Part shown: positions 1-64,000 of the stretch, piece by piece | Layout: each line of letters opens with the position of its first letter | Position numbering within the stretch: position 1 is the first letter of the stretch | From: Rhodopseudomonas infernalis | GTDB taxonomy: Bacteria > Pseudomonadota > Alphaproteobacteria > Rhizobiales > Xanthobacteraceae | NCBI RefSeq assembly: GCF_022271405.1 | Contig: NZ_JAJNAL010000003.1 | Coordinates: 62,001 to 126,000 of the forward strand | Direction of reading: 5' to 3' | Length of the DNA: 64,000 nt | The notes under the pieces: model-generated | What the model was told of the DNA's origin: nothing | The model's database searches: none | The model's input: only the letters and a program-made list of their open reading frames with translations | Position numbers and translations under genes: made by a program

Positions 1-53
1 AGTCTACGACTTCTCCACTGGCCAAACAGCGGCAATGATGATAAATCTCGCTT

Positions 54-452
54 TTGCGATCAGCACTTTATTCAGCCCTGCCCACCCAACGAAATGGGAC
101 TGCACCCCCCCGAAATTCTCTGACTGAGACCTGCGAATATATTGGCGACGCAGCACATCAACGATCTTCAATACTAAGCCTTCTAGAATTTGCCCCGTTG
201 GTAAGTGCAATCTTGATTGCATCAGCTCTAATACTCCCCTCGATTTTAAGGGTCATTTTCGGCAGAGAACTAGCGTTCGGATCCGGCAGATGCGACATCT
301 CAGTCGACGCCGTGCCTGACGGGAACGGCGCAACGGTCTTTACGTTACCTATACGCGCGAACCACCAATTTGTGCACAGCCTCTATCATCACGATCAATG
401 CCCAACGCAATTAGCAAGATGGATCGCAGCTTGCACCGCATTGAAGCGATGA
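54..452 (+). CDS. Hypothetical protein, doubtful
   Basis: I do not recognise this 132-residue reading frame. It contains one possible hydrophobic segment (about residues 45-67) and a C-terminal part with several His and Cys residues. Base composition is clearly lower in GC than the rest of the window, which would fit foreign or decayed DNA. No convincing ribosome binding site is visible and a shorter start is possible. It may be a gene remnant. It is listed because nothing else explains the first 450 bases. Confidence 0.22.
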   Translation: MRSALYSALPTQRNGTAPPRNSLTETCEYIGDAAHQRSSILSLLEFAPLVSAILIASALILPSILRVIFGRELAFGSGRCDISVDAVPDGNGATVFTLPIRANHQFVHSLYHHDQCPTQLARWIAACTALKR

Positions 453-488
453 TACTTCCTTACTATTTTCTGAACCTCCAGCCCGTAG

Positions 489-579
489 GGCGGATTAGCG
501 AAGCGTAATCCGCCATTGCGCCGACGCAAGCAGTGCGTTTGGCCCGGCGGGTTACGCCTTCGGCTAACCCGCCCTACGG
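489..579. repeat. Pair of REP-like palindromes
   Basis: Two adjacent inverted repeats. The first (489-514) has arms GGCGGATTA and TAATCCGCC. The second (546-573) has arms GGCGGGTTA and TAACCCGCC around a CGCCTTCGGC-type loop, followed by CTACGG. They lie at the 3' side of the RAYT gene, and the same second palindrome recurs at 1158, 1792 and 4981. This is the arrangement expected for a RAYT and its REP substrate. Confidence 0.8.
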
Positions 580-589
580 CCGGGTTCCG

Positions 590-1119
590 CTAAGCCTCAC
601 CGAACTCACCTTCGGCACCGGCATCTCCCGCCCAGTCGACCGGAAACACCCCGAGCCGGACGTCGCGGTGAAACGACGAATATGGCCAATCCTGCACCCG
701 GCCGACGAGGCCGTGCTTCACCGGATTGATCATGCAGTAGTCGACGTGCCGCGCGTAGTCGGCCTCGTCGCGGATCAGGTGCTCCCAGAACCGGCGCTGC
801 CAGATGCCCCGCTCGCGGCGCCTTGCGCGGACTCTGCTCAGTCGTTCTTGCTTTGGTAGCCCCTTGGCGAAATGCGTCTTGATCAGCCGCCAGCGGGTGG
901 AAAAATCGGCGTCCTCGGCGGCAAGGTCCAGACGGCGTGAAGATGGTCAGGAAGCACCACAACGGCATCGATCTCGAATGGAAGCCCCTGCCGCGTGCGC
1001 GCAACCGCGTCGCGCAGGATCGCGATGTGATCGACCAGCAGGGTATTGCGGCGTTCGAGCAGATTGTCGGTGAAGAACCAGCACCCGCCCGGGACGAAAG
1101 CGCGACGGTAGTTTGGCAT
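590..1119 (-). pseudogene. REP-associated tyrosine transposase (RAYT, Y1 family), frameshifted
   Basis: The start at 1119 gives MPNYRRAF and then a metal-binding HLH (HUH-type) motif in VLPDHLHAVW, typical of Y1/IS200-like REP-associated transposases. After LPP the frame is lost near 915. Restoring one base (CCGCCGAGG to CCGCCGGAGG) reopens a frame that continues to a stop at 590. That frame includes the family hallmark HVDYCMINPVKHGLV with the catalytic Tyr, and then WPYSSFHRDVRLG. Total length is 530 bp, one base short of 177 codons, so a single deletion explains it. These enzymes nick and mobilise REP palindromes, and such palindromes flank the gene on both sides. A sequencing error cannot be excluded. 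Confidence 0.85.
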
Positions 1120-1157
1120 GGCGCATGATAGCAGGATTGGCGCCAGCGTGCCTGGTC

Positions 1158-1190
1158 GGCGGGTTACGCCTTCGGCTAACTCGCCCTACA
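1158..1190. repeat. REP-like palindrome upstream of the RAYT
   Basis: GGCGGGTTA arm, CGCCTTCGG loop and TAACTCGCC arm (one mismatch in the right arm). Orientation is the same as the copy at 546-573. It lies 39 bp before the RAYT start codon. Confidence 0.8.
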
Positions 1191-1359
1191 AGCTTGCCTC
1201 GAACAACCATCGGCCATCCGGCCCGTCCGCATTAACACCGCCTCAACCATGCCTCGCGACCGGACGCCGTCCGACCCCGCCGTCAATTGTTCTGACAGCC
1301 CGCGGCCCGCATCATCGCGATGAAGCGATCCCGCTTCCAACAAACAACAAGGATCACCG

Positions 1360-1779
1360 ATGCGGCCCCAAACCTCTGTGGCGCTCGCCATGCTGGCCTA
1401 CGTCGGCCCCGCCGCCGCGCATGATGCGCCGCACGGCTACCCGGCGGTGCCGCTGCTCTCCACCGGCACGACGATCCTCGGCGAAACCATCCGCTACCCG
1501 GCCGGCGACGCCCATGTCACCGCCGCCATCGTCACCCTGGCGGCTGGCGAACGCACCATACTGCACAAGCATGAGGTGCCGCTGTTCGCCTACATTCTGG
1601 AGGGCGAACTGACCGTCGACTACGGCGCCCACGGCACACGGATCTATCGCACCGGCGATTCGCTGATCGAGGCGATGGGCGTCGCGCATTTCGGCCACAA
1701 CACCGGCGCCGTGCCGATGCGCCTGCTCGGCGTCTATATGGGGGCGACCGGGATCAAGGACGTCACGCCGGTCAATTAG
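1360..1779 (+). CDS. Secreted cupin-domain protein
   Basis: 139 residues. The first 20 (MRPQTSVALAMLAYVGPAAA) form a signal peptide with an AAA-type cleavage region. The rest is a single small cupin barrel: the first motif is seen around LHKHEVPLFAYILEGELTV and the second around GDSLIEAMGVAHFGHNTG, supplying the usual His/Glu metal ligands. Function within the cupin superfamily is not determined; a periplasmic sensor or small-molecule-binding role is likely. It stands alone between two REP palindromes, with the next one starting 13 bp after its stop codon. Confidence 0.75.
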   Translation: MRPQTSVALAMLAYVGPAAAHDAPHGYPAVPLLSTGTTILGETIRYPAGDAHVTAAIVTLAAGERTILHKHEVPLFAYILEGELTVDYGAHGTRIYRTGDSLIEAMGVAHFGHNTGAVPMRLLGVYMGATGIKDVTPVN

Positions 1780-1791
1780 TGCGTTTGGCAC

Positions 1792-1825
1792 GGCGGGTTA
1801 CGCCTTCGGCTAACCCGCCCTACGG
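1792..1825. repeat. REP-like palindrome
   Basis: Same unit as at 546-573 (GGCGGGTTA, loop, TAACCCGCC, then CTACGG), preceded by the same GCGTTTGGC lead-in that precedes the 546 copy. Lies immediately 3' of the cupin gene. Confidence 0.8.
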
Positions 1826-1963
1826 GCTACGAGCTGCGCGATCGACCGGCCGGTCGACAGCTGCAGCGGGCCGCCGGCGGCGTCGATCGCTCGTTGCCAA
1901 GCTGCGATGCTGGCGAGATGCCGATCCGACAGGACAAATAATTCCATCGACCCGGCTCGCCCC

Positions 1964-2737
1964 CTACACGTACTTGAACTTCGACGCTAGATTTATGGTC
2001 TTGCCGTCGGGGTTGGTGAGGCTGACGTCGACCGTGCCGCTGCCGTCCGGCAGGATGCCAGCGATCGATTGGCCGTCGTCGGCGACGATGGGATTGACCA
2101 GCGGCTGGCCGGCGAATTTGATCGCCGCACCCTTGGAGAAGCCGCTGCCGCTGATCAGGACGGCATCACCCTTCTTGCCTTCACCCGGCGTCAGCCCGGT
2201 CGCCGCCAACACCTTCTCCTGGCCCTCGTTCGGCACCCGTACCACCAGCGCCGCCACCTCGTAGAGAAAGTTGAAGAATCGACGTTCCTGCGTGCCAAAG
2301 ATGAAGGCTATCGCATACACCACCGGCTCGCTCGGCGAGGCGTTCGGGTTGATGGCCAAGAGCAGCGTCAGCGCGACCAGACCGGTGAGCGCGCCGCTGA
2401 TCGGCCGCCCGAAATGCCACAGCGCGAAGCCGTCGTCCCACTGGCCGCTGGATACGCTATTGTCGTACACGCCTTTGAGGCTGATCACGATGCCGCCGAG
2501 CGCTCCGAACCACATTGCCGGCATGGCAAACGTGATGTTGAGCACTCTGCCCGTACCCAGATCGAACCATTTCGGGTACCAGAAATACGCGACGCCGAGC
2601 GCGAGCAGCAGCACGACGACGATCAGATCGTAGGCGAAGACGCTGTTGCGGCAACGATCCGTTCCGTGCCCGGTGGCCGGCGCATTCGACGCGGACGCAG
2701 AACTATCAATATTACTGTCAATGTCTGGAGGCGCCAT
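1964..2737 (-). CDS. Membrane protein with C-terminal IPT/TIG-like domain
   Basis: 257 residues from an ATG at 2737, chosen because GGGAGGAAGC lies directly upstream. An upstream in-frame ATG at 2806 has no such site. After about 25 polar residues come four hydrophobic segments (around FAYDLIVVVLLLALGVAYFW, then MPAMWFGALGGIVISL, ALTGLVALTLLLAI and a weaker one). The soluble C-terminal part of about 85 residues has the beta-rich pattern of an IPT/TIG immunoglobulin-like domain (GEGKKGDAVLISGSGFSKGA through DVSLTNPDGK). Function is unknown. A membrane-anchored Ig-like module suggests a cell-envelope binding role, which is inference. Confidence 0.7.
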   Translation of the reverse strand: MAPPDIDSNIDSSASASNAPATGHGTDRCRNSVFAYDLIVVVLLLALGVAYFWYPKWFDLGTGRVLNITFAMPAMWFGALGGIVISLKGVYDNSVSSGQWDDGFALWHFGRPISGALTGLVALTLLLAINPNASPSEPVVYAIAFIFGTQERRFFNFLYEVAALVVRVPNEGQEKVLAATGLTPGEGKKGDAVLISGSGFSKGAAIKFAGQPLVNPIVADDGQSIAGILPDGSGTVDVSLTNPDGKTINLASKFKYV

Positions 2738-2885
2738 GCTTCCTCCCGCAAAATCATAAGTTGCAACCAATGACAGGATTGCACGCTTAACGAGAAGTAA
2801 AGTCAAGGCCGTCGAGAGGTAGGCGTTCAGAATTTTCAGTGAGACCCCATGTCGCTTCGCTCATGCGGGCTACGTCACCATGTCA

Positions 2886-3113
2886 CTACGTCTTCCCGAA
2901 CATCGTCTCGAACAGTTCCTTGGCGCGCTGCTGGCCTTCGTCGGTGAAGATGACGGACTTGACCTTGCCGCGCGGGATCTCGATCAGGCCCTTCGCTTGC
3001 AGCCGATCGAGCGCGTCCCAGTCGTGGCCTTTCCAGGCGCGGGTGCCGTCGTGCAAGGTGAGATACAGCAGCGCCAGCGTGGCGTCGTCGATCTTGTCGC
3101 GGTCGATGTCCAT
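2886..3113 (-). CDS. DUF6429 family small protein
   Basis: 75 residues with the family pattern MDIDRDKIDDATLALLYLTL followed by WKGHDWDALDRL and a C-terminal helix. Charged and helix-forming, with no signal peptide. The family is common in Bradyrhizobiaceae and its function is unknown. The helical layout with a wing-like strand (VKSVIFTDEG) is reminiscent of a small winged-helix protein, but that is only an impression. Stands alone, with short intergenic regions on both sides. Confidence 0.8.
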   Translation of the reverse strand: MDIDRDKIDDATLALLYLTLHDGTRAWKGHDWDALDRLQAKGLIEIPRGKVKSVIFTDEGQQRAKELFETMFGKT

Positions 3114-3234
3114 CGCCCTCTCCGTTCAAGCGGCAACCATCTTAGCCAGCAGGCACGTCGGCACAACGAAGCTTAACCATTCATCAACGATAACATCGTG
3201 CGGCGCAAAGCCAAGCAGTTGACATTGCATCTAA

Positions 3235-3304
3235 CACGTCATCAGCAAGCGACGGAGTGAGACGATGAGTGAAGCGACATTGATACTTCCGAACATGCGC
3301 GGCG
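3235..3304 (+). repeat. Direct repeat, copy 1 (5' part of a small gene)
   Basis: 70 bases nearly identical to 5111-5180, with one mismatch, in the same orientation. The repeat covers a GGAG ribosome binding site, an ATG seven bases later and the first 13 codons. Weaker similarity (a TTGACAT-CGCAT-like stretch) continues upstream. Confidence 0.85.
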
Positions 3305-3558
3305 CGCTGTGCGACGGTCGACGGTCGACGGTCGACGGTCGACGGTCGACGGCAACGTGCACACACCATTCCAGCTTCGCAACCGCAGCAGCCGGCCGAT
3401 ACCCCGGCCGGCCGTCGCGAACTCGGCGCCGACGCGCGATGATAGCGACGCGGAGAACACGGCGCAGGGGTACGACGAGTGATTCAGTGATCAGGATACG
3501 GGCTTGCCGCCGCGAAGCAGAGCTCACGGGTTCGCCGCTGCGCGGCGCTCCGGAATGA
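3265..3558 (+). pseudogene. Small gene of unknown function, out of frame after a 7-bp tandem array
   Basis: Starts MSEATLILPNMRG exactly like the gene at 5141, behind the same GGAG site. From 3313 a GACGGTC unit is repeated about 5.4 times, where the 5141 copy has a single unit. Because each unit is 7 bp, the frame after the array depends on copy number. In the present state translation runs into an Arg-rich frame ending at 3558. The frame homologous to the 5141 product (GNVHTPFQLRNRSSRP, ending at a TGA near 3480) would be reached with one more or two fewer units. Either it is broken by repeat expansion or it is switched by repeat number. Function is unknown. Confidence 0.55.
3313..3350 (+). 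repeat. Heptanucleotide tandem array (GACGGTC, about 5.4 units)
   Basis: Perfect head-to-tail copies of GACGGTC inside the coding region of the small gene starting at 3265. The paralogue at 5141 has only one unit at the matching place, so the array arose by expansion here. A unit of 7 bp shifts the reading frame at each gain or loss. Confidence 0.9.
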
Positions 3559-3716
3559 CCGACGAGAGGACGCATCTGAAGCGCCGGTAGCCTCGATGCA
3601 GCAAAGCGAAATCGAGGGTCGAGACCAATGCGCCGGACGTCGGGCACCCGGCTTCGCCGCGAACCCGCCCTACGGTCGTCATCCGAGCATCTTTCTGACT
3701 TGTTATTCCCGACGCT

Positions 3717-4181
3717 TCACGGCTTGCGGAACATCTCGGTAGCCCGGCGGACCGCCTCCGCGATGAGCGCACGGCCCTGGTCGAGCTCCGTGGCGGTCTT
3801 GGCGGCTTGTGCGGGAGAGACCAGCTTGCCCTCTGCGCAATCGAGCACCCGGCCACCCGTCGCCGCGGCGTAGGCGGCAGCGGCCAGATAGGCGGACACC
3901 CCGGCGTCGATGTCCCCGCCCCAGCGAAACACGATCGCGTATCGCCAAGGCCGCCCGAACGAAACGTCCGGCGTCTCCGATATCACCGTCTTGGCGTCGC
4001 GATGATCGCATTCGAATGCCGATGACCGGTCGTGAAGCGTCACCGGCAACGCACCGTGAATTGTCCCTAGAGGCATTGCGGCCGACAGCCGGAGCGGGAA
4101 ACCTTCGGAGTCGATGGCGCTCTGCCACTCCGACATCGAGCTCAGCTTCCGATCCGACAGCACATAAATTTCCATCGACAT
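3717..4181 (-). CDS. Putative immunity protein for the adjacent nuclease toxin
   Basis: 154 residues from the ATG at 4181, one base after the stop of the upstream gene. Its ribosome binding site (GAGAGG) lies inside the end of that gene, so the two are translationally coupled. Begins MSMEIYVLSDRKLSSMSEW. It is soluble and mixed alpha/beta, with an Ala-rich helix (SAYLAAAAYAAATGGRV) and no signal peptide. I do not know a named family for it. The assignment as immunity protein is inference from its size, its solubility and its position directly behind a nuclease-like toxin gene. Composition is less GC-rich than that of neighbouring housekeeping genes. Confidence 0.5.
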   Translation of the reverse strand: MSMEIYVLSDRKLSSMSEWQSAIDSEGFPLRLSAAMPLGTIHGALPVTLHDRSSAFECDHRDAKTVISETPDVSFGRPWRYAIVFRWGGDIDAGVSAYLAAAAYAAATGGRVLDCAEGKLVSPAQAAKTATELDQGRALIAEAVRRATEMFRKP

Positions 4182-4182
4182 G

Positions 4183-4848
4183 TCAATTCCTCTCAATCAC
4201 TGCGCGCGACGACGCACGCGACCTGAAAATGGTTAGGATGAGTTGCTTTCGCGAAATGCCGCGAACGATATTCAGTTCGAAGACGGGCGTATCCGGAGCA
4301 GCTCGTGTTTTGGTGCGAAGTTCCTCTGCCCGGGCGCGCGAAATCGTCTGAGCACCGGTTTTGACATCGTAAATGGCAATGATGTCACCTTGGATATTGC
4401 GGAGCGTTGCATCGGTCCTGATCGTGCCGGCGAGCCCGTAATAAGGATCAACGGTATCGAGACTAAAGCTCCGTTCGATATCGCCCACGCCAGGAAGCCC
4501 CTCGAGCCACACCGCGGTCGCGAACGCCGTATGCACCGCGGTCCCGTACATCGCGGGCGACATCGTTGGCAGATATTCCACCATGTTCATGACGCGTACC
4601 AGTGTATCACTCAGCGCCAACGATGTTTCATCGATTTCCTGGATGCCCGTAAAGAAACCCGAAGAGGTCGATACCTGGACACCTCCCTGCAGGGTCCATC
4701 TTCCCACCTCATCTCGAGGCTGATCTTCTCTGAAGCCAGCTTTGAGCTGCAATCGAGTGTATCGGCGCTCTGTTAGTTCAGCTTTGATCGCAGCAAGCTC
4801 GCTTCTCCACCGCCGCAAGTTCCGGCGTTCCAAGGATAGCCACATCAT
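4183..4848 (-). CDS. Putative polymorphic-toxin nuclease, PD-(D/E)XK-like
   Basis: 221 residues, with GGAGG seven bases before the ATG at 4848. The N-terminal 50 residues are basic and helical and lead to FREDQPRDEVGRWT. Similar PRDE-GRW motifs occur in alphaproteobacterial phage head and toxin-like proteins. The C-terminal half reads like a restriction-endonuclease fold: a helix (GTAVHTAFATAVW), an acidic strand (GDIERSFSL), then GTIRTDATLRN and IIAIYDVKTGAQTISRARAEEL, where Asp and the D-V-K triad would be catalytic. No delivery domain or signal peptide is present. It is coupled to the putative immunity gene downstream. Function is inferred from fold-like motifs, not proven. Confidence 0.55.
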   Translation of the reverse strand: MMWLSLERRNLRRWRSELAAIKAELTERRYTRLQLKAGFREDQPRDEVGRWTLQGGVQVSTSSGFFTGIQEIDETSLALSDTLVRVMNMVEYLPTMSPAMYGTAVHTAFATAVWLEGLPGVGDIERSFSLDTVDPYYGLAGTIRTDATLRNIQGDIIAIYDVKTGAQTISRARAEELRTKTRAAPDTPVFELNIVRGISRKQLILTIFRSRASSRAVIERN

Positions 4849-4939
4849 CTGAACCCTCCATCACCGGGCTCAACATTATAGGCTTTAATTCCTTATCTGA
4901 AGACGGGGGCCATGTAGACTTTCTTCCTAGGCAATCGAG

Positions 4940-5015
4940 CGGGTCAGCGAAGCGTATCCGCCTCTCCGCAAACGCCGCCCGGCGGGTTACGCCTTCGGCT
5001 AACCCGCCCTACGCT
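4940..5015. repeat. REP-like palindromes
   Basis: A degenerate GGTCAGCGAAGCGTATCCGCC element (4942-4962 region) followed by a full GGCGGGTTA...TAACCCGCC palindrome at 4981-5008. Same family as the repeats around the RAYT gene, 4 kb away. The 290-base gap between the toxin gene and the small gene at 5141 otherwise holds the promoter side of both. Confidence 0.75.
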
Positions 5016-5110
5016 CTGCGCTCGCGGCGCGAGGGACCGACATCGCGCTTAACGTTTCGTTAGGCATAATCCGCTGTTGCCGCGAACCAGACAATTGACA
5101 TCGCATTTAT

Positions 5111-5180
5111 CACGTCATCAGCAAGCGACGGAGTGAGACGATGAGTGAAGCGACGTTGATACTTCCGAACATGCGCGGCG
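5111..5180 (+). repeat. Direct repeat, copy 2
   Basis: Matches 3235-3304 with one mismatch in 70 bases and the same orientation, so the toxin/immunity pair sits between two direct repeats 1.88 kb apart. Confidence 0.85.
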
Positions 5181-5329
5181 GCTGCGCAACGGTCGACGGC
5201 AAGGTGCACACGCTGTTCCAGCTCTCCAGCCGCAGCAGCCGCAAGATGGCGCGGCCGGATACGACGCGGTCTTCGGCGACGCGCGACGACAGCGCAGTGC
5301 CTGCGACGACAAAGTGCGCCGGCGATTAG
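5141..5329 (+). CDS. Small protein of unknown function (intact paralogue)
   Basis: 62 residues starting MSEATLILPNMRGGCATVDG, rich in Ser, Arg, Thr and Asp, with no signal peptide or membrane segment. A GGAG site seven bases before the ATG is conserved with the broken copy at 3265, as are the first 13 codons. Codons after that diverge but remain alignable (VHT-FQL, RSSR, TRDDS). Conservation of the initiation region and of the reading frame argues for translation. I do not recognise the family. It could be a small regulatory or toxin-antitoxin-like product, but nothing shows this directly. Confidence 0.5.
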   Translation: MSEATLILPNMRGGCATVDGKVHTLFQLSSRSSRKMARPDTTRSSATRDDSAVPATTKCAGD

Positions 5330-5349
5330 TTGATGATCAGCTCCCCTCT

Positions 5350-5393
5350 CGTCATTCCGGGGCGCTCACAAAGTGAGCGAACCCGGAATGACG
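5350..5393. repeat. Intergenic palindrome, GTCATTCCGG type
   Basis: CGTCATTCCGGG and CCGGAATGACG arms enclose a GCTCAC/GTGAGC inner stem. A long imperfect hairpin of a type often scattered between genes in this group. It is followed at about 5416-5445 by CCTCGAT...ATCGAGG, which is also found downstream of the other copy of the small gene (3587-3619). Confidence 0.7.
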
Positions 5394-5516
5394 AACGCGG
5401 GGGTGGTGTGCACGTAGCCTCGATGAAGCGTAGCGCAATCGAGGGGCGGTCTCCGCCATCGCTCACGGTTCTAGGCAGCCGCTGGCGCGGCCCCGGATTA
5501 CGCTGGGCGCAGCGAA

Positions 5517-6809
5517 CTACACGCCCACCCGTTCCTTCACCCGCGCGCCCGACGCGATGGTCGGCGGGGCGGCGTTTAGTTTTTCGATGGCGAAGCCGGC
5601 GGCTTGTTTGTAGCCGGCCATGAAGGCGGCGCGCTCGGCGGCGGGGATAACGTCGTCGATATTGTCGAAGGTGCCGCCGCAGCGCTCGTCAACGAGGTTG
5701 AGCAGGCCGAACGGGCCGGCGCCGCGGTTGCGCAAAATCAGCTGCGAGATCGGGCCGCACAGCTTGGCGTCGAATGCCGCAAGCGCTTCCTGCGTTGCAC
5801 CGTGCACGACCATCGCGGCGCCGAGTTCGCGCGCGTCGACGATCGCCTGCGTGCCACCGTTCGAGCCGGTCGGGTACATCGCATGCGCGGCGTCGCCGAT
5901 CAGCAGCACCGGGCCGTCGCGCCAGGTCTCGACCGGATCGCGATCGATCATCGGGTTTTCGTAAGCGGAGTCGGCGCTGCGGATCAGCGCCGGCATGTCG
6001 AGCCAGTCATAGACCCAGCCGTCGAAATGATGCGCGAACTCGCTGGTCGGCACCTGCCGGAACCAGCCCTGCTGCTTCCAGCCCTCGGTGTTGTCGAGCG
6101 TGACCTCGGCGATCCAGTTGAGCATCGACAGCCCGGTCTGCGGATCCGGATGCGAGATCGGATAGATCACCACGCGATGCTTGTGGGTGCCGAGCCCGAC
6201 GAACGAGGCGCCGGTGCGGGTCGGCTTGCCCCAGGTGGTGCCGCGCCACATCACCGCGCCGCCCCAATGGATCGGCGGCTGGTTCGGATGCATCTGGGCG
6301 CGGATCGCCGAGTGGATGCCGTCGGCGCCGATCAACAGCGCGCCCGCGACCTCCGAGCTGCCGCCCTCGGCATGCTCGATCGTGGCAACCACGCCGTCCG
6401 CAGTCTTGCGATAGCCGCTGACGCGGCGGCCGAGTTGCACCGCATCAGCGCCGAGCCGTTCCACCACCTTGTCGTGCAGCAGCATGTGGAAGCGGCCGCG
6501 ATGCACCGCGTATTGCGGCCAGTTATAGCCGGCCGGCGTGCCGCGCGGCTCCGCATAGATGTCGTTGCCATTGAGGCCGACCAGCGCCCATTCCCTGGCT
6601 GGCAGGCCGACGCTGTCGAGATCGGCCGCGGTGATGCCGAGGTCGTAGAGCTCGCGCACCGCGTTGGGCTGCAGATTGATGCCGACGCCGAGCGGCCGCA
6701 TCTCGCGCGCCGCTTCGTAGACGACGCATGGCACGCCGATCTGATGCAGCGTCAGCGCCGTCGCCAGTCCGCCGATGCCGCCGCCGGCAATGATCACCTT
6801 GTCGCTCAT
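5517..6809 (-). CDS. FAD-dependent monooxygenase (salicylate hydroxylase-like)
   Basis: 430 residues, the normal size for class A flavin hydroxylases. Visible motifs are the N-terminal dinucleotide-binding GxGxxG (IAGGGIGGLATALTL, residues 7-21), the central DG motif (LLIGADGIHSAIRA) and the C-terminal GD motif (GPVLLIGDAAHAMYPTGSNG). It would use FAD and NAD(P)H to hydroxylate a small, probably aromatic, substrate. The substrate cannot be told from sequence, and the gene has no catabolic partners beside it, standing alone on the minus strand. The start at 6809 gives MSDKVIIAGGG, at the usual distance from the Rossmann fold. Confidence 0.85.
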   Translation of the reverse strand: MSDKVIIAGGGIGGLATALTLHQIGVPCVVYEAAREMRPLGVGINLQPNAVRELYDLGITAADLDSVGLPAREWALVGLNGNDIYAEPRGTPAGYNWPQYAVHRGRFHMLLHDKVVERLGADAVQLGRRVSGYRKTADGVVATIEHAEGGSSEVAGALLIGADGIHSAIRAQMHPNQPPIHWGGAVMWRGTTWGKPTRTGASFVGLGTHKHRVVIYPISHPDPQTGLSMLNWIAEVTLDNTEGWKQQGWFRQVPTSEFAHHFDGWVYDWLDMPALIRSADSAYENPMIDRDPVETWRDGPVLLIGDAAHAMYPTGSNGGTQAIVDARELGAAMVVHGATQEALAAFDAKLCGPISQLILRNRGAGPFGLLNLVDERCGGTFDNIDDVIPAAERAAFMAGYKQAAGFAIEKLNAAPPTIASGARVKERVGV

Positions 6810-6951
6810 GAACGTCCCGCCCTGATCGTGATTGCGATTGCTGTAGCCAGCTACGGCCGATCAGGCAACCGCGTGATGTCCAGCGGAAACCCGACTTGAC
6901 GAGCGAAACATAACAGGAACGCCCCAGTACGGGCGACAGGCGCCGACCGAA

Positions 6952-7380
6952 CTACTTCAACCCGATCGCCAGACCGCTGAGATCGAGGTCGGCGATTAAG
7001 CCGACTTGTCGGCCGGAGAGTTCGAGCACCGCGCCCTTCTCGTTGCGCAGCACGATGGCGCGTGCGCCGACACCGATCGCAGCCCCCGCGCCCGCGGCGC
7101 CGTAGATGCCGGCGACGTCGCGCGGCGAGCGGATGTTACTGACGCGGCCGGTCAGATCGGCCTTCGAGCCGCCGAACACCAGGCCGTAGGACAGCCCGCC
7201 GATCGACAGCGGATAGCGCCGCCCCTGGAACGTCAGCGTTCCCGAGCCGCCGGAGCCGCCGATCACCCAGCCGCCCTTGAAGATGCTGAGCGCGACACGT
7301 CCCTCGTCTGCGTGAGCCGACGCCCCCATCCCGACGACACCGATCAGTCCGGCAACAACTATTGCAAGCAATCCACGCAT
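6952..7380 (-). CDS. Secreted protein of unknown function, Gly-rich
   Basis: 142 residues with a clear signal peptide (MRGLLAIVVAGLIGVVGMGASAHA) and an exported part of about 118 residues. That part is rich in Gly, Val and Ile in alternating patterns (TLTFQGRRYPLSIGGLSYGLVFGG), suggesting a beta-rich periplasmic domain. It could belong to a family of small exported proteins of unknown role, and I would not name one. Monocistronic, reading away from the DUF3829-like gene at 7578 with a 197-bp divergent promoter region between them. Confidence 0.65.
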   Translation of the reverse strand: MRGLLAIVVAGLIGVVGMGASAHADEGRVALSIFKGGWVIGGSGGSGTLTFQGRRYPLSIGGLSYGLVFGGSKADLTGRVSNIRSPRDVAGIYGAAGAGAAIGVGARAIVLRNEKGAVLELSGRQVGLIADLDLSGLAIGLK

Positions 7381-7577
7381 CCTGCTCCCCTTTGGCGATT
7401 GCGCCCCTTACGGGCTTCATCTTTCCGGTTTAGCACTGCGCTCGCGATTCGCCCGCCATCAGGCGAAGCAGTAAGGCGCTCGCATCGAACGAGGCGAGCC
7501 ATCGCTGAACCTGAGCCGCAATGGCACCGACAACGAAGCGCCAACGTCTACGGTTTCACGACCCCAAGGAGAATCGA

Positions 7578-8525
7578 ATGGTTGCCACCCGCCGATCCGC
7601 TGTCTGCTTGCTTGTCGGCAGCCTCATGAGTCTCGTCGTCGTGGCGCCCGCCGTCGCCGAAACAGCCGACTCCTCGGGCGCTCTCACCGCCAAGCTCAAT
7701 GCCTATATCGGCTGCCTCAATCGGCTGTCGGGCCGCGCGTTCGACGCCCGCGATCGCTACTTCTCCTGGGCACCCAAAGCAGGCCCGACCGGCAAGGAGC
7801 GGATCATCTACGGCACCTACACGATCTACGACACCAAGGACTGCCGCGCCTCGGTCGAAAAGGCCAACGCGATCGAGCCGCACGAGCCCGACCTCGAAGC
7901 GGCCGCCTCGGCATATGTCGACGCGGTCGGCAAGCTCGAGCCGCTCCTCAAGGAGACAGACGACTACTACACGCAGGAGAACTACAAGGACGACAAGATG
8001 GCGAAGGGCAAGGCCCTGCACCCACGCTTGGTCGCCACCTGGGATGCCTTCGCGGATGCCGATCGCAAATTGCGGAGCGGCGTCGAAACCATCAAGGACC
8101 GTCAATCCACCGAGAAGCTCGCTGCCATCGAACGCAGCGAAGGCCGCAAGGCGCGCTACCAGATCGAAGCGACGATGATCGACGCCAAGCGTGTCGTCCG
8201 CCTCGTCAACGCCGATAAGCCGGATCTCGCGGCGCTGACCGCGGCCGTTAGCGCCTACGAACAGACCGTCGCCGCGAACGAGGCTTTCACCGAAGGCGAG
8301 CCGAACATGAAGATCGGGTCGATGTTCATGTCCAACGCCAAATCACTTCTCGTCACCGCCAAGCAGCTGATGCGCCGCCTGCGCGACAAGACACCCTATT
8401 CGAGCGGCGACAAGATGATGCTGGGCAACGCCGGCTCGGGATGGATGGTGCAAGGCTCGCCGCCCCGCTTGCTGCGCGACTACAATCAGCTGGTCGATTC
8501 CTACAATCGCGGGCCCGGCATCTAG
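7578..8525 (+). CDS. DUF3829-like exported protein
   Basis: 315 residues from the ATG at 7578, which follows AAGGAGA at good spacing. The upstream ATG at 7521 lacks a site. A signal peptide covers about residues 1-28 (SLMSLVVVAPAVAETADS). The mature part is mainly long helices with many Lys, Asp and Tyr, including LNAYIGCLNRLS and YEQTVAANEAF, matching the YiiG/DUF3829 pattern of exported helical proteins of unknown function. It has no Cys at a lipobox, so it is soluble periplasmic rather than a lipoprotein. Monocistronic. Confidence 0.65.
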   Translation: MVATRRSAVCLLVGSLMSLVVVAPAVAETADSSGALTAKLNAYIGCLNRLSGRAFDARDRYFSWAPKAGPTGKERIIYGTYTIYDTKDCRASVEKANAIEPHEPDLEAAASAYVDAVGKLEPLLKETDDYYTQENYKDDKMAKGKALHPRLVATWDAFADADRKLRSGVETIKDRQSTEKLAAIERSEGRKARYQIEATMIDAKRVVRLVNADKPDLAALTAAVSAYEQTVAANEAFTEGEPNMKIGSMFMSNAKSLLVTAKQLMRRLRDKTPYSSGDKMMLGNAGSGWMVQGSPPRLLRDYNQLVDSYNRGPGI

Positions 8526-8810
8526 CAGGCTGATCACCGGCGCGCGTCACCAGCATGGTGGCGACGCTGCCGGATCCGGCCAGGCTGAGCGAGACCGAAG
8601 GCGATGCGCCGGGAGCGGAGTCGGGCGTCGGCGTCCTTGATGCAGGTCAAAGCCGCAGCCCCGCTCGCGGTCATTTACTTGCGGACAAAGGCCGATCAAC
8701 CATGGGTAAAACCCGCTCCCCGACGCACGTCCAGCTTTCGGCGGCCTGTGATTGGCGGTAGGTTCGACGGGTCATCAGGTCGGGGATCAGCGGTGCTGCG
8801 CAAAGCTTTC

Positions 8811-9791
8811 ATGAAAGTGTTTTCGGCCCATCCGGTCGAGACCATCGCCGCGTGCACCGGTCTGTTCATGATCCTGCTCGGCGTCGCGCTCGGCACGCAA
8901 TCGGGCTGGATCTGGTTCTGGGGCCAGATCTCGGCGATCTGCGGCGCCAGCCTCGCGACGCTCGCAGTGGTGTGGACGGTCCGTCAGCGCGCCGCCGAGG
9001 CGCGCACCGCCGCCCACCTCAACGTGCTGGCGCGCCAGCTCGAGACCTCGATCAGCCAGATCCACAAATCGATCAAAGGCGGCCGCGACGAGTCGCTGCC
9101 CTCGGCCGTGTATCTGGCGCAGATCGAGCAGTGCATCGACAATCTGATCGGCGTCACCCACGAGATCGGCGAGATCACCGGCCGGCAGCTGCCGTTCGAC
9201 GTGATCGAGATGCTGACGGCGCGCGACACGCTGCAGATCGAGGCGCGGATCACCGATACAACGGCGCCGGAGCGCAAGCTCGCGACCGAGACCGAGAATT
9301 GCCCGGCCTGCAAGAAGGCGGTGGAATTTCAGATCGGCAGCCTGCCCGGCGACAGCGCCAAGCCGACCTGCCCGCATTGCGGCCAGCGCTTCCACGCCCA
9401 CCGCTCCACCTCCGGCAACATCTTCCTGCGGATGCCGGGGGCTTCGCAGTTCACCCGGGCGGTGTCGGTCAATTGCCCGGTCTGCGCCAGCAAGATCCCG
9501 GCGAATATCGACCAGGGCAAGCAGCATGCGGAGACGCGGTTCTGCTTCTCCTGCGGCGCCAAGGTCAGCATCGATCCGCAGGCGCAGCAATGCACGCTGG
9601 TCGGCAAGCAGGACCGCCTGCCCGGCGCCGTCAACAGCGCCGGCACGCTGGTGTGCGAGAAATGCGGCGACCCCGCCCAGGTGCTGACCTCGAACAGCGC
9701 CGGCACCTACGGCATCTGCCGTAAGGACGACGGCCTGGTGTTCCTCGCCGCGAACTCCGCCGCGCCGCCGCGAAGCGACGCCGCGGAGTAA
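8811..9791 (+). CDS. Membrane-anchored multi-zinc-ribbon protein
   Basis: 326 residues from the ATG at 8811. A GTG at 8793, after a GGGGA stretch, is an alternative. Two N-terminal hydrophobic segments (AACTGLFMILLGVALGT and FWGQISAICGASLATLAVVW) are followed by a helical region of about 100 residues (LARQLETSISQIHKSI). The C-terminal half has several paired cysteine motifs: CPACKK, CPHCGQ, CPVCAS, CFSCGA and CEKCGD. These look like two or three zinc ribbons. No named family is recognised. A scaffold or regulatory role at the membrane is a guess from architecture. Confidence 0.65.
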   Translation: MKVFSAHPVETIAACTGLFMILLGVALGTQSGWIWFWGQISAICGASLATLAVVWTVRQRAAEARTAAHLNVLARQLETSISQIHKSIKGGRDESLPSAVYLAQIEQCIDNLIGVTHEIGEITGRQLPFDVIEMLTARDTLQIEARITDTTAPERKLATETENCPACKKAVEFQIGSLPGDSAKPTCPHCGQRFHAHRSTSGNIFLRMPGASQFTRAVSVNCPVCASKIPANIDQGKQHAETRFCFSCGAKVSIDPQAQQCTLVGKQDRLPGAVNSAGTLVCEKCGDPAQVLTSNSAGTYGICRKDDGLVFLAANSAAPPRSDAAE

Positions 9792-9954
9792 CAACCCGCG
9801 GCCGCGTCCTGACGGCGCGGCCTGGAGCTCTCCTTCGCGCTCCCCGCCTCCGCGCTCCGCGGAACGCCGGCCAGTTTCGATTTGACAGACACGCTGCGCT
9901 TGATCACGCTTGCAGTTGCTTCGCAATTTCTCTTGCACTGCAGCAGATCACCAC

Positions 9955-11136
9955 ATGAGCAATGCTCCGCATTTCGATATCGACGTCGCCGCGTTCTGGG
10001 CCGATCCTTATCCCGCACTCGCGAAGATGCGCGCGGAAGCGCCGATCGCTTTCGTGCCGCAGCTCGGCTCGGTGGTGCTGACGCGGCGCGACGACATCTT
10101 CATCACCGAGAAGCGCATCGACGTGTTCTCGTCGCATCAGCCTGCCGGGCTGATGAACAAGCTGATGGGCCACAACATGATGCGCAAGGATGGCGACGCG
10201 CATCTGGCCGAGCGCACCGCGATGTTTCCCGCAGTATCGCCGCGCACCGTCAAGGACACCTGGCGCACCCAGTTTCAAGCCCACGCCGATCGCATCCTCG
10301 ATGAGCTGGCGCCGCAAGGCCACGCCGATCTGGTCAAGGCGTTCGCGCTGCCGCTATCGGGCGAGTGCCTGAAGGCGATCACCGGGCTCACCAATATCAA
10401 GTATCACGAGATGGATGCGTGGTCGCAGGCGATGATCGACGGCATCGCCAACTACACCGGCGACGCCGCGGTCGAGGCGCGCTGCCACGCGGCGACGGCC
10501 GGCATCGACGCGGCGATCGACGACATGGTCCCGGTGCTGCGCGCCCATCCCGACACGTCGATCCTCAGCGTCTTGCTCGGCGCCGGCATGGCGATGGACA
10601 GCATCCGCGCCAACATCAAGCTGGCGATCTCCGGCGGCCAGAACGAGCCGCGCGACGCGATCGCGGGCTGCATCTGGGCGCTGCTGACGCATCCGGCCGA
10701 ATACGCCAAGGTGGTCGCCGGGCAAGCGAGCTGGCTCGACGTGTTCGAGGAGTACGCCCGCTGGATCGCGCCGATCGGGATGTCGCCGCGCCGCGTGGCA
10801 AAGCCGTTCCATCACCGGGGCGTCGATTTCGAACCGGAGGACCGCGTGTTCTTCATGTTCGGCTCGGCCAATCGCGACGAGGCCTGCTTCAGCGATCCCG
10901 ACGTGTTCGATGTCAGCCGCGATCACGCCAAGAGCATCGCGTTCGGCGCCGGGCCTCATTATTGCGCCGGCGCGTTCGCGTCGCGCGCGATGGTGGCCGA
11001 TGTCGCGCTGCCGAGCGTGTTCGCGCGGCTTAAGGACCTGCGGCTCGATGCGCGCGAGCCGGTGCGGATCGGCGGCTGGGCGTTCCGCGGCCTGCTCAAC
11101 CTGCCGGTCGCTTGGGAAAACGCGGCACCGAATTGA
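9955..11136 (+). CDS. Cytochrome P450
   Basis: 393 residues from ATG 9955; the longer 9910 start lacks support. The haem-binding loop FGAGPHYCAGAFASR places the thiolate Cys at residue 337. The I-helix region is SGGQNEPRDAI rather than the common AGxDT, as in a subset of bacterial P450s. EEYARWIAP carries the K-helix-equivalent ExxR. Soluble class I enzyme, so it needs a ferredoxin and a reductase, neither of which is encoded beside it. Substrate unknown. The next gene starts 58 bp downstream on the same strand and may be co-transcribed. Confidence 0.88.
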   Translation: MSNAPHFDIDVAAFWADPYPALAKMRAEAPIAFVPQLGSVVLTRRDDIFITEKRIDVFSSHQPAGLMNKLMGHNMMRKDGDAHLAERTAMFPAVSPRTVKDTWRTQFQAHADRILDELAPQGHADLVKAFALPLSGECLKAITGLTNIKYHEMDAWSQAMIDGIANYTGDAAVEARCHAATAGIDAAIDDMVPVLRAHPDTSILSVLLGAGMAMDSIRANIKLAISGGQNEPRDAIAGCIWALLTHPAEYAKVVAGQASWLDVFEEYARWIAPIGMSPRRVAKPFHHRGVDFEPEDRVFFMFGSANRDEACFSDPDVFDVSRDHAKSIAFGAGPHYCAGAFASRAMVADVALPSVFARLKDLRLDAREPVRIGGWAFRGLLNLPVAWENAAPN

Positions 11137-11193
11137 AGCCGTCACGTCGTCTCTGCTAAGGGAGAGACGTTTTGGAATCGTTTGGGGGCGCGC

Positions 11194-11814
11194 GTGGCCG
11201 AAGCTGAATCCACCCGCCGCGGACGTCCGGGGCCGCAAGGGCCACGGGGACGTCCCGGCGAACCAGGTCGACCGGGACCGCAGGGGCATCCGGGACGGCC
11301 GGGGCCGGAAGGCCCGCGCGGCAAGCCCGGCCCGATCGGCAAACCCGGCCCGCAGGGCAAGGCCGGCCCGCAAGGCAAGCCCGGCATCGACGGCAAGCCG
11401 GGGCCGCAAGGGCCCCACGGCAAGCCCGGCCCTGACGGCAAGCCAGGTCCGGTCGGTCCCGAGGGCAAGGCCGGCCCGCAGGGTCCCCGCGGCGAGCAGG
11501 GCCTGCGCGGCGAGCAAGGCCCACGTGGCGAGGCAGGCCCGCCCGGCGCACTGCCCTCGATCGAGCAGGTAATGCCGTGGCTGCACCTGCTGTTCGACGC
11601 CTATGAGGACTACAAGGCGAAGCGCGAGCAGGATGCGCGCGACCGCGCCGAGCGCGAGGCCGAGGAGGCGCGCGAAGCCGCAGAGCATGCCGCTGCGGAG
11701 CGCGAGATGGCCGAAGCGCTGGCGCAGGAGGATCCTGTCCCGGACGACGAGACCGACGACGCCAAGGATCGTGACAAGAAGCACAAGAAAAAGCGGCACA
11801 AGCAGAAAGACTGA
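11194..11814 (+). CDS. Collagen-like Gly-X-Y repeat protein
   Basis: 206 residues from a GTG at 11194, preceded by GGGGGC. Residues about 9-117 are an uninterrupted run of about 36 Gly-X-Y triplets with many GKP, GPQ and GPR units, the hallmark of bacterial collagen-like triple helices. A short globular linker ([21 protein letters not shown]) leads to a strongly charged Glu/Arg/Ala helix ([19 protein letters not shown]), probably a coiled coil, and a Lys-rich tail ([13 protein letters not shown]). There is no signal peptide or membrane anchor, unlike most bacterial collagens. It probably trimerises; its function is unknown. Confidence 0.75.
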
Positions 11815-11866
11815 GCGCGGCGCCGCCCGGCCTGAGCGGCCAAATCCCGATGCCGCGCAGATAGAA

Positions 11867-11896
11867 ACGCCGGGCACGCAGCCTTGCGCCCGGCGT
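11867..11896 (+). terminator. Hairpin after the collagen-like gene
   Basis: ACGCCGGGC and GCCCGGCGT form a 9-bp stem with a 12-base loop, 53 bp after the stop codon. There is no clear T tract, so the terminator role is tentative. Confidence 0.4.
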
Positions 11897-11942
11897 CGAC
11901 GTCATTAGCTGACCAGTCGCAGGCTGCGACGCGGAGAGGCTG

Positions 11943-12557
11943 ATGTCGACGATGTGGTACTACACTGTGCTGATCTTCGAATCCGTGCTCGGCGTGTTCG
12001 GGCTGCGGCTCTACGAGGAGCCGCCCTACAAGGTGCTGGCACGCCCAGCCGACGCCATCGAGATCCGCAGCTATGGCCCGCGACTCGCCGCCGAGGTCGC
12101 TCTGGATCGCGAGAGCGGCGCCGACGGACGCGCCTTCTCGCTGCTGTTCAACTACATCGCCGGCGCCAATCGCGGCGCGCAGCGTATCGCCATGACGACG
12201 CCGGTCGACGTCACCCGCCCCGAGAAGATCGCCATGACCACGCCGGTCGAGACCGAGCGCAAGGACGGTGCGATCCGGATGCGGTTCTTCCTGCCGACGC
12301 AGTTCAGCGCCGACACCGCCCCTGCCCCCGCCGATCCGCGCGTCAAGATCGTCACCGTGCCGGAGCAGACGATCGCGACGCTGCGTTTCACCTGGACCGG
12401 CCGCGATCTGCCGGCACGGCAGCAGCAGCTCGTCGCCGCACTCGGCACGACGAAATGGCAGCCGACCGGCGAGCCGTTCGGGCTGTTCTACGACGCGCCC
12501 TTCACCATCCCGTTCCTGCGCCGCAACGAGGCCGCGGTTCTGGTCGTGCCGCGCTGA
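11943..12557 (+). CDS. SOUL family haem-binding protein
   Basis: 204 residues. One N-terminal hydrophobic helix (YYTVLIFESVLGVFGL) acts as an uncleaved anchor or signal. The SOUL fold follows with its typical opening EEPPYKVLARPADAIEIRSY and the repeated IAMTTPV motif (twice, about residues 81-101), then RFFLPTQF and a C-terminal PFTIPFLRRNE. Family members bind haem or porphyrin; the physiological role in bacteria is unclear. Followed after 60 bp by a small DUF2188 gene on the same strand. Confidence 0.88.
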   Translation: MSTMWYYTVLIFESVLGVFGLRLYEEPPYKVLARPADAIEIRSYGPRLAAEVALDRESGADGRAFSLLFNYIAGANRGAQRIAMTTPVDVTRPEKIAMTTPVETERKDGAIRMRFFLPTQFSADTAPAPADPRVKIVTVPEQTIATLRFTWTGRDLPARQQQLVAALGTTKWQPTGEPFGLFYDAPFTIPFLRRNEAAVLVVPR

Positions 12558-12617
12558 ACCGCGGAACAGCGACGGCACGCCGACGTTGAACAAGCCTATT
12601 CACGAGGGCATGAGGCA

Positions 12618-12866
12618 ATGATGAGCGACGTCACCTACAAGATCGTCGAACACGACGGCGGCTGGGCCTATCAGGTCGACGGCAGCTTTTCCGAGACCTT
12701 CCCGAGCCACGAGGCTGCGCTGACCGCAGCCAAGCGCGCGGCGGCCGAGCAGCGTGCGCCGGGCTCGACCGAAGCGATCCAATACGAAGATCCGTCCGGC
12801 CGCTGGCACGAAGAAACCGCCCCCGGCAACGACCGCCCCAACACCACGGTGGTCGACAAGGGCTGA
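12618..12866 (+). CDS. DUF2188 domain protein
   Basis: 82 residues. YKIVEHDGGWAYQVDGSFSETFPSHEAALTAAK matches the DUF2188 pattern of strand, aromatic Gly-Trp turn, strand and helix. It ends in a polar tail. Family function is unknown, although members are often linked to stress genes. A second ATG three bases downstream of the first is an equally good start. May be co-transcribed with the SOUL gene. Confidence 0.75.
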   Translation: MMSDVTYKIVEHDGGWAYQVDGSFSETFPSHEAALTAAKRAAAEQRAPGSTEAIQYEDPSGRWHEETAPGNDRPNTTVVDKG

Positions 12867-12937
12867 GTGACGCACGAAGCTCGCTGAGCGCTTAAAGTGA
12901 GTATCCTCACAAATTCGGTGAGCGTCCTCACAAATTC

Positions 12938-13027
12938 CGTCATGGCCGGGCTTGTCCCGGCCATCCACGTCTTCAGGCGTTTCCGTCAGCAAGGCGTGGA
13001 TGCCCGGCACGAGGCCGGGCATGACGG
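12938..13027. repeat. Intergenic repeat, GTCATGGCCGGGCTTGTCCCGGCC type
   Basis: A 90-base element bounded by CGTCATG and CATGACG, with inner GGCCGGG...CCCGGCC and GCCCGGC...GCCGGGC hairpins. Related copies lie at 49656-49735 and 51880-51970. It is preceded by a short direct repeat TCCTCACAAATTC (12904 and 12925). Such elements are scattered through Bradyrhizobiaceae genomes. Confidence 0.75.
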
Positions 13028-13115
13028 GTGGAAATGAAACTGCCCGATTTCAAAGGGCGTATTTCCGATCAGACTGTGATGCGCGCGCGTTGATGGACTG
13101 GGCTCGCGAAGCTAA

Positions 13116-14309
13116 CTACACCAACCCGAGATCGACCGGCTTCGTCCCCGCAAACACTCTTCCAACGGCGGCGGCGTCGAGGCCGTACATGCGCTGGATC
13201 AGGCCGGCGAACAGCGCGCGATAGTCGGTGAGCACCGGGTAGTCGCGGTTCTGAAACAGCCGCGCCTGCTCGACCTTGACCTGATCGCCGACGATCCGTC
13301 CGCCGTTCAGGCCGCCGCCCAGCACCCAATACACGCTGCCGTGGCCATGGTCTGTGCCGCGATCGCCGTTCTCGCGAAAGGTGCGGCCGAATTCGGAAAT
13401 CACCACCACCACGGTGTCGCGCCACGCGCCGGGCCCGATCTCTTCGCAGAATCCGCTGAGGCCGCGTCCGAGTTCGCCAAGCCGATCGGCCAGATAGCCG
13501 GTCGCTGCTCCCTGGTTCACATGCGTGTCCCAGCCGCCGACATCGACGAAGCCGAGATTGAACTGCTCCCGCATCAGCCGGCCGATGCGGCGCGCCGACA
13601 GTTCGAAGCCGCGCGGCGATACTGCGCCGCGATTGGCTGCCGTCATCTCGTCGGAGATCGACTTCACCACCTCGTCGCGCACACGAAATCCTTCGGAAAC
13701 AGCCGAGGCCAGCTTGGTCCTGGCGTACATCTCCTTGATCAGCTGCGCCTGTCGATCGTCGACGCCCGGCTTGCCGATAGTGTTGAGGGCGATGTTGGGG
13801 ATCTCGGCCTTGCCGCGGAAAATCAGCGGCAACTGATCGGTGAAGGCGATCGGCCGCACGCGCGTCAGTTCCGCGGCGAGCCGGCTCATGAAGCCGGAAC
13901 GATAATCGCGTGTGCCGCCCGTCGCCTGACCGAGCTCGATCGTGTCCTGGGTCTCGAAATGACTGCGGGTGACATCGTCGCTGGTGCCGGCAAACGGCAC
14001 GAAGGCGATCTCGCGCTTCGCCCACAGCGGCGCAAGGCTGTCGCGCAGCGCCGGATGCAGGCCCCAATCGGCGTCGAGCGCCACCGCGGCGTTCGGATTG
14101 CCGACGTCGGGCTTTGCGATCGCCAGCGTCGGCCGGGATTCGTAGTAGAACGATGACGACACCGGCACGACGACATTCGCCGCATCGTAGGCGCCGCGCA
14201 AGAACACCACGAGCAGCCTGGCGTCGGTTGCCGGCGCGGCCCAGACGCGGCCGGCGACCGTCATCGGCGCCAGCGCCGCGAAAGCCTTGAGCAGATCACG
14301 ACGGTTCAT
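13116..14309 (-). CDS. DUF1501 family protein
   Basis: 397 residues from ATG 14309, giving MNRRDLLKAFAALAPMTVAG, a twin-arginine-like signal. DUF1501 features include LLVVFLRGAYDAANVVVP near the start, GGWDTHVNQGAATG in the middle, VVVVISEFGRT and TDHGHGSVYWVLGGGLNGG. These resemble the metal-site layout of sulfatase/alkaline-phosphatase folds. It overlaps the DUF1800 gene by 14 bp and forms an operon with it. The pair is widespread; the biochemical role of these exported proteins is not established. Confidence 0.85.
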   Translation of the reverse strand: MNRRDLLKAFAALAPMTVAGRVWAAPATDARLLVVFLRGAYDAANVVVPVSSSFYYESRPTLAIAKPDVGNPNAAVALDADWGLHPALRDSLAPLWAKREIAFVPFAGTSDDVTRSHFETQDTIELGQATGGTRDYRSGFMSRLAAELTRVRPIAFTDQLPLIFRGKAEIPNIALNTIGKPGVDDRQAQLIKEMYARTKLASAVSEGFRVRDEVVKSISDEMTAANRGAVSPRGFELSARRIGRLMREQFNLGFVDVGGWDTHVNQGAATGYLADRLGELGRGLSGFCEEIGPGAWRDTVVVVISEFGRTFRENGDRGTDHGHGSVYWVLGGGLNGGRIVGDQVKVEQARLFQNRDYPVLTDYRALFAGLIQRMYGLDAAAVGRVFAGTKPVDLGLV

Positions 14310-15888
14310 GGGGCGCCTCCGCACGCAGCCGGTACATGAATTCGGGTGAGGACAGAAACAGCGTGTTCCAGTCCTGCGGCGAGATCGCCTTGTCCAACGC
14401 CGTGCGTGTGGTCGCGCTGAGCGTCTGCCGCAGGCCGCCAAAGTAGAGCGCGTTCTGCACCAGCGGAAACGCCGGGCGATCCTTCGCGTCCGGGCCTTCG
14501 GGCTTGAACAGGCCGGCCGATCCCGAGCCGATCTGCCGCGCGATCTCGAAGCGCAGCATCATCTGCCCCGGTCCGCTCCAGGACTCGCTGGTCAGCGCAT
14601 AGCCGTCCGGAGTCTGGCGGTTGTACAGCCCCTCGCCGAGCCGATTGAGCCAGTTCTGGATCGGCGCGGTGTTGGCGATCACCTTGTCGTCGTAGGCGAG
14701 CCGGACGGCGGAGTAGACGTAGCTCACCGGATCCTTGAAGCGCTCGCTGGATTTAAGCGCGGCTTCGAACTCGGGTGACTGGATCATTGCACTCAGCACG
14801 GCTGCGATGTCGCCGTCCGATGCGGTGAAGGCCTTGGCCATCCGGGCGATCAAGGCCGGCGGCGGATTGTCCGAGACGAAGTACACCGCGATCTTGCGCG
14901 AGATGAACTGCGCCGTGGCCGGATGATGCACGATCAGATCGAGCGCCTCCTCGACCTCGGCATAGCCACGCCCCTGAATGAGATGGCCGAGAAACGTCTT
15001 GTCGCTCATGTCGTGGCGGGCCGGATTGAACTCGAAGGCGCTGTGGCGGACCAGCAGCGGCCGCAGCTCCGGCTTCAGCTTCGGATCGTCCGGCTTCAGG
15101 TCGATGCCGACCCCGGTGAAGATCTTCGCCAGCGCCTCGACGTCGGCCTGGGTGTAGCCGCTGCCGACGCCCATGGTGTGCAGCTCCATGATCTCGCGCG
15201 CGTAGTTCTCGTTGACGCGGCCGGCGGCGTTGCCGGAGTTATCGAGATAGCGCAGCATCGCCGGATGCCGCAACGTCGCGCGCAGCAGCGCGCCGAACTT
15301 GCCGAGCGCGTGGGGCCGGATCGCGCGATCCTCGTAGTCGCCGACCAGCAGCCGCAGATCGGCCTTGCCCTGATGCACGTTGAAGTGATTGAGCCAGAAC
15401 CAGCTCATCCGTTCGCGCAGCTGATCCGGCGTATACAGTGACCGCAGAATCGAGCGCGCGGCCGCCTGCTTGGCGCGGTCGGTCATCATCTGCTGCTGCG
15501 CCTGCTTGGCGGCCTTGCGCTGGTCCTCGTCGGCAATCTGGTTGGCTTCTTTAGCCTGCTCCTGCAGCGCCAGCAGGGTGGCGGGCGTGACACCGCGCGC
15601 GTCCGGCATGGCGTCGATCTGCACGCTGACGGGCCCGGGGAGCGCCGCCTCGGCAGGCGGATGCAGCTGCTGCTGCAGCCAGACGGCCACGCCGACGCCG
15701 CGAACCCGCTCGGCCGTCGAGGCGTTGACACCCCAGCTCAGCCGATCGATCAGCGCGAGGTCATGCGCCGACAGCTCGGCCGCGCGAGAACCCGTGTTGC
15801 CGAAAGTTGCCATCACGGCGACGATGGCCGCTACCGCGGCGAACTTCTTCGCGTTTCGCGTCTTGAACATCATGGCTTCGCCGTTCAT
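14296..15888 (-). CDS. DUF1800 family protein
   Basis: 530 residues with a signal peptide ending near GNTGSRAAEL. The family landmarks are visible: DRLSWGVNAST near the start, LRERMSWFWLNHFNVH in the middle, then VNENYAREIMELHTMGVGSGYTQ and HDMSDKTFLG. This is an exported protein that almost always precedes a DUF1501 partner, as here. Function is unknown. The start at 15888 is used; an ATG five codons further in is possible because neither has a strong ribosome binding site. Confidence 0.85.
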   Translation of the reverse strand: MNGEAMMFKTRNAKKFAAVAAIVAVMATFGNTGSRAAELSAHDLALIDRLSWGVNASTAERVRGVGVAVWLQQQLHPPAEAALPGPVSVQIDAMPDARGVTPATLLALQEQAKEANQIADEDQRKAAKQAQQQMMTDRAKQAAARSILRSLYTPDQLRERMSWFWLNHFNVHQGKADLRLLVGDYEDRAIRPHALGKFGALLRATLRHPAMLRYLDNSGNAAGRVNENYAREIMELHTMGVGSGYTQADVEALAKIFTGVGIDLKPDDPKLKPELRPLLVRHSAFEFNPARHDMSDKTFLGHLIQGRGYAEVEEALDLIVHHPATAQFISRKIAVYFVSDNPPPALIARMAKAFTASDGDIAAVLSAMIQSPEFEAALKSSERFKDPVSYVYSAVRLAYDDKVIANTAPIQNWLNRLGEGLYNRQTPDGYALTSESWSGPGQMMLRFEIARQIGSGSAGLFKPEGPDAKDRPAFPLVQNALYFGGLRQTLSATTRTALDKAISPQDWNTLFLSSPEFMYRLRAEAPHEPS

Positions 15889-15954
15889 CCTCGGATGGAG
15901 ACCGGGTCAATCTGACGCAGGATGATACGAGGCGGAACGCTGAACCGCCGGTGA

Positions 15955-16401
15955 ATGGAGGATGGCAGGGTCGTGGCGGAAGCAGTCGTGGCGCAAACAG
16001 GGTCACTGCATCGCGCGGTGATGCGATGGGTTCTGGCGGCCTTCTTCGCCGCTGCCGGCGTCGCGCATCTCGCAGTCCCGGACAAGCTGCTGGCAATGAC
16101 GCCGTCCTGGGTGCCGTTCGCTCCCCAGGTGATTTTGCTCACCGGCATTTTCGAATTCGCCGCAGCGCTGGCGCTGGTGACACGGCCGCTGCGCTGGTGG
16201 GCCGGCGTGGCGTTGGCGCTGTACTCGCTGTGCGTCTGGCCGGCGAATATCAACCACGCGCTCGGCGGCATCGACATTGCCGGCATGCCGAACAGCTGGT
16301 GGTATCACGGGCCAAGATTAGCCGCACAACCGCTGATCATCTGGGCGTCGCTCTATGCCGCCCGCGTAATCGATTGGCCATTCGGCCGGCGCAGTCGCTG
16401 A
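15955..16401 (+). CDS. DoxX-like integral membrane protein
   Basis: 148 residues. Four hydrophobic helices follow a short polar N-terminus: RWVLAAFFAAAGVAHLAV, QVILLTGIFEFAAALALV, WWAGVALALYSLCVWPANI and QPLIIWASLYAARVI. The early FAAAGVAHL and central EFAAALAL match the DoxX family. A start at the ATG 16021 would remove only the polar leader. Role unknown. Convergent with the MBL-fold gene, separated by a strong hairpin. Confidence 0.7.
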   Translation: MEDGRVVAEAVVAQTGSLHRAVMRWVLAAFFAAAGVAHLAVPDKLLAMTPSWVPFAPQVILLTGIFEFAAALALVTRPLRWWAGVALALYSLCVWPANINHALGGIDIAGMPNSWWYHGPRLAAQPLIIWASLYAARVIDWPFGRRSR

Positions 16402-16444
16402 CGATTTGCGCGCGATCTATCCCGCGGCCTGAAAGAATCGAGAC

Positions 16445-16469
16445 GCCGGCCGCCATCATCGCGGCCGGC
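16445..16469. terminator. Hairpin between convergent genes
   Basis: Perfect 9-bp stem GCCGGCCGC / GCGGCCGGC around CATCATC, 43 bp after the DoxX-like stop and 10 bp from the MBL-fold stop. Probably serves both directions. Confidence 0.6.
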
Positions 16470-16478
16470 GGCTTCCGG

Positions 16479-17357
16479 TTACAACGCCGGTGACCACGCT
16501 TCCGGAACCAGATCGTAGCCGTCGCCCCGCCGTGTGACATACGAGAAGCCCGGAAAGTGTACGTGCATTCCGGCAATCAGCATCCGATCGGTGGTCGCCA
16601 TATCGAACAGCCGGCGGCGCATCGCGACCGCAGCGGCGGGATCGCTGTCGAAGTCGAGCGTGACCTCGGGCCGACGGACCTGGATCTCGGGAACGTGCAC
16701 CGTGTCTCCCCATACCAGCACCGACTCCGCGCCGTCCGCGATGAGATAAGCCGTGTGGCCCGGGGTGTGGCCGGGGATCGGAACCGCCGTCACACCGGGA
16801 AACACTTCGCCGTCGCGGATCGGACGTAGCTGACCTCGATACGGCGCGAGCTGCTTGCGCGAGGCTTCGTAGTAGCGCACGCGTTTGCGTTCCGGCGCCA
16901 CGCTCATCGCAGCGTCGTCGGTCCAGTGATTGACCTCGTCCTCGTGGATCAGAAGCTCGGCGTTCGGGTAGTTGCGCTCCCCCGACGGGTTGCAGAGCCC
17001 GTTGGAGTGATCCGGATGCATGTGCGTCAGGAGCACCGTGTCGACGTCCTCGGGACGCGTGCCTGACGCCCGCATGTTGTCGATCACCTTGCCGAGCGTC
17101 GGCCCCATCGTCACGCCGGCGCCGCTCTCGATCAGCGCAACTCGGCCCTTGGCGTGAACCAGGAAGGCGTTGACCGACAGCCGCGGTGGCGTCGGCCTAA
17201 AGGTGTCGGCGAGGATCTGATCGATCTCGGGACGCGTGATCGATTGAAATACGCCGACGTCGGCATCGAGATAGCCGTCGCTGAGCGCCGTGACGACAAT
17301 GTCGCCGATCCGGCGCCGATACACGCCGGGAACTTGCTGAACTGGAACGGGGTTCAT
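16479..17357 (-). CDS. Metallo-beta-lactamase-fold hydrolase
   Basis: 292 residues from ATG 17357, which has GAGAGG upstream; a longer start at 17390 is less likely. Zinc motif THMHPDHSNG (HxHxDH) is present, then IPGHTPGHTAYLI with the next His, WGDTVH with the bridging Asp and a terminal GMHVHFPG. This matches the quorum-quenching/arylsulfatase-like subgroup of the superfamily. It is the last gene of a minus-strand set with tautomerase, MFS transporter and aldehyde dehydrogenase, so it probably hydrolyses an ester or lactone in the same pathway. Confidence 0.85.
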   Translation of the reverse strand: MNPVPVQQVPGVYRRRIGDIVVTALSDGYLDADVGVFQSITRPEIDQILADTFRPTPPRLSVNAFLVHAKGRVALIESGAGVTMGPTLGKVIDNMRASGTRPEDVDTVLLTHMHPDHSNGLCNPSGERNYPNAELLIHEDEVNHWTDDAAMSVAPERKRVRYYEASRKQLAPYRGQLRPIRDGEVFPGVTAVPIPGHTPGHTAYLIADGAESVLVWGDTVHVPEIQVRRPEVTLDFDSDPAAAVAMRRRLFDMATTDRMLIAGMHVHFPGFSYVTRRGDGYDLVPEAWSPAL

Positions 17358-17376
17358 CGTGCCTCTCGACTGCATG

Positions 17377-17706
17377 TCAATTGAGTGCATGAACCGCTTC
17401 GCGGCCGTAGCCGAAGCAGCGGATCCGCGCAGTGAAGCCGAATTCGTCCTTCACCAGCCGGTCGACCTTGGCAATGAAGTCCTTCATCACTTCGGGCGGC
17501 CGGAAGGTCTCGAGCCGGTACTGCACCTCGATCCAGGCGCTGTGGCCGCGGCCCTGCGGCAGCACCGGGATGAAGATGATGTGGACGTTATCGAGCGAAG
17601 CCTTGAGCACGCCGGTGCAGAGTTCGGTGCACGTCGCCGTGAAGCGATCGAGCTTCTCCGCCTCCGGCATGCGCGGGCCCGGAATGTAGACTGAAACGTT
17701 GGGCAT
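17377..17706 (-). CDS. Tautomerase-superfamily protein
   Basis: 109 residues beginning MPNVSVYIPGP. After Met removal, Pro1 would be the catalytic base, as in 4-oxalocrotonate tautomerase and relatives. The LDNVHIIFIPVLPQGRG segment has the strand and turn layout of the fold. It is larger than the 62-residue 4-OT and nearer to malonate-semialdehyde decarboxylase or CHMI-like members. It lies 20 bp upstream of the MBL-fold gene and 27 bp downstream of the MFS gene, which supports a shared catabolic role. Confidence 0.7.
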   Translation of the reverse strand: MPNVSVYIPGPRMPEAEKLDRFTATCTELCTGVLKASLDNVHIIFIPVLPQGRGHSAWIEVQYRLETFRPPEVMKDFIAKVDRLVKDEFGFTARIRCFGYGREAVHALN

Positions 17707-17733
17707 AGTGTCCTCGCTGCTAATGAAGGCGGA

Positions 17734-18996
17734 TCAATCGACGCGGAGCTCCTGCCCCTTGGTCTCGGGAAGAGCCAGGACCGCCAGCAACACGAGCGCA
17801 TAGGAGCCCGTGGTGAAGATCCCGATCGCAGTCTCCAGCGCGATTTGCTGACTGAGATAGCCGACCAACGCCGGAAACAGAGCGCCGATCGCCCGGCCGA
17901 AATTGTACGAGAACCCCATTCCGGCGCCGCGAACCCGGGCCGGGTACAGCTCGGCGAAGTACGAGCCGAGCCCCGCGAAGGTCCCTGCGTAGCAGAACCC
18001 GATCGGAAAGCCGAGCACCAGCATCCAGGCGTCGGAAATCGGGATGAAGGTGTAGAGCACGACCGTGATGATGGCGCCGATCGCGAACAGCGCGAAGGTC
18101 AGCCGGCGCCCGATCGCGTCGGTGAGGTAGGCGCCGACGATATAGCCGAAGAACGCCGCGACGATGATCACCGCCAGATAACCGGAGGTGTTGAGCACCG
18201 ACAGCCCGCGCACCGTTTTCAGATAGGTCGGCAACCAGGTCGCGATCGCGTAGAACCCGCCCTGCACGCCGGTCGCCAGCAGCGCCGTGAAGATCGTGGT
18301 GTAGAGGATGCGGCCGGAGAAGATTTCGAGGAGCGACGCCTTCTGCTGCGAAGCGCCGACGTGCTTTGTAAACACCTCCGGCTCTTCCACGTGCTTGCGG
18401 ATGTAGAACACGAACAGCGCCGGAATGATCGCCACGAAGAACAGCACGCGCCATGCGATCGTCTCCGGCAGCAGATAGAATGTCAGCGCAAAGATCAGCG
18501 CCGCGGCGCCCCAGCCGACCGCCCAGGAGCTCTGCACGAAGCCGAGCGCCTTGCCGCGATGTTTGGCCGGCACGATTTCGCTCATCAGCGCGGCGCCGAT
18601 CGCCCATTCGGCGCCGAAGCCGAGGCCCTGCAGCGCACGAACGATCATCAATTGTTCGGACGAGTTGGTGAAGCCGCTGAGGCAGGTGAAGAAGGTGAAC
18701 CAGGCGATGGTGATCTGTAGCGTCAGCACGCGGCCATAGCGGTCCGCGAGGATGCCGCCGACCCAGCCGCCGGCCGCCGACACCAGCAGCGCGACCGTGG
18801 CGATCATGCCGGCTTCCGCCCGGCTCATTGCCCACAGCGAGATCAGCGTCGGCATCACGAAGCTGTAGAGCTGGACGTCGAGCGCGTCGATTCCGAAGCC
18901 GCCGAACGACGCCCAGAACGTGTGCTTCTGCTTTTTCGTCAGGCTGCCGAACCAGCCGGTGGCCGGCGTGGCTGCAGCGGTGATCGTGTCACCCAT
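17734..18996 (-). CDS. MFS transporter (aromatic-acid/metabolite symporter type)
   Basis: 420 residues with 12 hydrophobic segments. The loop 2-3 signature GGWVGGILADRYGRV and the helix 5-6 region MSEIVPAKHRGKALGFVQSSW place it in the family of H+-coupled metabolite transporters related to AAHS and sialate carriers. FGIDALDVQLYSF carries the acidic residue of helix 1 typical of that group. Probably brings in the substrate of the aldehyde dehydrogenase/tautomerase pathway encoded around it. Substrate unknown. Confidence 0.85.
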   Translation of the reverse strand: MGDTITAAATPATGWFGSLTKKQKHTFWASFGGFGIDALDVQLYSFVMPTLISLWAMSRAEAGMIATVALLVSAAGGWVGGILADRYGRVLTLQITIAWFTFFTCLSGFTNSSEQLMIVRALQGLGFGAEWAIGAALMSEIVPAKHRGKALGFVQSSWAVGWGAAALIFALTFYLLPETIAWRVLFFVAIIPALFVFYIRKHVEEPEVFTKHVGASQQKASLLEIFSGRILYTTIFTALLATGVQGGFYAIATWLPTYLKTVRGLSVLNTSGYLAVIIVAAFFGYIVGAYLTDAIGRRLTFALFAIGAIITVVLYTFIPISDAWMLVLGFPIGFCYAGTFAGLGSYFAELYPARVRGAGMGFSYNFGRAIGALFPALVGYLSQQIALETAIGIFTTGSYALVLLAVLALPETKGQELRVD

Positions 18997-19072
18997 GGTG
19001 TTTCCCTCCCGATCTCATGCGGCGTCGTGGCGGGAAGACCCCGCACACGATCAGCACGAGTTTTGTTTGTTG

Positions 19073-20551
19073 TTAGTATTTACGGATGAACGGATCGGGC
19101 ATCTGGAGATCGCTCGAGATCCAGACACTCTTGACTTCGAGATATTCCTTGACGGCCTCGACGCCGCCCTCGCGACCGAGACCGCTGTCCTTGAATCCAC
19201 CGAACGGGGTGGTGAAGCTGGTCGAACGATAGTTGTTGATCCACACCGTGCCGGCCTTGAGTTTGTCGGCCATGTACATCGTGCGCTTCAGGCTGCGGGT
19301 CCAAACGCCGGCGGCGAGCCCGAACCGGATATCGTTGCCGATCCGCACCGCGTCCTCTTCGTCCTTGAAGCGCAGCACCGCGAGCACCGGACCGAACACT
19401 TCTTCCTGCGCGATGCGCATGTCGTTGGTGACGTCGACGAAGATGGTCGGCTCGACGATACGGCCGGCGCCGTAGTCCGGCCCGGTCAGGGCGCGGCCGC
19501 CGGCGATGCAGCGCGCGCCTTCGCCCTTGGCGACGTCGATATAGTGCATCACCTTGTCGAACTGCGGCTTGGTGGCGACCGGCCCGACTTGCACGCCGGG
19601 TGCACGCGGATCGCCGGCCTTGGCCCGCTTGGTGATTTCGAGCAGCTTCGCCACGAAGGCGTCGTGGATGCCGTCCTGCAGCAGCAACCGCGAACCCGCC
19701 ATGCAGGTCTGACCGCCGGCCGAGAAGATGCCGGTGATCACACCGTTGACCGCCTGGTCGAGGTCGGCGTCGTCGAACACGATGTTCGGCGACTTGCCGC
19801 CGAGTTCGAGCGACACCCGCTTGAGGTTTTCCGCCGCGATCCGCGCCACGGCGCGGCCACCCTGGTCGCCGCCGGTGAAGGCGACGCGGGCAACGTCCGG
19901 ATGCCGGATCAGCGGCTCGCCGGCATCCGCCGCAAAGCCCGTGATGACGTTGAACACGCCCGGCGGAATGCCAGCCTTGGCAACCAGCTTGGCGAGTTCG
20001 AACATCGACGCGGAGGTGAATTCGGAGGGCTTGGACACGAAGGTGTTGCCGCCGCACAGCGCCGGCGCCATCTTCCAGGCGGTGAGCAGCAGCGACGAAT
20101 TCCACGGCGTGATCGACGCGACGACGCCCATCGGCTCGTACTTGGTGTAGTTGAACACCTTGGGCTTGTCGATCGGGATGACGGCGCCCTGAATCTTGTC
20201 GGCGAGCCCGGCGTAGTAATAGAAATACTTCGCGACGTAACGGACCTGGCCGGAAACTTCGCTGAGCAGCTTGCCGTTGTCGCGCGCTTCGACTTCAGCG
20301 AGAGTCGCGGCGTTTTCGTCGATCAACTGACCAAGCCGGTACAGCAGCATACCGCGGTCCGTCGCCGACATCGTGCCCCACGGCCCGTCGAGCGCCGCCT
20401 TGGCGGACTTCACCGCGCGATCGACGTCGGCGGCGTTGGCACGCGGGATTTCCGCCCAGGCCTCGCCCGTAAACGGATCCTCGGTCTCGAACCATTCGTT
20501 CGAAGCCGGATCGTGCCAATCGTTATCGATGAAGAGTTGGTATCTATGCAT
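19073..20551 (-). CDS. NAD(P)+-dependent aldehyde dehydrogenase
   Basis: 492 residues, the usual length. Cofactor-binding ITPWNSSLLLTAWKMAPAL, the general-base Glu in SLELGGKSPNIVF, the catalytic Cys in SAGGQTCMAGSR and the late EEVFGPVLAVLRF are all present. It oxidises an aldehyde to the acid; the substrate is not readable. First gene of the minus-strand set after LysR, with 76 bp before the MFS gene. Similar enzymes act on semialdehydes of ring-cleavage pathways, which would suit the tautomerase nearby. Confidence 0.88.
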   Translation of the reverse strand: MHRYQLFIDNDWHDPASNEWFETEDPFTGEAWAEIPRANAADVDRAVKSAKAALDGPWGTMSATDRGMLLYRLGQLIDENAATLAEVEARDNGKLLSEVSGQVRYVAKYFYYYAGLADKIQGAVIPIDKPKVFNYTKYEPMGVVASITPWNSSLLLTAWKMAPALCGGNTFVSKPSEFTSASMFELAKLVAKAGIPPGVFNVITGFAADAGEPLIRHPDVARVAFTGGDQGGRAVARIAAENLKRVSLELGGKSPNIVFDDADLDQAVNGVITGIFSAGGQTCMAGSRLLLQDGIHDAFVAKLLEITKRAKAGDPRAPGVQVGPVATKPQFDKVMHYIDVAKGEGARCIAGGRALTGPDYGAGRIVEPTIFVDVTNDMRIAQEEVFGPVLAVLRFKDEEDAVRIGNDIRFGLAAGVWTRSLKRTMYMADKLKAGTVWINNYRSTSFTTPFGGFKDSGLGREGGVEAVKEYLEVKSVWISSDLQMPDPFIRKY

Positions 20552-20644
20552 TAGGGTGCTCCTGATGGAGCGAACCTAAAGTCCGTCGTCTGCGGCCTCA
20601 ATGAACACTGGTACAAGGGCCAGTGACACAATGTAATGGGCTAT

Positions 20645-21589
20645 TCAGCCTCGAGACGCGGCACGTTTCGGCTTCAGCGCCGCCGCGTCGCGCTGGCGCA
20701 CGTAGGATTCCGATTCCTGTACCAACCAGTCGAGAAATGGTCTGAGCGGCCAGGAGCCGTATTTGTTTTCCGGGCAGACCAGGCAATAATGCTTGTCCCC
20801 AGGCACGTCGTGATCGAAAGGAATCACCAACCGGCCAGCCTGCGTGTCCTGCGCCACATACAGCCGCGGCACCAGCGCCACCCCGAGGCCCGAGGCAGCG
20901 GCTTCGATCGTCATCGAGAACAGGTCGTACTGCGCGCCTTCCATCGGATTGAGACTGGTGACGCCGAGGTGGTCCCACCACTTCTTCCAGGAGTCGATGC
21001 GTCCCCGCTTGTGCAGTAGCGGCAGCGTCTTCAGCTCGGCGAGCGAAAGGGTGCGGCGGCCGCCGATCAGCTTCGGACTGCAGACCGGGACGAGTTCTTC
21101 GGCAAAAAGGTCCTTCTTGATCATTCCGGCCCAGCCCGGATGGTCGTAGTGGATCGCCGCGTCAAACGGGCTCTCGGCGAACAGAAACGGCTCCGGCCGC
21201 TCGCTCATGTTGATAACGATGCCTGGATTCCTGGCGTGGAAATCCGGCAGACGCGGAATGATCCACTTGTTGGTGAAGGTCGGGATCACCGCCAGTTCGA
21301 GGACGCCGCCCTCCGAAGGCCGCGCCAGCAGGTTGAGCGTATCGCGTTCGATCCGGTCGAGATCGCCGACGATCTGCAGCCAGTACTGCTTGCCGGCTTC
21401 GGTCAGATGGATGCGGCCCTTGACCCGGTTGAACAACATCAGCCCGAGAAAATCCTCGAGGCGTGCGATCTGGCGGCTGACCGCGCCTTCCGTCATCGCC
21501 AGCTCTTCCGCCGCGCGCGAAAAGCTTTCGTGCCGGCCGGCGGCCTCGAAGGTCAGGAGCGCGCTGGTGCTGGGAATCATGCGACGCAA
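20645..21589 (-). CDS. LysR-type transcriptional regulator (GcvA-like)
   Basis: 314 residues. The N-terminal helix-turn-helix (residues about 6-65) contains FEAAGRHESFSRAAEELAMTEGAVSRQIARLE, and the C-terminal part is a periplasmic-binding-like effector domain (LELAVIPTFTNKWIIPRLPDF). The pattern SRQIARLEDFLGLMLFNR is closest to GcvA-type LysR proteins. It lies 93 bp upstream of the aldehyde dehydrogenase in the same direction, so it probably controls that cluster, although LysR genes more often lie divergent. Confidence 0.85.
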   Translation of the reverse strand: MRRMIPSTSALLTFEAAGRHESFSRAAEELAMTEGAVSRQIARLEDFLGLMLFNRVKGRIHLTEAGKQYWLQIVGDLDRIERDTLNLLARPSEGGVLELAVIPTFTNKWIIPRLPDFHARNPGIVINMSERPEPFLFAESPFDAAIHYDHPGWAGMIKKDLFAEELVPVCSPKLIGGRRTLSLAELKTLPLLHKRGRIDSWKKWWDHLGVTSLNPMEGAQYDLFSMTIEAAASGLGVALVPRLYVAQDTQAGRLVIPFDHDVPGDKHYCLVCPENKYGSWPLRPFLDWLVQESESYVRQRDAAALKPKRAASRG

Positions 21590-21873
21590 GGTCGGGCCTT
21601 TCCATTCGTCATCGGTGCAGCAGCAACCAGCGCTTCAGATTGGTCGGCTGCCTGCGGAATTGGCACCATAAGACCAAATCCCCTCGTGGCGCGATGGCGT
21701 GCTGCGAACTTTGGCTCACGCGTCATCAAAGATCAGGCGATGCCGGCAGTTGTGTTGATCACAGCACGACCGGGTCACCGGCACGCCGAGCGCCCGCGTT
21801 CAGCTCCGGCCCGCACATGATACGGTTGCAGGTCTCACGCGCAGGTTGCACACTTGGGCCCGAGGAGGCCGAC

Positions 21874-22422
21874 GTGGCTCGCGTATTGCGTATCTCGGCG
21901 TTGGTGGGTGCGGTCGCGCTGAGCGGGTGCGTGACCAGCAACACGGTGCGTTCAGGAACGTGGGTAATCGACCAGCGGCCGGACCAGATCACCGGAGCCC
22001 CGGTCGGCGGTGCCTACACCATGGTCTGGGGCGCGACAAAATCAGGCGACCCGTCGATCTACTCCGCCAGCCTGCAGCTGACCTGTTTCGAAAACCGGCC
22101 GATCGCGAAGCTCGCCTTCCAGTTCCGGATCGGCTCCGATCGCAACACCAGCTTCGGCTATCGCTTCGACGACAAGCCCGGGCACGACGCAGTCGAGTCG
22201 CGCGTGCTGTTCGGCAATCGGGTTTTGATCGTCGACGATGATGCCGCGCTGCGGCAGTTCATTGCGGAGCTGCGCGGATCGACCAAGCTGTTCGTCCGGA
22301 TCCGCGCGCTCAATGCCGGCAACAGCGCGGTCGAATTCAAGGTCGATGGCTCGGAGCCGGCGATCGAAGCGGCTTACGCGGGGTGTCCGCTGCCGCCATT
22401 GCCTTCGGGCCGGACGAGTTGA
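21874..22422 (+). CDS. Lipoprotein of unknown function
   Basis: 182 residues from a GTG at 21874, selected because GAGGAGG lies six bases before it. The N-terminus VARVLRISALVGAVALSGC ends in a lipobox (LSGC, lipidated Cys at residue 19). The mature part, about 163 residues, is beta-rich with no known domain. It includes paired Cys (LTCFENRP and AYAGCPLPP) that may form a disulfide. Outer-membrane anchoring is likely. Convergent with bfr, separated by a perfect 11-bp hairpin. Confidence 0.65.
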   Translation: MARVLRISALVGAVALSGCVTSNTVRSGTWVIDQRPDQITGAPVGGAYTMVWGATKSGDPSIYSASLQLTCFENRPIAKLAFQFRIGSDRNTSFGYRFDDKPGHDAVESRVLFGNRVLIVDDDAALRQFIAELRGSTKLFVRIRALNAGNSAVEFKVDGSEPAIEAAYAGCPLPPLPSGRTS

Positions 22423-22424
22423 AA

Positions 22425-22451
22425 GGCGCGCGTCCAGACCGGACGCGCGCC
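22425..22451. terminator. Bidirectional hairpin terminator
   Basis: Perfect 11-bp stem GGCGCGCGTCC / GGACGCGCGCC with loop AGACC, filling the 38-bp gap between two convergent stops (22422 and 22461). Confidence 0.75.
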
Positions 22452-22460
22452 GCAACCGGA

Positions 22461-22943
22461 TCAATCGTGATCGAGTTCGCCGATGTGGTGCTGCTGATAC
22501 AGTTCCACGCCGATGCGGTTGACCAGCTCGATCTGCGTCTCGAGGAAATCGATGTGATGTTCCTCGTCCTTCATCAGCTGTTCGAACAGGTCACGCGAGA
22601 CGTAGTCCTTGACGCTGTGGCAGTAGGTCGCCGCTTCCTGATACAGCGAACGGGCGTCGATCTCCGCCTGCAGATCGGAATTCAGCACTTCCTTGACGTT
22701 CTGGCCGATCCGCAACGGATCGAGCACCTGCATGTTCGGGAACCCGTCGAGGAAGATGATGCGGTCGGTCAGCTTGTCGGCGTGGACCATTTCCTCGATC
22801 GATTCCTTGCGCCAGGTCTTGGCGAGGTCCTTCAACCCCCAATTGTCCAAAAGCCGATAGTGCAACCAATATTGACTGATGGCCGTGAGCTCGCTGCGCA
22901 AACCGCGGTTGAGATATTCGATGACCTTCGCGTCGCCCTTCAT
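22461..22943 (-). CDS. bfr: Bacterioferritin
   Basis: 160 residues, the standard length. Haem-ligand Met52 lies in EEMVHADKL. Ferroxidase residues are at Glu18, Glu51, His54, Glu94, Glu127 and His130 ([21 protein letters not shown]). It forms a 24-subunit iron-storage shell with haem. The bacterioferritin-associated ferredoxin gene lies directly upstream in the same direction, 136 bp away, and a candidate Irr-type palindrome lies between them, consistent with iron control. Confidence 0.95.
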
Positions 22944-22998
22944 GACTTCTCCTGTCGCAAACGCGCGTGATCCGGCAACAGGCCGGACGCTCGTTCAG

Positions 22999-23021
22999 TT
23001 TAGAATTGGAATAGTTCTAGA
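22999..23021. promoter_or_regulatory. Candidate ICE/Irr-type iron-control element
   Basis: TTTAGAA and TTCTAGA half-sites form an interrupted palindrome 56-78 bp upstream of bfr. It resembles the iron control element (TTTAGAA-like half-sites) bound by Irr in rhizobia and relatives. AT-rich in a GC-rich setting. Assigned by motif and position only. Confidence 0.5.
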
Positions 23022-23079
23022 TCAGAAGTCGTATGGACCGCAATCCCCGCCCGTACTCGGGCTGGGCGCCAGATTCAGC

Positions 23080-23283
23080 TTACGAGACGCGAGCTGGAGC
23101 GTGACCGGCAGCGCAGCCGGCATCCGACATGATTTTCCGGATCGTATGCATGCAGCGCCCGCACTTCCGGCTGCAGCCGAGGCAACGATGAACCTCGCCG
23201 GCGCTACTTGCATTCCCGCCTTCGGGATGCAGGGCGCTACGGACATCGTGGTCGGACAGGACGTTGCAGGAACAGACAATCAT
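23080..23283 (-). CDS. bfd: Bacterioferritin-associated ferredoxin (Bfd-like, [2Fe-2S])
   Basis: 67 residues from ATG 23283, giving MIVCSCNVLSDHDVRSAL, with the CxC pair at residues 4 and 6. The second cluster pair is in CGRCMHTIRKIM (Cys41 and Cys44). Bfd delivers electrons to release iron from Bfr, and the neighbour bfr supports this. An extra pair of Cys (CLGC, residues 34 and 37) precedes the second ligand pair, which is unusual. The gap from 23284 to 23678 before the next gene shows no further gene. Confidence 0.8.
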   Translation of the reverse strand: MIVCSCNVLSDHDVRSALHPEGGNASSAGEVHRCLGCSRKCGRCMHTIRKIMSDAGCAAGHAPARVS

Positions 23284-23678
23284 GGAAGTACGAAGATCCC
23301 AATGACGACGGTACGAGCTTTTCGATAGTGAAGAGATAGGGTGGAAGCAAAAGGAAAACCGGCGTTTTGAAGCTATTCCAAACTCGGCGGCCGGTTTTGA
23401 TCTCCCGCAATCTCGTCCCACTCGCCGTGCGGCTCGAGCAGAAGCGCTATCGTTAGTTCGCTGCGATGAGCCGGATCGTCGCGGCTGGCGCCGGCATGCC
23501 GCGCCCTCTCGGGTGATGGAAAAACCGTTGCCACGAGTTTGCCGCAAGCCGCTGGCCAATCGTGGCAGGTCTGGGCCCACGCATTCACGGATCGTTCAAG
23601 AGAAAGATGGATGCTGCAGCCTGCGACACGATCGCACCGGTCCCCGATCGGACCGGGCCAGTAAGAAGGGTTGAATCC
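23284..23678. other. Intergenic, nothing recognised
   Basis: About 395 bases between divergent bfd and the secreted protein at 23679. Reading frames here are only out-of-frame extensions of the neighbours. It holds two promoters by necessity, but I cannot point to clear -35/-10 boxes. Confidence 0.5.
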
Positions 23679-23999
23679 ATGAGGAAAGCACTGACGGGGC
23701 TGGTGGCCGCCACCGCTCTCGGGCTTGCAGCAGTCGGCGCATCGGCGCCGGCCCAGGCGCATGACGGCTTCGGCGCGGGTCTCGCCGCCGGCCTCCTCGG
23801 AGGCGCGCTGGTCGGCGGTGCACTGGCCAGCCCGGGCTACGGCTACGGGCCCGGATATTATTATGCGCCGCGCCCGGTTTACACGCCGGCACCTGCCTAT
23901 GTGGTCGAGCCCGGCCCCTACGGCGACTGCTTCTGGCAGCGCCAGCGATTTTGGGATGGCTATGGCTGGCGAATCCGCCGGGTCCGGGTTTGCGGCTGA
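23679..23999 (+). CDS. Small secreted Gly/Tyr-rich protein (paralogue 1)
   Basis: 106 residues: a signal peptide (residues 1-27, ending ASAPAQA), then a Gly-zipper-like stretch (GAGLAAGLLGGALVGGAL), a Tyr/Pro/Gly-rich linker (GYGYGPGYYYAPRPVYTPAP) and a C-terminal module CFWQRQRFWDGYGWRIRRVRVCG, whose two Cys probably pair. AAGGG lies upstream of the ATG. The same architecture is found in the next gene (24221), so these are tandem paralogues. Role unknown; envelope-associated by architecture. Confidence 0.75.
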   Translation: MRKALTGLVAATALGLAAVGASAPAQAHDGFGAGLAAGLLGGALVGGALASPGYGYGPGYYYAPRPVYTPAPAYVVEPGPYGDCFWQRQRFWDGYGWRIRRVRVCG

Positions 24000-24220
24000 G
24001 ATTGAACCGTCTGACGGCTCTCACGACTACCAACCACCCCCGAGTTTTTCCAAGCTCGGGGGTATCGCTCCGGGTGGCCCGAAAAAAGACCGTTTTTAAG
24101 GGACATTGATCCGTAGCTGGATATGCGACGATTGACGGCATTGCATTTTCTTGTTGCTGTCCGGTCGGTTGGGCGACCTTCTGTCAACGCGCCAGTGGCG
24201 GCGCCACTCTGGAGAGAGAA

Positions 24221-24505
24221 ATGAAGAAGACTGTTTCGGTCATGGTTGCGGTCGCGACCCTCGCCGGCTCGCTGGTCACCGCGGTCCCGGCGGCCAAGGC
24301 CGATGGCGGCCGGATCGCTGCTGGCGTCGCTGGCGGCCTGATCGGTGGCGCCCTGCTCGGCGGCGCGATCGCCGCGAGCCGCCCGGCCTATGCGGCCCCC
24401 GCCCCGGTGTATGTCGAAGAGCCGGAATGCCGCGTTGTGCGCCAGCGCTTCTGGGACGACTACCGCGGCATCTGGCGTTCGCGCCCGGTCGAGGTTTGCG
24501 ATTGA
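24221..24505 (+). CDS. Small secreted Gly-zipper protein (paralogue 2)
   Basis: 94 residues with GAGAGAG upstream of the ATG. Signal peptide to about residue 27 (VPAAKADGG), Gly-zipper GVAGGLIGGALLGGAIAAS, Pro-rich linker and C-terminal module ECRVVRQRFWDDYRGIWRSR ending VEVCD. It matches paralogue 1 in every part, including the two Cys that bracket the RQRFWD-Y motif. 221 bp separates the two genes, enough for independent promoters. A strong terminator follows. Confidence 0.8.
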   Translation: MKKTVSVMVAVATLAGSLVTAVPAAKADGGRIAAGVAGGLIGGALLGGAIAASRPAYAAPAPVYVEEPECRVVRQRFWDDYRGIWRSRPVEVCD

Positions 24506-24539
24506 TTTGAGCCATCGGCTCGAGCGACTAGCGTTTCAA

Positions 24540-24571
24540 GAAAGCCCGGCCGAGCGATCGGCCGGGCTTTT
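24540..24571. terminator. Rho-independent terminator
   Basis: AAAGCCCGGCC / GGCCGGGCTTT, an 11-bp stem with loop GAGCGATC, flanked by A and T runs. Effective in both directions: 35 bp after the paralogue 2 stop and 34 bp beyond the stop of the convergent transglycosylase. Confidence 0.88.
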
Positions 24572-24604
24572 GCTGTACGAAGCGGCCTGCTGACGATGCC
24601 GCGC

Positions 24605-25840
24605 TCAGCGCGCCGCCTGGATCGAGCGCAGCACGGTTTCGCTCGGCCAGCAATCCAGCTTCAGCCGCGCCGACTTCTGATAGGCGCCGAGTGCGGCGCG
24701 CGTCAGCATTCCGGCCTTGCCGTCGACCTTGTCGTTGTAGAAGCCGAGCCGTGTCAAACCGTGCTGCATCGCCTCGACATCCGCGGTGCGGAGCTGTTTG
24801 GTCGCTGTCCACGGCGTCGCGAACGGCTGCGGATTGGTGATGCGATCGGCGAGATGCCCGACGAACAGCACATAGAGATCCGAGAAATTGTACTCCTTGA
24901 TGACGAAGTAGTTCTTCGTCGTCAGGAACGCCGGACCATAGATCCCTTCGGGCTGCAGCAGCGAAGCGGGCTCGGCGAGTTCCTCGGCGCTGAGCCGCTC
25001 GCCCCGCACCGGCGCAAATCCCTCGCGCACCCACTGCCCGATGGGTTTCGAGACCTCGGGGCGACCCTGCGTGCAGTCGGCATTGGCCGGAGCGCTCACT
25101 TCGTAGGCCCATCGCACGCCGGGCTTCCAGCCCTTATTGACGAGCTGCTGCGCGGCGGAGGCAAGCGCATCCGGCACAGAGCGCCAGATGTCGATCTTGC
25201 CGTCGCCGTCGAAGTCGACACCGTGCTTGTAATACTCGGAGGGCAGGAATTGCGTCAGACCGGTCGCGCCCGCCCATGACGAGCGCATCGCCTCTCGTGG
25301 CACAACGCCATCGCTGATGATCTTCATCGCCTCGATCAGTTCGACGCGGTACTGGTCTTTGCGCCGTCCCACATAGGCCTGCGTCGCCATCACCCGCACG
25401 GCATCGTAGGGCAGACGATAGCGGCCGTAGTCGGTCTCGCGCCCCCAGATTGCCAGCACCACCGTGGCCGGCACGCCGAAGCGCTGCTCGATCGCCCGCA
25501 GGGTCGGTCCATACTGCGACAGCAGCTTGCGACCATGCCCGGCCAGCCCTTCGATCCGGGCTTCCTTCAGATAGTCCGCAGGGACCTGAACGAATTCAGC
25601 CTGCGACGGCGCGCCGGTCTTCGGCCGCCCCGGCAGCAGCAGATCGGGCAGCTTGTAGTCCGGCTCAAGCCCCGCCGTGACCGCGTCGAAGGTGGCGCGA
25701 GATACGCCGACCTTTTGCGCCTCGGGCCACAACGAGGCAACGAAGCGCGAGAAGCCCGCATCGGCCGCCAGCGCCGCCTTCGGCAATGGCCCCAGACACA
25801 ACGTCATACAGGCCGCAAGGACGATTGCGACTGCGCGCAT
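24605..25840 (-). CDS. Lytic murein transglycosylase, MltB-type, with peptidoglycan-binding domain
   Basis: 411 residues from ATG 25840, three bases after the stop of the YqhA-like gene. Signal peptide (residues 1-25). Catalytic SLT_2 domain about residues 30-325: IWGRETDYGRY holds the catalytic Glu, SSWAGATGLTQFLPSEYYK is the family signature, and DFDGDGKIDIWRSVPDALAS follows. The C-terminal 60 residues (DVEAMQHGLTRLGFYNDKVDG) are a PG_binding_1 domain. Cleaves glycan strands in the periplasm to give 1,6-anhydromuropeptides. It lacks a lipobox, so is probably soluble. Confidence 0.9.
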   Translation of the reverse strand: MRAVAIVLAACMTLCLGPLPKAALAADAGFSRFVASLWPEAQKVGVSRATFDAVTAGLEPDYKLPDLLLPGRPKTGAPSQAEFVQVPADYLKEARIEGLAGHGRKLLSQYGPTLRAIEQRFGVPATVVLAIWGRETDYGRYRLPYDAVRVMATQAYVGRRKDQYRVELIEAMKIISDGVVPREAMRSSWAGATGLTQFLPSEYYKHGVDFDGDGKIDIWRSVPDALASAAQQLVNKGWKPGVRWAYEVSAPANADCTQGRPEVSKPIGQWVREGFAPVRGERLSAEELAEPASLLQPEGIYGPAFLTTKNYFVIKEYNFSDLYVLFVGHLADRITNPQPFATPWTATKQLRTADVEAMQHGLTRLGFYNDKVDGKAGMLTRAALGAYQKSARLKLDCWPSETVLRSIQAAR

Positions 25841-25842
25841 CG

Positions 25843-26430
25843 TCACTGCGCCGAGTGCGCCTTCGCTTCTTCGACCGCCTGATTCGAAATCCGATCGACC
25901 CACGCGATCCCAATCGCCGACAGGATGAACACAGTGTGGATAATGGTCTGCCACATCACGCCGGTCTCGGTGTAGCCGGCCCGGCCCGGTGCGCCGAGGC
26001 TGCCGGCCTCGATGAAGGTCCTCAGCAGGTGGATCGACGAGATGCCGATGATCGCCATCGCCAGCTTGATCTTCAGCACGCTCGCATTGACGTGGCTGAG
26101 CCATTCCGGCTCGTCCGGATGCCCGCGCAGGTTGAGGCGCGACACGAAGGTCTCGTATCCGCCGACGATCACCATCACCAGCAGGTTGGAGATCATCACC
26201 ACGTCGATCAGTCCCAGCACCGCCAGCATGATCTGCTGCTCGCTGAAATCGAAAGAGTGCTGAAACAGGTGCCAGAGCTCTTTCAAGAACAGAACGACGT
26301 AGATGCCCTGGGCGACGATCAGTCCGACATACAATGGCAATTGCAGCCAGCGCGAACCGAAGATCAGCATGGGGATCGGGCGCAGCGCCGAGCCTTTCGG
26401 CGGCAGCGGCGTCTCGGGCGTCATCGACAT
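25843..26430 (-). CDS. YqhA/UPF0114 family membrane protein
   Basis: 195 residues with four hydrophobic helices: [59 protein letters not shown] and [14 protein letters not shown]. The [10 protein letters not shown] segment is typical of this uncharacterised family (TIGR00645-like). Polar ends. Upstream of, and almost contiguous with, the lytic transglycosylase gene, so probably an operon. Function unknown. Confidence 0.85.
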
Positions 26431-26548
26431 GGGAATTGGCTCCAGGCGGGAAAAATTGGCGACCTCTCAAGTGGGAACTCCGTACGATTCTGTCGAGGCG
26501 ACGAGCAGCGGCGATTAACCGCATCGGCCGCCACGAATCAGGCGGAAA

Positions 26549-27319
26549 CTACTTGATGGCGACGATGAAGATACGCGGAAACCGTAACAGTACTTTGCCA
26601 TCCGCCTGTGGCGGATAAGCGGCCGCAATGCGTGCCGTGTAGGCGGCTAAATACGCCTTCCGCTCGGGCAGATCGAGCGGATCGACGAACGGACGCAAAC
26701 CCGTCCCTTTAACCCATTCGACGACAGCAACCGCGTCATCGAGAACGTGGTTGTAGACGGTGTGCCAGATCTCCAATCGGCTGCACAGCGGCCGCAGGGC
26801 GTCGTAGTATACGCCCGGTTTGGGGAGGGAGTCGCGCAGCTCGGCCGCCTTGGACAGCTGATGCCGCCACGGCTCTTGAAACGCGACTTCGCGCATCAAG
26901 ATGTGGGACGGCTCGTCGAGGTTGTCCGGCATCTGCACGGCGAGCACCCCGCCCGGCCCGAGACCCGAGACCAGCCGCTTGAAATGCTTCAGATGGTCCG
27001 GCACCCACTGAAACACCGCATTGGCGAACAGCACGTCGGTACCGGCCGGCGGCGCCCAATGTGCAACATTGGCTTCGATGAACTTGTGCTGCGGCAGCCG
27101 CTCACGCGCCTGGCGCAGCATGTCGGCCGAGGTGTCGATGCCGATCACTGCAGCCTCCGGCCAACGCTCGACCAGGAGCTGGGTCGAATTGCCGGGTCCG
27201 CAGCCGATATCGGCAACCTTGCGCGGCGCGACAACCGGAACCTGCGCCAGCAGGTCACGCGCCGGCCGGGTGCGCTCGTCCTCGAACTTCAGATATTGCT
27301 CGGCACTCCAGTCGGCCAT
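26549..27319 (-). CDS. tam: Trans-aconitate 2-methyltransferase
   Basis: 256 residues from ATG 27319, [24 protein letters not shown] being the family opening. SAM-binding motif I is [15 protein letters not shown], followed by [11 protein letters not shown] and [12 protein letters not shown]. The length equals that of the E. coli Tam protein. It methylates trans-aconitate, an inhibitor of aconitase, using SAM. Monocistronic. A 240-bp gap to the IclR gene downstream contains nothing I recognise. Confidence 0.88.
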
Positions 27320-27559
27320 CCATCCACCCATACGCCCCGAGTCGGGCTGGAAAGCTATTGATCCGGCGGGATTTTGCAATATCCCGCAGCTGCCGTCGTC
27401 GCTTCCACCTTCTATGCCATGCCGCAAAGGGTCGCGAGCAAGCCGAACTGCCGGCAGGCGAATAGGCGTCCGCTTGAGCGCAACGTAGGTCCGCTCATGA
27501 CGAACTCATCCGGGCCGTGAGGCTCGGGAGGCCGCGGACAGAGCGCAGTCAATCACCTA

Positions 27560-28435
27560 TCAGCGCTTCCCGCCCTTGACAGGCACGTCCCCTGGCACAA
27601 AGCCGAGCTGCTTCGACACCTGAGCTGCAGCGTCGACCAATGCACGAACCGCAGGATCGTTCTTGGCGCTGTGACCGTCATCGTTTCCAGCGATCGCGAG
27701 CACGGCGACCAGTTCACCTTGTGAATCGAACACAGGCGCCGCGGCACCGCGGATATCCTGGACGAAGTGACCTTTCAGCCAGCCATAACCGTCCCGACGA
27801 ACAGAAAGCTTGACGGACTCGATCGCCGCACGTCCCTCGGGTGAGGACACGAATCTCGCTCCCTTCTCCTGCACCAGACGCTTACGGGTGAACTCTTCCT
27901 TCATGTAGGTCAGGAACACGAGGCCGCTGGCAGAGGAAAAGATTGGAAAGATGGTACCAAGTCCCATCGAGGTGACACCCAGCCCGGCGCCACGGAACCA
28001 GCGCACCACGGTGGGGCCTTCCTCGCCCCACACCGCCAGCGTGCCGCCCTGCCGGATCCGCGCGAGAAGCTCCTTCAATGCCGCGGCCGCGAGGTCGACT
28101 GCCTCGACCCGGGCCAGGGCGACCAGACCGATCTGCAACGCGCGCGACCCGAGATCATAAAGTCCCGTCGACGGATCTTGCATCGCAAGGCCGCAACGAA
28201 CGAGACTCACCAGATAACGACGCGCCTGGCTGAGCGACATATCGGCGCCCCGCGCCACGTCTCCCAACGACATCGAGCCGCCGCTGGCCGCCAGAACCTC
28301 CAGCACCGAAAACCCGATCTCGACCGACTGGATGCCTTGAACGCCGTCCATTGCCGGCTCCGCCACAGCCTTCCGCCGAGCGCCTGTCGGTGTCTCTTCT
28401 CCACCTCGAGTTCTCCGAGCCATCTCATGTTCCAT
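27560..28435 (-). CDS. IclR family transcriptional regulator
   Basis: 291 residues. The N-terminal winged helix (about residues 38-100) includes FSVLEVLAASGGSMSLGDVARGADMSLSQARRYLVSL. The C-terminal IclR effector domain has LGTIFPIFSSASGLVFLTYM and RRDGYGWLKGHFVQDIRGAAAPVFDSQGELVA. Its start overlaps the end of the VOC gene by 11 bp, so it is the last gene of the ABC-racemase-VOC operon and likely controls it. The twin palindromes at 32703 and 32722 are candidate sites. Confidence 0.9.
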   Translation of the reverse strand: MEHEMARRTRGGEETPTGARRKAVAEPAMDGVQGIQSVEIGFSVLEVLAASGGSMSLGDVARGADMSLSQARRYLVSLVRCGLAMQDPSTGLYDLGSRALQIGLVALARVEAVDLAAAALKELLARIRQGGTLAVWGEEGPTVVRWFRGAGLGVTSMGLGTIFPIFSSASGLVFLTYMKEEFTRKRLVQEKGARFVSSPEGRAAIESVKLSVRRDGYGWLKGHFVQDIRGAAAPVFDSQGELVAVLAIAGNDDGHSAKNDPAVRALVDAAAQVSKQLGFVPGDVPVKGGKR

Positions 28436-29270
28436 CTTCCGTAAACACGATCAGGTTTCCGAGTCCGGCATTCGGGTCAATGATAATCGTCTTTCCTTCG
28501 CATCGATACGCCACAGCCCCCGCCTCGAGACAGGCGCGCAGGCGCGGCAACGATTCGACTTCGAGGACGTAGCCGAGATAGGCTGCGGCTTTTCCAGACA
28601 GGGATGCCGCAGCGCCGTAGGCCCCGGCCGCGGCCTCCGGCGTGATGATATCGAGCTGCACCCCGCCCGGCGACACCGTCTCCGATGACGGCGCAAACAA
28701 CTTGCCGAACCTGCTCGCCAGTGCCGATGGATCGTCCGCCACGGCAAGCACACGGCGCAAGTGCCGCGCTCCGTTGGCATGCGTCAACCATTCCGGACGC
28801 AGATAGAGCCCGACGTTATGATATTGGCAGGCATTGAATGTCAGCTCCGCGCCGATGGGCAGAATGACGTCGAACTCGGGAAACACCGACTCGCCGGGAG
28901 CGATGAACCACTCCCTGCGGACATGGATCGGGGGTGAGGCATCAAAGCCGCGGTCGCGCATCAAGGCGTAAGCGCCGGCCGCGTCTCGCGCGCCGAGCAC
29001 CATCGACTTCGTACCCTGCTCGCCGGACAGAACGCCCGCCATCGCCGGCGGCAAACACGAGCGATCGTGTGCCGCCATCAACTCGAGAAAGTTCGCGAAT
29101 CCATCCACGAGCGGCTGCATCAGGACGAGGTAATTCGAAATCCCCATCGGCTCGATTCGACTGATCGGCGAGAGCGTGAAGCCCATCCGCCGAAACAACG
29201 AAGCCGCCTCGTCGAGGTCGTTCACGTAGGTCAGCAGATGATCGATGGTGGCGATGGTACGATCTGACAT
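28425..29270 (-). CDS. VOC superfamily protein (glyoxalase-like)
   Basis: 281 residues starting MSDRTIATIDHLLTYVNDLDEAASLFRRMGF, the classical opening of a vicinal-oxygen-chelate beta-alpha-beta unit with a potential His metal ligand (His12). A second unit begins near YHNVGLYLRPEW. The size and arrangement fit the Glyoxalase_3-like group, whose substrates vary. It sits between the racemase and IclR genes (40-bp overlap with the former), suggesting a lyase, isomerase or dioxygenase step in the same pathway. Confidence 0.75.
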   Translation of the reverse strand: MSDRTIATIDHLLTYVNDLDEAASLFRRMGFTLSPISRIEPMGISNYLVLMQPLVDGFANFLELMAAHDRSCLPPAMAGVLSGEQGTKSMVLGARDAAGAYALMRDRGFDASPPIHVRREWFIAPGESVFPEFDVILPIGAELTFNACQYHNVGLYLRPEWLTHANGARHLRRVLAVADDPSALASRFGKLFAPSSETVSPGGVQLDIITPEAAAGAYGAAASLSGKAAAYLGYVLEVESLPRLRACLEAGAVAYRCEGKTIIIDPNAGLGNLIVFTEDGT

Positions 29271-29998
29271 GGGCGATCCAATTCAGGAATAATCCGATCG
29301 CAGAGATCGTCGACATGCAGCGCGACGACATCGACCACCGGAACAGATGGAGAGGTGAGAGGAAGCAGAAGGGGCAGTTCCGTGCAAGCCAGTACGACCG
29401 CCTCCGCGCCGTGCCGGTGCATTGTCTGCACGATGATCTCCAAACGCTGCCGCGCCTGATCATCCGCGCCTTCATTGGTGAGGACGTTCTGGATCAGATC
29501 ATCCAGGGCACGCTGATCATCCGCCTCCGGACACAGAACCATACGGCCGCGCGCGAGATAGCCGTCCAAGAACGGCGACGAACAGGCGAGACTAGTCCCG
29601 AGGACGGCGACGTTACCGAGCCCAAATGCGTCGAGATGTGTCGCGGTCGCGCTGAGAACGTGTGCTACCTCCGTCCCGGGAACAGCACTCGCGACCGCAT
29701 CGTACCAACGATGCGCCGTCACAGCCGTGAGCGCGATCACCTCGCAGCCGGCAGCCGCGAGCTGCGCCGCCGCCTCCGCCAACGTCGCCTCGACCTGCGC
29801 CCAATGCCCCGCTTCAGCGGCCGCCAGAAGATCGGCGTAGTCGAGATTGCACACTTGGCCGCGAAAGCTGTGATGCCGCCCTGTCCGCGCCTCAATGGCG
29901 CGGTTCAGACGTTCGTAGTAGAGCGCTGTGGAATGCCAGCTCATGCCGCCGATCAGTCCGATCCGCCGCGCTTGAACTACCGATCCGGAGATGCTCAC
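29231..29998 (-). CDS. Aspartate/glutamate racemase family protein, first active-site Cys missing
   Basis: 255 residues from a GTG at 29998, with GAGG eight bases upstream. Starting at the ATG 30028 would overlap the permease by 20 bp. RRIGLIGGMSWHSTALYYERLN is the family opening and VVLACTELPLLL carries the second catalytic Cys. At the first catalytic site, where relatives have CNTAH or TNTMH, this protein has AVTAH, so the Cys/Thr and the Asn are both replaced. One-sided catalysis, as in lyase or hydantoin-racemase relatives, or a changed activity is possible. Part of the ABC transporter operon. Confidence 0.75.
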   Translation of the reverse strand: MSISGSVVQARRIGLIGGMSWHSTALYYERLNRAIEARTGRHHSFRGQVCNLDYADLLAAAEAGHWAQVEATLAEAAAQLAAAGCEVIALTAVTAHRWYDAVASAVPGTEVAHVLSATATHLDAFGLGNVAVLGTSLACSSPFLDGYLARGRMVLCPEADDQRALDDLIQNVLTNEGADDQARQRLEIIVQTMHRHGAEAVVLACTELPLLLPLTSPSVPVVDVVALHVDDLCDRIIPELDRPCQIVPSPPSIIC

Positions 29999-30008
29999 AA
30001 TCCGGACC

Positions 30009-30902
30009 TCAGATGCCACCGAACGCACGCGAGCGCCCGCTAATCAGAGGCAGGCCGAGCGTGATCAGCACGAAAGCGCCGGTCAGGAATTTGAGGTCCG
30101 ATGGATGCAGGCCGGTCGCGAGCCCGAGCGACACGAGCTGGTAATAGATCAGGGAGCCGACGATCGGTGCCGCGACCTGCCGCTCGATCGAAGATCGCCC
30201 GGTAATCGCCTCGCCGATGATCAGCGCGGCAAGGGCATTGACGAGAATGCCGAAACCCATGGTGACGTCGGCATAGCCCTGCTGCTGAACCACGAGAGCG
30301 CCGGCCAACGCGCCGAATGCGTTCGCTAGGCCGAACCCCAATAGAATATAGAGACGCGAATTGATACCGATCGCCGGCGCCAGCCGCGCATTGGCGCCGA
30401 CACAGCGCAGCGACAGCCCGATTTCCGTTCGGTAGAACACGATCAACGTGATCAGCAACACAACGATGAGCGCGAAGAACAACGCGACCTGCGTCCCGTT
30501 GCTGAGCAAAATCCGAGGTGAGATCCAGTCGAACAACGTCATTTCGGGCAGAACCGGTCTGTTGGGCATCCCCATGACGCGCAAATTGACGCTCCAGATC
30601 ATGGTCGCCACCAGAATGCCCGCCAACAGCGAGGGGACCTTGAGATACAGATGAATGACGCCCGTTGCGATGCCCGCGAGGAGGCCGGCGCAGATCGCGA
30701 CCGCCGTTCCGGTCCATGGGTCGAGCCCGGCGGTCACCAGGGTCGCTGCAATACACCCGCCGAGCGGAAAGCTGCCTTCCACCGTCAGATCTGGAAGCGA
30801 GAGGGTCCGGAACGGAATCATCACCGCCAGCGCGACGATCCCGTAGACGAGGCTCTGAACCAGCGTGACGGGGACGAGATTGAGGAACACCGCCAACATC
30901 AC
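30009..30902 (-). CDS. ABC transporter permease (BPD_transp_2 type)
   Basis: 297 residues with about eight hydrophobic helices. It resembles the branched-chain-amino-acid/TrpY-type permeases: SLPDLTVEGSFPLGGCIAA near the start, GANARLAPAIGINSR as the cytoplasmic coupling loop and ALIIGEAITGRSSIERQ near the end. It pairs with the ATPase upstream (4-bp overlap) and the PF04392-type binding protein. Substrate unknown; the TrpXYZ-like systems carry amino acids. Confidence 0.85.
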   Translation of the reverse strand: MMLAVFLNLVPVTLVQSLVYGIVALAVMIPFRTLSLPDLTVEGSFPLGGCIAATLVTAGLDPWTGTAVAICAGLLAGIATGVIHLYLKVPSLLAGILVATMIWSVNLRVMGMPNRPVLPEMTLFDWISPRILLSNGTQVALFFALIVVLLITLIVFYRTEIGLSLRCVGANARLAPAIGINSRLYILLGFGLANAFGALAGALVVQQQGYADVTMGFGILVNALAALIIGEAITGRSSIERQVAAPIVGSLIYYQLVSLGLATGLHPSDLKFLTGAFVLITLGLPLISGRSRAFGGI

Positions 30903-31687
30903 ACACCAGCCTGGCTGAGGACGATACGGTCGTCTTGAATATGGAAGCGCGCCACCAAATCGGCCGGCTTCAAGCCGCGAATCTCGTCGGCCTCGATACT
31001 GGCGACGACACGGCCGGCATCCATCATGATGATACGGGTGGCATAATCGAGCGCGTGCTGCATGTTGTGGGTCACCATCAGAGTTGTCAGCCTGCCGGTG
31101 CGCACCAACATCACCGTGGCGTCCATCACCAGTTGGGAGGTGCGCGGATCAAGCGCTGCTGTATGTTCGTCGAGCAGGAGCAATTTCGGGGGACAGAGCG
31201 TGGCCATCACCAATGCCAGCGCCTGACGTTGTCCCCCTGAGAGGTCACCCGCCAGAACATCGAGTCGGCTTTCCAGCCCGAGCCCGAGCCGCGCCAGCGC
31301 GGCACGGAACGCATCGCGCCGCAGAGCGCTGTGGGCCGGGCGTAACCCGCGCCCATTGCCGCGCATCAGAGCGAGGGTCAGATTGTCCTCGATCGTCAAC
31401 GACGGCGCCGTCCCGATCATCGGGTCCTGAAACACCCGGGATATGAACGCGGCGCGCCGATACTCGGGCTGAAAGGTGACATCGATATCGTCGATCGATA
31501 TCTGCCCACCGTCCGGAATGACCGCACCGCCCAGGAGATTGAGAAACGTACTTTTTCCGGCACCGTTGCCGCCGATCACGGCGACGAACTCACCGGCCGT
31601 CACGCGCAGATCGATGCCACTCGTCGCGACCTTTTCGGATGCCGTGCCGGCGTTGAAGACTTTGCGCAGCCCTGAAACCGAGATCAT
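30899..31687 (-). CDS. ABC transporter ATP-binding protein
   Basis: 262 residues. Walker A is GGNGAGKSTFLN, the Q-loop is in SRVFQDP, the signature is LSGGQRQALALVM, Walker B is LLLLDEHTAALDP and the switch His is in VTHNMQHAL. Where most ABC ATPases have DEP after Walker B this protein has DEH, as in TrpX-associated ATPases. It energises the permease encoded immediately downstream. Confidence 0.92.
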   Translation of the reverse strand: MISVSGLRKVFNAGTASEKVATSGIDLRVTAGEFVAVIGGNGAGKSTFLNLLGGAVIPDGGQISIDDIDVTFQPEYRRAAFISRVFQDPMIGTAPSLTIEDNLTLALMRGNGRGLRPAHSALRRDAFRAALARLGLGLESRLDVLAGDLSGGQRQALALVMATLCPPKLLLLDEHTAALDPRTSQLVMDATVMLVRTGRLTTLMVTHNMQHALDYATRIIMMDAGRVVASIEADEIRGLKPADLVARFHIQDDRIVLSQAGV

Positions 31688-31694
31688 GGACGGC

Positions 31695-32672
31695 TCAGTC
31701 GATCAGGCATTTGCAGTCGGCCAGCGACGTCGGCAGACTGAGCCCCTGCGACTCGAGCTTGCGACGGCTGATGAGCGGCCTGTGGTCGGCCTCGGTGGCG
31801 CGATAGACGGGAATCGTCGCGGGATCACGTCCCTTGAGAATTTGCCCCGCGATCCGCCCCGCGGCTTCCCCCGATTGTCCGAATGACAGTGCAAGCGCCG
31901 CGAGCGCGTAGTTTTGCTGCACAGCCTGAGGGATCGACGTGAGGACCGGAAGCTTCGCGCGATCTGCCGTCGCCGAGATCGCAGCCATGCCCTGCTGGAT
32001 CCGTCCCGACGCGACCGTGAAGATCGCATCGACCCGCCCGACCGCGGACTGCACACGCTGCGGCAGCTCGTTCGGATTGTCGACGCCGATCCGAACGAGT
32101 TCCAGGCCGGTGTCCTTGACGACACCCTCCAGCGCATCCACCGCGGATTTCGAGCTGTCGTCGCCAGTATCGTAAAGCAGCCCGAGCTTCTTCATGTTCG
32201 GAAGGAGCTTCTGAAAGAACGCGAGCACTGCCCGATAATCAAGTGCGACGGACGAGCCCGTCATCAGCTTTTCGCTCTTGTCCCAGGACGGCACCAGGCC
32301 GGCGTGCACGGGATCCGCCACCGGAAAGAATACGATCGGGAACGTTCTCGCACGCAACTGATTGCGTGCCGCGATCGAGACCGGCGTCGCGATCGTCGCC
32401 ATCAGATCCGGCTGAGAACCACTCAATCTCACGAGCATCTGCGGAATCAGCGCCGCGTCGAAATTGACGTTGGTCTCGTCGAACACGACGCCGGCGCCCT
32501 CGGCGAAGCCTTCTTCGGCCAACCCTTTCTTGAAGCCGACAATCGACTCGTTAAGCGTCGGATGAGGCCCCCAACCCGCAATCGCCACACGCATCGGCTG
32601 AGCCTCCGCAGCCATCGCCGTCACCATTGTGGCGACAGCGACCACCGTTACCAGTCCGATATTTCTGAACAT
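31695..32672 (-). CDS. ABC transporter substrate-binding protein (PF04392 type)
   Basis: 325 residues from ATG 32672, chosen for GGAGG at correct spacing. Signal peptide to about residue 25 (TMVTAMAAEAQP). The mature part is a periplasmic binding fold with MRVAIAGWGPHPTLNESIVGFKKGL, PDLMATIATPVSIAAR, KKLGLLYDTGDDSSKSAV and DAIFTVASGRIQQG, the pattern of TrpX/YtfQ-related uncharacterised binding proteins. First gene of the leftward operon. Ends in CKCLID, two Cys near the terminus. Confidence 0.88.
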   Translation of the reverse strand: MFRNIGLVTVVAVATMVTAMAAEAQPMRVAIAGWGPHPTLNESIVGFKKGLAEEGFAEGAGVVFDETNVNFDAALIPQMLVRLSGSQPDLMATIATPVSIAARNQLRARTFPIVFFPVADPVHAGLVPSWDKSEKLMTGSSVALDYRAVLAFFQKLLPNMKKLGLLYDTGDDSSKSAVDALEGVVKDTGLELVRIGVDNPNELPQRVQSAVGRVDAIFTVASGRIQQGMAAISATADRAKLPVLTSIPQAVQQNYALAALALSFGQSGEAAGRIAGQILKGRDPATIPVYRATEADHRPLISRRKLESQGLSLPTSLADCKCLID

Positions 32673-32702
32673 CAACGCCTCCAAATTGAGCAACTATCGT
32701 TA

Positions 32703-32736
32703 TTGCATAATGTGCAATCTCGTGCAGGATATGCAA
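32703..32736. promoter_or_regulatory. Twin palindromes, probable IclR operators
   Basis: TTGCATAATGTGCAA (32703-32717) and GTGCAGGATATGCAA (32722-32736) share the form NTGCA-N5-TGCAA. Their centres are 19 bp apart, about two helix turns. They lie between the divergent start codons at 32672 and 32765. The IclR gene ends the leftward operon, so it is the likely binder. Confidence 0.6.
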
Positions 32737-32764
32737 GAGCAGAAAATGTGCGTTGGAGGCGAGA

Positions 32765-33772
32765 ATGAAGGCAGTCTATTTCGAAGAGCACGGTGATCTC
32801 TCGGTTTTGAAGTATGGCGAAGTACCTGTGCCGGAGCCGGCGCCGGGTTGGGTGCGTCTTCGGGTGAAAGCCTGCGGCCTGAACTATCTCGATATCTTCT
32901 CGCGGCGCGGCATGCCGGGCATCAAGGTCGAGCTGCCCGGAATCACCGGCGGTGATTGCGCAGGCGTGATCGACAAGCTCGGCGACGGCGTCGAGGGCTG
33001 GCGCGTCGGGGAGCGGGTCCTGCCGGTCTCCCATCATGTGGATTGGGAAGGTGGACAATTCGAGATGCTCGGCGAAACGCGCAACGGCGCGATGGCCGAG
33101 TACTGTACCGTCCGTGCGAGCCAGTTGATGCGGTTGCCGGACAGTGTCGCGGATGAAAAGGCCGCCGCCCTGCCCTGTGCCTATGGCACCGCGTACCGGA
33201 TGCTCCATACGCGCGGTGGCATCAAAACGGGCGAAACCATCCTCGTCTTGGGCGCGTCGGGCGGCGTCGGCACCGCCTGCATCCTGCTGGCCAAGCTTAC
33301 CGGCTGCAAGGTCATCGCAGCCGCCGGCAGCGAAGACAAATGTGAACGCCTGCGGGCACTCGGTGCGGACGAAACCATCAACTACGCAACGACGAAGATC
33401 GACAGATACATTCGCGAGACGACCGGGACTCTGCTACGGGGTGGCGGCGTCGATGTCGTGGTGAACTTCACCGCCGGCGATACCTGGGCCGCCTCGATGC
33501 GATGCGTCAAACGCTTCGGTCGGCTGCTCTGCTGCGGCGGCACCGGTGGCTATTCGGCCGTGACCGACATTCCTTATCTCTTCATGTCGGAGATGAACAT
33601 CATCGGCTCCACCGGGTGGACGGTCGCGGATCAGAGAGCCTGTCTCGATCTGGTCGCGTCCGGGCGGCTCGATCCGCCGATCGATCGCGTGTGTACGTTG
33701 GCGGATGGCATCGACGCGGTCCGCGCATTGGAAGAACGGGCCGTCGTCGGGAAAGTGATCGTCAAGCCATGA
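32765..33772 (+). CDS. Zinc-type alcohol dehydrogenase/quinone oxidoreductase-like protein (MDR)
   Basis: 335 residues from ATG 32765, preceded by GGAGGCGAGA. MDR opening MKAVYFEEHGDLSVLKYGEV, GITGGDCAGVI with the conserved acidic Asp-Cys, and cofactor motif VLGASGGVGTACILLAK. No four-Cys structural zinc loop is apparent, so it is closer to NADPH-dependent quinone oxidoreductases. Divergent from the ABC operon and translationally coupled (ATGA) to the acyl-CoA synthetase. Probably oxidises or reduces a pathway intermediate. Confidence 0.85.
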   Translation: MKAVYFEEHGDLSVLKYGEVPVPEPAPGWVRLRVKACGLNYLDIFSRRGMPGIKVELPGITGGDCAGVIDKLGDGVEGWRVGERVLPVSHHVDWEGGQFEMLGETRNGAMAEYCTVRASQLMRLPDSVADEKAAALPCAYGTAYRMLHTRGGIKTGETILVLGASGGVGTACILLAKLTGCKVIAAAGSEDKCERLRALGADETINYATTKIDRYIRETTGTLLRGGGVDVVVNFTAGDTWAASMRCVKRFGRLLCCGGTGGYSAVTDIPYLFMSEMNIIGSTGWTVADQRACLDLVASGRLDPPIDRVCTLADGIDAVRALEERAVVGKVIVKP

Positions 33773-35607
33773 CCTCGCATCCGCAACTACGTCGTGTACG
33801 GTTTGCCTCGCACGCGGACGTCGCCGCGTTCGAACAGATCCCCTTGGACGAACGCCTCGGCGGCCGCGATCTGGTCGCGCTGTTTGCCGGTCAGGTGGCG
33901 GCCGCCCCCTCCGCGCCTGCCATTCAGTATCTACCCGGAGGGGTTTCCGATATCTCGACGGTGCCGGTCACGCGCCGGGACCTTCTCGATGGTGCGCGGG
34001 GCATCGCGGCCGAGTTGCGGCGCCTCGGCGCCGGTCCGACCGACGTCGTCGCGTCGTTGCTGCCGAACGGGCCCGGCACGGTCTGCGCGGCGCTGGCGGC
34101 GCTGGCCGTCGCGACGCTGGCGCCCATCAACTACTACCTCGAACCATCCCAGATCCTGAAGCTGATCGCCGAATGCGGGGCGAAGGTGATCCTGGTGCCG
34201 CGCGACAAGCCTTCAATTCTCGCCGCCGCATTCGACTCCATTCTGTCCGCGAAACTCGACGCACACATTCTGGAGATCGATCCCGCGACCGCGTCTTTCG
34301 GGCAGTTTGGAACTGTCGACTTCGCCACGCGCGCGCCGCACGAGCGCGTCGCCCTGTTTCACACCGGCGGAACCACGGGGCTGCCGAAATTCGTCCCGCT
34401 CACCGCCCGCAATCTCGCGGCCGGCGCGCTGATCAGTGGTTTCGGCTATGGCTACGCGGCGGACGACAACGTTTCGTGCGCCATGCCGATGTTTCACGTC
34501 GGCGGACTTTTCGCCTGCGCATTGTTTCCGCTTTGTGCGGGCAGCACCGTCACCGTACTCGGCCCCCTCGGCTATCGGGGGGACGGCGTCGTTGCCGCGC
34601 TTCCCCAGACGATTGCAACGTGCGGCATCACCGTGGCGGTCGGACCTCCGACGATCATGGCGCAACTCGCGACCAATCCACCGGATCGAACCAAAGCCGA
34701 CCGTCTTCGCCTGCTGGTGAACGGTGCGGCCGCGTTGCCACACCTGATCGGCGAGCGTCTGAGCGCGGCGTCAGGCGTGCCGGTGGTCGAACCATGGGGA
34801 TTGACGGAGGCCACGCTCGCTGTGACCAGCGGACCATTCGATGGACAAGGACGACAGGGCTCCGTGGGATTGTCCCTGCCCTATTGCGAGGTCAAAGCGA
34901 TCCGCACAGATGCTGACGGCAAGGCCATCGGCGATTGCGACGTCGACGAGATCGGAACGCTCGCCGTGCACGGCCCCACGGTCTTCAACGGCTATTGGAA
35001 CAGGCCTGCAGAGAGCCAACCGTTTTTTCCCGGTCGCTGGCTCGATACCGGCGACCTCGGCCGCGTCGATCCCGAAGGATACATCTGGGTGACGGGCCGC
35101 GCCAAGGAACTGATCAAGCGCGGCGGCCACGGTATCGACCCTGCGACGATCGAGGACGCCCTGATCGCGCACGAGGCAGTCGCGCTCGCCGCCGCGGTCG
35201 GAAAGCCGGACGCCTATGCGGGCGAACTGCCGGTCGCCTATGTCCAGTTGCATCCCGGCGCAACGGCTGATCCGCGCACCATCCTTGCCTTTGCCGCAGC
35301 ACGCATTCCCGAGCGCGCCGCCGTTCCGAAGGACGTCTTCATCCTGCCGCGTCTGCCGATCACGGCCGTGGGCAAGGTGCACAAGCAGCCGCTGAAAGCG
35401 GACATCATCGCGCGCGCGGTCCGCGATCTGCTCGCGCAGACGCTCGAGCTCCAGGAGGTCACGGTGACGGTCGAACCCGACCAACGGCACGGATTGGTCG
35501 CGCGCGTGCGGGTTCCCGCCGAATGCGAGAGCGCGGCGAGAGACGCCCTAGGCACATTGCCGATCAAATCGACCATCAACTCCTTGGACGGAGCCATTCG
35601 AGAATGA
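33769..35607 (+). CDS. Acyl-CoA synthetase (AMP-binding)
   Basis: 612 residues; the ATG at 33769 overlaps the previous stop (ATGA). AMP-binding motif FHTGGTTGLPKFVPLT, then LVNGAAALP, EPWGLTEATLAV, WLDTGDLGRVDPEGYIWVTGR and the C-terminal lysine region LPITAVGKVHKQPL. Acts on a carboxylic acid with ATP and CoA. An unusual long C-terminal tail of about 60 residues (RDLLAQTLELQEVTVTVEPD) follows. Coupled to the thioesterase downstream by a second ATGA. Confidence 0.88.
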   Translation: MTSHPQLRRVRFASHADVAAFEQIPLDERLGGRDLVALFAGQVAAAPSAPAIQYLPGGVSDISTVPVTRRDLLDGARGIAAELRRLGAGPTDVVASLLPNGPGTVCAALAALAVATLAPINYYLEPSQILKLIAECGAKVILVPRDKPSILAAAFDSILSAKLDAHILEIDPATASFGQFGTVDFATRAPHERVALFHTGGTTGLPKFVPLTARNLAAGALISGFGYGYAADDNVSCAMPMFHVGGLFACALFPLCAGSTVTVLGPLGYRGDGVVAALPQTIATCGITVAVGPPTIMAQLATNPPDRTKADRLRLLVNGAAALPHLIGERLSAASGVPVVEPWGLTEATLAVTSGPFDGQGRQGSVGLSLPYCEVKAIRTDADGKAIGDCDVDEIGTLAVHGPTVFNGYWNRPAESQPFFPGRWLDTGDLGRVDPEGYIWVTGRAKELIKRGGHGIDPATIEDALIAHEAVALAAAVGKPDAYAGELPVAYVQLHPGATADPRTILAFAAARIPERAAVPKDVFILPRLPITAVGKVHKQPLKADIIARAVRDLLAQTLELQEVTVTVEPDQRHGLVARVRVPAECESAARDALGTLPIKSTINSLDGAIRE

Positions 35608-35933
35608 CCGACATCAAATCCTATCGCCGCGTCGTCGACGCCGCTGCCTTTCATCGGCTGGTCGGGATCACGCTCGAGCGTGCCGACCTCGACGGCGGGA
35701 TTGCGGTGCTGAGGCTGTGCTATCAGTCCGCGTTGAGCATCTTTCCTGACAGCGGCAACTACCATGGCGGCGTGATCGCGACGCTGGTCGACGTCGCCGG
35801 CTCGGTCGTGTGCGGACTCGCCGCCGGGCGTCCGGCACCGACGGCCAATGTACGGATCGACTACCTCACATCTCCGGTGAAAACCGACCTCATTGCCACC
35901 GGGCGCCTCGTACGCGCCGGCGATCCGATTTAG
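35604..35933 (+). CDS. PaaI-type hotdog thioesterase, C-terminally short
   Basis: 109 residues from ATG 35604, overlapping the previous stop by ATGA. DSGNYHGGVIATLVDVAGSVV carries the HGG...D pattern of PaaI/4-HBA-CoA thioesterases, and NVRIDYLTSPVKTDLIATGR is the next strand pair. Family members are usually 130-145 residues and end with one more strand pair. Here a TAG comes right after RAGDPI. In another frame the following bases read SDGRSLARR, which resembles the missing end, so a small deletion or frameshift is suspected. Confidence 0.7.
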   Translation: MTDIKSYRRVVDAAAFHRLVGITLERADLDGGIAVLRLCYQSALSIFPDSGNYHGGVIATLVDVAGSVVCGLAAGRPAPTANVRIDYLTSPVKTDLIATGRLVRAGDPI

Positions 35934-35981
35934 CAGCGCATCATCGCCGGCGCTCCGACGGACGAAGCCTCGCCCGTCGCC

Positions 35982-37631
35982 TCAGCGCGTCAGCTTCTTG
36001 TACTTCGCCCGATGCGGGATGATGGCGTCCTGGCCGAGGCGGCGCATCTTGTCCTTCTCGTAGTCCTGGAAGTTGCCCTCGAACCACTCGACGTGACTGT
36101 CGTCCTCGAACGCCAGGATATGGGTGGCGATACGGTCGAGGAACCAGCGGTCATGGCTGATGATCACCGCGCATCCGGCGAAATCCTCGAGCGCCTCTTC
36201 GAGCGCACGCAGCGTGTCGACGTCGAGGTCGTTGGTCGGTTCGTCGAGCAGCAGCACGTTGGAGCCGGACTTCAGCATCTTGGCGAGATGGACGCGATTG
36301 CGCTCACCGCCGGACAGTGAACCGACCTTCTTCTGCTGATCGCCGCCCTTGAAATTGAACGACGAACAATAGCCGCGTGAATTGACTTCCTTCTTGCCGA
36401 GTAGGATCAGCTCGTTGCCGCCGGAAATCTCCTCCCACACCGTCTTCTTGGCATCGAGGCTGTCACGTGACTGATCGACGTAGCCGAGATGCACGGTCTC
36501 GCCGACCGTGATGGTGCCGCCGTCCGGCTTCTCCTGCCCGGTGATCATCCGGAACAGAGTAGTCTTGCCGGCGCCGTTCGGGCCGATCACGCCGACGATG
36601 CCGCCGGGCGGCAGCTTGAAGGTCAGATCGTCGATCAGCAGCTTGTCACCGAAGCCCTTGGTCAGATGATCGAACTCGACGACGTTGTTACCGAGCCGCT
36701 CAGCGACCGGAATGATGATTTGCGCGGTCTGGGTCTGCTTCTCGCTGGCCTTGGCGAGCAGTTCGTCATAACGCTGATAGCGTGCCTTGGACTTAGCCTG
36801 GCGAGCCTTGGGCGAGGACGCGATCCACTCCTGCTCGCGTTCCAGCGTCTTCTGATGGGCCGCATCCTCGCGCCCCTCCTGCAGAAGCCGCTTCTGCTTC
36901 TGCACCAGCCAGGACGAGTAGTTGCCCTCGTAGGGAATCCCCTTGCCGCGATCGAGCTCGAGAATCCAGGAGGTGACGTTGTCGAGGAAGTAACGATCGT
37001 GGGTGACGATCAGGATCGCACCCGGATAGGCGCGCAGATGGCTCTCCAGCCACGACACGCTTTCGGCGTCGAGATGGTTGGTCGGTTCGTCGAGCAGCAG
37101 CAGTTCGGGCTGGTCGAGCAGCAACTTGCACAGTGCGACGCGGCGGCGCTCGCCGCCCGAAAGTTTGGTCACGTCGGCGTCGTCGGGCGGGCAGCGCAGC
37201 GCGTCCATCGCCTGATCGACCTTGCTGTCAAGATCCCACAGGCCGGCGGCTTCGATCTGATCCTGAAGCGCCGTCATCTCGTCGGCGGTCTCGTCGGAGT
37301 AGTTCATCGCCAGCTCGTTGTAGCGATCGAGGATCGCCTTCTGCTTGGCGACGCCGAGCATGACGTTCTCGCGCACATTCAGTGCGGGATCGAGATGCGG
37401 CTCCTGTTCGAGGTAACCGACGCGAGCACCTTCGGCGACCCAGGCCTCGCCGGTATATTCCTTGTCGATCCCCGCCATGATCTTGAGCAGGGTCGATTTG
37501 CCGGCGCCGTTGACGCCGAGCACGCCGATCTTGGCGTCCGGGTAGAACGACAGATGAACGTTATCCAGCACCTTGCGGGTCGGATAGGCCTTGGTCAGAC
37601 CCTGCATGAAATAGACGAACTGGCGAGCCAT
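35982..37631 (-). CDS. ettA: Energy-dependent translational throttle protein EttA (ABC-F)
   Basis: 549 residues from ATG 37631. Two ABC domains are seen: [12 protein letters not shown] with [13 protein letters not shown] and [16 protein letters not shown], then [12 protein letters not shown] with [13 protein letters not shown] and [15 protein letters not shown]. The linker between them is highly charged and helical ([25 protein letters not shown]), and the EttA arm insert is in the first domain. Binds the ribosomal E site and gates elongation in response to ATP/ADP. Monocistronic. Confidence 0.93.
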
Positions 37632-37857
37632 CGTGGTCCTTGAGCGCGGTGCGTGCGGGGAAATCGGTTGCCGCTGATGTAACTGTGCGGCCGGCAAAGG
37701 GCAACCCGAAGGGGGCCGCCGGTTAACCGATCGTTCAGCATCGCAACAACCGGTGCGCCGATGCGGACAATTCGCACCAATTCTTAAGGAGCTGGATCAA
37801 CAGTCGAGACGTGCCACGGCGCGTGCTGCTTCCGCCGGCACTCACCACGAGGCCATC

Positions 37858-38073
37858 ATGGGACGCTTCCTATCGACGCCGGTTCAGCCCGAGCCGATCG
37901 AGCGCACCGCGCACCGCGCAGGCTTGATCCAGGAAATCGGCGAGTTCTGGAGCCAGTTCTTCGTCCAGGCTTTCAGCCCCTATCGGCCGGAGCTTCACTA
38001 CATGCGGGGCCCCGGCCCGGCTTGGCGTGCCAAGCATGGCCGCGACGCGATCCGAATGCCCCACGACAGCTGA
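37858..38073 (+). CDS. Small hypothetical protein
   Basis: 71 residues from ATG 37858, which has CGAGG upstream. MGRFLSTPVQPEPIERTAHRAGLIQEIGEFWSQFFVQ suggests an amphipathic helix; the tail is basic. No signal peptide. A clear terminator hairpin follows within 30 bp, which favours a real transcription unit. No family recognised. Confidence 0.5.
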   Translation: MGRFLSTPVQPEPIERTAHRAGLIQEIGEFWSQFFVQAFSPYRPELHYMRGPGPAWRAKHGRDAIRMPHDS

Positions 38074-38099
38074 CTCTCGCCGACAGACCAATCCCAGAC

Positions 38100-38143
38100 A
38101 GCAAAAAGCCCGCGCAGACGGCTCTGCGCGGGCGTTTTGCTGT
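38100..38143. terminator. Rho-independent terminator
   Basis: GCCCGCGCAGA and TCTGCGCGGGC form a long GC stem, flanked by AAAAA on the left and GTTTTGC on the right. It lies 27 bp after the small ORF and 19 bp from the stop of the convergent L,D-transpeptidase. Confidence 0.85.
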
Positions 38144-38161
38144 GCAGGGCTGTGCCCCCGA

Positions 38162-39364
38162 TTAGCGGATCGTGACCGGCGCGGGCAGCGGCGCCACCGA
38201 GGTCGGCTGGGCGACGGGTGCCGCCGACATCTGAGGCGGAGCCGAAGGCGACGCGGAGGCGATCGGCTGCGGCTTGGCGCTTGCGGTCGGCGCACCGCCC
38301 GGAAGCACCACCACGCGCGTGCCGACCTTGGCGCGCTCGAACAGGTCGCTGACATCGTCGTTCAGCATGCCGATGCAACCCGAGGACACGAACTTGCCGA
38401 TCGTCGAGGGCTGATTGGTGCCGTGGATGCGATAGACGGTCGAGCCGAGATACATCGCGCGGGCGCCAAGCGGGTTGCCCGGGCCGCCGGCCATGAAGCG
38501 CGGCAGATAGGGCTGGCGTTCGATCATCTCGGTCGGCGGATGCCAATCCGGCCACTCCGCCTTGCGGGTGATCTTCTGCACGCCGGTCCAGGTGAAGCCG
38601 TCGCGCCCGACGCGGACGCCGTAGCGCATCGCGCGACCGTTGCCGAGCACGTAGTACAGATAGGTGTTGCTGGTATCGACCACGATGGTGCCGGCCGGCT
38701 CCTTGGTCTGGAAGGCGACTTCCTGACGGCGCAGGTTCGGCGGCAGTTGATAGCTTTGATCGGCGTCGGGCTGCTCTTCCGGCGGCAGCGCGGCAACCTG
38801 CATCGGCCGGCCATCGGCACCGAGCTGCGGCGTGCCCTGCACCGAACCGGTGGCCTGCTGCGGCGCCCCGGACTGCCCGACCCCTTCCGGCGGCCGCGGC
38901 GAACCGTCACCCGTGTTGGAATAGATCACCGCCGGCGGACCGGCCGGACGACCATAGCGCGGATCATCGGGCGACATCACCGGGCCCTGTGGCGCCGGCC
39001 CGCGATCCGAATACACCGGGGCTTCCATCGGGCGGCCGTAGCGCGGATCGTCCGGCGACATCACCGGACCCTGCGGCACCGGCGCGCGCTCGGAGTACAC
39101 GGATGCACCGGCCGGACGGCCGTAACGGGGATCATCCGGCGACACCACCGGGCCCGGCGGCGGCAAGGCTGCTGACGGCCCAGCCGACTGGCCCTCTTCG
39201 TCGTCAACATTGTCGAAATCCGGCATCTGGCGGCGATATTCGCCGGGAGCTGCCGTCGCATAGGCGCCCGAGGCCGGAGGATAGCTCTGCGCCTGCGCGA
39301 GAGAAGTTCCGGCCGCGATCGCCGCAGCCGTTGCCAACAACGTCAAGATTCGATTGTTCATCAT
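38162..39364 (-). CDS. L,D-transpeptidase (YkuD) with repeated Pro-rich linker
   Basis: 400 residues. Signal peptide (residues 1-25). A long Pro/Gly-rich linker holds three copies of a 28-residue unit (residues 71-98, 99-126 and 127-154) with the core SPDDPRYGRP. The YkuD domain lies at about residues 215-355: TIVVDTSNTYLYYVLGNG, then YRIHGTNQPSTIG and SSGCIGM with the catalytic Cys. A Pro/Ala/Ser-rich tail follows. Forms 3-3 crosslinks in peptidoglycan or attaches proteins to it. Periplasmic. Confidence 0.9.
   Translation of the reverse strand: MMNNRILTLLATAAAIAAGTSLAQAQSYPPASGAYATAAPGEYRRQMPDFDNVDDEEGQSAGPSAALPPPGPVVSPDDPRYGRPAGASVYSERAPVPQGPVMSPDDPRYGRPMEAPVYSDRGPAPQGPVMSPDDPRYGRPAGPPAVIYSNTGDGSPRPPEGVGQSGAPQQATGSVQGTPQLGADGRPMQVAALPPEEQPDADQSYQLPPNLRRQEVAFQTKEPAGTIVVDTSNTYLYYVLGNGRAMRYGVRVGRDGFTWTGVQKITRKAEWPDWHPPTEMIERQPYLPRFMAGGPGNPLGARAMYLGSTVYRIHGTNQPSTIGKFVSSGCIGMLNDDVSDLFERAKVGTRVVVLPGGAPTASAKPQPIASASPSAPPQMSAAPVAQPTSVAPLPAPVTIR
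38903..39154 (-). repeat. Three in-frame 84-bp tandem repeats in the L,D-transpeptidase
   Basis: Encode GPV[VM]SPDDPRYGRP plus a variable VYS-R-P-PQ half. The second and third copies share the GPVMSPDDPRYGRP half exactly. Length polymorphism between strains is likely because the unit is a multiple of three. Confidence 0.8.
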
Positions 39365-39739
39365 CGCCCGCTTATACACCGAAGCCGAGACCGGATCGTT
39401 AACGCGCAGATGCAGGAGGATCACGGCACATTCAAGACGAGACCGGCACATTCGCGCCAAATTCGGGGTTATTCGGCCCTGTGTGCCGCTTTTGTCGCGC
39501 TTTGATGCGGCGGGTGCCTTGCCCTGACGGGCGCGTCGTGATCGTGCCCCTGATCTCCCACCGCAGCCCCGCGATCGAAATTTTGGCGGCCTGCTGCAAA
39601 CCCGTTGGGCTATTCTCGATTTGCTGTGATTCGCGGCGCGCATGCGTCCCGCCGTTCGATCTCAGCGAGTACTGTCGCCGCGTTTTGTTTGCTCAAGTGC
39701 CTTCGCGCGCTCGTCGCCCGAAGATGGAATGAACCCGAG
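39365..39739. other. Intergenic, nothing recognised
   Basis: 375 bases between the divergent L,D-transpeptidase and the Ala/Pro-rich membrane protein. No convincing ORF, hairpin or repeat. It must hold two promoters. Confidence 0.5.
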
Positions 39740-40825
39740 ATGCTTCCCGGAATCCGGTTCCTGTTTGCGGCGGTTGCGCTTGCGGTCTCGATGCTGGTGT
39801 TTGGGCTCGGCGCCGCGGCGCTTTTGCGAGCCTCCCATGAGCAGTTCGCCAATGTCATGACGGTGCGCCCGACCCCTGTCCAGTTCGCGGCGCGCCCGAC
39901 CGAACCGCCAATGCCGGCACTGAGCATGTTGCGCGTCGAACCGGCGCTTGATCCGCAACCGCCGAGCGCTCCTGCAGCTGCATCCTCGGCCCCCGCTCCG
40001 GAGCCGGAAACCGCTCCGCTAGCCTCGACCTCGAGCGAGTTGAAACCGGAGGTGCGCAGCGACGAGCCGAAGTCCGCGCGCGTGGAGGCAACGAACGCAA
40101 CAGCGAATGCCACGCCGCCGGAGGGCGTTGCCGCAGCGCCATCGCCGGCACCCGCCAAAGCGGACAAACCGTCCCAGCAGGCCAACCTCAACCTCCCGGA
40201 GCGCGACGCTGCCCATGCAACGGCGGTGGAGGCCGCGAAGTCCGATCAGGCGGCGCTCGATGTCGCGGCGCAGACAGCTTCCGCTCCAGCTACGCTCCCG
40301 CCTCCGACGCCTGGATCGCATGCTAGCGCCCCAGAGGCCGGAGCGACGCCTGAACCCGACAAGCCCGCCGCTGAGACAGCGGAGACCGCACAGTCGGCCT
40401 CTCCGGAAACGGCCAAACCCGACGAGCCAACCGCGGCGCCCAAGCCAGCCGCCACAGAGGCCGCGACCAACGAAGACGTCGAGCCGTTGCCTCAGGTTGC
40501 GGCCTTGACCGGCCGGATCCCCACGCCGCGCCGGGATCCGCGTGCGCCGGCCAAGCCGGCGGTCAGCACCTCGGAGCAGCCAAGCTCCTCCGACACGGCG
40601 CAGGAGCGAGCGGCGGAGCCGAGCACACCGGAGACGACGTCATCAATCTCGCCGCCAGACGACAAGGCCGAAAAGCCATCGGCGACGAAGCAGAAGGCGA
40701 CCAAGCCACAGCAGGTGAAGCGCAAGGTCAAGCGCCGACGCCAGACGGAAGTGCGCAGCTCGACCCCGGTTTTCGCGCGACCGGCCCTGGCGCCAGTGCA
40801 GCCGTTCGGCTTTCCACCGACCTGA
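39740..40825 (+). CDS. Single-pass membrane protein, Ala/Pro-rich
   Basis: 361 residues from ATG 39740. One N-terminal transmembrane helix (IRFLFAAVALAVSMLVFGLGAAALL) is followed by about 320 residues of low-complexity Ala/Pro/Glu/Ser/Thr sequence with no fold, and a basic Lys/Arg cluster (KQKATKPQQVKRKVKRRR) near the end. The architecture resembles envelope or septal linker proteins, but no motif allows a function. Its stop is 12 bp from the convergent sulfurtransferase stop. Confidence 0.65.
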   Translation: MLPGIRFLFAAVALAVSMLVFGLGAAALLRASHEQFANVMTVRPTPVQFAARPTEPPMPALSMLRVEPALDPQPPSAPAAASSAPAPEPETAPLASTSSELKPEVRSDEPKSARVEATNATANATPPEGVAAAPSPAPAKADKPSQQANLNLPERDAAHATAVEAAKSDQAALDVAAQTASAPATLPPPTPGSHASAPEAGATPEPDKPAAETAETAQSASPETAKPDEPTAAPKPAATEAATNEDVEPLPQVAALTGRIPTPRRDPRAPAKPAVSTSEQPSSSDTAQERAAEPSTPETTSSISPPDDKAEKPSATKQKATKPQQVKRKVKRRRQTEVRSSTPVFARPALAPVQPFGFPPT

Positions 40826-40836
40826 GGAAGGGTTCT

Positions 40837-41694
40837 CTAAGCGGGCCCCACCGCGACTGGCGGACCGTCGGTCAGTCCCCATTCCGACCACGAGCCGTCG
40901 TAGAGCGCGCTCCCGCGCACACCCAGCCTGTACAGCGCCAGGGTCAGCACGGCCGCCGATACGCCGGATCCGCAGCTGGTGACGATCGGCCGCTCGAGCG
41001 CCACGCCGGCACGTTCGAACGCCACACGTAGCTCGGCCGGCGACTTCATGACGCCGGTCGCGGCATCGAACAATTCATTGTAGGGCAGATTGCGACTGCC
41101 TGGAATGTGGCCGGCCCGCAGCCCCGGCCGCGGCTCTGGCACGCGCCCCTCGAAGCGATCTGCCGCGCGCGCATCGATCACCTGCTCGGCCGCGCTGTCG
41201 AGATTGTCGACCAGTTGCTGCTTGCTGCGCAGGTAGTTCGGATCAAGCTGCGCTGTGAACTTGCCGGGCGCCGGCGACGGCTTTCCAGCCTCGACCGGCC
41301 TGCCCTCCGCCTGCCATTTCTTCAATCCGCCGTCGAGGATGCGAACCCGATCGTGGCCGAACGACAGGAACATCCACCACGCGCGCGGCGCCGCAACCCA
41401 GCCGCCGGCGTCGTAGATCACCACCGTGTCGCCAGTCGAGACACCCATCGCCGCGACATCCCGGGCGAACTGCGCGGCATCCGGAAACATATGAGGCCGC
41501 GGGTCGCTGGCGTCACAAACTTCCTCGACATCGAAATACACCGCGCCGGGGATGTGGGCCGCCAGATAGTCGTCGCCCGGCCGCGGCATCACCCCCGGCA
41601 TCTTGAACGACGCGTCCAGCACCTTGACGGTGGGGTCGCCCAATCGCGCCGCGAGCCATTCGGTGGGCACCAGCGGATCATCGGTCATGGTCAT
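40837..41694 (-). CDS. sseA: 3-mercaptopyruvate sulfurtransferase
   Basis: 285 residues, two rhodanese domains. The inactive N-terminal domain has HIPGAVYFDVEEVCDASDPRPHMFP. The catalytic domain ends in SCGSGVSAAVL with the persulfide Cys; the CG[ST]G[VT]-type loop marks mercaptopyruvate sulfurtransferases rather than thiosulfate rhodanese (CRxGxR). Transfers sulfur from 3-mercaptopyruvate to a thiol acceptor. A single-domain rhodanese gene lies upstream on the same strand. Confidence 0.92.
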   Translation of the reverse strand: MTMTDDPLVPTEWLAARLGDPTVKVLDASFKMPGVMPRPGDDYLAAHIPGAVYFDVEEVCDASDPRPHMFPDAAQFARDVAAMGVSTGDTVVIYDAGGWVAAPRAWWMFLSFGHDRVRILDGGLKKWQAEGRPVEAGKPSPAPGKFTAQLDPNYLRSKQQLVDNLDSAAEQVIDARAADRFEGRVPEPRPGLRAGHIPGSRNLPYNELFDAATGVMKSPAELRVAFERAGVALERPIVTSCGSGVSAAVLTLALYRLGVRGSALYDGSWSEWGLTDGPPVAVGPA

Positions 41695-41806
41695 CGGCCA
41701 ATCCTCGGCACTGATAGGAGGCGAGCGGTCTTTCGGACGGCTCGCCCGGGTCGCATTGAGAACGGAGAACGGCCGCTCTCGTCAAGCCACCGCTATGGGA
41801 TTGGCC

Positions 41807-42229
41807 TCAGCCTTTCGGCGCCTTCGGCGTCCAAGCCTCGACCGGACCGCCGGCACTACGCCAGGCGCCGAACCCGCCGTCGATATGGGCGACCGGCTTC
41901 AGCCCCATGTCATAGGCGGTCTTGGCGGCCAGCGCCGAACGCAGGCCGCCGGCGCAGTAGAACACGAACTTCTTGTCCTGCTGGAAGATCGGCTTGGCGT
42001 AGGGGCTTTGCGGATCGATCCAGAATTCCAGCATGCCGCGGGTGCAGGAGAACGACCCCGGGATCTTGCCGTCGCGCTCGATCTCGCGCGGATCGCGAAT
42101 GTCGACGATCACCACGTCATCGGCGCCCGATTGATGCAGCGCGATCGCATCGGCGGTGGAGAGCGTCTCGATTGTAGCATTGGCCTCGTCGACCATTGTC
42201 TTGATGCCGCGGGTGATGGTCTGGGGCAT
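41807..42229 (-). CDS. Single-domain rhodanese-like protein
   Basis: 140 residues. DVVIVDIRDPREIERDGKIPGS, the active loop FYCAGGLRSALAAKTAYDMG with Cys, and IDGGFGAWRSAGGP show a complete rhodanese domain. The first 20 residues are extra. An ATG 11 codons in is a possible alternative start. May carry sulfane sulfur with SseA downstream, 112 bp away. Confidence 0.85.
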   Translation of the reverse strand: MPQTITRGIKTMVDEANATIETLSTADAIALHQSGADDVVIVDIRDPREIERDGKIPGSFSCTRGMLEFWIDPQSPYAKPIFQQDKKFVFYCAGGLRSALAAKTAYDMGLKPVAHIDGGFGAWRSAGGPVEAWTPKAPKG

Positions 42230-42372
42230 GGCGATTTCCTCGTTCGACTTTTGATCGGCTCGGTCATTGCGGGGCGTACGAAGCGCGCTCCCGGGATCTC
42301 GCTATCAACTGGTGGGGACTTCCCGGTTCGCAAGCTTGCGCCCGCGCCCCGAAACGACGGCGGATGGCCCGC

Positions 42373-43548
42373 TCAGCGCACGAGCTCGCGCATCGCGCCT
42401 TCGAGACCCTCGATCGTGATGGGATACATCCGCTCCGAGAACAGCCGGCGGATGATCGTGGTGGATTCCGAATAGTCCCAGTGCCGCTGCGCCACCGGAT
42501 TGAGCCACACCGCGTGCGGATAGGTGCGCAGCACGCGGTCCAGCCAGACCGAACCGGCTTCCTCGTTGACGTGCTCGACCGAGCCGCCCGGCACCATGAT
42601 CTCGTAGGGGCTCATCGACGCATCGCCGACGAACACGACCTTGTAGTCGTGCGGGAACTTGTGCAGCACGTCCCAGGTCGGGGTGCGGTCGGTGAAGCGG
42701 CGCTTGTTCTGCTTCCACACGCCTTCGTACAGGCAGTTGTGGAAGTAGAAATACTCCATGTGCTTGAACTCGCTCTTCGCCGCCGAGAACAGTTCCTCGA
42801 CCTGGGCGATGTGCGAATCCATCGACCCGCCGATATCGAAGAACACCAGCACCTTGACGGCGTTGCGCCGCTCCGGGCGCATGTGCACGTCGAGATAGCC
42901 GTGATTGGCGGTCTCGCGGATCGTGGTGTCGAGATCGAGTTCGTCGGGCGCACCGGTGCGGGCGAACTTGCGCAGCCGGCGCAATGCCACCTTGATGTTG
43001 CGAATGCCGAGCTCGACATTGCCGTCGAGATCCTTGAACTCGCGCTTGTCCCAGACCTTCACCGCGCGCTGGTGGCGGCTCTTCTCCTGGCCGATCCGCA
43101 CGCCTTCCGGGTTGTAGCCTTCGGCGCCGAACGGCGACGTCCCGGCGGTGCCGATCCACTTGTTGCCGCCCTGGTGCCGCTTCTTCTGTTCCTCGAGGCG
43201 CTTCTTCAGCGTCTCCATGAGCTTGTCCCAGCCCATGGCCTCGATCTGCTTCTTCTCTTCCTCGGTTAGATACTTCTCGGCGAGCTTCTTCAGCCATTCG
43301 GCCGGGATCTCGGCCTTCTCCATGGCGTCGAGGAGATTTTCCAAACCCTTGAAGGTGGCGCCGAACACCCGATCGAATTTGTCGAGATTACGCTCGTCTT
43401 TGACCAGCGCGGCGCGCGACAGATAGTAGAAATTCTCGACGCTCTGATCCGCGAGGTCGGCATCGAGCGCCGCCATCAAGGTCAGATATTCGCGGAGAGT
43501 GACCGGCACCTGGGCGTCGCGCAGCGACGTGAAGAACTGAAGGAACAT
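42373..43548 (-). CDS. VWA-domain protein, CoxE-like
   Basis: 391 residues from ATG 43548. MFLQFFTSLRDAQVPVTLREYLTLM is the CoxE-like opening, followed by a Lys/Glu-rich helical linker and a von Willebrand A domain. There VKVLVFFDIGGSMDSH supplies a MIDAS-like site in which DIGGS replaces DxSxS, a form seen in this subfamily. Works with a MoxR ATPase as a chaperone-like metal or cofactor insertion pair. The MoxR gene is 1.06 kb away, divergently oriented (44612). Confidence 0.85.
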   Translation of the reverse strand: MFLQFFTSLRDAQVPVTLREYLTLMAALDADLADQSVENFYYLSRAALVKDERNLDKFDRVFGATFKGLENLLDAMEKAEIPAEWLKKLAEKYLTEEEKKQIEAMGWDKLMETLKKRLEEQKKRHQGGNKWIGTAGTSPFGAEGYNPEGVRIGQEKSRHQRAVKVWDKREFKDLDGNVELGIRNIKVALRRLRKFARTGAPDELDLDTTIRETANHGYLDVHMRPERRNAVKVLVFFDIGGSMDSHIAQVEELFSAAKSEFKHMEYFYFHNCLYEGVWKQNKRRFTDRTPTWDVLHKFPHDYKVVFVGDASMSPYEIMVPGGSVEHVNEEAGSVWLDRVLRTYPHAVWLNPVAQRHWDYSESTTIIRRLFSERMYPITIEGLEGAMRELVR

Positions 43549-44235
43549 GACAAACAGATTGCCCGAGCGGTGCCGGGCGTCAAGTGCGCAGGAAGGCGCC
43601 CTGTCTGATGAAAACAGGCCCGGGAGCTCAAATGCCGTCAAACGGAACAATCCGATCATCAGAGCCAGACGGAGATGCGCAACCTGATGCATACGCTCGC
43701 GCATAGGATCAAGCAGTCGCCCTTGCGCGCCGGAGTGATGGCATTCGCTCCGATGCGGCCGGTCGGACCCGCGCTGCATGCCGGCATCGTATTGTCGGTC
43801 GCCCTCCTTGCGGGGCAGCTACGCAATCGCCGGCGGTTCCAAGGAACCCTGCGCGAGCGCGGCGCCGCGATCGCCTGATCGATATCGTCTGCACGCTCCG
43901 TGACGTGCCACGCCGCGAGGAGATTGCGGACGAAGTCGACGCGCTGAATTCCCCCTTTGCGGAATTTGAGCGCACTGGCTCGTACTCGCGGGCGCCGATG
44001 CCGACGCGCCGACATGGCGCTTTGTCAAACCAAGCGCGGCGGCCGTCATCGCAGCGTTGCCGCCATCGCGCGGGGCGACCATGCGACGCTAATTCCGGAA
44101 AAGGGTACAAGCGCCGCTACCTCGGCAAAGGCCAGCTTCCGAGTTCCAAACGCCTAGACCCTGCGGGCCGGTTTCCCCTAAGGTTGGCGCACTGCGGCAC
44201 ATTGCCCGCATGCAAGGCATCAAGGGGGACCCTCC
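43549..44235. other. 687-bp gap, no gene recognised
   Basis: Between the divergent CoxE-like and GlsB-like genes. A 67-codon plus-strand frame (43675-43878) and a 118-codon minus-strand frame (43659-44015) overlap each other. Neither has a ribosome binding site, a recognisable domain or convincing codon use. It may hold gene remnants. Confidence 0.45.
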
Positions 44236-44490
44236 ATGGGTATCGATTCCATCATTGTCTGGCTCCTGGTGGGCGCAATCGCCGGCTGGCTCGCGGGCCT
44301 GCTGGTGCGCGGCGGTGGCTTCGGACTGATCGGCAATATGGCCGTCGGCATCGTCGGCGCGGTGGTGGCCGGATGGCTGCTGCCGTTCCTGGGCGTCTCG
44401 CTCGGCAGCGGGATCTTTCGGGCGATCATCAACGCCGCGATCGGCGCGGTGATCGTGCTGGTGCTGCTGGCCATGATCCGCAGAGCCTGA
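44236..44490 (+). CDS. GlsB/YeaQ/YmgE family stress membrane protein
   Basis: 84 residues. Three hydrophobic helices with the family Gly pattern: IIVWLLVGAIAGWLAGLLVRGGGFGLIGNMAVGIVGAVV and GSGIFRAIINAAIGAVIVLVLL. Small inner-membrane protein of the transglycosylase-associated/stress-induced group. Exact role unknown. Followed by MoxR in the same direction after 121 bp. Confidence 0.88.
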   Translation: MGIDSIIVWLLVGAIAGWLAGLLVRGGGFGLIGNMAVGIVGAVVAGWLLPFLGVSLGSGIFRAIINAAIGAVIVLVLLAMIRRA

Positions 44491-44611
44491 TACGCAGGCG
44501 ATCGGCGCTGCGATCTTCGGGTCGCAGCGGGGATGGGCCACCACCCGAAGACGCAACAAACAAACAACAAGAATGGCGCGCGCCGCCTGTTCACAGACGA
44601 GGCAGAAACGC

Positions 44612-45454
44612 ATGAAGTTTACCGGCACCAAGGACTATGTGGCGACCGACGACCTCAAGGTCGCCGTCAATGCGGCGATCGTGCTCGAGCGGCCGCTCTT
44701 GGTGAAAGGCGAGCCCGGCACCGGCAAGACCGTGCTGGCCGAGGAAGTCGCGCGCGCGCTCGGTGCCCCGCTTCTGACCTGGCACATCAAGTCCACGACG
44801 AAAGCGCAGCAGGGTCTTTACGAATACGACGCCGTCTCGCGCCTGCGCGACAGTCAGCTCGGTGATCCGCGCGTGTCGGACATCAAGAACTACATCAAGC
44901 GCGGCAAGCTCTGGGATGCCTTCACCCACGACCAGCGCCCGGTGCTGCTGATCGACGAGATCGACAAGGCCGACATCGAATTCCCCAACGACCTGCTGCT
45001 CGAACTCGACCGCATGGAATTCCACGTCTACGAGACAGGTGAAACCATCCGCGCCGAGAAGCGGCCGATCGTGGTGATCACCTCGAATAACGAGAAAGAG
45101 CTGCCCGACGCCTTCTTGCGCCGCTGCTTCTTCCACTACATCAAGTTCCCCGACGCCGACACCATGCAGGCGATCGTCGACGTCCACTTCCCCGGCATCA
45201 AGCAGCGCCTGGTGGCGGAAGCACTCAAGATCTTCTTCGAAGTCCGCGACGTGCCCGGCCTGAAGAAGAAGCCGTCGACCTCCGAACTGCTGGACTGGCT
45301 GAAGCTGCTGCTCAACGAGGAGATGACCCCGGAGCAGCTCAAGGAACGTGACCCGCGCAAGTTGATCCCGCCGCTGCACGGCGCTCTCTTGAAGAACGAG
45401 CAGGACGTCCACCTGTTCGAGCGGCTGGCGTTCCTGAGCCGGCGCGAGGTCTGA
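44612..45454 (+). CDS. MoxR-family AAA+ ATPase
   Basis: 280 residues from ATG 44612. Walker A VKGEPGTGKTVLAEE, Walker B RPVLLIDEIDKAD, sensor 1 IVVITSNNEKELPDAFLRR with the Arg finger, and a C-terminal lid. Acts with a VWA-domain partner, most probably the CoxE-like protein encoded divergently at 43548, to assemble or activate a metalloenzyme. The partner enzyme is not in the window. A terminator follows. Confidence 0.9.
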   Translation: MKFTGTKDYVATDDLKVAVNAAIVLERPLLVKGEPGTGKTVLAEEVARALGAPLLTWHIKSTTKAQQGLYEYDAVSRLRDSQLGDPRVSDIKNYIKRGKLWDAFTHDQRPVLLIDEIDKADIEFPNDLLLELDRMEFHVYETGETIRAEKRPIVVITSNNEKELPDAFLRRCFFHYIKFPDADTMQAIVDVHFPGIKQRLVAEALKIFFEVRDVPGLKKKPSTSELLDWLKLLLNEEMTPEQLKERDPRKLIPPLHGALLKNEQDVHLFERLAFLSRREV

Positions 45455-45498
45455 CCGCACGGCCATCAGAGCGCCGATCTTACCTTCTTGACCACGAT

Positions 45499-45527
45499 GC
45501 CCGGGCCTGGCCCGGGCATTTTCCGTT
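45499..45527 (+). terminator. Terminator after moxR
   Basis: GCCCGGG / CCCGGGC stem with loop CCTGG, followed by ATTTTCCGTTTT, 44 bp after the stop. Confidence 0.8.
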
Positions 45528-45571
45528 TTGGGGCGTCGATCGCAATGCCGGTCCCAAGTGCAACCCATTCA

Positions 45572-45641
45572 GTATACATAAATAAGTTCGATTTTATCAT
45601 TCAACTGGGATTTTGCTTGCCTCCACGCGCTTCCTGTATAC
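45572..45641. promoter_or_regulatory. Two GTATACAT sites before vanA, probable VanR operators
   Basis: GTATAC lies at 45572-45577 and again at 45636-45641, each followed by AT (AGTATACATAA and TGTATACATTC). They are 64 bp apart, in an AT-rich stretch upstream of vanA. Start points of the promoter are likely between them. The GntR-type gene inside the operon is the expected binder. Confidence 0.5.
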
Positions 45642-45677
45642 ATTCTGGACCCAACAGAAGATCTCAGGGAGGCCGCG

Positions 45678-46721
45678 ATGCCCGCTTTTCCGCTGAACGC
45701 CTGGTATGCGGCGGCGTGGGATGCCGACATCAAGCACGCGCTGCTGCCGCGCACGATATGCGGCAAACATGTGGTGATGTATCGGAAGAGCGACGGCAGC
45801 GTCGCGGCGCTCGAAGACGCCTGCTGGCATCGGCTGGTGCCGTTGTCCAAGGGCCGGCTCGAGGGCGACACCGTAGTCTGCGGTTATCACGGGCTGAAAT
45901 TCAACGCTCAGGGCCGCTGCACCTACATGCCGTCGCAGGAGACCATCAACCCGTCGGCTTGCGTGCGTAGTTATCCGGTCGTGGAGCGCCATCGCTTCAT
46001 CTGGCTGTGGATGGGCGATCCGACGATGGCCGATCCGGCGCTGGTGCCGGACATGCACTGGAACAACGACCCCGCCTGGGCCGGTGACGGCAAGACCATT
46101 CACGTCAAATGCGACTGGCGGCTCGTCGTCGACAATCTGATGGACCTGACCCACGAGACGTATGTGCACGGCTCGTCGATCGGCAACGAGGCGGTCGCCG
46201 AGGCACCGTTCGACGTCACGCATGGTGACCGCACCGTCACTGTGACGCGCTGGATGCGGGGAATCGAGGCGCCGCCGTTCTGGACCGCGCAGCTACGCAA
46301 ACCCGGGCTGGTCGATCGCTGGCAGATCATCCGCTTCGAGGCGCCCGGGACGGTGACGATCGACGTCGGCGTCGCTCCCGCGGGAAGCGGTGCACCGGAG
46401 GGCGATCGTTCGCAGGGCGTCAACGGCTTCGTGCTCAACACCATGACGCCCGAGACCGAGACCACCTGTCATTACTTCTGGGCCTTCGTGCGCAACTACC
46501 GACTGACCGAGCAGCGCCTGACCACCGAGATCCGCGAAGGCGTCGCCGGCATCTTCGGCGAGGACGAGATCATCCTCGAAGCCCAGCAGCGCGCGATCAG
46601 CGAGAATCCGGATCGCGTGTTCTACAATCTCAACATCGACGCCGGCGCGATGTGGTCGCGCAGGCTGATCGACCGGATGACGGCGAAGGAAGCAGCGCCG
46701 CGGCTGCAGGCTGCGGAGTAA
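45678..46721 (+). CDS. vanA: Vanillate O-demethylase oxygenase subunit
   Basis: 347 residues. The Rieske [2Fe-2S] site is formed by Cys49/His51 (CWH) and Cys68/His71 (CGYH). The mononuclear iron ligands lie in DNLMDLTHETYVHGSS. The C-terminal part includes the conserved hydrophobic substrate pocket region of aromatic O-demethylases. With VanB it converts vanillate to protocatechuate and formaldehyde. First gene of vanA-vanR-vanB. An AGGGAGG ribosome binding site is seen seven bases upstream. Confidence 0.9.
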   Translation: MPAFPLNAWYAAAWDADIKHALLPRTICGKHVVMYRKSDGSVAALEDACWHRLVPLSKGRLEGDTVVCGYHGLKFNAQGRCTYMPSQETINPSACVRSYPVVERHRFIWLWMGDPTMADPALVPDMHWNNDPAWAGDGKTIHVKCDWRLVVDNLMDLTHETYVHGSSIGNEAVAEAPFDVTHGDRTVTVTRWMRGIEAPPFWTAQLRKPGLVDRWQIIRFEAPGTVTIDVGVAPAGSGAPEGDRSQGVNGFVLNTMTPETETTCHYFWAFVRNYRLTEQRLTTEIREGVAGIFGEDEIILEAQQRAISENPDRVFYNLNIDAGAMWSRRLIDRMTAKEAAPRLQAAE

Positions 46722-46724
46722 GCG

Positions 46725-47480
46725 ATGAGCGAGAAAGCCGCAGACCGCTCGATGTCGCAGACCGTGCGCGCGCAGCTCGCGTTGCGCGACATGGTGCTGT
46801 CCGGCCAGCTCCGCGCCGGCGAGCGCATCTCCGAGCTTCAGGCCGTCGATATCACCGGCGTGTCGCGCACGCCGGTGCGCATGGCGCTGGTCCGGCTGGA
46901 GGACGAAGGCCTGCTGCAGGCGATCCCGTCGGGCGGCTTCATGGTTAAGGCATTCTCGGAGCGGGACATCCTCGACTCGATCGAATTGCGCGGCACCATG
47001 GAAGGTCTCGCGGCGCGGTTCGCCGCAGAACGCGGCGCCAGTGCACGGCAGCTCGAGCCGCTGAAGGAATGCCTCGCCGATATCGATCAGCTGGTGAAGC
47101 AGGATTCGATCTCGGTCGAAGCGTTCTCGGCCTACGTGTCGCTGAATGCGCGTTTCCACGCGCTGCTCAACGAGCTGTCCGGCAGCGGCCCAGTGATGCG
47201 GCAGATCGATCGCGTTGCCGCCCTGCCCTTCGCCTCGCCGAGTGCTTTCGTGATGGCGCAGTCGGCGCTGCCCGAGGCGCACCAGATCCTGATGATTGCG
47301 CAGGACCACCATCGCATCGTCGTCGACGCGATCGAGAACCGTGAAGGCGGCCGCGCCGAGGCGGTGATGCGCGAACATGCGCGGCTCGCGGTGCGCAATC
47401 TGCGGCTCGCGCTGCGCAACCGCACCCATCTGGAATTGCTGCCGGCGCTGACGCTGGTGACGTCCGCCGCGGACAGATAG
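46725..47480 (+). CDS. vanR: GntR (FadR subfamily) regulator, VanR-like
   Basis: 251 residues. Winged helix at residues about 10-75: LALRDMVLSGQLRAGERISELQAVDITGVSRTPVRMAL. The C-terminal FCD helical effector domain follows (LRGTMEGLAARFAAERGA, then FHALLNELSG and HHRIVVDAIENREGGRAEAVMREHA, with its metal-binding His residues). Encoded between vanA (three bases away) and vanB (12 bases), so it very probably regulates the operon, most likely as a repressor released by vanillate. Confidence 0.85.
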   Translation: MSEKAADRSMSQTVRAQLALRDMVLSGQLRAGERISELQAVDITGVSRTPVRMALVRLEDEGLLQAIPSGGFMVKAFSERDILDSIELRGTMEGLAARFAAERGASARQLEPLKECLADIDQLVKQDSISVEAFSAYVSLNARFHALLNELSGSGPVMRQIDRVAALPFASPSAFVMAQSALPEAHQILMIAQDHHRIVVDAIENREGGRAEAVMREHARLAVRNLRLALRNRTHLELLPALTLVTSAADR

Positions 47481-47492
47481 GACGGAGTCCCG

Positions 47493-48479
47493 ATGCGTTT
47501 CGCCGAGCACTGGAGCCACGCCACCGTCGTCGCCACCCGCGACCTCGCCCCGTCGATCCGGGAAATGACCCTGAAGCCGGACGTCGCGGTCGGCAACTGG
47601 GCGCCGGGCAGCCACATCAGCGTCACGGTGCTGATCGATGGTCAGCCGGAGCGGCGCAGCTACTCACTGATCCCCTGCGCGGATGGTCTGCTGCGCATCG
47701 CCGTGCGCCTCGCCGACGACAGCCGTGGTGGCTCGCGCGCGATGTGGGCGCTGCAGCCGGGCAATCGCCTGGAGATCACCAACCCGACATCGCTGTTCGA
47801 GATCGACTGGAGCCGAAAGCACTATTGCCTGATCGCCGGCGGCATCGGCGTCACGCCGATGCTCGGCATCGCGGCCGCGCTAGCCCGCAAGGATGTCGGC
47901 CTGTCGATGCACTATGCGGTGAAATCCCACGAGGACGCCGCGCTGCAGGGCGAGCTGGGCGCGCTGCTCGGCGAGCGGCTCCGCGTTCACCCGAGCGCGG
48001 CCGGCGCAGGGCTCGACCTGGACGCCACCTTTGCGGCCCTTCCCGACGACGCTATCGCGGTTCTGTGCGGGCCGCTGCGCATGCTCGAAGCGGCGAAGCA
48101 TGCCTGGGCCAACGCCGGCCGGGCCGCCAGCGACCTGTGCTTCGAAACGTTCGGATCGAGCGGCCGGCTGCCGACCCGCGAGTTCCGGGTTCGGATCGAG
48201 CCGACCGGCCAGGAAATCCTGGTGCCGCGCGATCGCTCGATGCTCGACGTCCTCAACGCCGCCGGCTTCGACGTGATCTCGGATTGTCAGCGCGGCGAAT
48301 GCGGCGTCTGCGCCGTCGATGTCGCGAGCGTGGACGGCGAGATCGACCACCGCGATGTCTTCTTCAGCGCCGAGCAAAAACAGCATAGCGCCAAGATCTG
48401 CCCCTGCGTGTCGCGCGCGAACGGAACCGTGACGATCGACACGTTGTACCGGGCGGAGCAGCTGCCGGGAGCGGTTTAG
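47493..48479 (+). CDS. vanB: Vanillate O-demethylase reductase subunit
   Basis: 328 residues, phthalate dioxygenase reductase type. Flavin-binding RRSYSLIPC, NAD-binding YCLIAGGIGVTPMLGIA and a C-terminal plant-type ferredoxin domain with CQRGECGVCAVDV and a last Cys in KICPCVSR. Passes electrons from NADH to VanA. The start has GGACGGAG upstream. Last gene of the operon; a palindromic intergenic repeat follows. Confidence 0.92.
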   Translation: MRFAEHWSHATVVATRDLAPSIREMTLKPDVAVGNWAPGSHISVTVLIDGQPERRSYSLIPCADGLLRIAVRLADDSRGGSRAMWALQPGNRLEITNPTSLFEIDWSRKHYCLIAGGIGVTPMLGIAAALARKDVGLSMHYAVKSHEDAALQGELGALLGERLRVHPSAAGAGLDLDATFAALPDDAIAVLCGPLRMLEAAKHAWANAGRAASDLCFETFGSSGRLPTREFRVRIEPTGQEILVPRDRSMLDVLNAAGFDVISDCQRGECGVCAVDVASVDGEIDHRDVFFSAEQKQHSAKICPCVSRANGTVTIDTLYRAEQLPGAV

Positions 48480-48485
48480 TCCTCG

Positions 48486-48569
48486 CGTCATCGCGAGGAG
48501 GCGAAGCCGACGAAGCAATCCAGTCCCGCACACTGCGGCTGGATTGCTTCGCGGCGCTGGCAATGACGG
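48486..48569. repeat. Intergenic palindrome, GAAGCAATCCAG type
   Basis: CGTCATCGCGAGGAGGCGAAG through CGAAGCAATCCAG, then CTGGATTGCTTCG and a terminal CAATGACG. About 84 bases, a long imperfect hairpin. A related copy is at 61721-61801. It could terminate the van operon. Confidence 0.75.
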
Positions 48570-48613
48570 GGAACGGCGGTTGGCCGGCTTGCGACTGGCG
48601 TTGCTGAAGACGC

Positions 48614-48898
48614 TCAGCGCCAGCCTTCGTGCACGTCGGTCGGCTGATCGCAAACCCATTCGGGCCGCAGCATCACCTGGCAGCCTTTGTCGAATGGCAG
48701 CGCGCAGACGCGGCGATGGTCCTGCATGATCTCGATGGCCCAGGTCTTGGGCACGGTGGGCTGCAACTGGATCAGCCGCTGGATGACGCCAGCCGCGAAC
48801 AGCGTCGCGTCGATATCGTCAGCGAGCGCCGCTCCGTCGTGGCCCGGGCCATCGACGCGGTTGATCGGATCGCAGACGTGAAAGCGGTAGAACGGCAT
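48614..48898 (-). CDS. Small hypothetical protein
   Basis: 94 residues from ATG 48898 (MPFYRFHVCDPINRVDGPG). It begins with the strand pattern seen in DUF6894-like proteins (compare MPRYYFN at 56783) but differs afterwards. LPFDKGCQVMLRPEWVCD contains two Cys. Soluble, no signal peptide. Function unknown. Confidence 0.5.
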   Translation of the reverse strand: MPFYRFHVCDPINRVDGPGHDGAALADDIDATLFAAGVIQRLIQLQPTVPKTWAIEIMQDHRRVCALPFDKGCQVMLRPEWVCDQPTDVHEGWR

Positions 48899-49006
48899 TG
48901 TCGTAGCATGGCGGAGCCGGCCTGGCCCCGGAATGATGTAAATCAAACCAACTCAGTTTAACCGATGGTTCTTTGGATCAGCAAGCAGTTAGCTTTCTGC
49001 CGGGGA

Positions 49007-49618
49007 TCACACTGGAACCCGGCCGTTCCGCGGCTTCGTCGTCAGCTGGTAGTTCAGATGCGCCTTCACGGTCGGCCACTCCGCGGCGATGATAGAATAC
49101 ACCACCGTGTCACGCAGCGTTCCGTTTGGTGCGATCTGGTGATTGCGCAGGATACCATCCTGCTTGGCGCCAAGCCGCTCAATGCCGCGCCGGGACTGGT
49201 GATTGAAGAAGTGGGTGCGGAACTCCACGGCGATACAATCAAGAGCCTCGAAGGCATGCTGGAGCAGCAGCAGTTTGCACTGCGTATTCAGCCCGGTCCG
49301 CTGCACACGCGATGCGTACCAGGTCGAGCCGATCTCGACGCGGCGGTTGGCAGCGTCGACATTCATGTATGTCGTCATGCCGGCGATCCGGCCGTCCGCA
49401 TCTCTCACCGTCCACGGCAGCATCGCGCCCTGCGCCTGCAGCGCCAGCCGCCGCGCGATCTCCGCCTCCATCTTGGCGGGCTCGGGAATGAAAGTGTACC
49501 ACAGCTTCCACAACTCGCCGTCCTGCACAGCCTCGATTAGCCCGTCGCGATGCGCCGGCTGCAGCGGCTCCAGCGTCGCGTGCGGTCCACTGAGGGTGAC
49601 GGGTTCGAGCCAGGGCAT
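49007..49618 (-). CDS. GNAT family N-acetyltransferase (RimJ/RimL-like)
   Basis: 203 residues. TLEPLQPAHRDGLIEAVQDGE is the usual opening of RimL-type enzymes, RIAGMTTYMNVDAANRRVEIGSTWY is the central beta-hairpin, and the acetyl-CoA loop is near RTGLNTQCKLLLLQHAF. Ends with the conserved NGTLRDTVVYSI segment. Acetylates an amino group of an unknown acceptor. Monocistronic. Confidence 0.85.
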   Translation of the reverse strand: MPWLEPVTLSGPHATLEPLQPAHRDGLIEAVQDGELWKLWYTFIPEPAKMEAEIARRLALQAQGAMLPWTVRDADGRIAGMTTYMNVDAANRRVEIGSTWYASRVQRTGLNTQCKLLLLQHAFEALDCIAVEFRTHFFNHQSRRGIERLGAKQDGILRNHQIAPNGTLRDTVVYSIIAAEWPTVKAHLNYQLTTKPRNGRVPV

Positions 49619-49655
49619 CGGCGTAACTTCCTTGTTGAGGGGAACCCAACTTAGC

Positions 49656-49735
49656 CGTCATGGCCGGGCTTGTCCCGGCCATCCACGTCTTTTTCGGATC
49701 GGCGCTGCAAGGCGTAGATGCCCGGGACATGACGG
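49656..49735. repeat. Intergenic repeat, GTCATGGCCGGGCTTG type
   Basis: Copy of the 12938 element: CGTCATGGCCGGGC, then GTCCCGGCCATCCACG, and a terminal ACATGACGG. Confidence 0.75.
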
Positions 49736-49764
49736 AGAGGCAGTCGTTTGCCTTGAACAATCGC

Positions 49765-50694
49765 TTACTTATTCAAGAAATTCAGCGGCAAGCCTCCGCG
49801 CGGCCAGTCCATGGCGATCAGTTCGCCCTTGCCGGACAGCGTGATGTAGGCGGTCTTCAGATCGGGGCCGCCGAATGCGATGTTGGTGGTGACGCGGTCG
49901 CCGGTCGGCACCTGTTCGACCAGCGAGCCGTCGGGCGCGATGACCGAGATGCAGCCCGACACCAGGGTGGCGACGCAGACATTGCCGCCGGCTTCGACCG
50001 CCAGCGAGTCGAACATCTGATAGCCGCCGAGGCCGGCGATCGGCTTGCCCTTCTCGCCGCGATAGATCACGTCGCGCGGCTTCACCTCGCCCGGCGCCGT
50101 GATGTCGTAGGCCCACAGCCGCGCGGTCGGTGTCTCGGCCGCATACATCGTGGTCTCGTCGGGCGACAATCCGATGCCGTTGAGCGGCAGCGTGCCGAAC
50201 ACCTGCTCGGTGATCTCGCTCATGCCCGGCTTGATGTAGTACGCGGCGCCGACATCCATGTCGCGGGCGCGGCGCTTGCCGAGATCGGTGAACCACAGCC
50301 CGCCGTGCTTGTCGAACACCAGATCGTTCGGCCCCTTCAGCGGATGCTCGCCGCATTTATCGAACAGCGTCTCGACCGCGCCGCTCTGCAGGTCGATGCG
50401 CTGGATCGAGCCGCCGATGTATTCGTGCGCGGCCGGTGCGCCGGGCATCATCGTGCCGCGCGACGGAAACCAGCCGAAACCGCCATTGTTGCAGATGTAC
50501 ATCTTGCCGTCGGGACCGAGCGCCGCGCCGTTCGGCCCGCCCGGCACCTTGGCGACGACTTCCTTGCGGCCATCGGGCCAGATGCGCGTCAGTTGCTGCG
50601 CGCGGATCTCGACCAACACCACCGAGCCATCGGGCATCACCACCGGACCTTCGGGGAATGCGAGATCGGTAGCAAGAATGCGGATGTTGGACAT
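49765..50694 (-). CDS. SMP-30/gluconolactonase family protein
   Basis: 309 residues, a beta-propeller hydrolase. Metal-site residues appear in LAFPEGPVVMPDGS (Glu), GPNGAALGPDGKMYICNNGG (Asn), GPNDLVFDKHGGLWFTD (Asn) and GIGLSPDETTMYAAET (Asp), matching the SMP-30 ligand pattern. Hydrolyses a sugar or other lactone. No pathway genes beside it, so the substrate is open. Confidence 0.85.
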   Translation of the reverse strand: MSNIRILATDLAFPEGPVVMPDGSVVLVEIRAQQLTRIWPDGRKEVVAKVPGGPNGAALGPDGKMYICNNGGFGWFPSRGTMMPGAPAAHEYIGGSIQRIDLQSGAVETLFDKCGEHPLKGPNDLVFDKHGGLWFTDLGKRRARDMDVGAAYYIKPGMSEITEQVFGTLPLNGIGLSPDETTMYAAETPTARLWAYDITAPGEVKPRDVIYRGEKGKPIAGLGGYQMFDSLAVEAGGNVCVATLVSGCISVIAPDGSLVEQVPTGDRVTTNIAFGGPDLKTAYITLSGKGELIAMDWPRGGLPLNFLNK

Positions 50695-50830
50695 GGATCC
50701 TCCCGATGGCTGTTGTTGCCGGGCGGATTAAGACCCCCGCCCTGTTGTCGGCGGGATGTTAGGCATGTCGGCGTGTGCTGCCAAGCGCAGCGCTGCGTTG
50801 AATTCCGCGAAGCGGCAGGCGTCGCGGCTG

Positions 50831-51172
50831 TTACTTGGCGTCGGTCTTGGCCGGAGACGTATCTTTCGCGGCCGCGGGCTCCGGCTTCTTCTGTGCCGAC
50901 TGGAGCTGCTCGACGGTCTTCTGCATCGCCGCCAGCGTGGTCTTGAGCGCCTCGATCTGGCGGTTGGCTGCATCGAGCTTCTGCTGCTGTTCGAGCCGCA
51001 CTTTGTCGATCGACGTCTTCAGGAAATTCACGTTGCTCTGCAGGCAGCTGGTGCGCCGTTCCATGGTCTTCTCGGCCGTGCAGATCTCGATGCCGGGCAC
51101 GTCCTGGGCCAGCGCCGTGCTGCTGCCGAGCAGCGCCGCCACCATCGTCCACGCCACCGCTCTGCCGATCAT
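50831..51172 (-). CDS. Small periplasmic coiled-coil protein
   Basis: 113 residues from ATG 51172, after GAGGGAGAG. Signal peptide (residues 1-23, ending STALAQD). A short region with two Cys (EICTAEKTMERRTSCLQ) precedes a coiled coil (QQQKLDAANRQIEALKTTLAAMQKTVEQLQ) and a Lys/Ala/Pro tail. Likely a periplasmic structural or stress protein; no family recognised. Confidence 0.65.
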   Translation of the reverse strand: MIGRAVAWTMVAALLGSSTALAQDVPGIEICTAEKTMERRTSCLQSNVNFLKTSIDKVRLEQQQKLDAANRQIEALKTTLAAMQKTVEQLQSAQKKPEPAAAKDTSPAKTDAK

Positions 51173-51284
51173 CACGCTCTCCCTCATTGATTGCACGCCA
51201 GCCAAGCGGCTTTCGCCCGGCGCTGTCAACGCTGCGGGCCCGCGGCGGATTGCCGGACTCGGGCGGCCATGCGAGATTCGAACG

Positions 51285-51569
51285 ATGCAAGAGATCGCCG
51301 CCGAGGAAGAGTGTTTCGTCTACGTGCTCGGCTGCGCGAGCGCGAGCCGCTACCTCACCTATGTCGGCTGGACGCTCGACCTCGACCGCCGTCTGGCCCA
51401 GCACAATGCCGGCACGGGCGCGCGCTCGACCCGCGGGCGAAGCTGGGTGCTGATCCACAGCGAACGCTTCACCAGCCGGCAGGACGCGATGAGCCGCGAA
51501 TGGCACCTCAAGCGCGATCGCGCGTTCAGACGTAGCCTCGTTGCCAAGGCGCGGGGTCTGAAAGCCTGA
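51285..51569 (+). CDS. GIY-YIG nuclease-domain protein
   Basis: 94 residues from ATG 51285. CFVYVLGCASASRYLTYVGWTLDLDRRLAQHNAG contains the GIY-YIG strands (here VYVL and TYVG) and the catalytic Arg. SREWHLKRDRAFRR places the Glu of the family (UPF0213/YhbQ-like). Single-domain members may act in DNA repair, but their role is not settled. Confidence 0.85.
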   Translation: MQEIAAEEECFVYVLGCASASRYLTYVGWTLDLDRRLAQHNAGTGARSTRGRSWVLIHSERFTSRQDAMSREWHLKRDRAFRRSLVAKARGLKA

Positions 51570-51633
51570 GCGCTGGTTTCGGCGAAGCTGGTCTGTGCCG
51601 GTTTGCGACAGAGCCCCACCCGCATTTTAACGT

Positions 51634-51790
51634 TTGGAACAGCGGCGGAACGAACCGGGCCCGAATCGCATCGAATCAGCGTTCGGGCAGGTCTGGCCCC
51701 AAATGTAGGCCGCGATCCACAGGGCATGACACAAGCACTGCCATGATCGGGCGCAGCATGTGCGGTGCCGGTGCGCCAAGTGGTTAACGC
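51634..51790 (+). pseudogene. Decayed copy of the 50-aa gene at 52107
   Basis: Aligns without gaps for about 36 codons with the ORF at 52107. It starts at a TTG where the other has ATG (LEQRRNEPGPNRIESAFG against MEHEKNEAATNHYESSLG). It has TAG in place of codon 25 and TGA in place of codon 33, then HKHC against HKNC. Nucleotide similarity continues to a shared GTTAACG at the end. The upstream TTTAACGT is also shared. Never noticed by length-filtered ORF calling. Confidence 0.55.
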
Positions 51791-51879
51791 AGATACGGAC
51801 CACCAATCGCGATGCCCCCGCGGCTACGGGAGACTGACCGGAAAGATGCCCTTTGAAATCAGGCACTTTCGTCTGCACC

Positions 51880-51970
51880 CGTCATGCCCGGCCTTGTGCC
51901 GGGCATCCACGTCTTGCTGACGCAAACGCATCGAAGGCGTAGATGGCCGGGACAAGCCCGCCCATGACGG
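51880..51970. repeat. Intergenic repeat, GTCATGCCCGGCC type
   Basis: CGTCATGCCCGGCCTTGTGCC, GGGCATCCACGTC, then GTAGATGGCCGGGACAAG and CCCATGACGG. Third copy of the element at 12938 and 49656, lying between the pseudogene and the 50-aa ORF. Confidence 0.75.
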
Positions 51971-52106
51971 AATTTGTGCTCGGGATAACGGCTGCGCAAT
52001 CGAGGAGACGGCGACGCTTAAATCAGTCCATTAAGCCCGCTCAAGGCCCCCGTGGATGACCAGACATGTCCCGCGGTGTGACAGGCGGGCAGCGCGACTT
52101 TAACGT

Positions 52107-52259
52107 ATGGAACACGAGAAGAACGAAGCGGCGACGAATCACTACGAATCATCACTTGGCCGCTTTGGTTCCTACATGTCGGGGCCGATCAATCAGTCGA
52201 GACACAAGAACTGCACCAGGCAGCTCGCACTTTGCGTCGAAGCGCGGCTCAAACGTTAA
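52107..52259 (+). CDS. Candidate 50-residue small protein
   Basis: An open frame from ATG 52107 to TAA 52257. The product begins MEHEKNEAATNHYESSLG and ends QLALCVEARLKR, hydrophilic, with two Cys and a basic C-terminus. A decayed relative lies 470 bp upstream, showing that this frame has been a unit under duplication. No strong ribosome binding site is visible. Convergent with the radical SAM gene, whose stop is 12 bp beyond. Function unknown. Confidence 0.4.
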   Translation: MEHEKNEAATNHYESSLGRFGSYMSGPINQSRHKNCTRQLALCVEARLKR

Positions 52260-52271
52260 CGCTCGCGCTGG

Positions 52272-54047
52272 TCAGGCTGCGCCGCGGGTCAGGTTCAGCA
52301 CCTTGGCGCGGTGCGCCACGGCCTGTTTGGCGGCTGCGGTGTGGGTGAACATCGCGAGCTCGGTCTCGTCGCCGTCCGACACCGGCGTCAGCGCTGCATC
52401 CATGTAGTCGTAGCGCTTGGGATCGCGCGCGACCCGGTAGGCGACCTTGCCGAGGCCCCACGCCGTCGACAGGATCACGCCCGTCTTGTGCGCCAGTTCG
52501 ATCGCCAGCCGCGGCCAGAACAGCAGCGTATTTTCGCGCGGCAAGCCCGACCGCCGCTCGGAGGGATGCCGCAACCGGAACACGCCGCTCTGCAGCGGGT
52601 GAACGTTCTCGAGCGAGACCGCCAGCGAGAAGGTCAGCAGCAGCTTCACCATGCTGTCCATCTTGATGCCGGTCCTGCCGGCGCGGCGCAGCAGGGTTTC
52701 GATGTGGGCCGGTTCGTAATAGTGCCGCCAGGCCTGCTGATAGATATCTTCCCACTGCTGCTGCGACATTTTCGGGTGCGCGGTGCAGACGTGTTCGATG
52801 TCGTATTTGTTGAGGTCGGGATCCATCGCGATCCCGGCCTTCCACAGCTTCTGATGATCTTCCGACCCTGGGAGCGGCGTCAGGCAGAAGAACTCCAGGA
52901 TGTCGATCGGAAGCTCGCGCTTGATGATGTCGAGATCGGTGAGAATGCTTTCGGGCGTATCGGCCGGAAAGCCGAGGATGTAGCCCGCCAGCGTGATGAT
53001 GCCCTGCGCCTTCCAGGCCAGCAGCATTGCGCGATATTCGGTGATCTTGTTCTGCCGCTTGTTGGCGGCGAGCAGCGTCTCGGGATTGATACTCTCGAGG
53101 CCGAGAAACACGCGGGTGACGCCTGCGCGCTTCGCCTTCTCGATGAAGTTCGGGATCTTGTGACACAGCGTATCGACCTGGATCAGCAAGCCCAGCGGGA
53201 TGCCCTGCTCTTCCTTCAACCAGATCAGCCGATCGAGGATCGCCTCCCAATCCTTGTTACGCGCGAAGTTGTCGTCGGTGATGAAGAACTTCGAAACGCC
53301 CTGCTTCCAGTTGGCGCGCACCAGCGCCTCGACATCGTCGGGCGAGCGATAGCGCGACTTGCGGCCCTGGACGTTGATGATGGTGCAGAACGAGCACTGA
53401 TACGGGCAACCGCGGCCGGCATCGAAGGAGGTCGACAGACCGAGTGTGCGCTTCACGTTGGCGAGCGGCAGATATGGCACCGGCGTGCCTTCGATGCCGG
53501 GGAGATCGTCCAGATAGTTGTACAGCGGCTTCAGGTCCCCCTCGGCCGCGTCGCGCAGCAGCGTATCGATCCGGCCTTCCGCTTCGCCGGCGAAGATCGA
53601 TACACCGAGGTCGCGGCAGGCATCGAGATCGACCGCCTTGCCGTCGAGCATCGACAGACAGCCCGAGACGTGAAAGCCACCGATCGCGACCGGGATGCCG
53701 GCCTGGCGGAACGGCCGGGCGATGTCGAGCGCGCGGGGATACTGGTTCGACTGCACGCCGATCAGTCCGACCAGGCCGAAATTGCCGTTCGCCGCGAACC
53801 TCTTCAGCAGCTTTGGAATGTCGATCCGGGTGTTGAACTCGTCCATCGCCTCGATGTCGATCTCGACATCCGGGCCGAGCACCTTCCGGGCGGCGCTTTC
53901 CTGCGCGATGCCATACACACTGGCCAGCGAGTTCGACGGGATGGTGGCGCGCCACCAGCGGATCACATAGCCGTCGTCGCCGTAGTGCGAAGGTTTGATC
54001 AGTAACAGCTGGAAGCGACGCTTCGGGCGGTCCTCGACTATCGACAC
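52272..54047 (-). CDS. B12-binding-domain radical SAM protein
   Basis: 591 residues. The N-terminal 170 form a cobalamin-binding-like domain (QLLLIKPSHYGDDGYVIRWWR, then NFGLVGLIGVQSNQYPRALDIARPF). The radical SAM domain follows with the cluster motif CPYQCSFC (Cys-x3-Cys-x2-Cys) and ITDDNFARNKDWEAIL. A C-terminal region of 200 residues is specific to the subfamily. Class B radical SAM enzymes often methylate or rearrange unreactive carbons. The substrate is not known; it is not the usual length of the hopanoid C-2 methylase. Stands alone. Confidence 0.85.
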   Translation of the reverse strand: MSIVEDRPKRRFQLLLIKPSHYGDDGYVIRWWRATIPSNSLASVYGIAQESAARKVLGPDVEIDIEAMDEFNTRIDIPKLLKRFAANGNFGLVGLIGVQSNQYPRALDIARPFRQAGIPVAIGGFHVSGCLSMLDGKAVDLDACRDLGVSIFAGEAEGRIDTLLRDAAEGDLKPLYNYLDDLPGIEGTPVPYLPLANVKRTLGLSTSFDAGRGCPYQCSFCTIINVQGRKSRYRSPDDVEALVRANWKQGVSKFFITDDNFARNKDWEAILDRLIWLKEEQGIPLGLLIQVDTLCHKIPNFIEKAKRAGVTRVFLGLESINPETLLAANKRQNKITEYRAMLLAWKAQGIITLAGYILGFPADTPESILTDLDIIKRELPIDILEFFCLTPLPGSEDHQKLWKAGIAMDPDLNKYDIEHVCTAHPKMSQQQWEDIYQQAWRHYYEPAHIETLLRRAGRTGIKMDSMVKLLLTFSLAVSLENVHPLQSGVFRLRHPSERRSGLPRENTLLFWPRLAIELAHKTGVILSTAWGLGKVAYRVARDPKRYDYMDAALTPVSDGDETELAMFTHTAAAKQAVAHRAKVLNLTRGAA

Positions 54048-54156
54048 CAGCCATCCCCCTGCAATCGACGTGATGAAACGAAGTCTGATCGGACGGCGTC
54101 GTTAACTAATTCAGCGGTGATGCTGCCGGGAATGAGGCGCCACCGCAAGCGCAAAC

Positions 54157-54176
54157 GGCCCGCAGAGGCGCGGGCC
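54157..54176 (-). terminator. Hairpin after the gpx-DUF3297 operon
   Basis: GGCCCGC / GCGGGCC stem with a 6-base loop. In the minus direction it is followed by GTTTGC. It lies about 130 bp beyond the DUF3297 stop. Confidence 0.5.
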
Positions 54177-54304
54177 TGCTATCCGCAGCCTCAACGTTGC
54201 GGAAATGCCGCAATTTCGCGGCCAAAACAGATCAAAACTGTCGTTACGATGTCACCAAGGCGCAATCAGTAACAAAACTCATCAGCGCGGGCGTGGTGGT
54301 GGCC

Positions 54305-54562
54305 TCAGCTGCGCGGCTTGATGAAGGGCTCGACGGGGCCATGGACCTTGATGGCAAGCTGGTTGCCGAAGCGATCCTTGGCGGTGCCGGCGGCGACGCG
54401 GATCCAGCCCTCGCTGACGCAATATTCGATGACGTTGGTCTTCTCCTGGCCCTTGAAACGGATGCCGACGTCGAGCGCGAGCACCGCTTCGTTGTAGTAG
54501 GGGCTGGATTCCTCGACCGAGAGGCGATCGGGCAGTTCGATGTTCTGAGTCTGGTCGGTCAT
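54305..54562 (-). CDS. DUF3297 family protein
   Basis: 85 residues from ATG 54562, overlapping the gpx stop (ATGA). LPDRLSVEESSPYYNEAVLALDVGIRFKG and VIEYCVSEGWIRVAAGTAKDRFGNQLAIKV match the DUF3297 pattern. GTVEP-like PVEPF is near the end. Small soluble protein of unknown function. Translational coupling to glutathione peroxidase suggests a link to oxidative stress. Confidence 0.82.
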   Translation of the reverse strand: MTDQTQNIELPDRLSVEESSPYYNEAVLALDVGIRFKGQEKTNVIEYCVSEGWIRVAAGTAKDRFGNQLAIKVHGPVEPFIKPRS

Positions 54563-55035
54563 AGCAACGTCTCGATTTCTTTGCCGAGCGATTCCGGCGT
54601 TGTGGTCGGCGCGTGACGCGATACCACACGGCCGCTCCGGTCGACCACAAATTTGGTGAAATTCCACTTGATCCCGGAGCCGAGCAGGCCGCCCTTCTCG
54701 CCCTTCAGGAATTTGTACAGCGGATGCGCCTGCGCGCCGTTGACGTCGATCTTGGCGAACATCGGGAAGCTGACGCCGTAATTGCGCGAACAGAACTGCG
54801 CGATCTGTGCCTCATCGCCCGGCTCCTGGGCGCCGAACTGATTGCAGGGAAAGCCGAGCACGGAGAAGCCGCGCGCCCCGTAGCGCTGCTGCAGAGCCTC
54901 GAGGCCCTTGTATTGCGGGGTGAAGCCGCAGGCGCTGGCTGTGTTGACGATCAGCAGAACCTGCCCTTCGAACTGTTTCAGCGAGATCTCTTCGCCGGCC
55001 AGCGTCTTTGCGGAAAAATCGTAGAGCGATGTCAT
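54559..55035 (-). CDS. Glutathione peroxidase family protein
   Basis: 158 residues from ATG 55035. NTASACGFTPQYKGLEAL carries the peroxidatic Cys36, GFPCNQFGAQEPG carries the Gln and a second Cys, and WNFTKFVVDRSG carries the Trp/Asn of the catalytic tetrad. Bacterial members of this type usually use thioredoxin. Located between the amidase (22-bp gap) and DUF3297. Confidence 0.92.
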   Translation of the reverse strand: MTSLYDFSAKTLAGEEISLKQFEGQVLLIVNTASACGFTPQYKGLEALQQRYGARGFSVLGFPCNQFGAQEPGDEAQIAQFCSRNYGVSFPMFAKIDVNGAQAHPLYKFLKGEKGGLLGSGIKWNFTKFVVDRSGRVVSRHAPTTTPESLGKEIETLL

Positions 55036-55057
55036 CGCCTGGCGTCCTGTTACGTGT

Positions 55058-56455
55058 TCACTGCACCGGATCGATCGGCGAAGGCGGCGTGCCGCCGGCC
55101 TCGATCGCTTCACCGGCGAGCAGGCACAAATCCTCGCGATAGCGCCCGGCCACGAGCTGCACGCCGACCGGCACGCGCCCGACCAGGCCGGTCGACACCG
55201 TCAACCCGGGCAGTCCGACGAACGGGATGCCGACCTGCGGCATCTGCGCCGCCCAGACGCGCTTGAACGAGGCGTCGTCCTTGAGGTCGAGCCGCTGCGG
55301 GAACGGCAGTTCGCCCGATACCGGCATCAGCAGCACCGCGTAGCGCTGGAAGAACATCTCCCAGCCGCGCGTCAGCGTCGCGCGGCGGACCAGCAGCCGC
55401 GACAGCGTCGTCGCGTCGGTGATCTCGCGCGCGCGATTGCCGTTGAGGCAGGCGAGCGCACCCTCGTCGCCTTCGCGCTCGGCGGCATCGAGCATGCCCC
55501 GGTAGCCGTCGCCGAGCCAAAACTGCGCCTGCAGCTCGGCCGCCTCGCGCAGCGGCGGCGTGGCGTCGATCTGTTCGACCGCCCAGCCTGCGGCCTCGAG
55601 ACGGCGTCCAGCGTCGATCACCGCCTCGCGGACTTCCGGTACGACCGCCAGATCGTCCGGCGCGACGCACAGCGCTGCACGCTTCTCGCGCGGCGGCCCC
55701 TGCAGCGGCGCCGGCACCCACCATGGGTCGCGCGCATCGGGCTGCGACAGGACCGCGAGCGCAAGCCGCAGGTCGGCGATGGTCCGCGCCAGCGGCCCGG
55801 AGACGGCGCTGATCTGCGGACAGATCGCGCGCTCCGGCGACGACGCGTTGTAGGCGGCGATACGGCCGAGCGTCGGCCGCAGGCCGTGGACGCCGCAGGC
55901 ATAAGCCGGATAGCGCACCGAACCGGCGATATCGGTGCCGTGCGCGATGTGGCCGATGCCCGCTGTCAGTGCGGCGGCGGCTCCGCCCGACGAGCCGCCA
56001 GGCGTGATCGACGGATCGCGCGGGTTGAGGGTTTCGCCGTGCAGCTTGTTGGCAGTGAACCAGCGGTAGGAGAAGGCGGGCGTGTTGGTCCGGCCGACGA
56101 TCACCGCGCCGGCCTTCAGCAGATTGTCGACCACCGGGTTGTTCGAGGCCGCGATCAGGTCGCGCTGCAGCGTTACGCCGTTCGTGGTGGCGAAGCCTTG
56201 CTGATCGACGTTGACCTTGACGGTGACCGGCACGCCGGCCAGCGGCCCGACATCGTCGCCGCGCTTGAACGCCGCGTCCACCGCATCGGCGCGTGCCCGC
56301 GACTCGTCGGGGCGGTGATCGATCACGGCGTTGATGGCGGGATTGACGGCGTCGAGCCGATCCAGCGCCGCCTGGGTCGCTTCGCGGGCGGAGAGCTTGC
56401 GGGCGCCGATCAGCGCGGCCAGTTCGGTAGCGGACAGTCGCCAGATCTCTTGCAT
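55058..56455 (-). CDS. Amidase (amidase-signature family)
   Basis: 465 residues from ATG 56455, with GGGGGGATC just before it. Catalytic Lys in GVPVTVKVNVD, the Ser-cis-Ser region TPGGSSGGAAAALTAGIGHI and the nucleophile Ser in GTDIAGSVRYPA are complete. Related to GatA-like and aryl-acylamidases, but it lies away from gatBC, so is a hydrolase of small amides rather than the transamidation subunit. First gene of an operon with gpx and DUF3297. Confidence 0.9.
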   Translation of the reverse strand: MQEIWRLSATELAALIGARKLSAREATQAALDRLDAVNPAINAVIDHRPDESRARADAVDAAFKRGDDVGPLAGVPVTVKVNVDQQGFATTNGVTLQRDLIAASNNPVVDNLLKAGAVIVGRTNTPAFSYRWFTANKLHGETLNPRDPSITPGGSSGGAAAALTAGIGHIAHGTDIAGSVRYPAYACGVHGLRPTLGRIAAYNASSPERAICPQISAVSGPLARTIADLRLALAVLSQPDARDPWWVPAPLQGPPREKRAALCVAPDDLAVVPEVREAVIDAGRRLEAAGWAVEQIDATPPLREAAELQAQFWLGDGYRGMLDAAEREGDEGALACLNGNRAREITDATTLSRLLVRRATLTRGWEMFFQRYAVLLMPVSGELPFPQRLDLKDDASFKRVWAAQMPQVGIPFVGLPGLTVSTGLVGRVPVGVQLVAGRYREDLCLLAGEAIEAGGTPPSPIDPVQ

Positions 56456-56525
56456 GATCCCCCCGATTGACAATGACGTGATAATGCGAGCCTCGGCCCG
56501 GCGCCACCGTCAAATCGGGGACCCG

Positions 56526-56783
56526 TCAATGCCGATTCCGCGGCAGCACCGGCATATCGACCAGAGCTTCGCTGAAGGGAAAATCAAGCACGACCTGGCC
56601 CTCCTCGTCGGTGACTTCGAGGCTGGCGCGGATCAGGTCGACCTGCGCCGCTTCAGTCTTGATGATCTCCCTGATGGTGGCGCGCGCCACCTCCCAGGCG
56701 TGATCCGCGTCCCGCAGGTGTTCGCCTTCGGGATCGGGAATCAGCTCTGCGCCGATCCGAGTGTTGAAATAATACCTTGGCAT
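56526..56783 (-). CDS. DUF6894-like small protein
   Basis: 85 residues beginning MPRYYFNTRIGAELIPDPEGEHLRDADHAWEVA, the typical pattern of the DUF6894 family that is abundant in Bradyrhizobiaceae (strand, acidic turn, helix). Soluble. Function unknown. Lies divergent from the prolyl aminopeptidase. Confidence 0.75.
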   Translation of the reverse strand: MPRYYFNTRIGAELIPDPEGEHLRDADHAWEVARATIREIIKTEAAQVDLIRASLEVTDEEGQVVLDFPFSEALVDMPVLPRNRH

Positions 56784-56919
56784 CCAGCTTTCCGTTTTTC
56801 CTGGCGTCAAAAGTGAGGTCGCGCCCGGCGATCCGCAACCCTGTCCCCCGCATGGCCCCTTCCCGCGTCGCCGGCTTGCCATGCTCGCGTTCCGCCGCAT
56901 TTGGCTGTAACCAAACGCC

Positions 56920-57936
56920 ATGGCACCCGAAGCAGAACGCGAGATCCGTCTCGGCCACACCAGCGCGGCGGCGCCGCTTACCTCGCAGATGCTGGACGTC
57001 GGCGACGGTCATACAATCTATGTCGAGACCAGCGGCAACCCCAACGGTGTCGCGGCGGTGTATCTGCACGGCGGGCCCGGCAGCGGCTGTCAGCCGGATC
57101 ATCGCCGGCTGTTCGATGCGAAACGCTTTCACGCCGTGTTGTTCGATCAGCGCGGTGCCGGCCGCAGCGGGCCGAAGGGCGGCCGCGAGGCGAACACGTT
57201 GCCGCACCTGATCGCCGACATGGAGGCGATCCGCAGCACGCTCGGCATCGCGCGCTGGCTGGTGGTCGGCGGCTCATGGGGGGCGACGCTGGCGCTGGCC
57301 TATGCGCAGGCGCATCCGGACCGCGTCAGCGGCATCGTGCTGCGCGCGACGTTCCTCGGCACGCGCGCCGAGCTCGAAGCCGCCTTCCTGGAAACGCTGC
57401 CGAGATTCTATCCCGACCTCCACGCCGACTTTCTGTCGCTGCTGCCCGAGGACGAACGCGCCGCGCCTCTCGATGCGTATTGGCGGCGCATCCTCGATCC
57501 CGATCCTGCGGTGCACGGCCCCGCCGCGCGCGCCTGGGGCGAAACCGAGTCGATCCTGTCGCAGATCGCGCCGAAGCGGACGCGGCTCGACCCACACAAG
57601 GCCGGCGATACACGGCCGATGCCGACGACGCCTTTCATGGAAGCGCACTACTTCGTCAATGACTGCTTCATGCGGCCGGATCAGCTGATGGCCGACGCGG
57701 ACAAACTCGCCGGCATTCCGGGCATCATCGTGCAGGGCCGCTACGACCTGCTGTGCCCTCCCGCGACCGCACATCGGCTGAGCGCAGCCTGGCCCGGCAC
57801 CGAGGTGCGCACCGTCGATGCCGCCGGTCATCTGCTATACGACCCGGGCATCCGCGACGCCGTGATCGCGGCGATCAACGACGTCGCGGACCGTAGCACT
57901 GGTTCCGGCTCGCGCAGCGGCCCATCATCGCATTGA
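56920..57936 (+). CDS. pip: Proline iminopeptidase (prolyl aminopeptidase)
   Basis: 338 residues, alpha/beta-hydrolase. Oxyanion region YLHGGPGSGC, DQRGAGRSGP, nucleophile GGSWGATLAL, then the Asp in QGRYDLLCPP and His in DAAGHLLYDPG. The HGGPG and DQRGxGxS motifs are diagnostic for family S33. Releases N-terminal proline from peptides. The tail of about 15 residues (STGSGSRSGPSSH) is extra. Confidence 0.92.
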   Translation: MAPEAEREIRLGHTSAAAPLTSQMLDVGDGHTIYVETSGNPNGVAAVYLHGGPGSGCQPDHRRLFDAKRFHAVLFDQRGAGRSGPKGGREANTLPHLIADMEAIRSTLGIARWLVVGGSWGATLALAYAQAHPDRVSGIVLRATFLGTRAELEAAFLETLPRFYPDLHADFLSLLPEDERAAPLDAYWRRILDPDPAVHGPAARAWGETESILSQIAPKRTRLDPHKAGDTRPMPTTPFMEAHYFVNDCFMRPDQLMADADKLAGIPGIIVQGRYDLLCPPATAHRLSAAWPGTEVRTVDAAGHLLYDPGIRDAVIAAINDVADRSTGSGSRSGPSSH

Positions 57937-57957
57937 AGGCAGGACAAGGATCGCTGG

Positions 57958-58625
57958 ATGCCGCTCGTCGCCAAGGGAATGCTGCTGACGTCGATGGACA
58001 TCGATGCCGCCGACGAGGCCGATTTCAACCGCTGGTACGACCGCGAACACCTCGCCGAGCGCGTTGCGATCGATGGCTTCCTGGAAGCGCGGCGCTACAT
58101 CGCGGTGGATGCGGCGCCGAAATATCTCGCCTTGTACGCGACGCGTAGCTTCGATGTGCTGAGCAGCCCGCTTATCGAGTGGCACTTGCCAACCAGACCG
58201 AGTGGTCGAACCGCAATATCGCAAAGTTCAAAAACATGATCCGCGGTGTCGCACGGGTCACCGAAAGCCATGGTCAGGGCCGCGGCGCAGTGATCGGACT
58301 GGCGCGGCTGCGGCCTCGTGCCGGCAACGAGGCCGCGCTACGCGCCACGATCCTTGCCCCGCGCGACCTGCTGTCGCGAGACGGCCTGATCGCGATGCAT
58401 CTGCTGGAGAACGATCCGACCTTGTCGCGGCCCCTGACCGACCCGCCGGGCGTCACTAGCCCGGGGGCCTCAGACTGGTTCGTGGTGGTCGAGGGCACCG
58501 ACGAGGCCGCCGTCAAGACTGCGATGGCCGAACGGTTCGACAGCACCATTGGGCCGGAGCTGATTTCGGCGGGCGTGTACAAATTGCTGTGGGACCTTGC
58601 CCGGAGCGACCTTGCAGCGTCGTAA
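57958..58625 (+). pseudogene. EthD/dabb-like protein gene, frameshifted
   Basis: The first frame reads MPLVAKGMLLTSMDIDAADEADFNRWYDREHLAERVAI to about 58170, then is lost. Restoring one G (CCGCTTATC to CCGGCTTATC) continues the frame as SSPAYRVALANQTEWSNRNIAKFKNM and on to a stop at 58623. Total 668 bp, one base short of 223 codons. The NRWYDREH-type motif is common in dimeric alpha-beta-barrel proteins. The gene is either dead or carries a sequencing error. Confidence 0.75.
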
Positions 58626-58856
58626 GAACGCAGCTTCCGGCGAATTGCCCGATCGGCAGGCAATCGTTCGGCCGGACTTTCATCCGGCCATCACAGCTTT
58701 GCGATAGCTCCTCATTCGGAACCCTTTGGCGGTTTGCGCGTCAACAAGCTTGGCAATGTCCGTCCGCACCCTATCGGGATGGATGTGTTGACAAGTTTCC
58801 GCTCTCGGACGGAAATGCAGGCGAGGCTTCCTCGCACCGAATGACAGACACAGAAC

Positions 58857-61709
58857 ATGAATCCCGTCAAAGCGCTCGAACAACACGGCCAGGCTATCTG
58901 GCTGGACTTCCTGGCCCGCGGCTTCATTGCCAAGGGCGATCTGAAAAGACTGATCGACGAAGACGGTGTGAAGGGCGTGACGTCCAATCCCTCGATCTTC
59001 GAAAAGGCGATCGGCTCGTCGGACGAATATGACGGCGCGATCGGCGCCGCGCTGAAGCAGGGCGATCGCTCGGTCGGCGAATTGTATGAAGGCATCGCGG
59101 TCGAAGACATTCAGCACGCCGCCGATGTGCTGCGCCCGACTTACGACCGGCTCGAAGGCCGCGACGGCTTCGTCAGCCTGGAAGTGTCGCCCTATCTGGC
59201 GCTCGACACCAAGGCCACCATCGTCGAAGCCGAGCGGCTGTGGGCCGCGGTCAAGCGCGAAAACCTGATGATCAAGGTGCCGGCGACCCGCCAGGGTCTC
59301 GCCGCCATCAAGCATCTCATTTCGAAGGGCATCAGCGTCAACATCACGCTGCTGTTCTCGCAGCAGGTTTACCGCCAGGTCGCGGAAGCCTATCTGTCCG
59401 GCCTGGAAACGCTGATTGCCAATGGCGGCGATCCGGCGCGGGTCGGCAGCGTCGCGAGTTTCTTCGTCAGCCGCATCGACAGCGCAGTCGACAAACAGCT
59501 CGACGACAAGATCGCGCAGGCCAACGATCCGGAAGAAAAGGCGCGGCTCGAAAAGCTCAAGGGCAAGATCGCGATCGCCAACGCCAAGCTTGCGTATCAG
59601 GACTACAAGCAGATGTTTTCCGGCGATCGCTGGGCCAAGCTGGAAGTTTGCGGGGCCAAGCCGCAGCGACTGCTGTGGGCTTCGACCGGCACCAAGAACA
59701 AGGCCTACAGCGACGTTCTCTACATCGAAGAACTGATTGGCCCCAACACGGTCAATACCGTGCCGCCGGCCACGCTCGACGCCTTCCGCGATCACGGCAA
59801 GCCGCGCGATAGCCTGGAAGAGGATGTCGATGAAGCAGCCGCGGTTCTGAAGGATCTCGAGAACGCCGGCATTTCGCTGCAGAAGATCACCGAAACGCTG
59901 GTCACCGAAGGCCTGCAGCTATTCTCCGATTCGTTCGACAAGCTGCTCGGCGCGGTCGCGTTCAAGCGCAACACGGTGCTGGCCGGCGAGGTCGGCACCC
60001 AGAACATCGCCCTGCCCGCCGATCTGGAGAAATCCTACAAGGCGCAGGCCGACGAGTGGCGCAAGACCGGCAAGATCCGTCAGCTCTGGGATCACGACAA
60101 ATCGGTGTGGACCGGCGGCGACGAAGACAAGTGGCTCGGCTGGCTGAACGCCGCCGAGGCGGAGGCCGGCAAGCTCGCCGACTACGCCGACTTCGCCAAG
60201 TGGGTGAAGGCCCGCGGCTTCACCGACGCGGTCGTGCTCGGCATGGGCGGCTCGAGCCTCGGTCCCGAAGTGCTCGCGCAGACCTTCCCGCAGCAGAGCG
60301 GCTTCCCGAAGCTGCACGTGCTGGACTCGACCGATCCGGCGCAGGTGCGCGCGCTGGAGGCCGGCGTGTCGCTGGGCACCACGCTATTCATCGTCTCATC
60401 GAAGTCGGGCGGCACCACCGAGCCCAACGTGATGAAGGACTACTTCCTGTCGCGCGTCGGTGAGACCGTCGGGGCCGATAAAGCCGGCCAGCACTTCGTC
60501 GCCGTCACCGATCCGGGCTCGTCGATGGAGAAGGTCGCGACCGAACAGAAATTCGCCCGCATCTTCCACGGCGACCCGACCATCGGTGGCCGCTACTCGG
60601 TGCTGTCGCCGTTCGGCATGGTGCCGGCCGCAGCGGCCGGGATCGACCTCGCCAAGCTGCTCGAACTGACGCTGACGATGGTGCGGTCCTGCGGGCCGGA
60701 CGTGCCGCCCAGCGAGAACCCGGGCGTCCAGCTCGGCCTCGCCATGGGCTGCGCCGGCCTCGCCGGTCGCGACAAGGTCACGATCAATTCGTCCAAATCG
60801 ATCGCCGACTTCGGCGCTTGGGCCGAGCAGCTGATCGCCGAGTCGACCGGCAAGGATGGCAAGGGACTGATCCCGATCGACGGCGAGCCGCTGGCGGAGC
60901 CGTCCACCTACGGCAACGACCGGGTGTTCGTCGATCTGCGCGTCGAGGGCGAGACTGACGCCGCGCACGACACCAAGCTCAAGGCACTGGAAGCGGCCGG
61001 GCATCCGGTGGTGCGGATCGTGCTGAAATCGCCGGTCCATATCGGTCAGGAGTTCTTCCACTTCGAACTCGCTACAGCGGTGGCGGGCGCGATTTTGGGG
61101 ATCAATCCGTTCAATCAACCGGACGTCGAGTCTGCCAAGATCAAGACCCGCGAATTGACCGCGGCGTTCGAAACATCCGGCGAGCTACCGGCGGAGAAGC
61201 CCGCGATGTCGACAGCCGATGTCGATCTCTACACCAGCGAGTCGAACGCGGCGGCACTCCGCGAAGCCGGCGCCAACGGCACGCTCGACTCCTGGATCAA
61301 GGCGCATCTGTCGCGTGCCAAGGCCGGCGACTACGTCGCCCTGCTGGCCTACATCGCGCGCAATGCCGAACATATCGATACGCTGCAGGGCATGCGGCTC
61401 GCCATCCGCGATCGCCGCCATGTGGCGACCTGCTCCGAATTCGGCCCGCGCTTCCTGCACTCCACCGGACAGGCCTACAAAGGCGGACCGGACAGCGGCG
61501 TCTTCCTGCAGATCACCGCGGACGATGCCCAGGACCTGCCGGTACCGGGCCAGAAGGCCAGCTTCGGCGTGATCAAGGCGGCGCAGGCGCGCGGCGATTT
61601 CGACGTGCTGACCGAACGCGGCCGTCGTGCCCTGCGGGTTCACCTCAAGGGTGATCTCGAAGGCGGACTGAAGGCCCTCGACGCCGCGGTCCGCGCGGCG
61701 CTGAACTGA
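58857..61709 (+). CDS. tal-pgi: Bifunctional transaldolase/glucose-6-phosphate isomerase
   Basis: 950 residues. Transaldolase domain about residues 1-370: [12 protein letters not shown], catalytic Lys140 in [10 protein letters not shown], and [11 protein letters not shown]. Glucose-6-phosphate isomerase domain about residues 385-930: [25 protein letters not shown] and [12 protein letters not shown]. The fusion links the non-oxidative pentose phosphate branch to glycolysis/gluconeogenesis. It is followed by gnd and zwf in the same direction. Such fusions are known in some alphaproteobacteria. Confidence 0.95.
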
Positions 61710-61720
61710 TAGCAAAGGCC

Positions 61721-61801
61721 CGTCATTGCGAGCGAAGCGAAGCAATCCAAACCACACGTTCTGAGCTGGATTGCTTCGTCGCTTCGCTTCTCGCAACGAC
61801 G
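61721..61801. repeat. Intergenic palindrome, GAAGCAATCCA type
   Basis: CGTCATTGCGAGCGAAGCGAAGCAATCC and GGATTGCTTCGTCGCTTCGC, a hairpin of about 80 bases between tal-pgi and gnd. Same family as 48486-48569. It might act as a transcript stabiliser or attenuator inside this cluster. Confidence 0.8.
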
Positions 61802-61870
61802 ACAACTTTTGCAGAGCGACAACGAGGCTGCGCAATCAAGCGCAGCCCGAGGACAGCTGGAGACTTCGGC

Positions 61871-62905
61871 ATGCAGCTCGGCATGGTCGGCCTCGGACGA
61901 ATGGGCGGCAACATCGTTCGCCGCCTTCTGAAAGATGGCCACAGCGCCGTGGTTTATGACCGGGATCCGGCAGCGATCGAGGCGTTAGTTAAGGACGGCG
62001 CGACGGCCGCCAGCAGCCTCGAGGATCTCGTCGGCAAGCTCGACGCGCCGCGTGCGGTGTGGGTGATGCTGCCGGCAGGCCAAATCACCGAGACGACGAT
62101 CGAACAGGTCGGCAAGCTGCTCAGCCCGGATGACGTGATCATCGACGGCGGTAACACCTTCTGGCAGGACGACATCCGCCGCGCCAAGGCGCTGCGCGAA
62201 AAATCGGTCGCCTATGTGGATGTCGGCACCTCCGGCGGCATCTGGGGTATCGAGCGCGGCTACTGCATGATGATCGGCGGCGACAAGACCGTCGTCGACC
62301 GGCTCGACCCGATCTTCGCGACGCTGGCGCCGGGTATCGGCGACATTCCGCGCACGCCCGGCCGCGACGACCGCGACCCGCGCGCCGAACAGGGCTACAT
62401 CCACGCCGGCCCGGTCGGCGCCGGTCACTTCGTCAAGATGGTCCACAACGGCATCGAATACGGCCTGATGCAGGCCTATGCCGAAGGCTTCGACATCCTC
62501 AAGAACGCCAATATCGACGCACTGCCGAGCGAACATCGCTTCGATCTCGATATCGCCGACATCGCCGAAGTGTGGCGACGCGGCAGCGTGATCCCGTCCT
62601 GGCTGCTCGACCTCACCGCCTCGGCGTTGGCCCGCAACGTGGCGCTCGATAGCTACTCGGGCTTTGTCGAGGATTCCGGCGAAGGGCGCTGGACCATCAA
62701 CGCCGCCATCGACGAAGCCGTGCCGGCCGAAGTACTCACTTCGGCGCTGTTCGCCCGCTTCCGCTCGCGCAAGGAACATACGTTCGCCGAGCGGATCCTG
62801 TCGGCGATGCGCGCCGGTTTTGGCGGCCACAAGGAGCCGCAGCAGCACCCCGACGCCGCTCATCAGGCCGCCCCGCAAGAGAAAATGAAATCGGAGAACG
62901 TGTGA
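61871..62905 (+). CDS. gnd: 6-phosphogluconate dehydrogenase (decarboxylating), short type
   Basis: 344 residues, GntZ/YqeC type rather than the 470-residue form. [24 protein letters not shown] is the Rossmann motif. [31 protein letters not shown] and [22 protein letters not shown] (catalytic Lys and substrate residues) are all present. Oxidises 6-phosphogluconate to ribulose-5-phosphate and CO2. Overlaps zwf by GTGA. Confidence 0.92.
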
Positions 62906-64000
62906 CCAGCCAGCCCAACGCGCAGATCCCGGAGGGCTGCGCCTTCGTCATCTTCGGCGTCACCGGCGACCTCGCCCACCGGCTGGTCATCCCGGCTCTC
63001 TACAATCTTGCGGAAGCCAATCTGCTTCCGGAGAAATTTTGCGTCGTCGGAATCACCCGCAAAGAAATGTCGAGCGAGGATCTGCGCGCCAGCCTGATGC
63101 ATGGCCTGCGCAAATTCGCGACCCGACCGGTGAACGAAGACGTCGCCGACAAGCTGCTGTATTGCGTCACTTCGGTGAGCGCCGATCCGTCGGATCCCTC
63201 GTCGTTCGACCGCCTGCGCGAACGGCTTGAAAAGCTCGAGGCCAACCGCAACACCGGTGGCAATCGTCTGTTCTATCTGGCGACGCCGCCCGACGCGTTC
63301 GCGCCGATCTCGACCGAACTCGGCCGCGCCGGCCTGCTCAAGGAGGAAGACGGCGCCTGGCGCCGGCTGGTGGTCGAGAAGCCGTTCGGCACCGACCTCG
63401 CCTCCGCCAAGGCGCTCAACGAGCATCTGCTCGGCATCGTCAGCGAGCATTCGCTGTACCGGATCGATCATTATCTCGGGAAGGAGACGGTGCAGAACAT
63501 CCTGGTGCTGCGCTTCTCCAACGGCATGTTCGAGCCGATCTGGAATCGCGAGCACATCGACCACGTTCAGATCACGGTCGACGAGAAGCTCGGGGTCGCG
63601 CATCGCGGCAGCTTCTACGACAAGACCGGCGCGCTGCGCGACATGGTGCCGAACCATCTGTTCCAGCTGCTGTCACTGGTCGCAATGGAGCCGCCGTCGC
63701 ATTTCAACGCGCACTCCGTGCGCTCGGCGAAGGCCGAAGTGCTTGCCGCGATCCAGCAGCAGACCGAAGAAGAAGCACTGCGCAATTCCGTGCGCGGCCA
63801 ATACACCGCCGGCAAGGTCGGCGACACCGAGATCGGCGACTATCGCGCCGTGCAGGATGTCGACCCGGGCAGCAGCACCGAGACCTACGTGGCGCTGAAA
63901 CTGACGATCGACAACTGGCGCTGGGCCGGCGTGCCGTTCTATCTGCGCACCGGCAAGGCGCTCGGGACCAAGCGCACCGAGGTCGCGATCAAGTTCAAAC
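62902..64000 (+). CDS. zwf: Glucose-6-phosphate 1-dehydrogenase, partial
   Basis: GTG start at 62902 within GTGTGA, overlapping the gnd stop by four bases, with GGAG just upstream. 366 codons are present and the gene runs off the window. [24 protein letters not shown] is the dinucleotide motif, [15 protein letters not shown] follows and the active site [19 protein letters not shown] is complete. First step of the oxidative pentose phosphate and Entner-Doudoroff routes. About 130 residues are missing at the C-terminus by comparison with usual length. Confidence 0.94.

Follow-up and report, generated by a model that had tools for sequence, protein, structure and literature searches.

A conserved family of collagen-like proteins without an N-terminal export signal in Rhodopseudomonas and related bacteria

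The window, by which we mean the whole analysed stretch of 64,000 nucleotides from Rhodopseudomonas infernalis, carries a 206-codon gene for a collagen-like protein on its forward strand. As read from the sequence, this gene extends from a GTG start codon at 11194 to the end of its stop codon at 11814, and all the parts described here lie on the same strand. The nine N-terminal residues, MAEAESTRR (11194–11220), are without a signal peptide and lead into a run of Gly-X-Y triplets (11221–11544), which has a conserved GPQGH segment in its N-terminal part. Behind the triplets lie a conserved segment, PWLHLIFDAWEDYK, and a predicted charged helix, likely a trimerisation coiled coil (together 11545–11730). 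An acidic low-complexity stretch (11731–11775), delimited by sequence reading and charge counts, and a Lys/His-rich tail of 12 residues (11776–11811), delimited by sequence reading and residue counts, complete the protein. A putative weak ribosome-binding site, GGGGG (11184–11188), was read five bases 5′ of the GTG. Further upstream, a conserved promoter-like block, AATTGAAGCCGTC...CTGCTAAGG (11131–11161), contains a −35-like TTGAAG (11133–11138), overlapping the stop codon TGA (11134–11136) of the adjacent P450 gene, and a −10-like CTAAGG (11156–11161) at a spacing of 17 bases.

The sequence-only reading of this gene had noted about 36 uninterrupted Gly-X-Y triplets; their number is exactly 36, without a break. 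The window protein is a member of the Pfam Collagen family PF01391, which it matched by uninterrupted repeats with an E-value of 2.3e-19 and a score of 69.3 bits, above the curated cut-off of 27.2. The charged part noted behind the repeats corresponds to the predicted helix, and the tail that had been called poly-Lys is better named Lys/His-rich, with 11 of the last 15 residues being K, R or H. An export signal was indeed absent: nine polar residues precede the first Gly, and the N-terminus is not hydrophobic.

Relatives were collected from the genus, from the bacterial family and from named genome contigs. The last set comprised 45 loci from Rhodopseudomonas, Bradyrhizobium, Tardiphaga and one Hyphomicrobiales record; the three named genera are placed in Nitrobacteraceae in the NCBI taxonomy. 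One frame from the window's genus (L006) was identical to that of a record named R. palustris (L057). Selection for at least eight consecutive triplets together with a PW motif gave 66 distinct frames, of which three (L052, L083 and L097) were truncated or masked, and the remaining 63 are the complete relatives referred to below. In each of the 66 frames the Gly-X-Y span contained a whole number of triplets, and in 65 it was unbroken, the sole break of register being one replaced Gly in L086. The number of triplets ranged from 23 to 43 among the 63 complete relatives, with length differences in whole triplets. Because the register is kept in this way, a chance origin of the repeat can be excluded, and the conservation of the triplet register in relatives, on which the sequence-only reading had made its proposal depend, was confirmed. 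Compared with five close relatives, the gene had 70–94 codon changes at third positions and 10–32 at first or second positions, and 11–16 of 35–37 matched Gly codons differed synonymously. As judged from these sequence comparisons, it is a conserved, real gene and no repeat accident.

With a profile restricted to the C-terminal part (34 rows), matches were obtained in 127 of 391 genomes from the window's bacterial family, one in each genome and spread over 11 of 47 genera. In an order-wide draw, 10 of 397 genomes matched, all of them within the window's own bacterial family. The gene was present in 13 of the 16 genomes of the window's genus; in the other three (G001, G002 and G012), weak matches arose through the repeats and none with the C-terminal profile. 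Such patchy presence argues against the protein being essential. For the part that follows the triplets, no Pfam match was found in 34 members, nor any match in NCBIfam or among PDB sequences.

A helix spanning residues 123–179 was predicted confidently by AlphaFold2 (single chain, 36-row alignment), with ten-residue pLDDT means of 90–97, and the collagen part was undefined as a single chain (pLDDT 46–56). In the segment PWLHLIFDAWEDYK, P, W, L and F at positions 11, 12, 13 and 17 were invariant in all 63 relatives, and position 20 was always W or Y. Positions 6, 9, 13, 16 and 20 were hydrophobic or aromatic, and Y, F or His occupied position 23. The resulting hydrophobic heptad pattern spans three turns behind the triplets, and the predicted helix is thus likely a trimerisation coiled coil. 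At the other end of the rod, GPQGH[PILV]G was found in the N-terminal part in 62 of the 63 relatives, despite the variation in length from 23 to 43 triplets. Charge differed along the protein in the 63 relatives: the net charge was +4 to +13 for the collagen part, −7 to −18 for the helix with the acidic part, and +3 to +11 for the last 15 residues, 9–13 of which were K, R or H in every relative. Over 1987 triplets of the family, Lys was in the X position 407 times and in the Y position three times.

The start codon was GTG in 61 of the 63 relatives and the second residue Ala in 62, with the start codon placed 5–12 residues ahead of the first triplet. This distance follows from the choice of starts, for which only 5–12 residues were allowed and preference was given to codons that precede A, E or V. 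The highest mean hydropathy over 19 residues within the first 60 was −1.27 in the window protein and at most −0.16 across the 63 relatives, and the hydropathy scan found an N-terminal hydrophobic segment in none of the 63. A TTG at 11182, four codons upstream of the GTG, would add just four residues, and a TTG was found at an equal distance upstream in 6 of the 66 frames. We also considered a longer start bearing a signal peptide, one of the two findings that the sequence-only reading had said would refute its proposal. No such start was found, and it was rejected on the strength of the conserved GTG and of the promoter-like block, which begins 58–81 bases upstream in 60 of the 63 relatives. 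A putative transcription start near 11168 would lie too close to the GTG for a longer protein with a signal. With no longer start found that would supply a signal, and with the register of the triplets kept in the relatives, an internal location appears to be the best reading of the sequences.

The promoter-like block has the family form AATTGAAGCCGTC...CTGnTAnaa, and in 56 of the 60 relatives with the block it begins 59–65 bases before the start codon. It looks like a sigma-70-type promoter. No clear block was seen in L048, L080 and L085, the last of which has a recognisable weaker form. In 11 of the 16 genus genomes, the strict pattern occurred exactly once, at the collagen-like gene, and a reversed control pattern occurred in none of the 16. 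The five genomes without the strict pattern were the three that lack the gene and two (G009 and G010) that carry a variant. EcfG-type promoters follow the pattern GGAAC-N15-18-CGTT. Such a promoter was found upstream of none of the 63 relatives and an RpoN-like one upstream of a single relative.

In part of Bradyrhizobium, a further element was found upstream of this block. The exact palindrome TTGATGTTGATCAA was present 88–100 bases before the start codon in 10 of the 63 relatives, all of them Bradyrhizobium records (L064, L066, L076, L079, L085, L086, L088, L089, L090 and L096), and with one mismatch in L063 and L069, which makes twelve Bradyrhizobium relatives in all. Its centre lies 29–31 bases before the −35-like TTG in 10 of the twelve and 21 bases before it in two. 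The palindrome equals what we take to be the FNR/FixK consensus. In the 671,504 positions of the loci at least 6 kb long, only 13 exact copies of TTGAT-N4-ATCAA occurred, so that most copies are the sites upstream of the collagen-like gene. These observations suggest control by low oxygen in part of Bradyrhizobium. The window had no FNR/FixK-like site, the best candidate within 400 bases having four mismatches; the Bradyrhizobium box is therefore no direct evidence on the window gene. Transcript-start and transposon data exist for Bradyrhizobium (PMC4842269, PMC8225791).

Two further collagen-like ORFs were found in the window's genome. One (G000 C67, L003) scored above the Pfam cut-off and, read by eye, begins with a signal peptide, MLRGSIIAGAAIVVMTSAHAQA. 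The other (G000 C78, L004) scored below the cut-off with about nine triplets and, also by eye, begins with a lipoprotein signal, MRLGSSILMVTAALALAGC, with LAGC. Both share Gly-X-Y repeats with the window protein but differ from it in their export signals and shorter repeats. In the C67 stretch, Lys was in Y six times and never in X, which is the reverse of the window family; in the short C78 stretch, Lys was in X once and never in Y. Since both ORFs begin with export signals, the host exports other collagen-like proteins.

Collagen-like proteins are well known in bacteria. The streptococcal Scl1 and Scl2 and the Legionella Lcl (NCBIfam NF038330, NF038329 and NF046116) have Gly-X-Y repeats in common with the window protein, which matched them through the repeats at 60.7 of 325 bits (Scl2), 55.6 of 400 bits (Scl1) and 47.8 of 500 bits (Lcl), far below the cut-offs. 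In contrast to these adhesins, which have a signal peptide and a wall or surface anchor, neither a signal peptide nor LPXTG was read in the window protein, and the family as a whole lacks the N-terminal hydrophobic segment. According to passages on Scl2 (PMC4066190), the trimerisation domain adjoins the repeats there; the helix beside the repeats is C-terminal in the window protein and N-terminal in Scl2.

Recombinant collagen-like proteins of R. palustris, Methylobacterium and Solibacter were reportedly studied by Xu et al. in Biomacromolecules in 2010, and that of R. palustris is said to have formed, without hydroxyproline, a triple helix that melts near 37 °C. With three collagen-like ORFs in the window's genome, that protein may or may not be of the window type. 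BclA-type exosporium collagens, with their BclA N- and C-terminal domains, come from spore formers, and the host family is not known to sporulate.

The sequence-only reading had placed the gene beside a P450; as a functional link, this adjacency found little support in the neighbourhood. Neighbours were searched for by tblastn and tallied from rows at 60 loci (59 fetched loci and the window), with L114 and L115 (genus g20) left aside as too diverged for tblastn. For the P450, the count covers 56 loci, because L083, L097, L098 and L099 had too little upstream sequence. The P450 was within 2 kb upstream in 14 of these (the window and 13 further loci), and L096 had it at 3.5 kb; none was found upstream at L058 and L059, two named Rhodopseudomonas loci. 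Among the neighbours searched for, the most frequent were DUF2188, which follows in the same orientation at 45 of the 60 loci, and DUF2277, which lies downstream in convergent orientation at 44; genes for a ferritin-domain protein and a BFD-like ferredoxin were often found some kb beyond. In the window, the search detected no DUF2277 next to the collagen-like gene, and at L105, L107 and L110, which belong to other genera, it detected none of these neighbours. The identities of DUF2277, ferritin and BFD, and of the DUF1501 and DUF1800 genes described below, were supported by Pfam. We take the proximity of DUF2277 and DUF2188 as inherited gene order rather than partnership, and conclude that the collagen-like gene stands alone, with no conserved operon partner pointing to a process.

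Four other explanations of the gene were weighed against this background. Since the P450 is the immediate neighbour in the window and at 13 further loci, the P450, with a SOUL haem-binding protein, and the collagen-like gene could form one pathway or operon. This is very improbable given the small share of loci with a close P450, a SOUL gene downstream in only 8 of the 60 loci and the promoter-like block at the very end of the P450 gene, and a partnership of the two as a functional unit was rejected on these neighbourhood counts and the block. A phage tail fibre or a remnant of a mobile element is hardly credible. Many Gram-negative collagen-like genes are parts of phage tails, which would speak for such an origin; against it, the whole protein or its C-terminal part had no match in 50,697 phage records and the C-terminal part none in 72,556 plasmid records, and the promoter-like block and the neighbours are common to many loci. 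The recurrent neighbours, such as SDR, DUF2277, DUF2188 and ferritin-like genes, are chromosomal, unlike the surroundings of a phage tail-fibre gene.

An unlikely explanation is that the protein acts at the surface or in the matrix like other bacterial collagens, leaving the cell without an N-terminal signal by type I secretion, lysis or vesicles. Its charged low-complexity tails are compatible with such non-classical export, but the Lys/His-rich C-terminus is unlike type I secretion signals, and no secretion genes were noticed by eye in the maps of eleven loci. The hydropathy of the 63 N-termini and the ordinary signals on the genome's other two collagen-like ORFs also argue against it. In favour of a surface role, passages of a review (PMC8968730) list adhesion, biofilm, host entry, immune evasion, motility and spore formation among the functions of prokaryotic collagen-like proteins, which on our reading of those passages are surface, host-contact or spore roles. 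The invariant and aromatic positions of PWLHLIFDAWEDYK could instead make this segment an amphipathic anchor, the protein being peripheral to the membrane with its rod reaching into the cytoplasm. We regard this as decidedly unlikely: the heptad spacing suits a coiled coil equally well, and the highest 19-residue hydropathy mean anywhere in the 63 relatives was 0.93, far from a membrane span.

The reading that we prefer, to which we give about an even chance, is that of a one-gene unit making a cytoplasmic collagen-like trimer whose rod serves as a spacer or scaffold. The gene would be transcribed independently from its own promoter and its product would remain in the cytoplasm. Three chains would join via the helix directly behind the Gly-X-Y stretch, with hydrophobic residues in a and d positions (I123, V126, L130, L133, Y137 and Y140) forming the joint, which would let the 36 triplets form a triple helix without hydroxyproline. 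The collagen rise is 0.286 nm per residue, from which the rod would be about 30 nm long in the window protein and 20–37 nm across the relatives. At one end of the rod, the strongly conserved basic segment of 22 residues in the GPQGH region probably binds a partner. At the other end, three tails, each acidic and then Lys/His-rich, probably hold a partner protein or a polyanion, for example polyphosphate or a nucleic acid. Because an acidic stretch comes before the basic tail, it is not evident that polyanions would bind. Of the internal scaffold or nucleic-acid binder that had been proposed at the outset, the internal location thus stands as the best reading; for nucleic-acid binding, the basic tail is the one feature in favour, and a strongly acidic stretch precedes it.

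A broader version of the cytoplasmic one-gene reading is speculative and, on balance, doubtful. The family, limited as sampled to one family of Alphaproteobacteria, might be a cytoplasmic bacterial collagen, an intracellular triple-helix spacer whose length is tuned by lineage between 20 and 37 nm and which connects Lys/His-rich tails that bind polyanions with a conserved binding site near the N-terminus, under oxygen-responsive control of the FNR/FixK type in part of Bradyrhizobium.

No paper on this collagen-like family was found among the matches listed in the open-licence literature. As far as our searches show, what is new is the family, with its C-terminal domain, the conserved absence of an export signal, the promoter-like block, the conserved segment in the rod and the Bradyrhizobium box. 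A conserved family without a signal would offer a direct test of an intracellular job for a triple helix in bacteria, in hosts that are photosynthetic and root-nodule bacteria and are genetically tractable. It also offers a natural collagen free of hydroxyproline, with an unusual pattern of Lys in X and probably its own folding domain.

Other ORFs of the window were observed in passing. An ORF at 8604–9791 on the forward strand has several Cys pairs and gave weak matches of the zinc-ribbon type below the cut-offs. Overlapping DUF1501 and DUF1800 genes, assigned by Pfam, lie at 13116–15888 on the reverse strand, and both were found near the collagen-like gene in four of five Rhodopseudomonas loci (L055–L059). 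An ORF at 12600–13022 on the reverse strand, starting MPGLVPGIHALL...GRDKPGHDG, had no Pfam match and no inverted repeat at least 14 bases long. It runs antisense to the DUF2188 gene at 12618–12866, and this overlap may be the source of its 33 matching loci.
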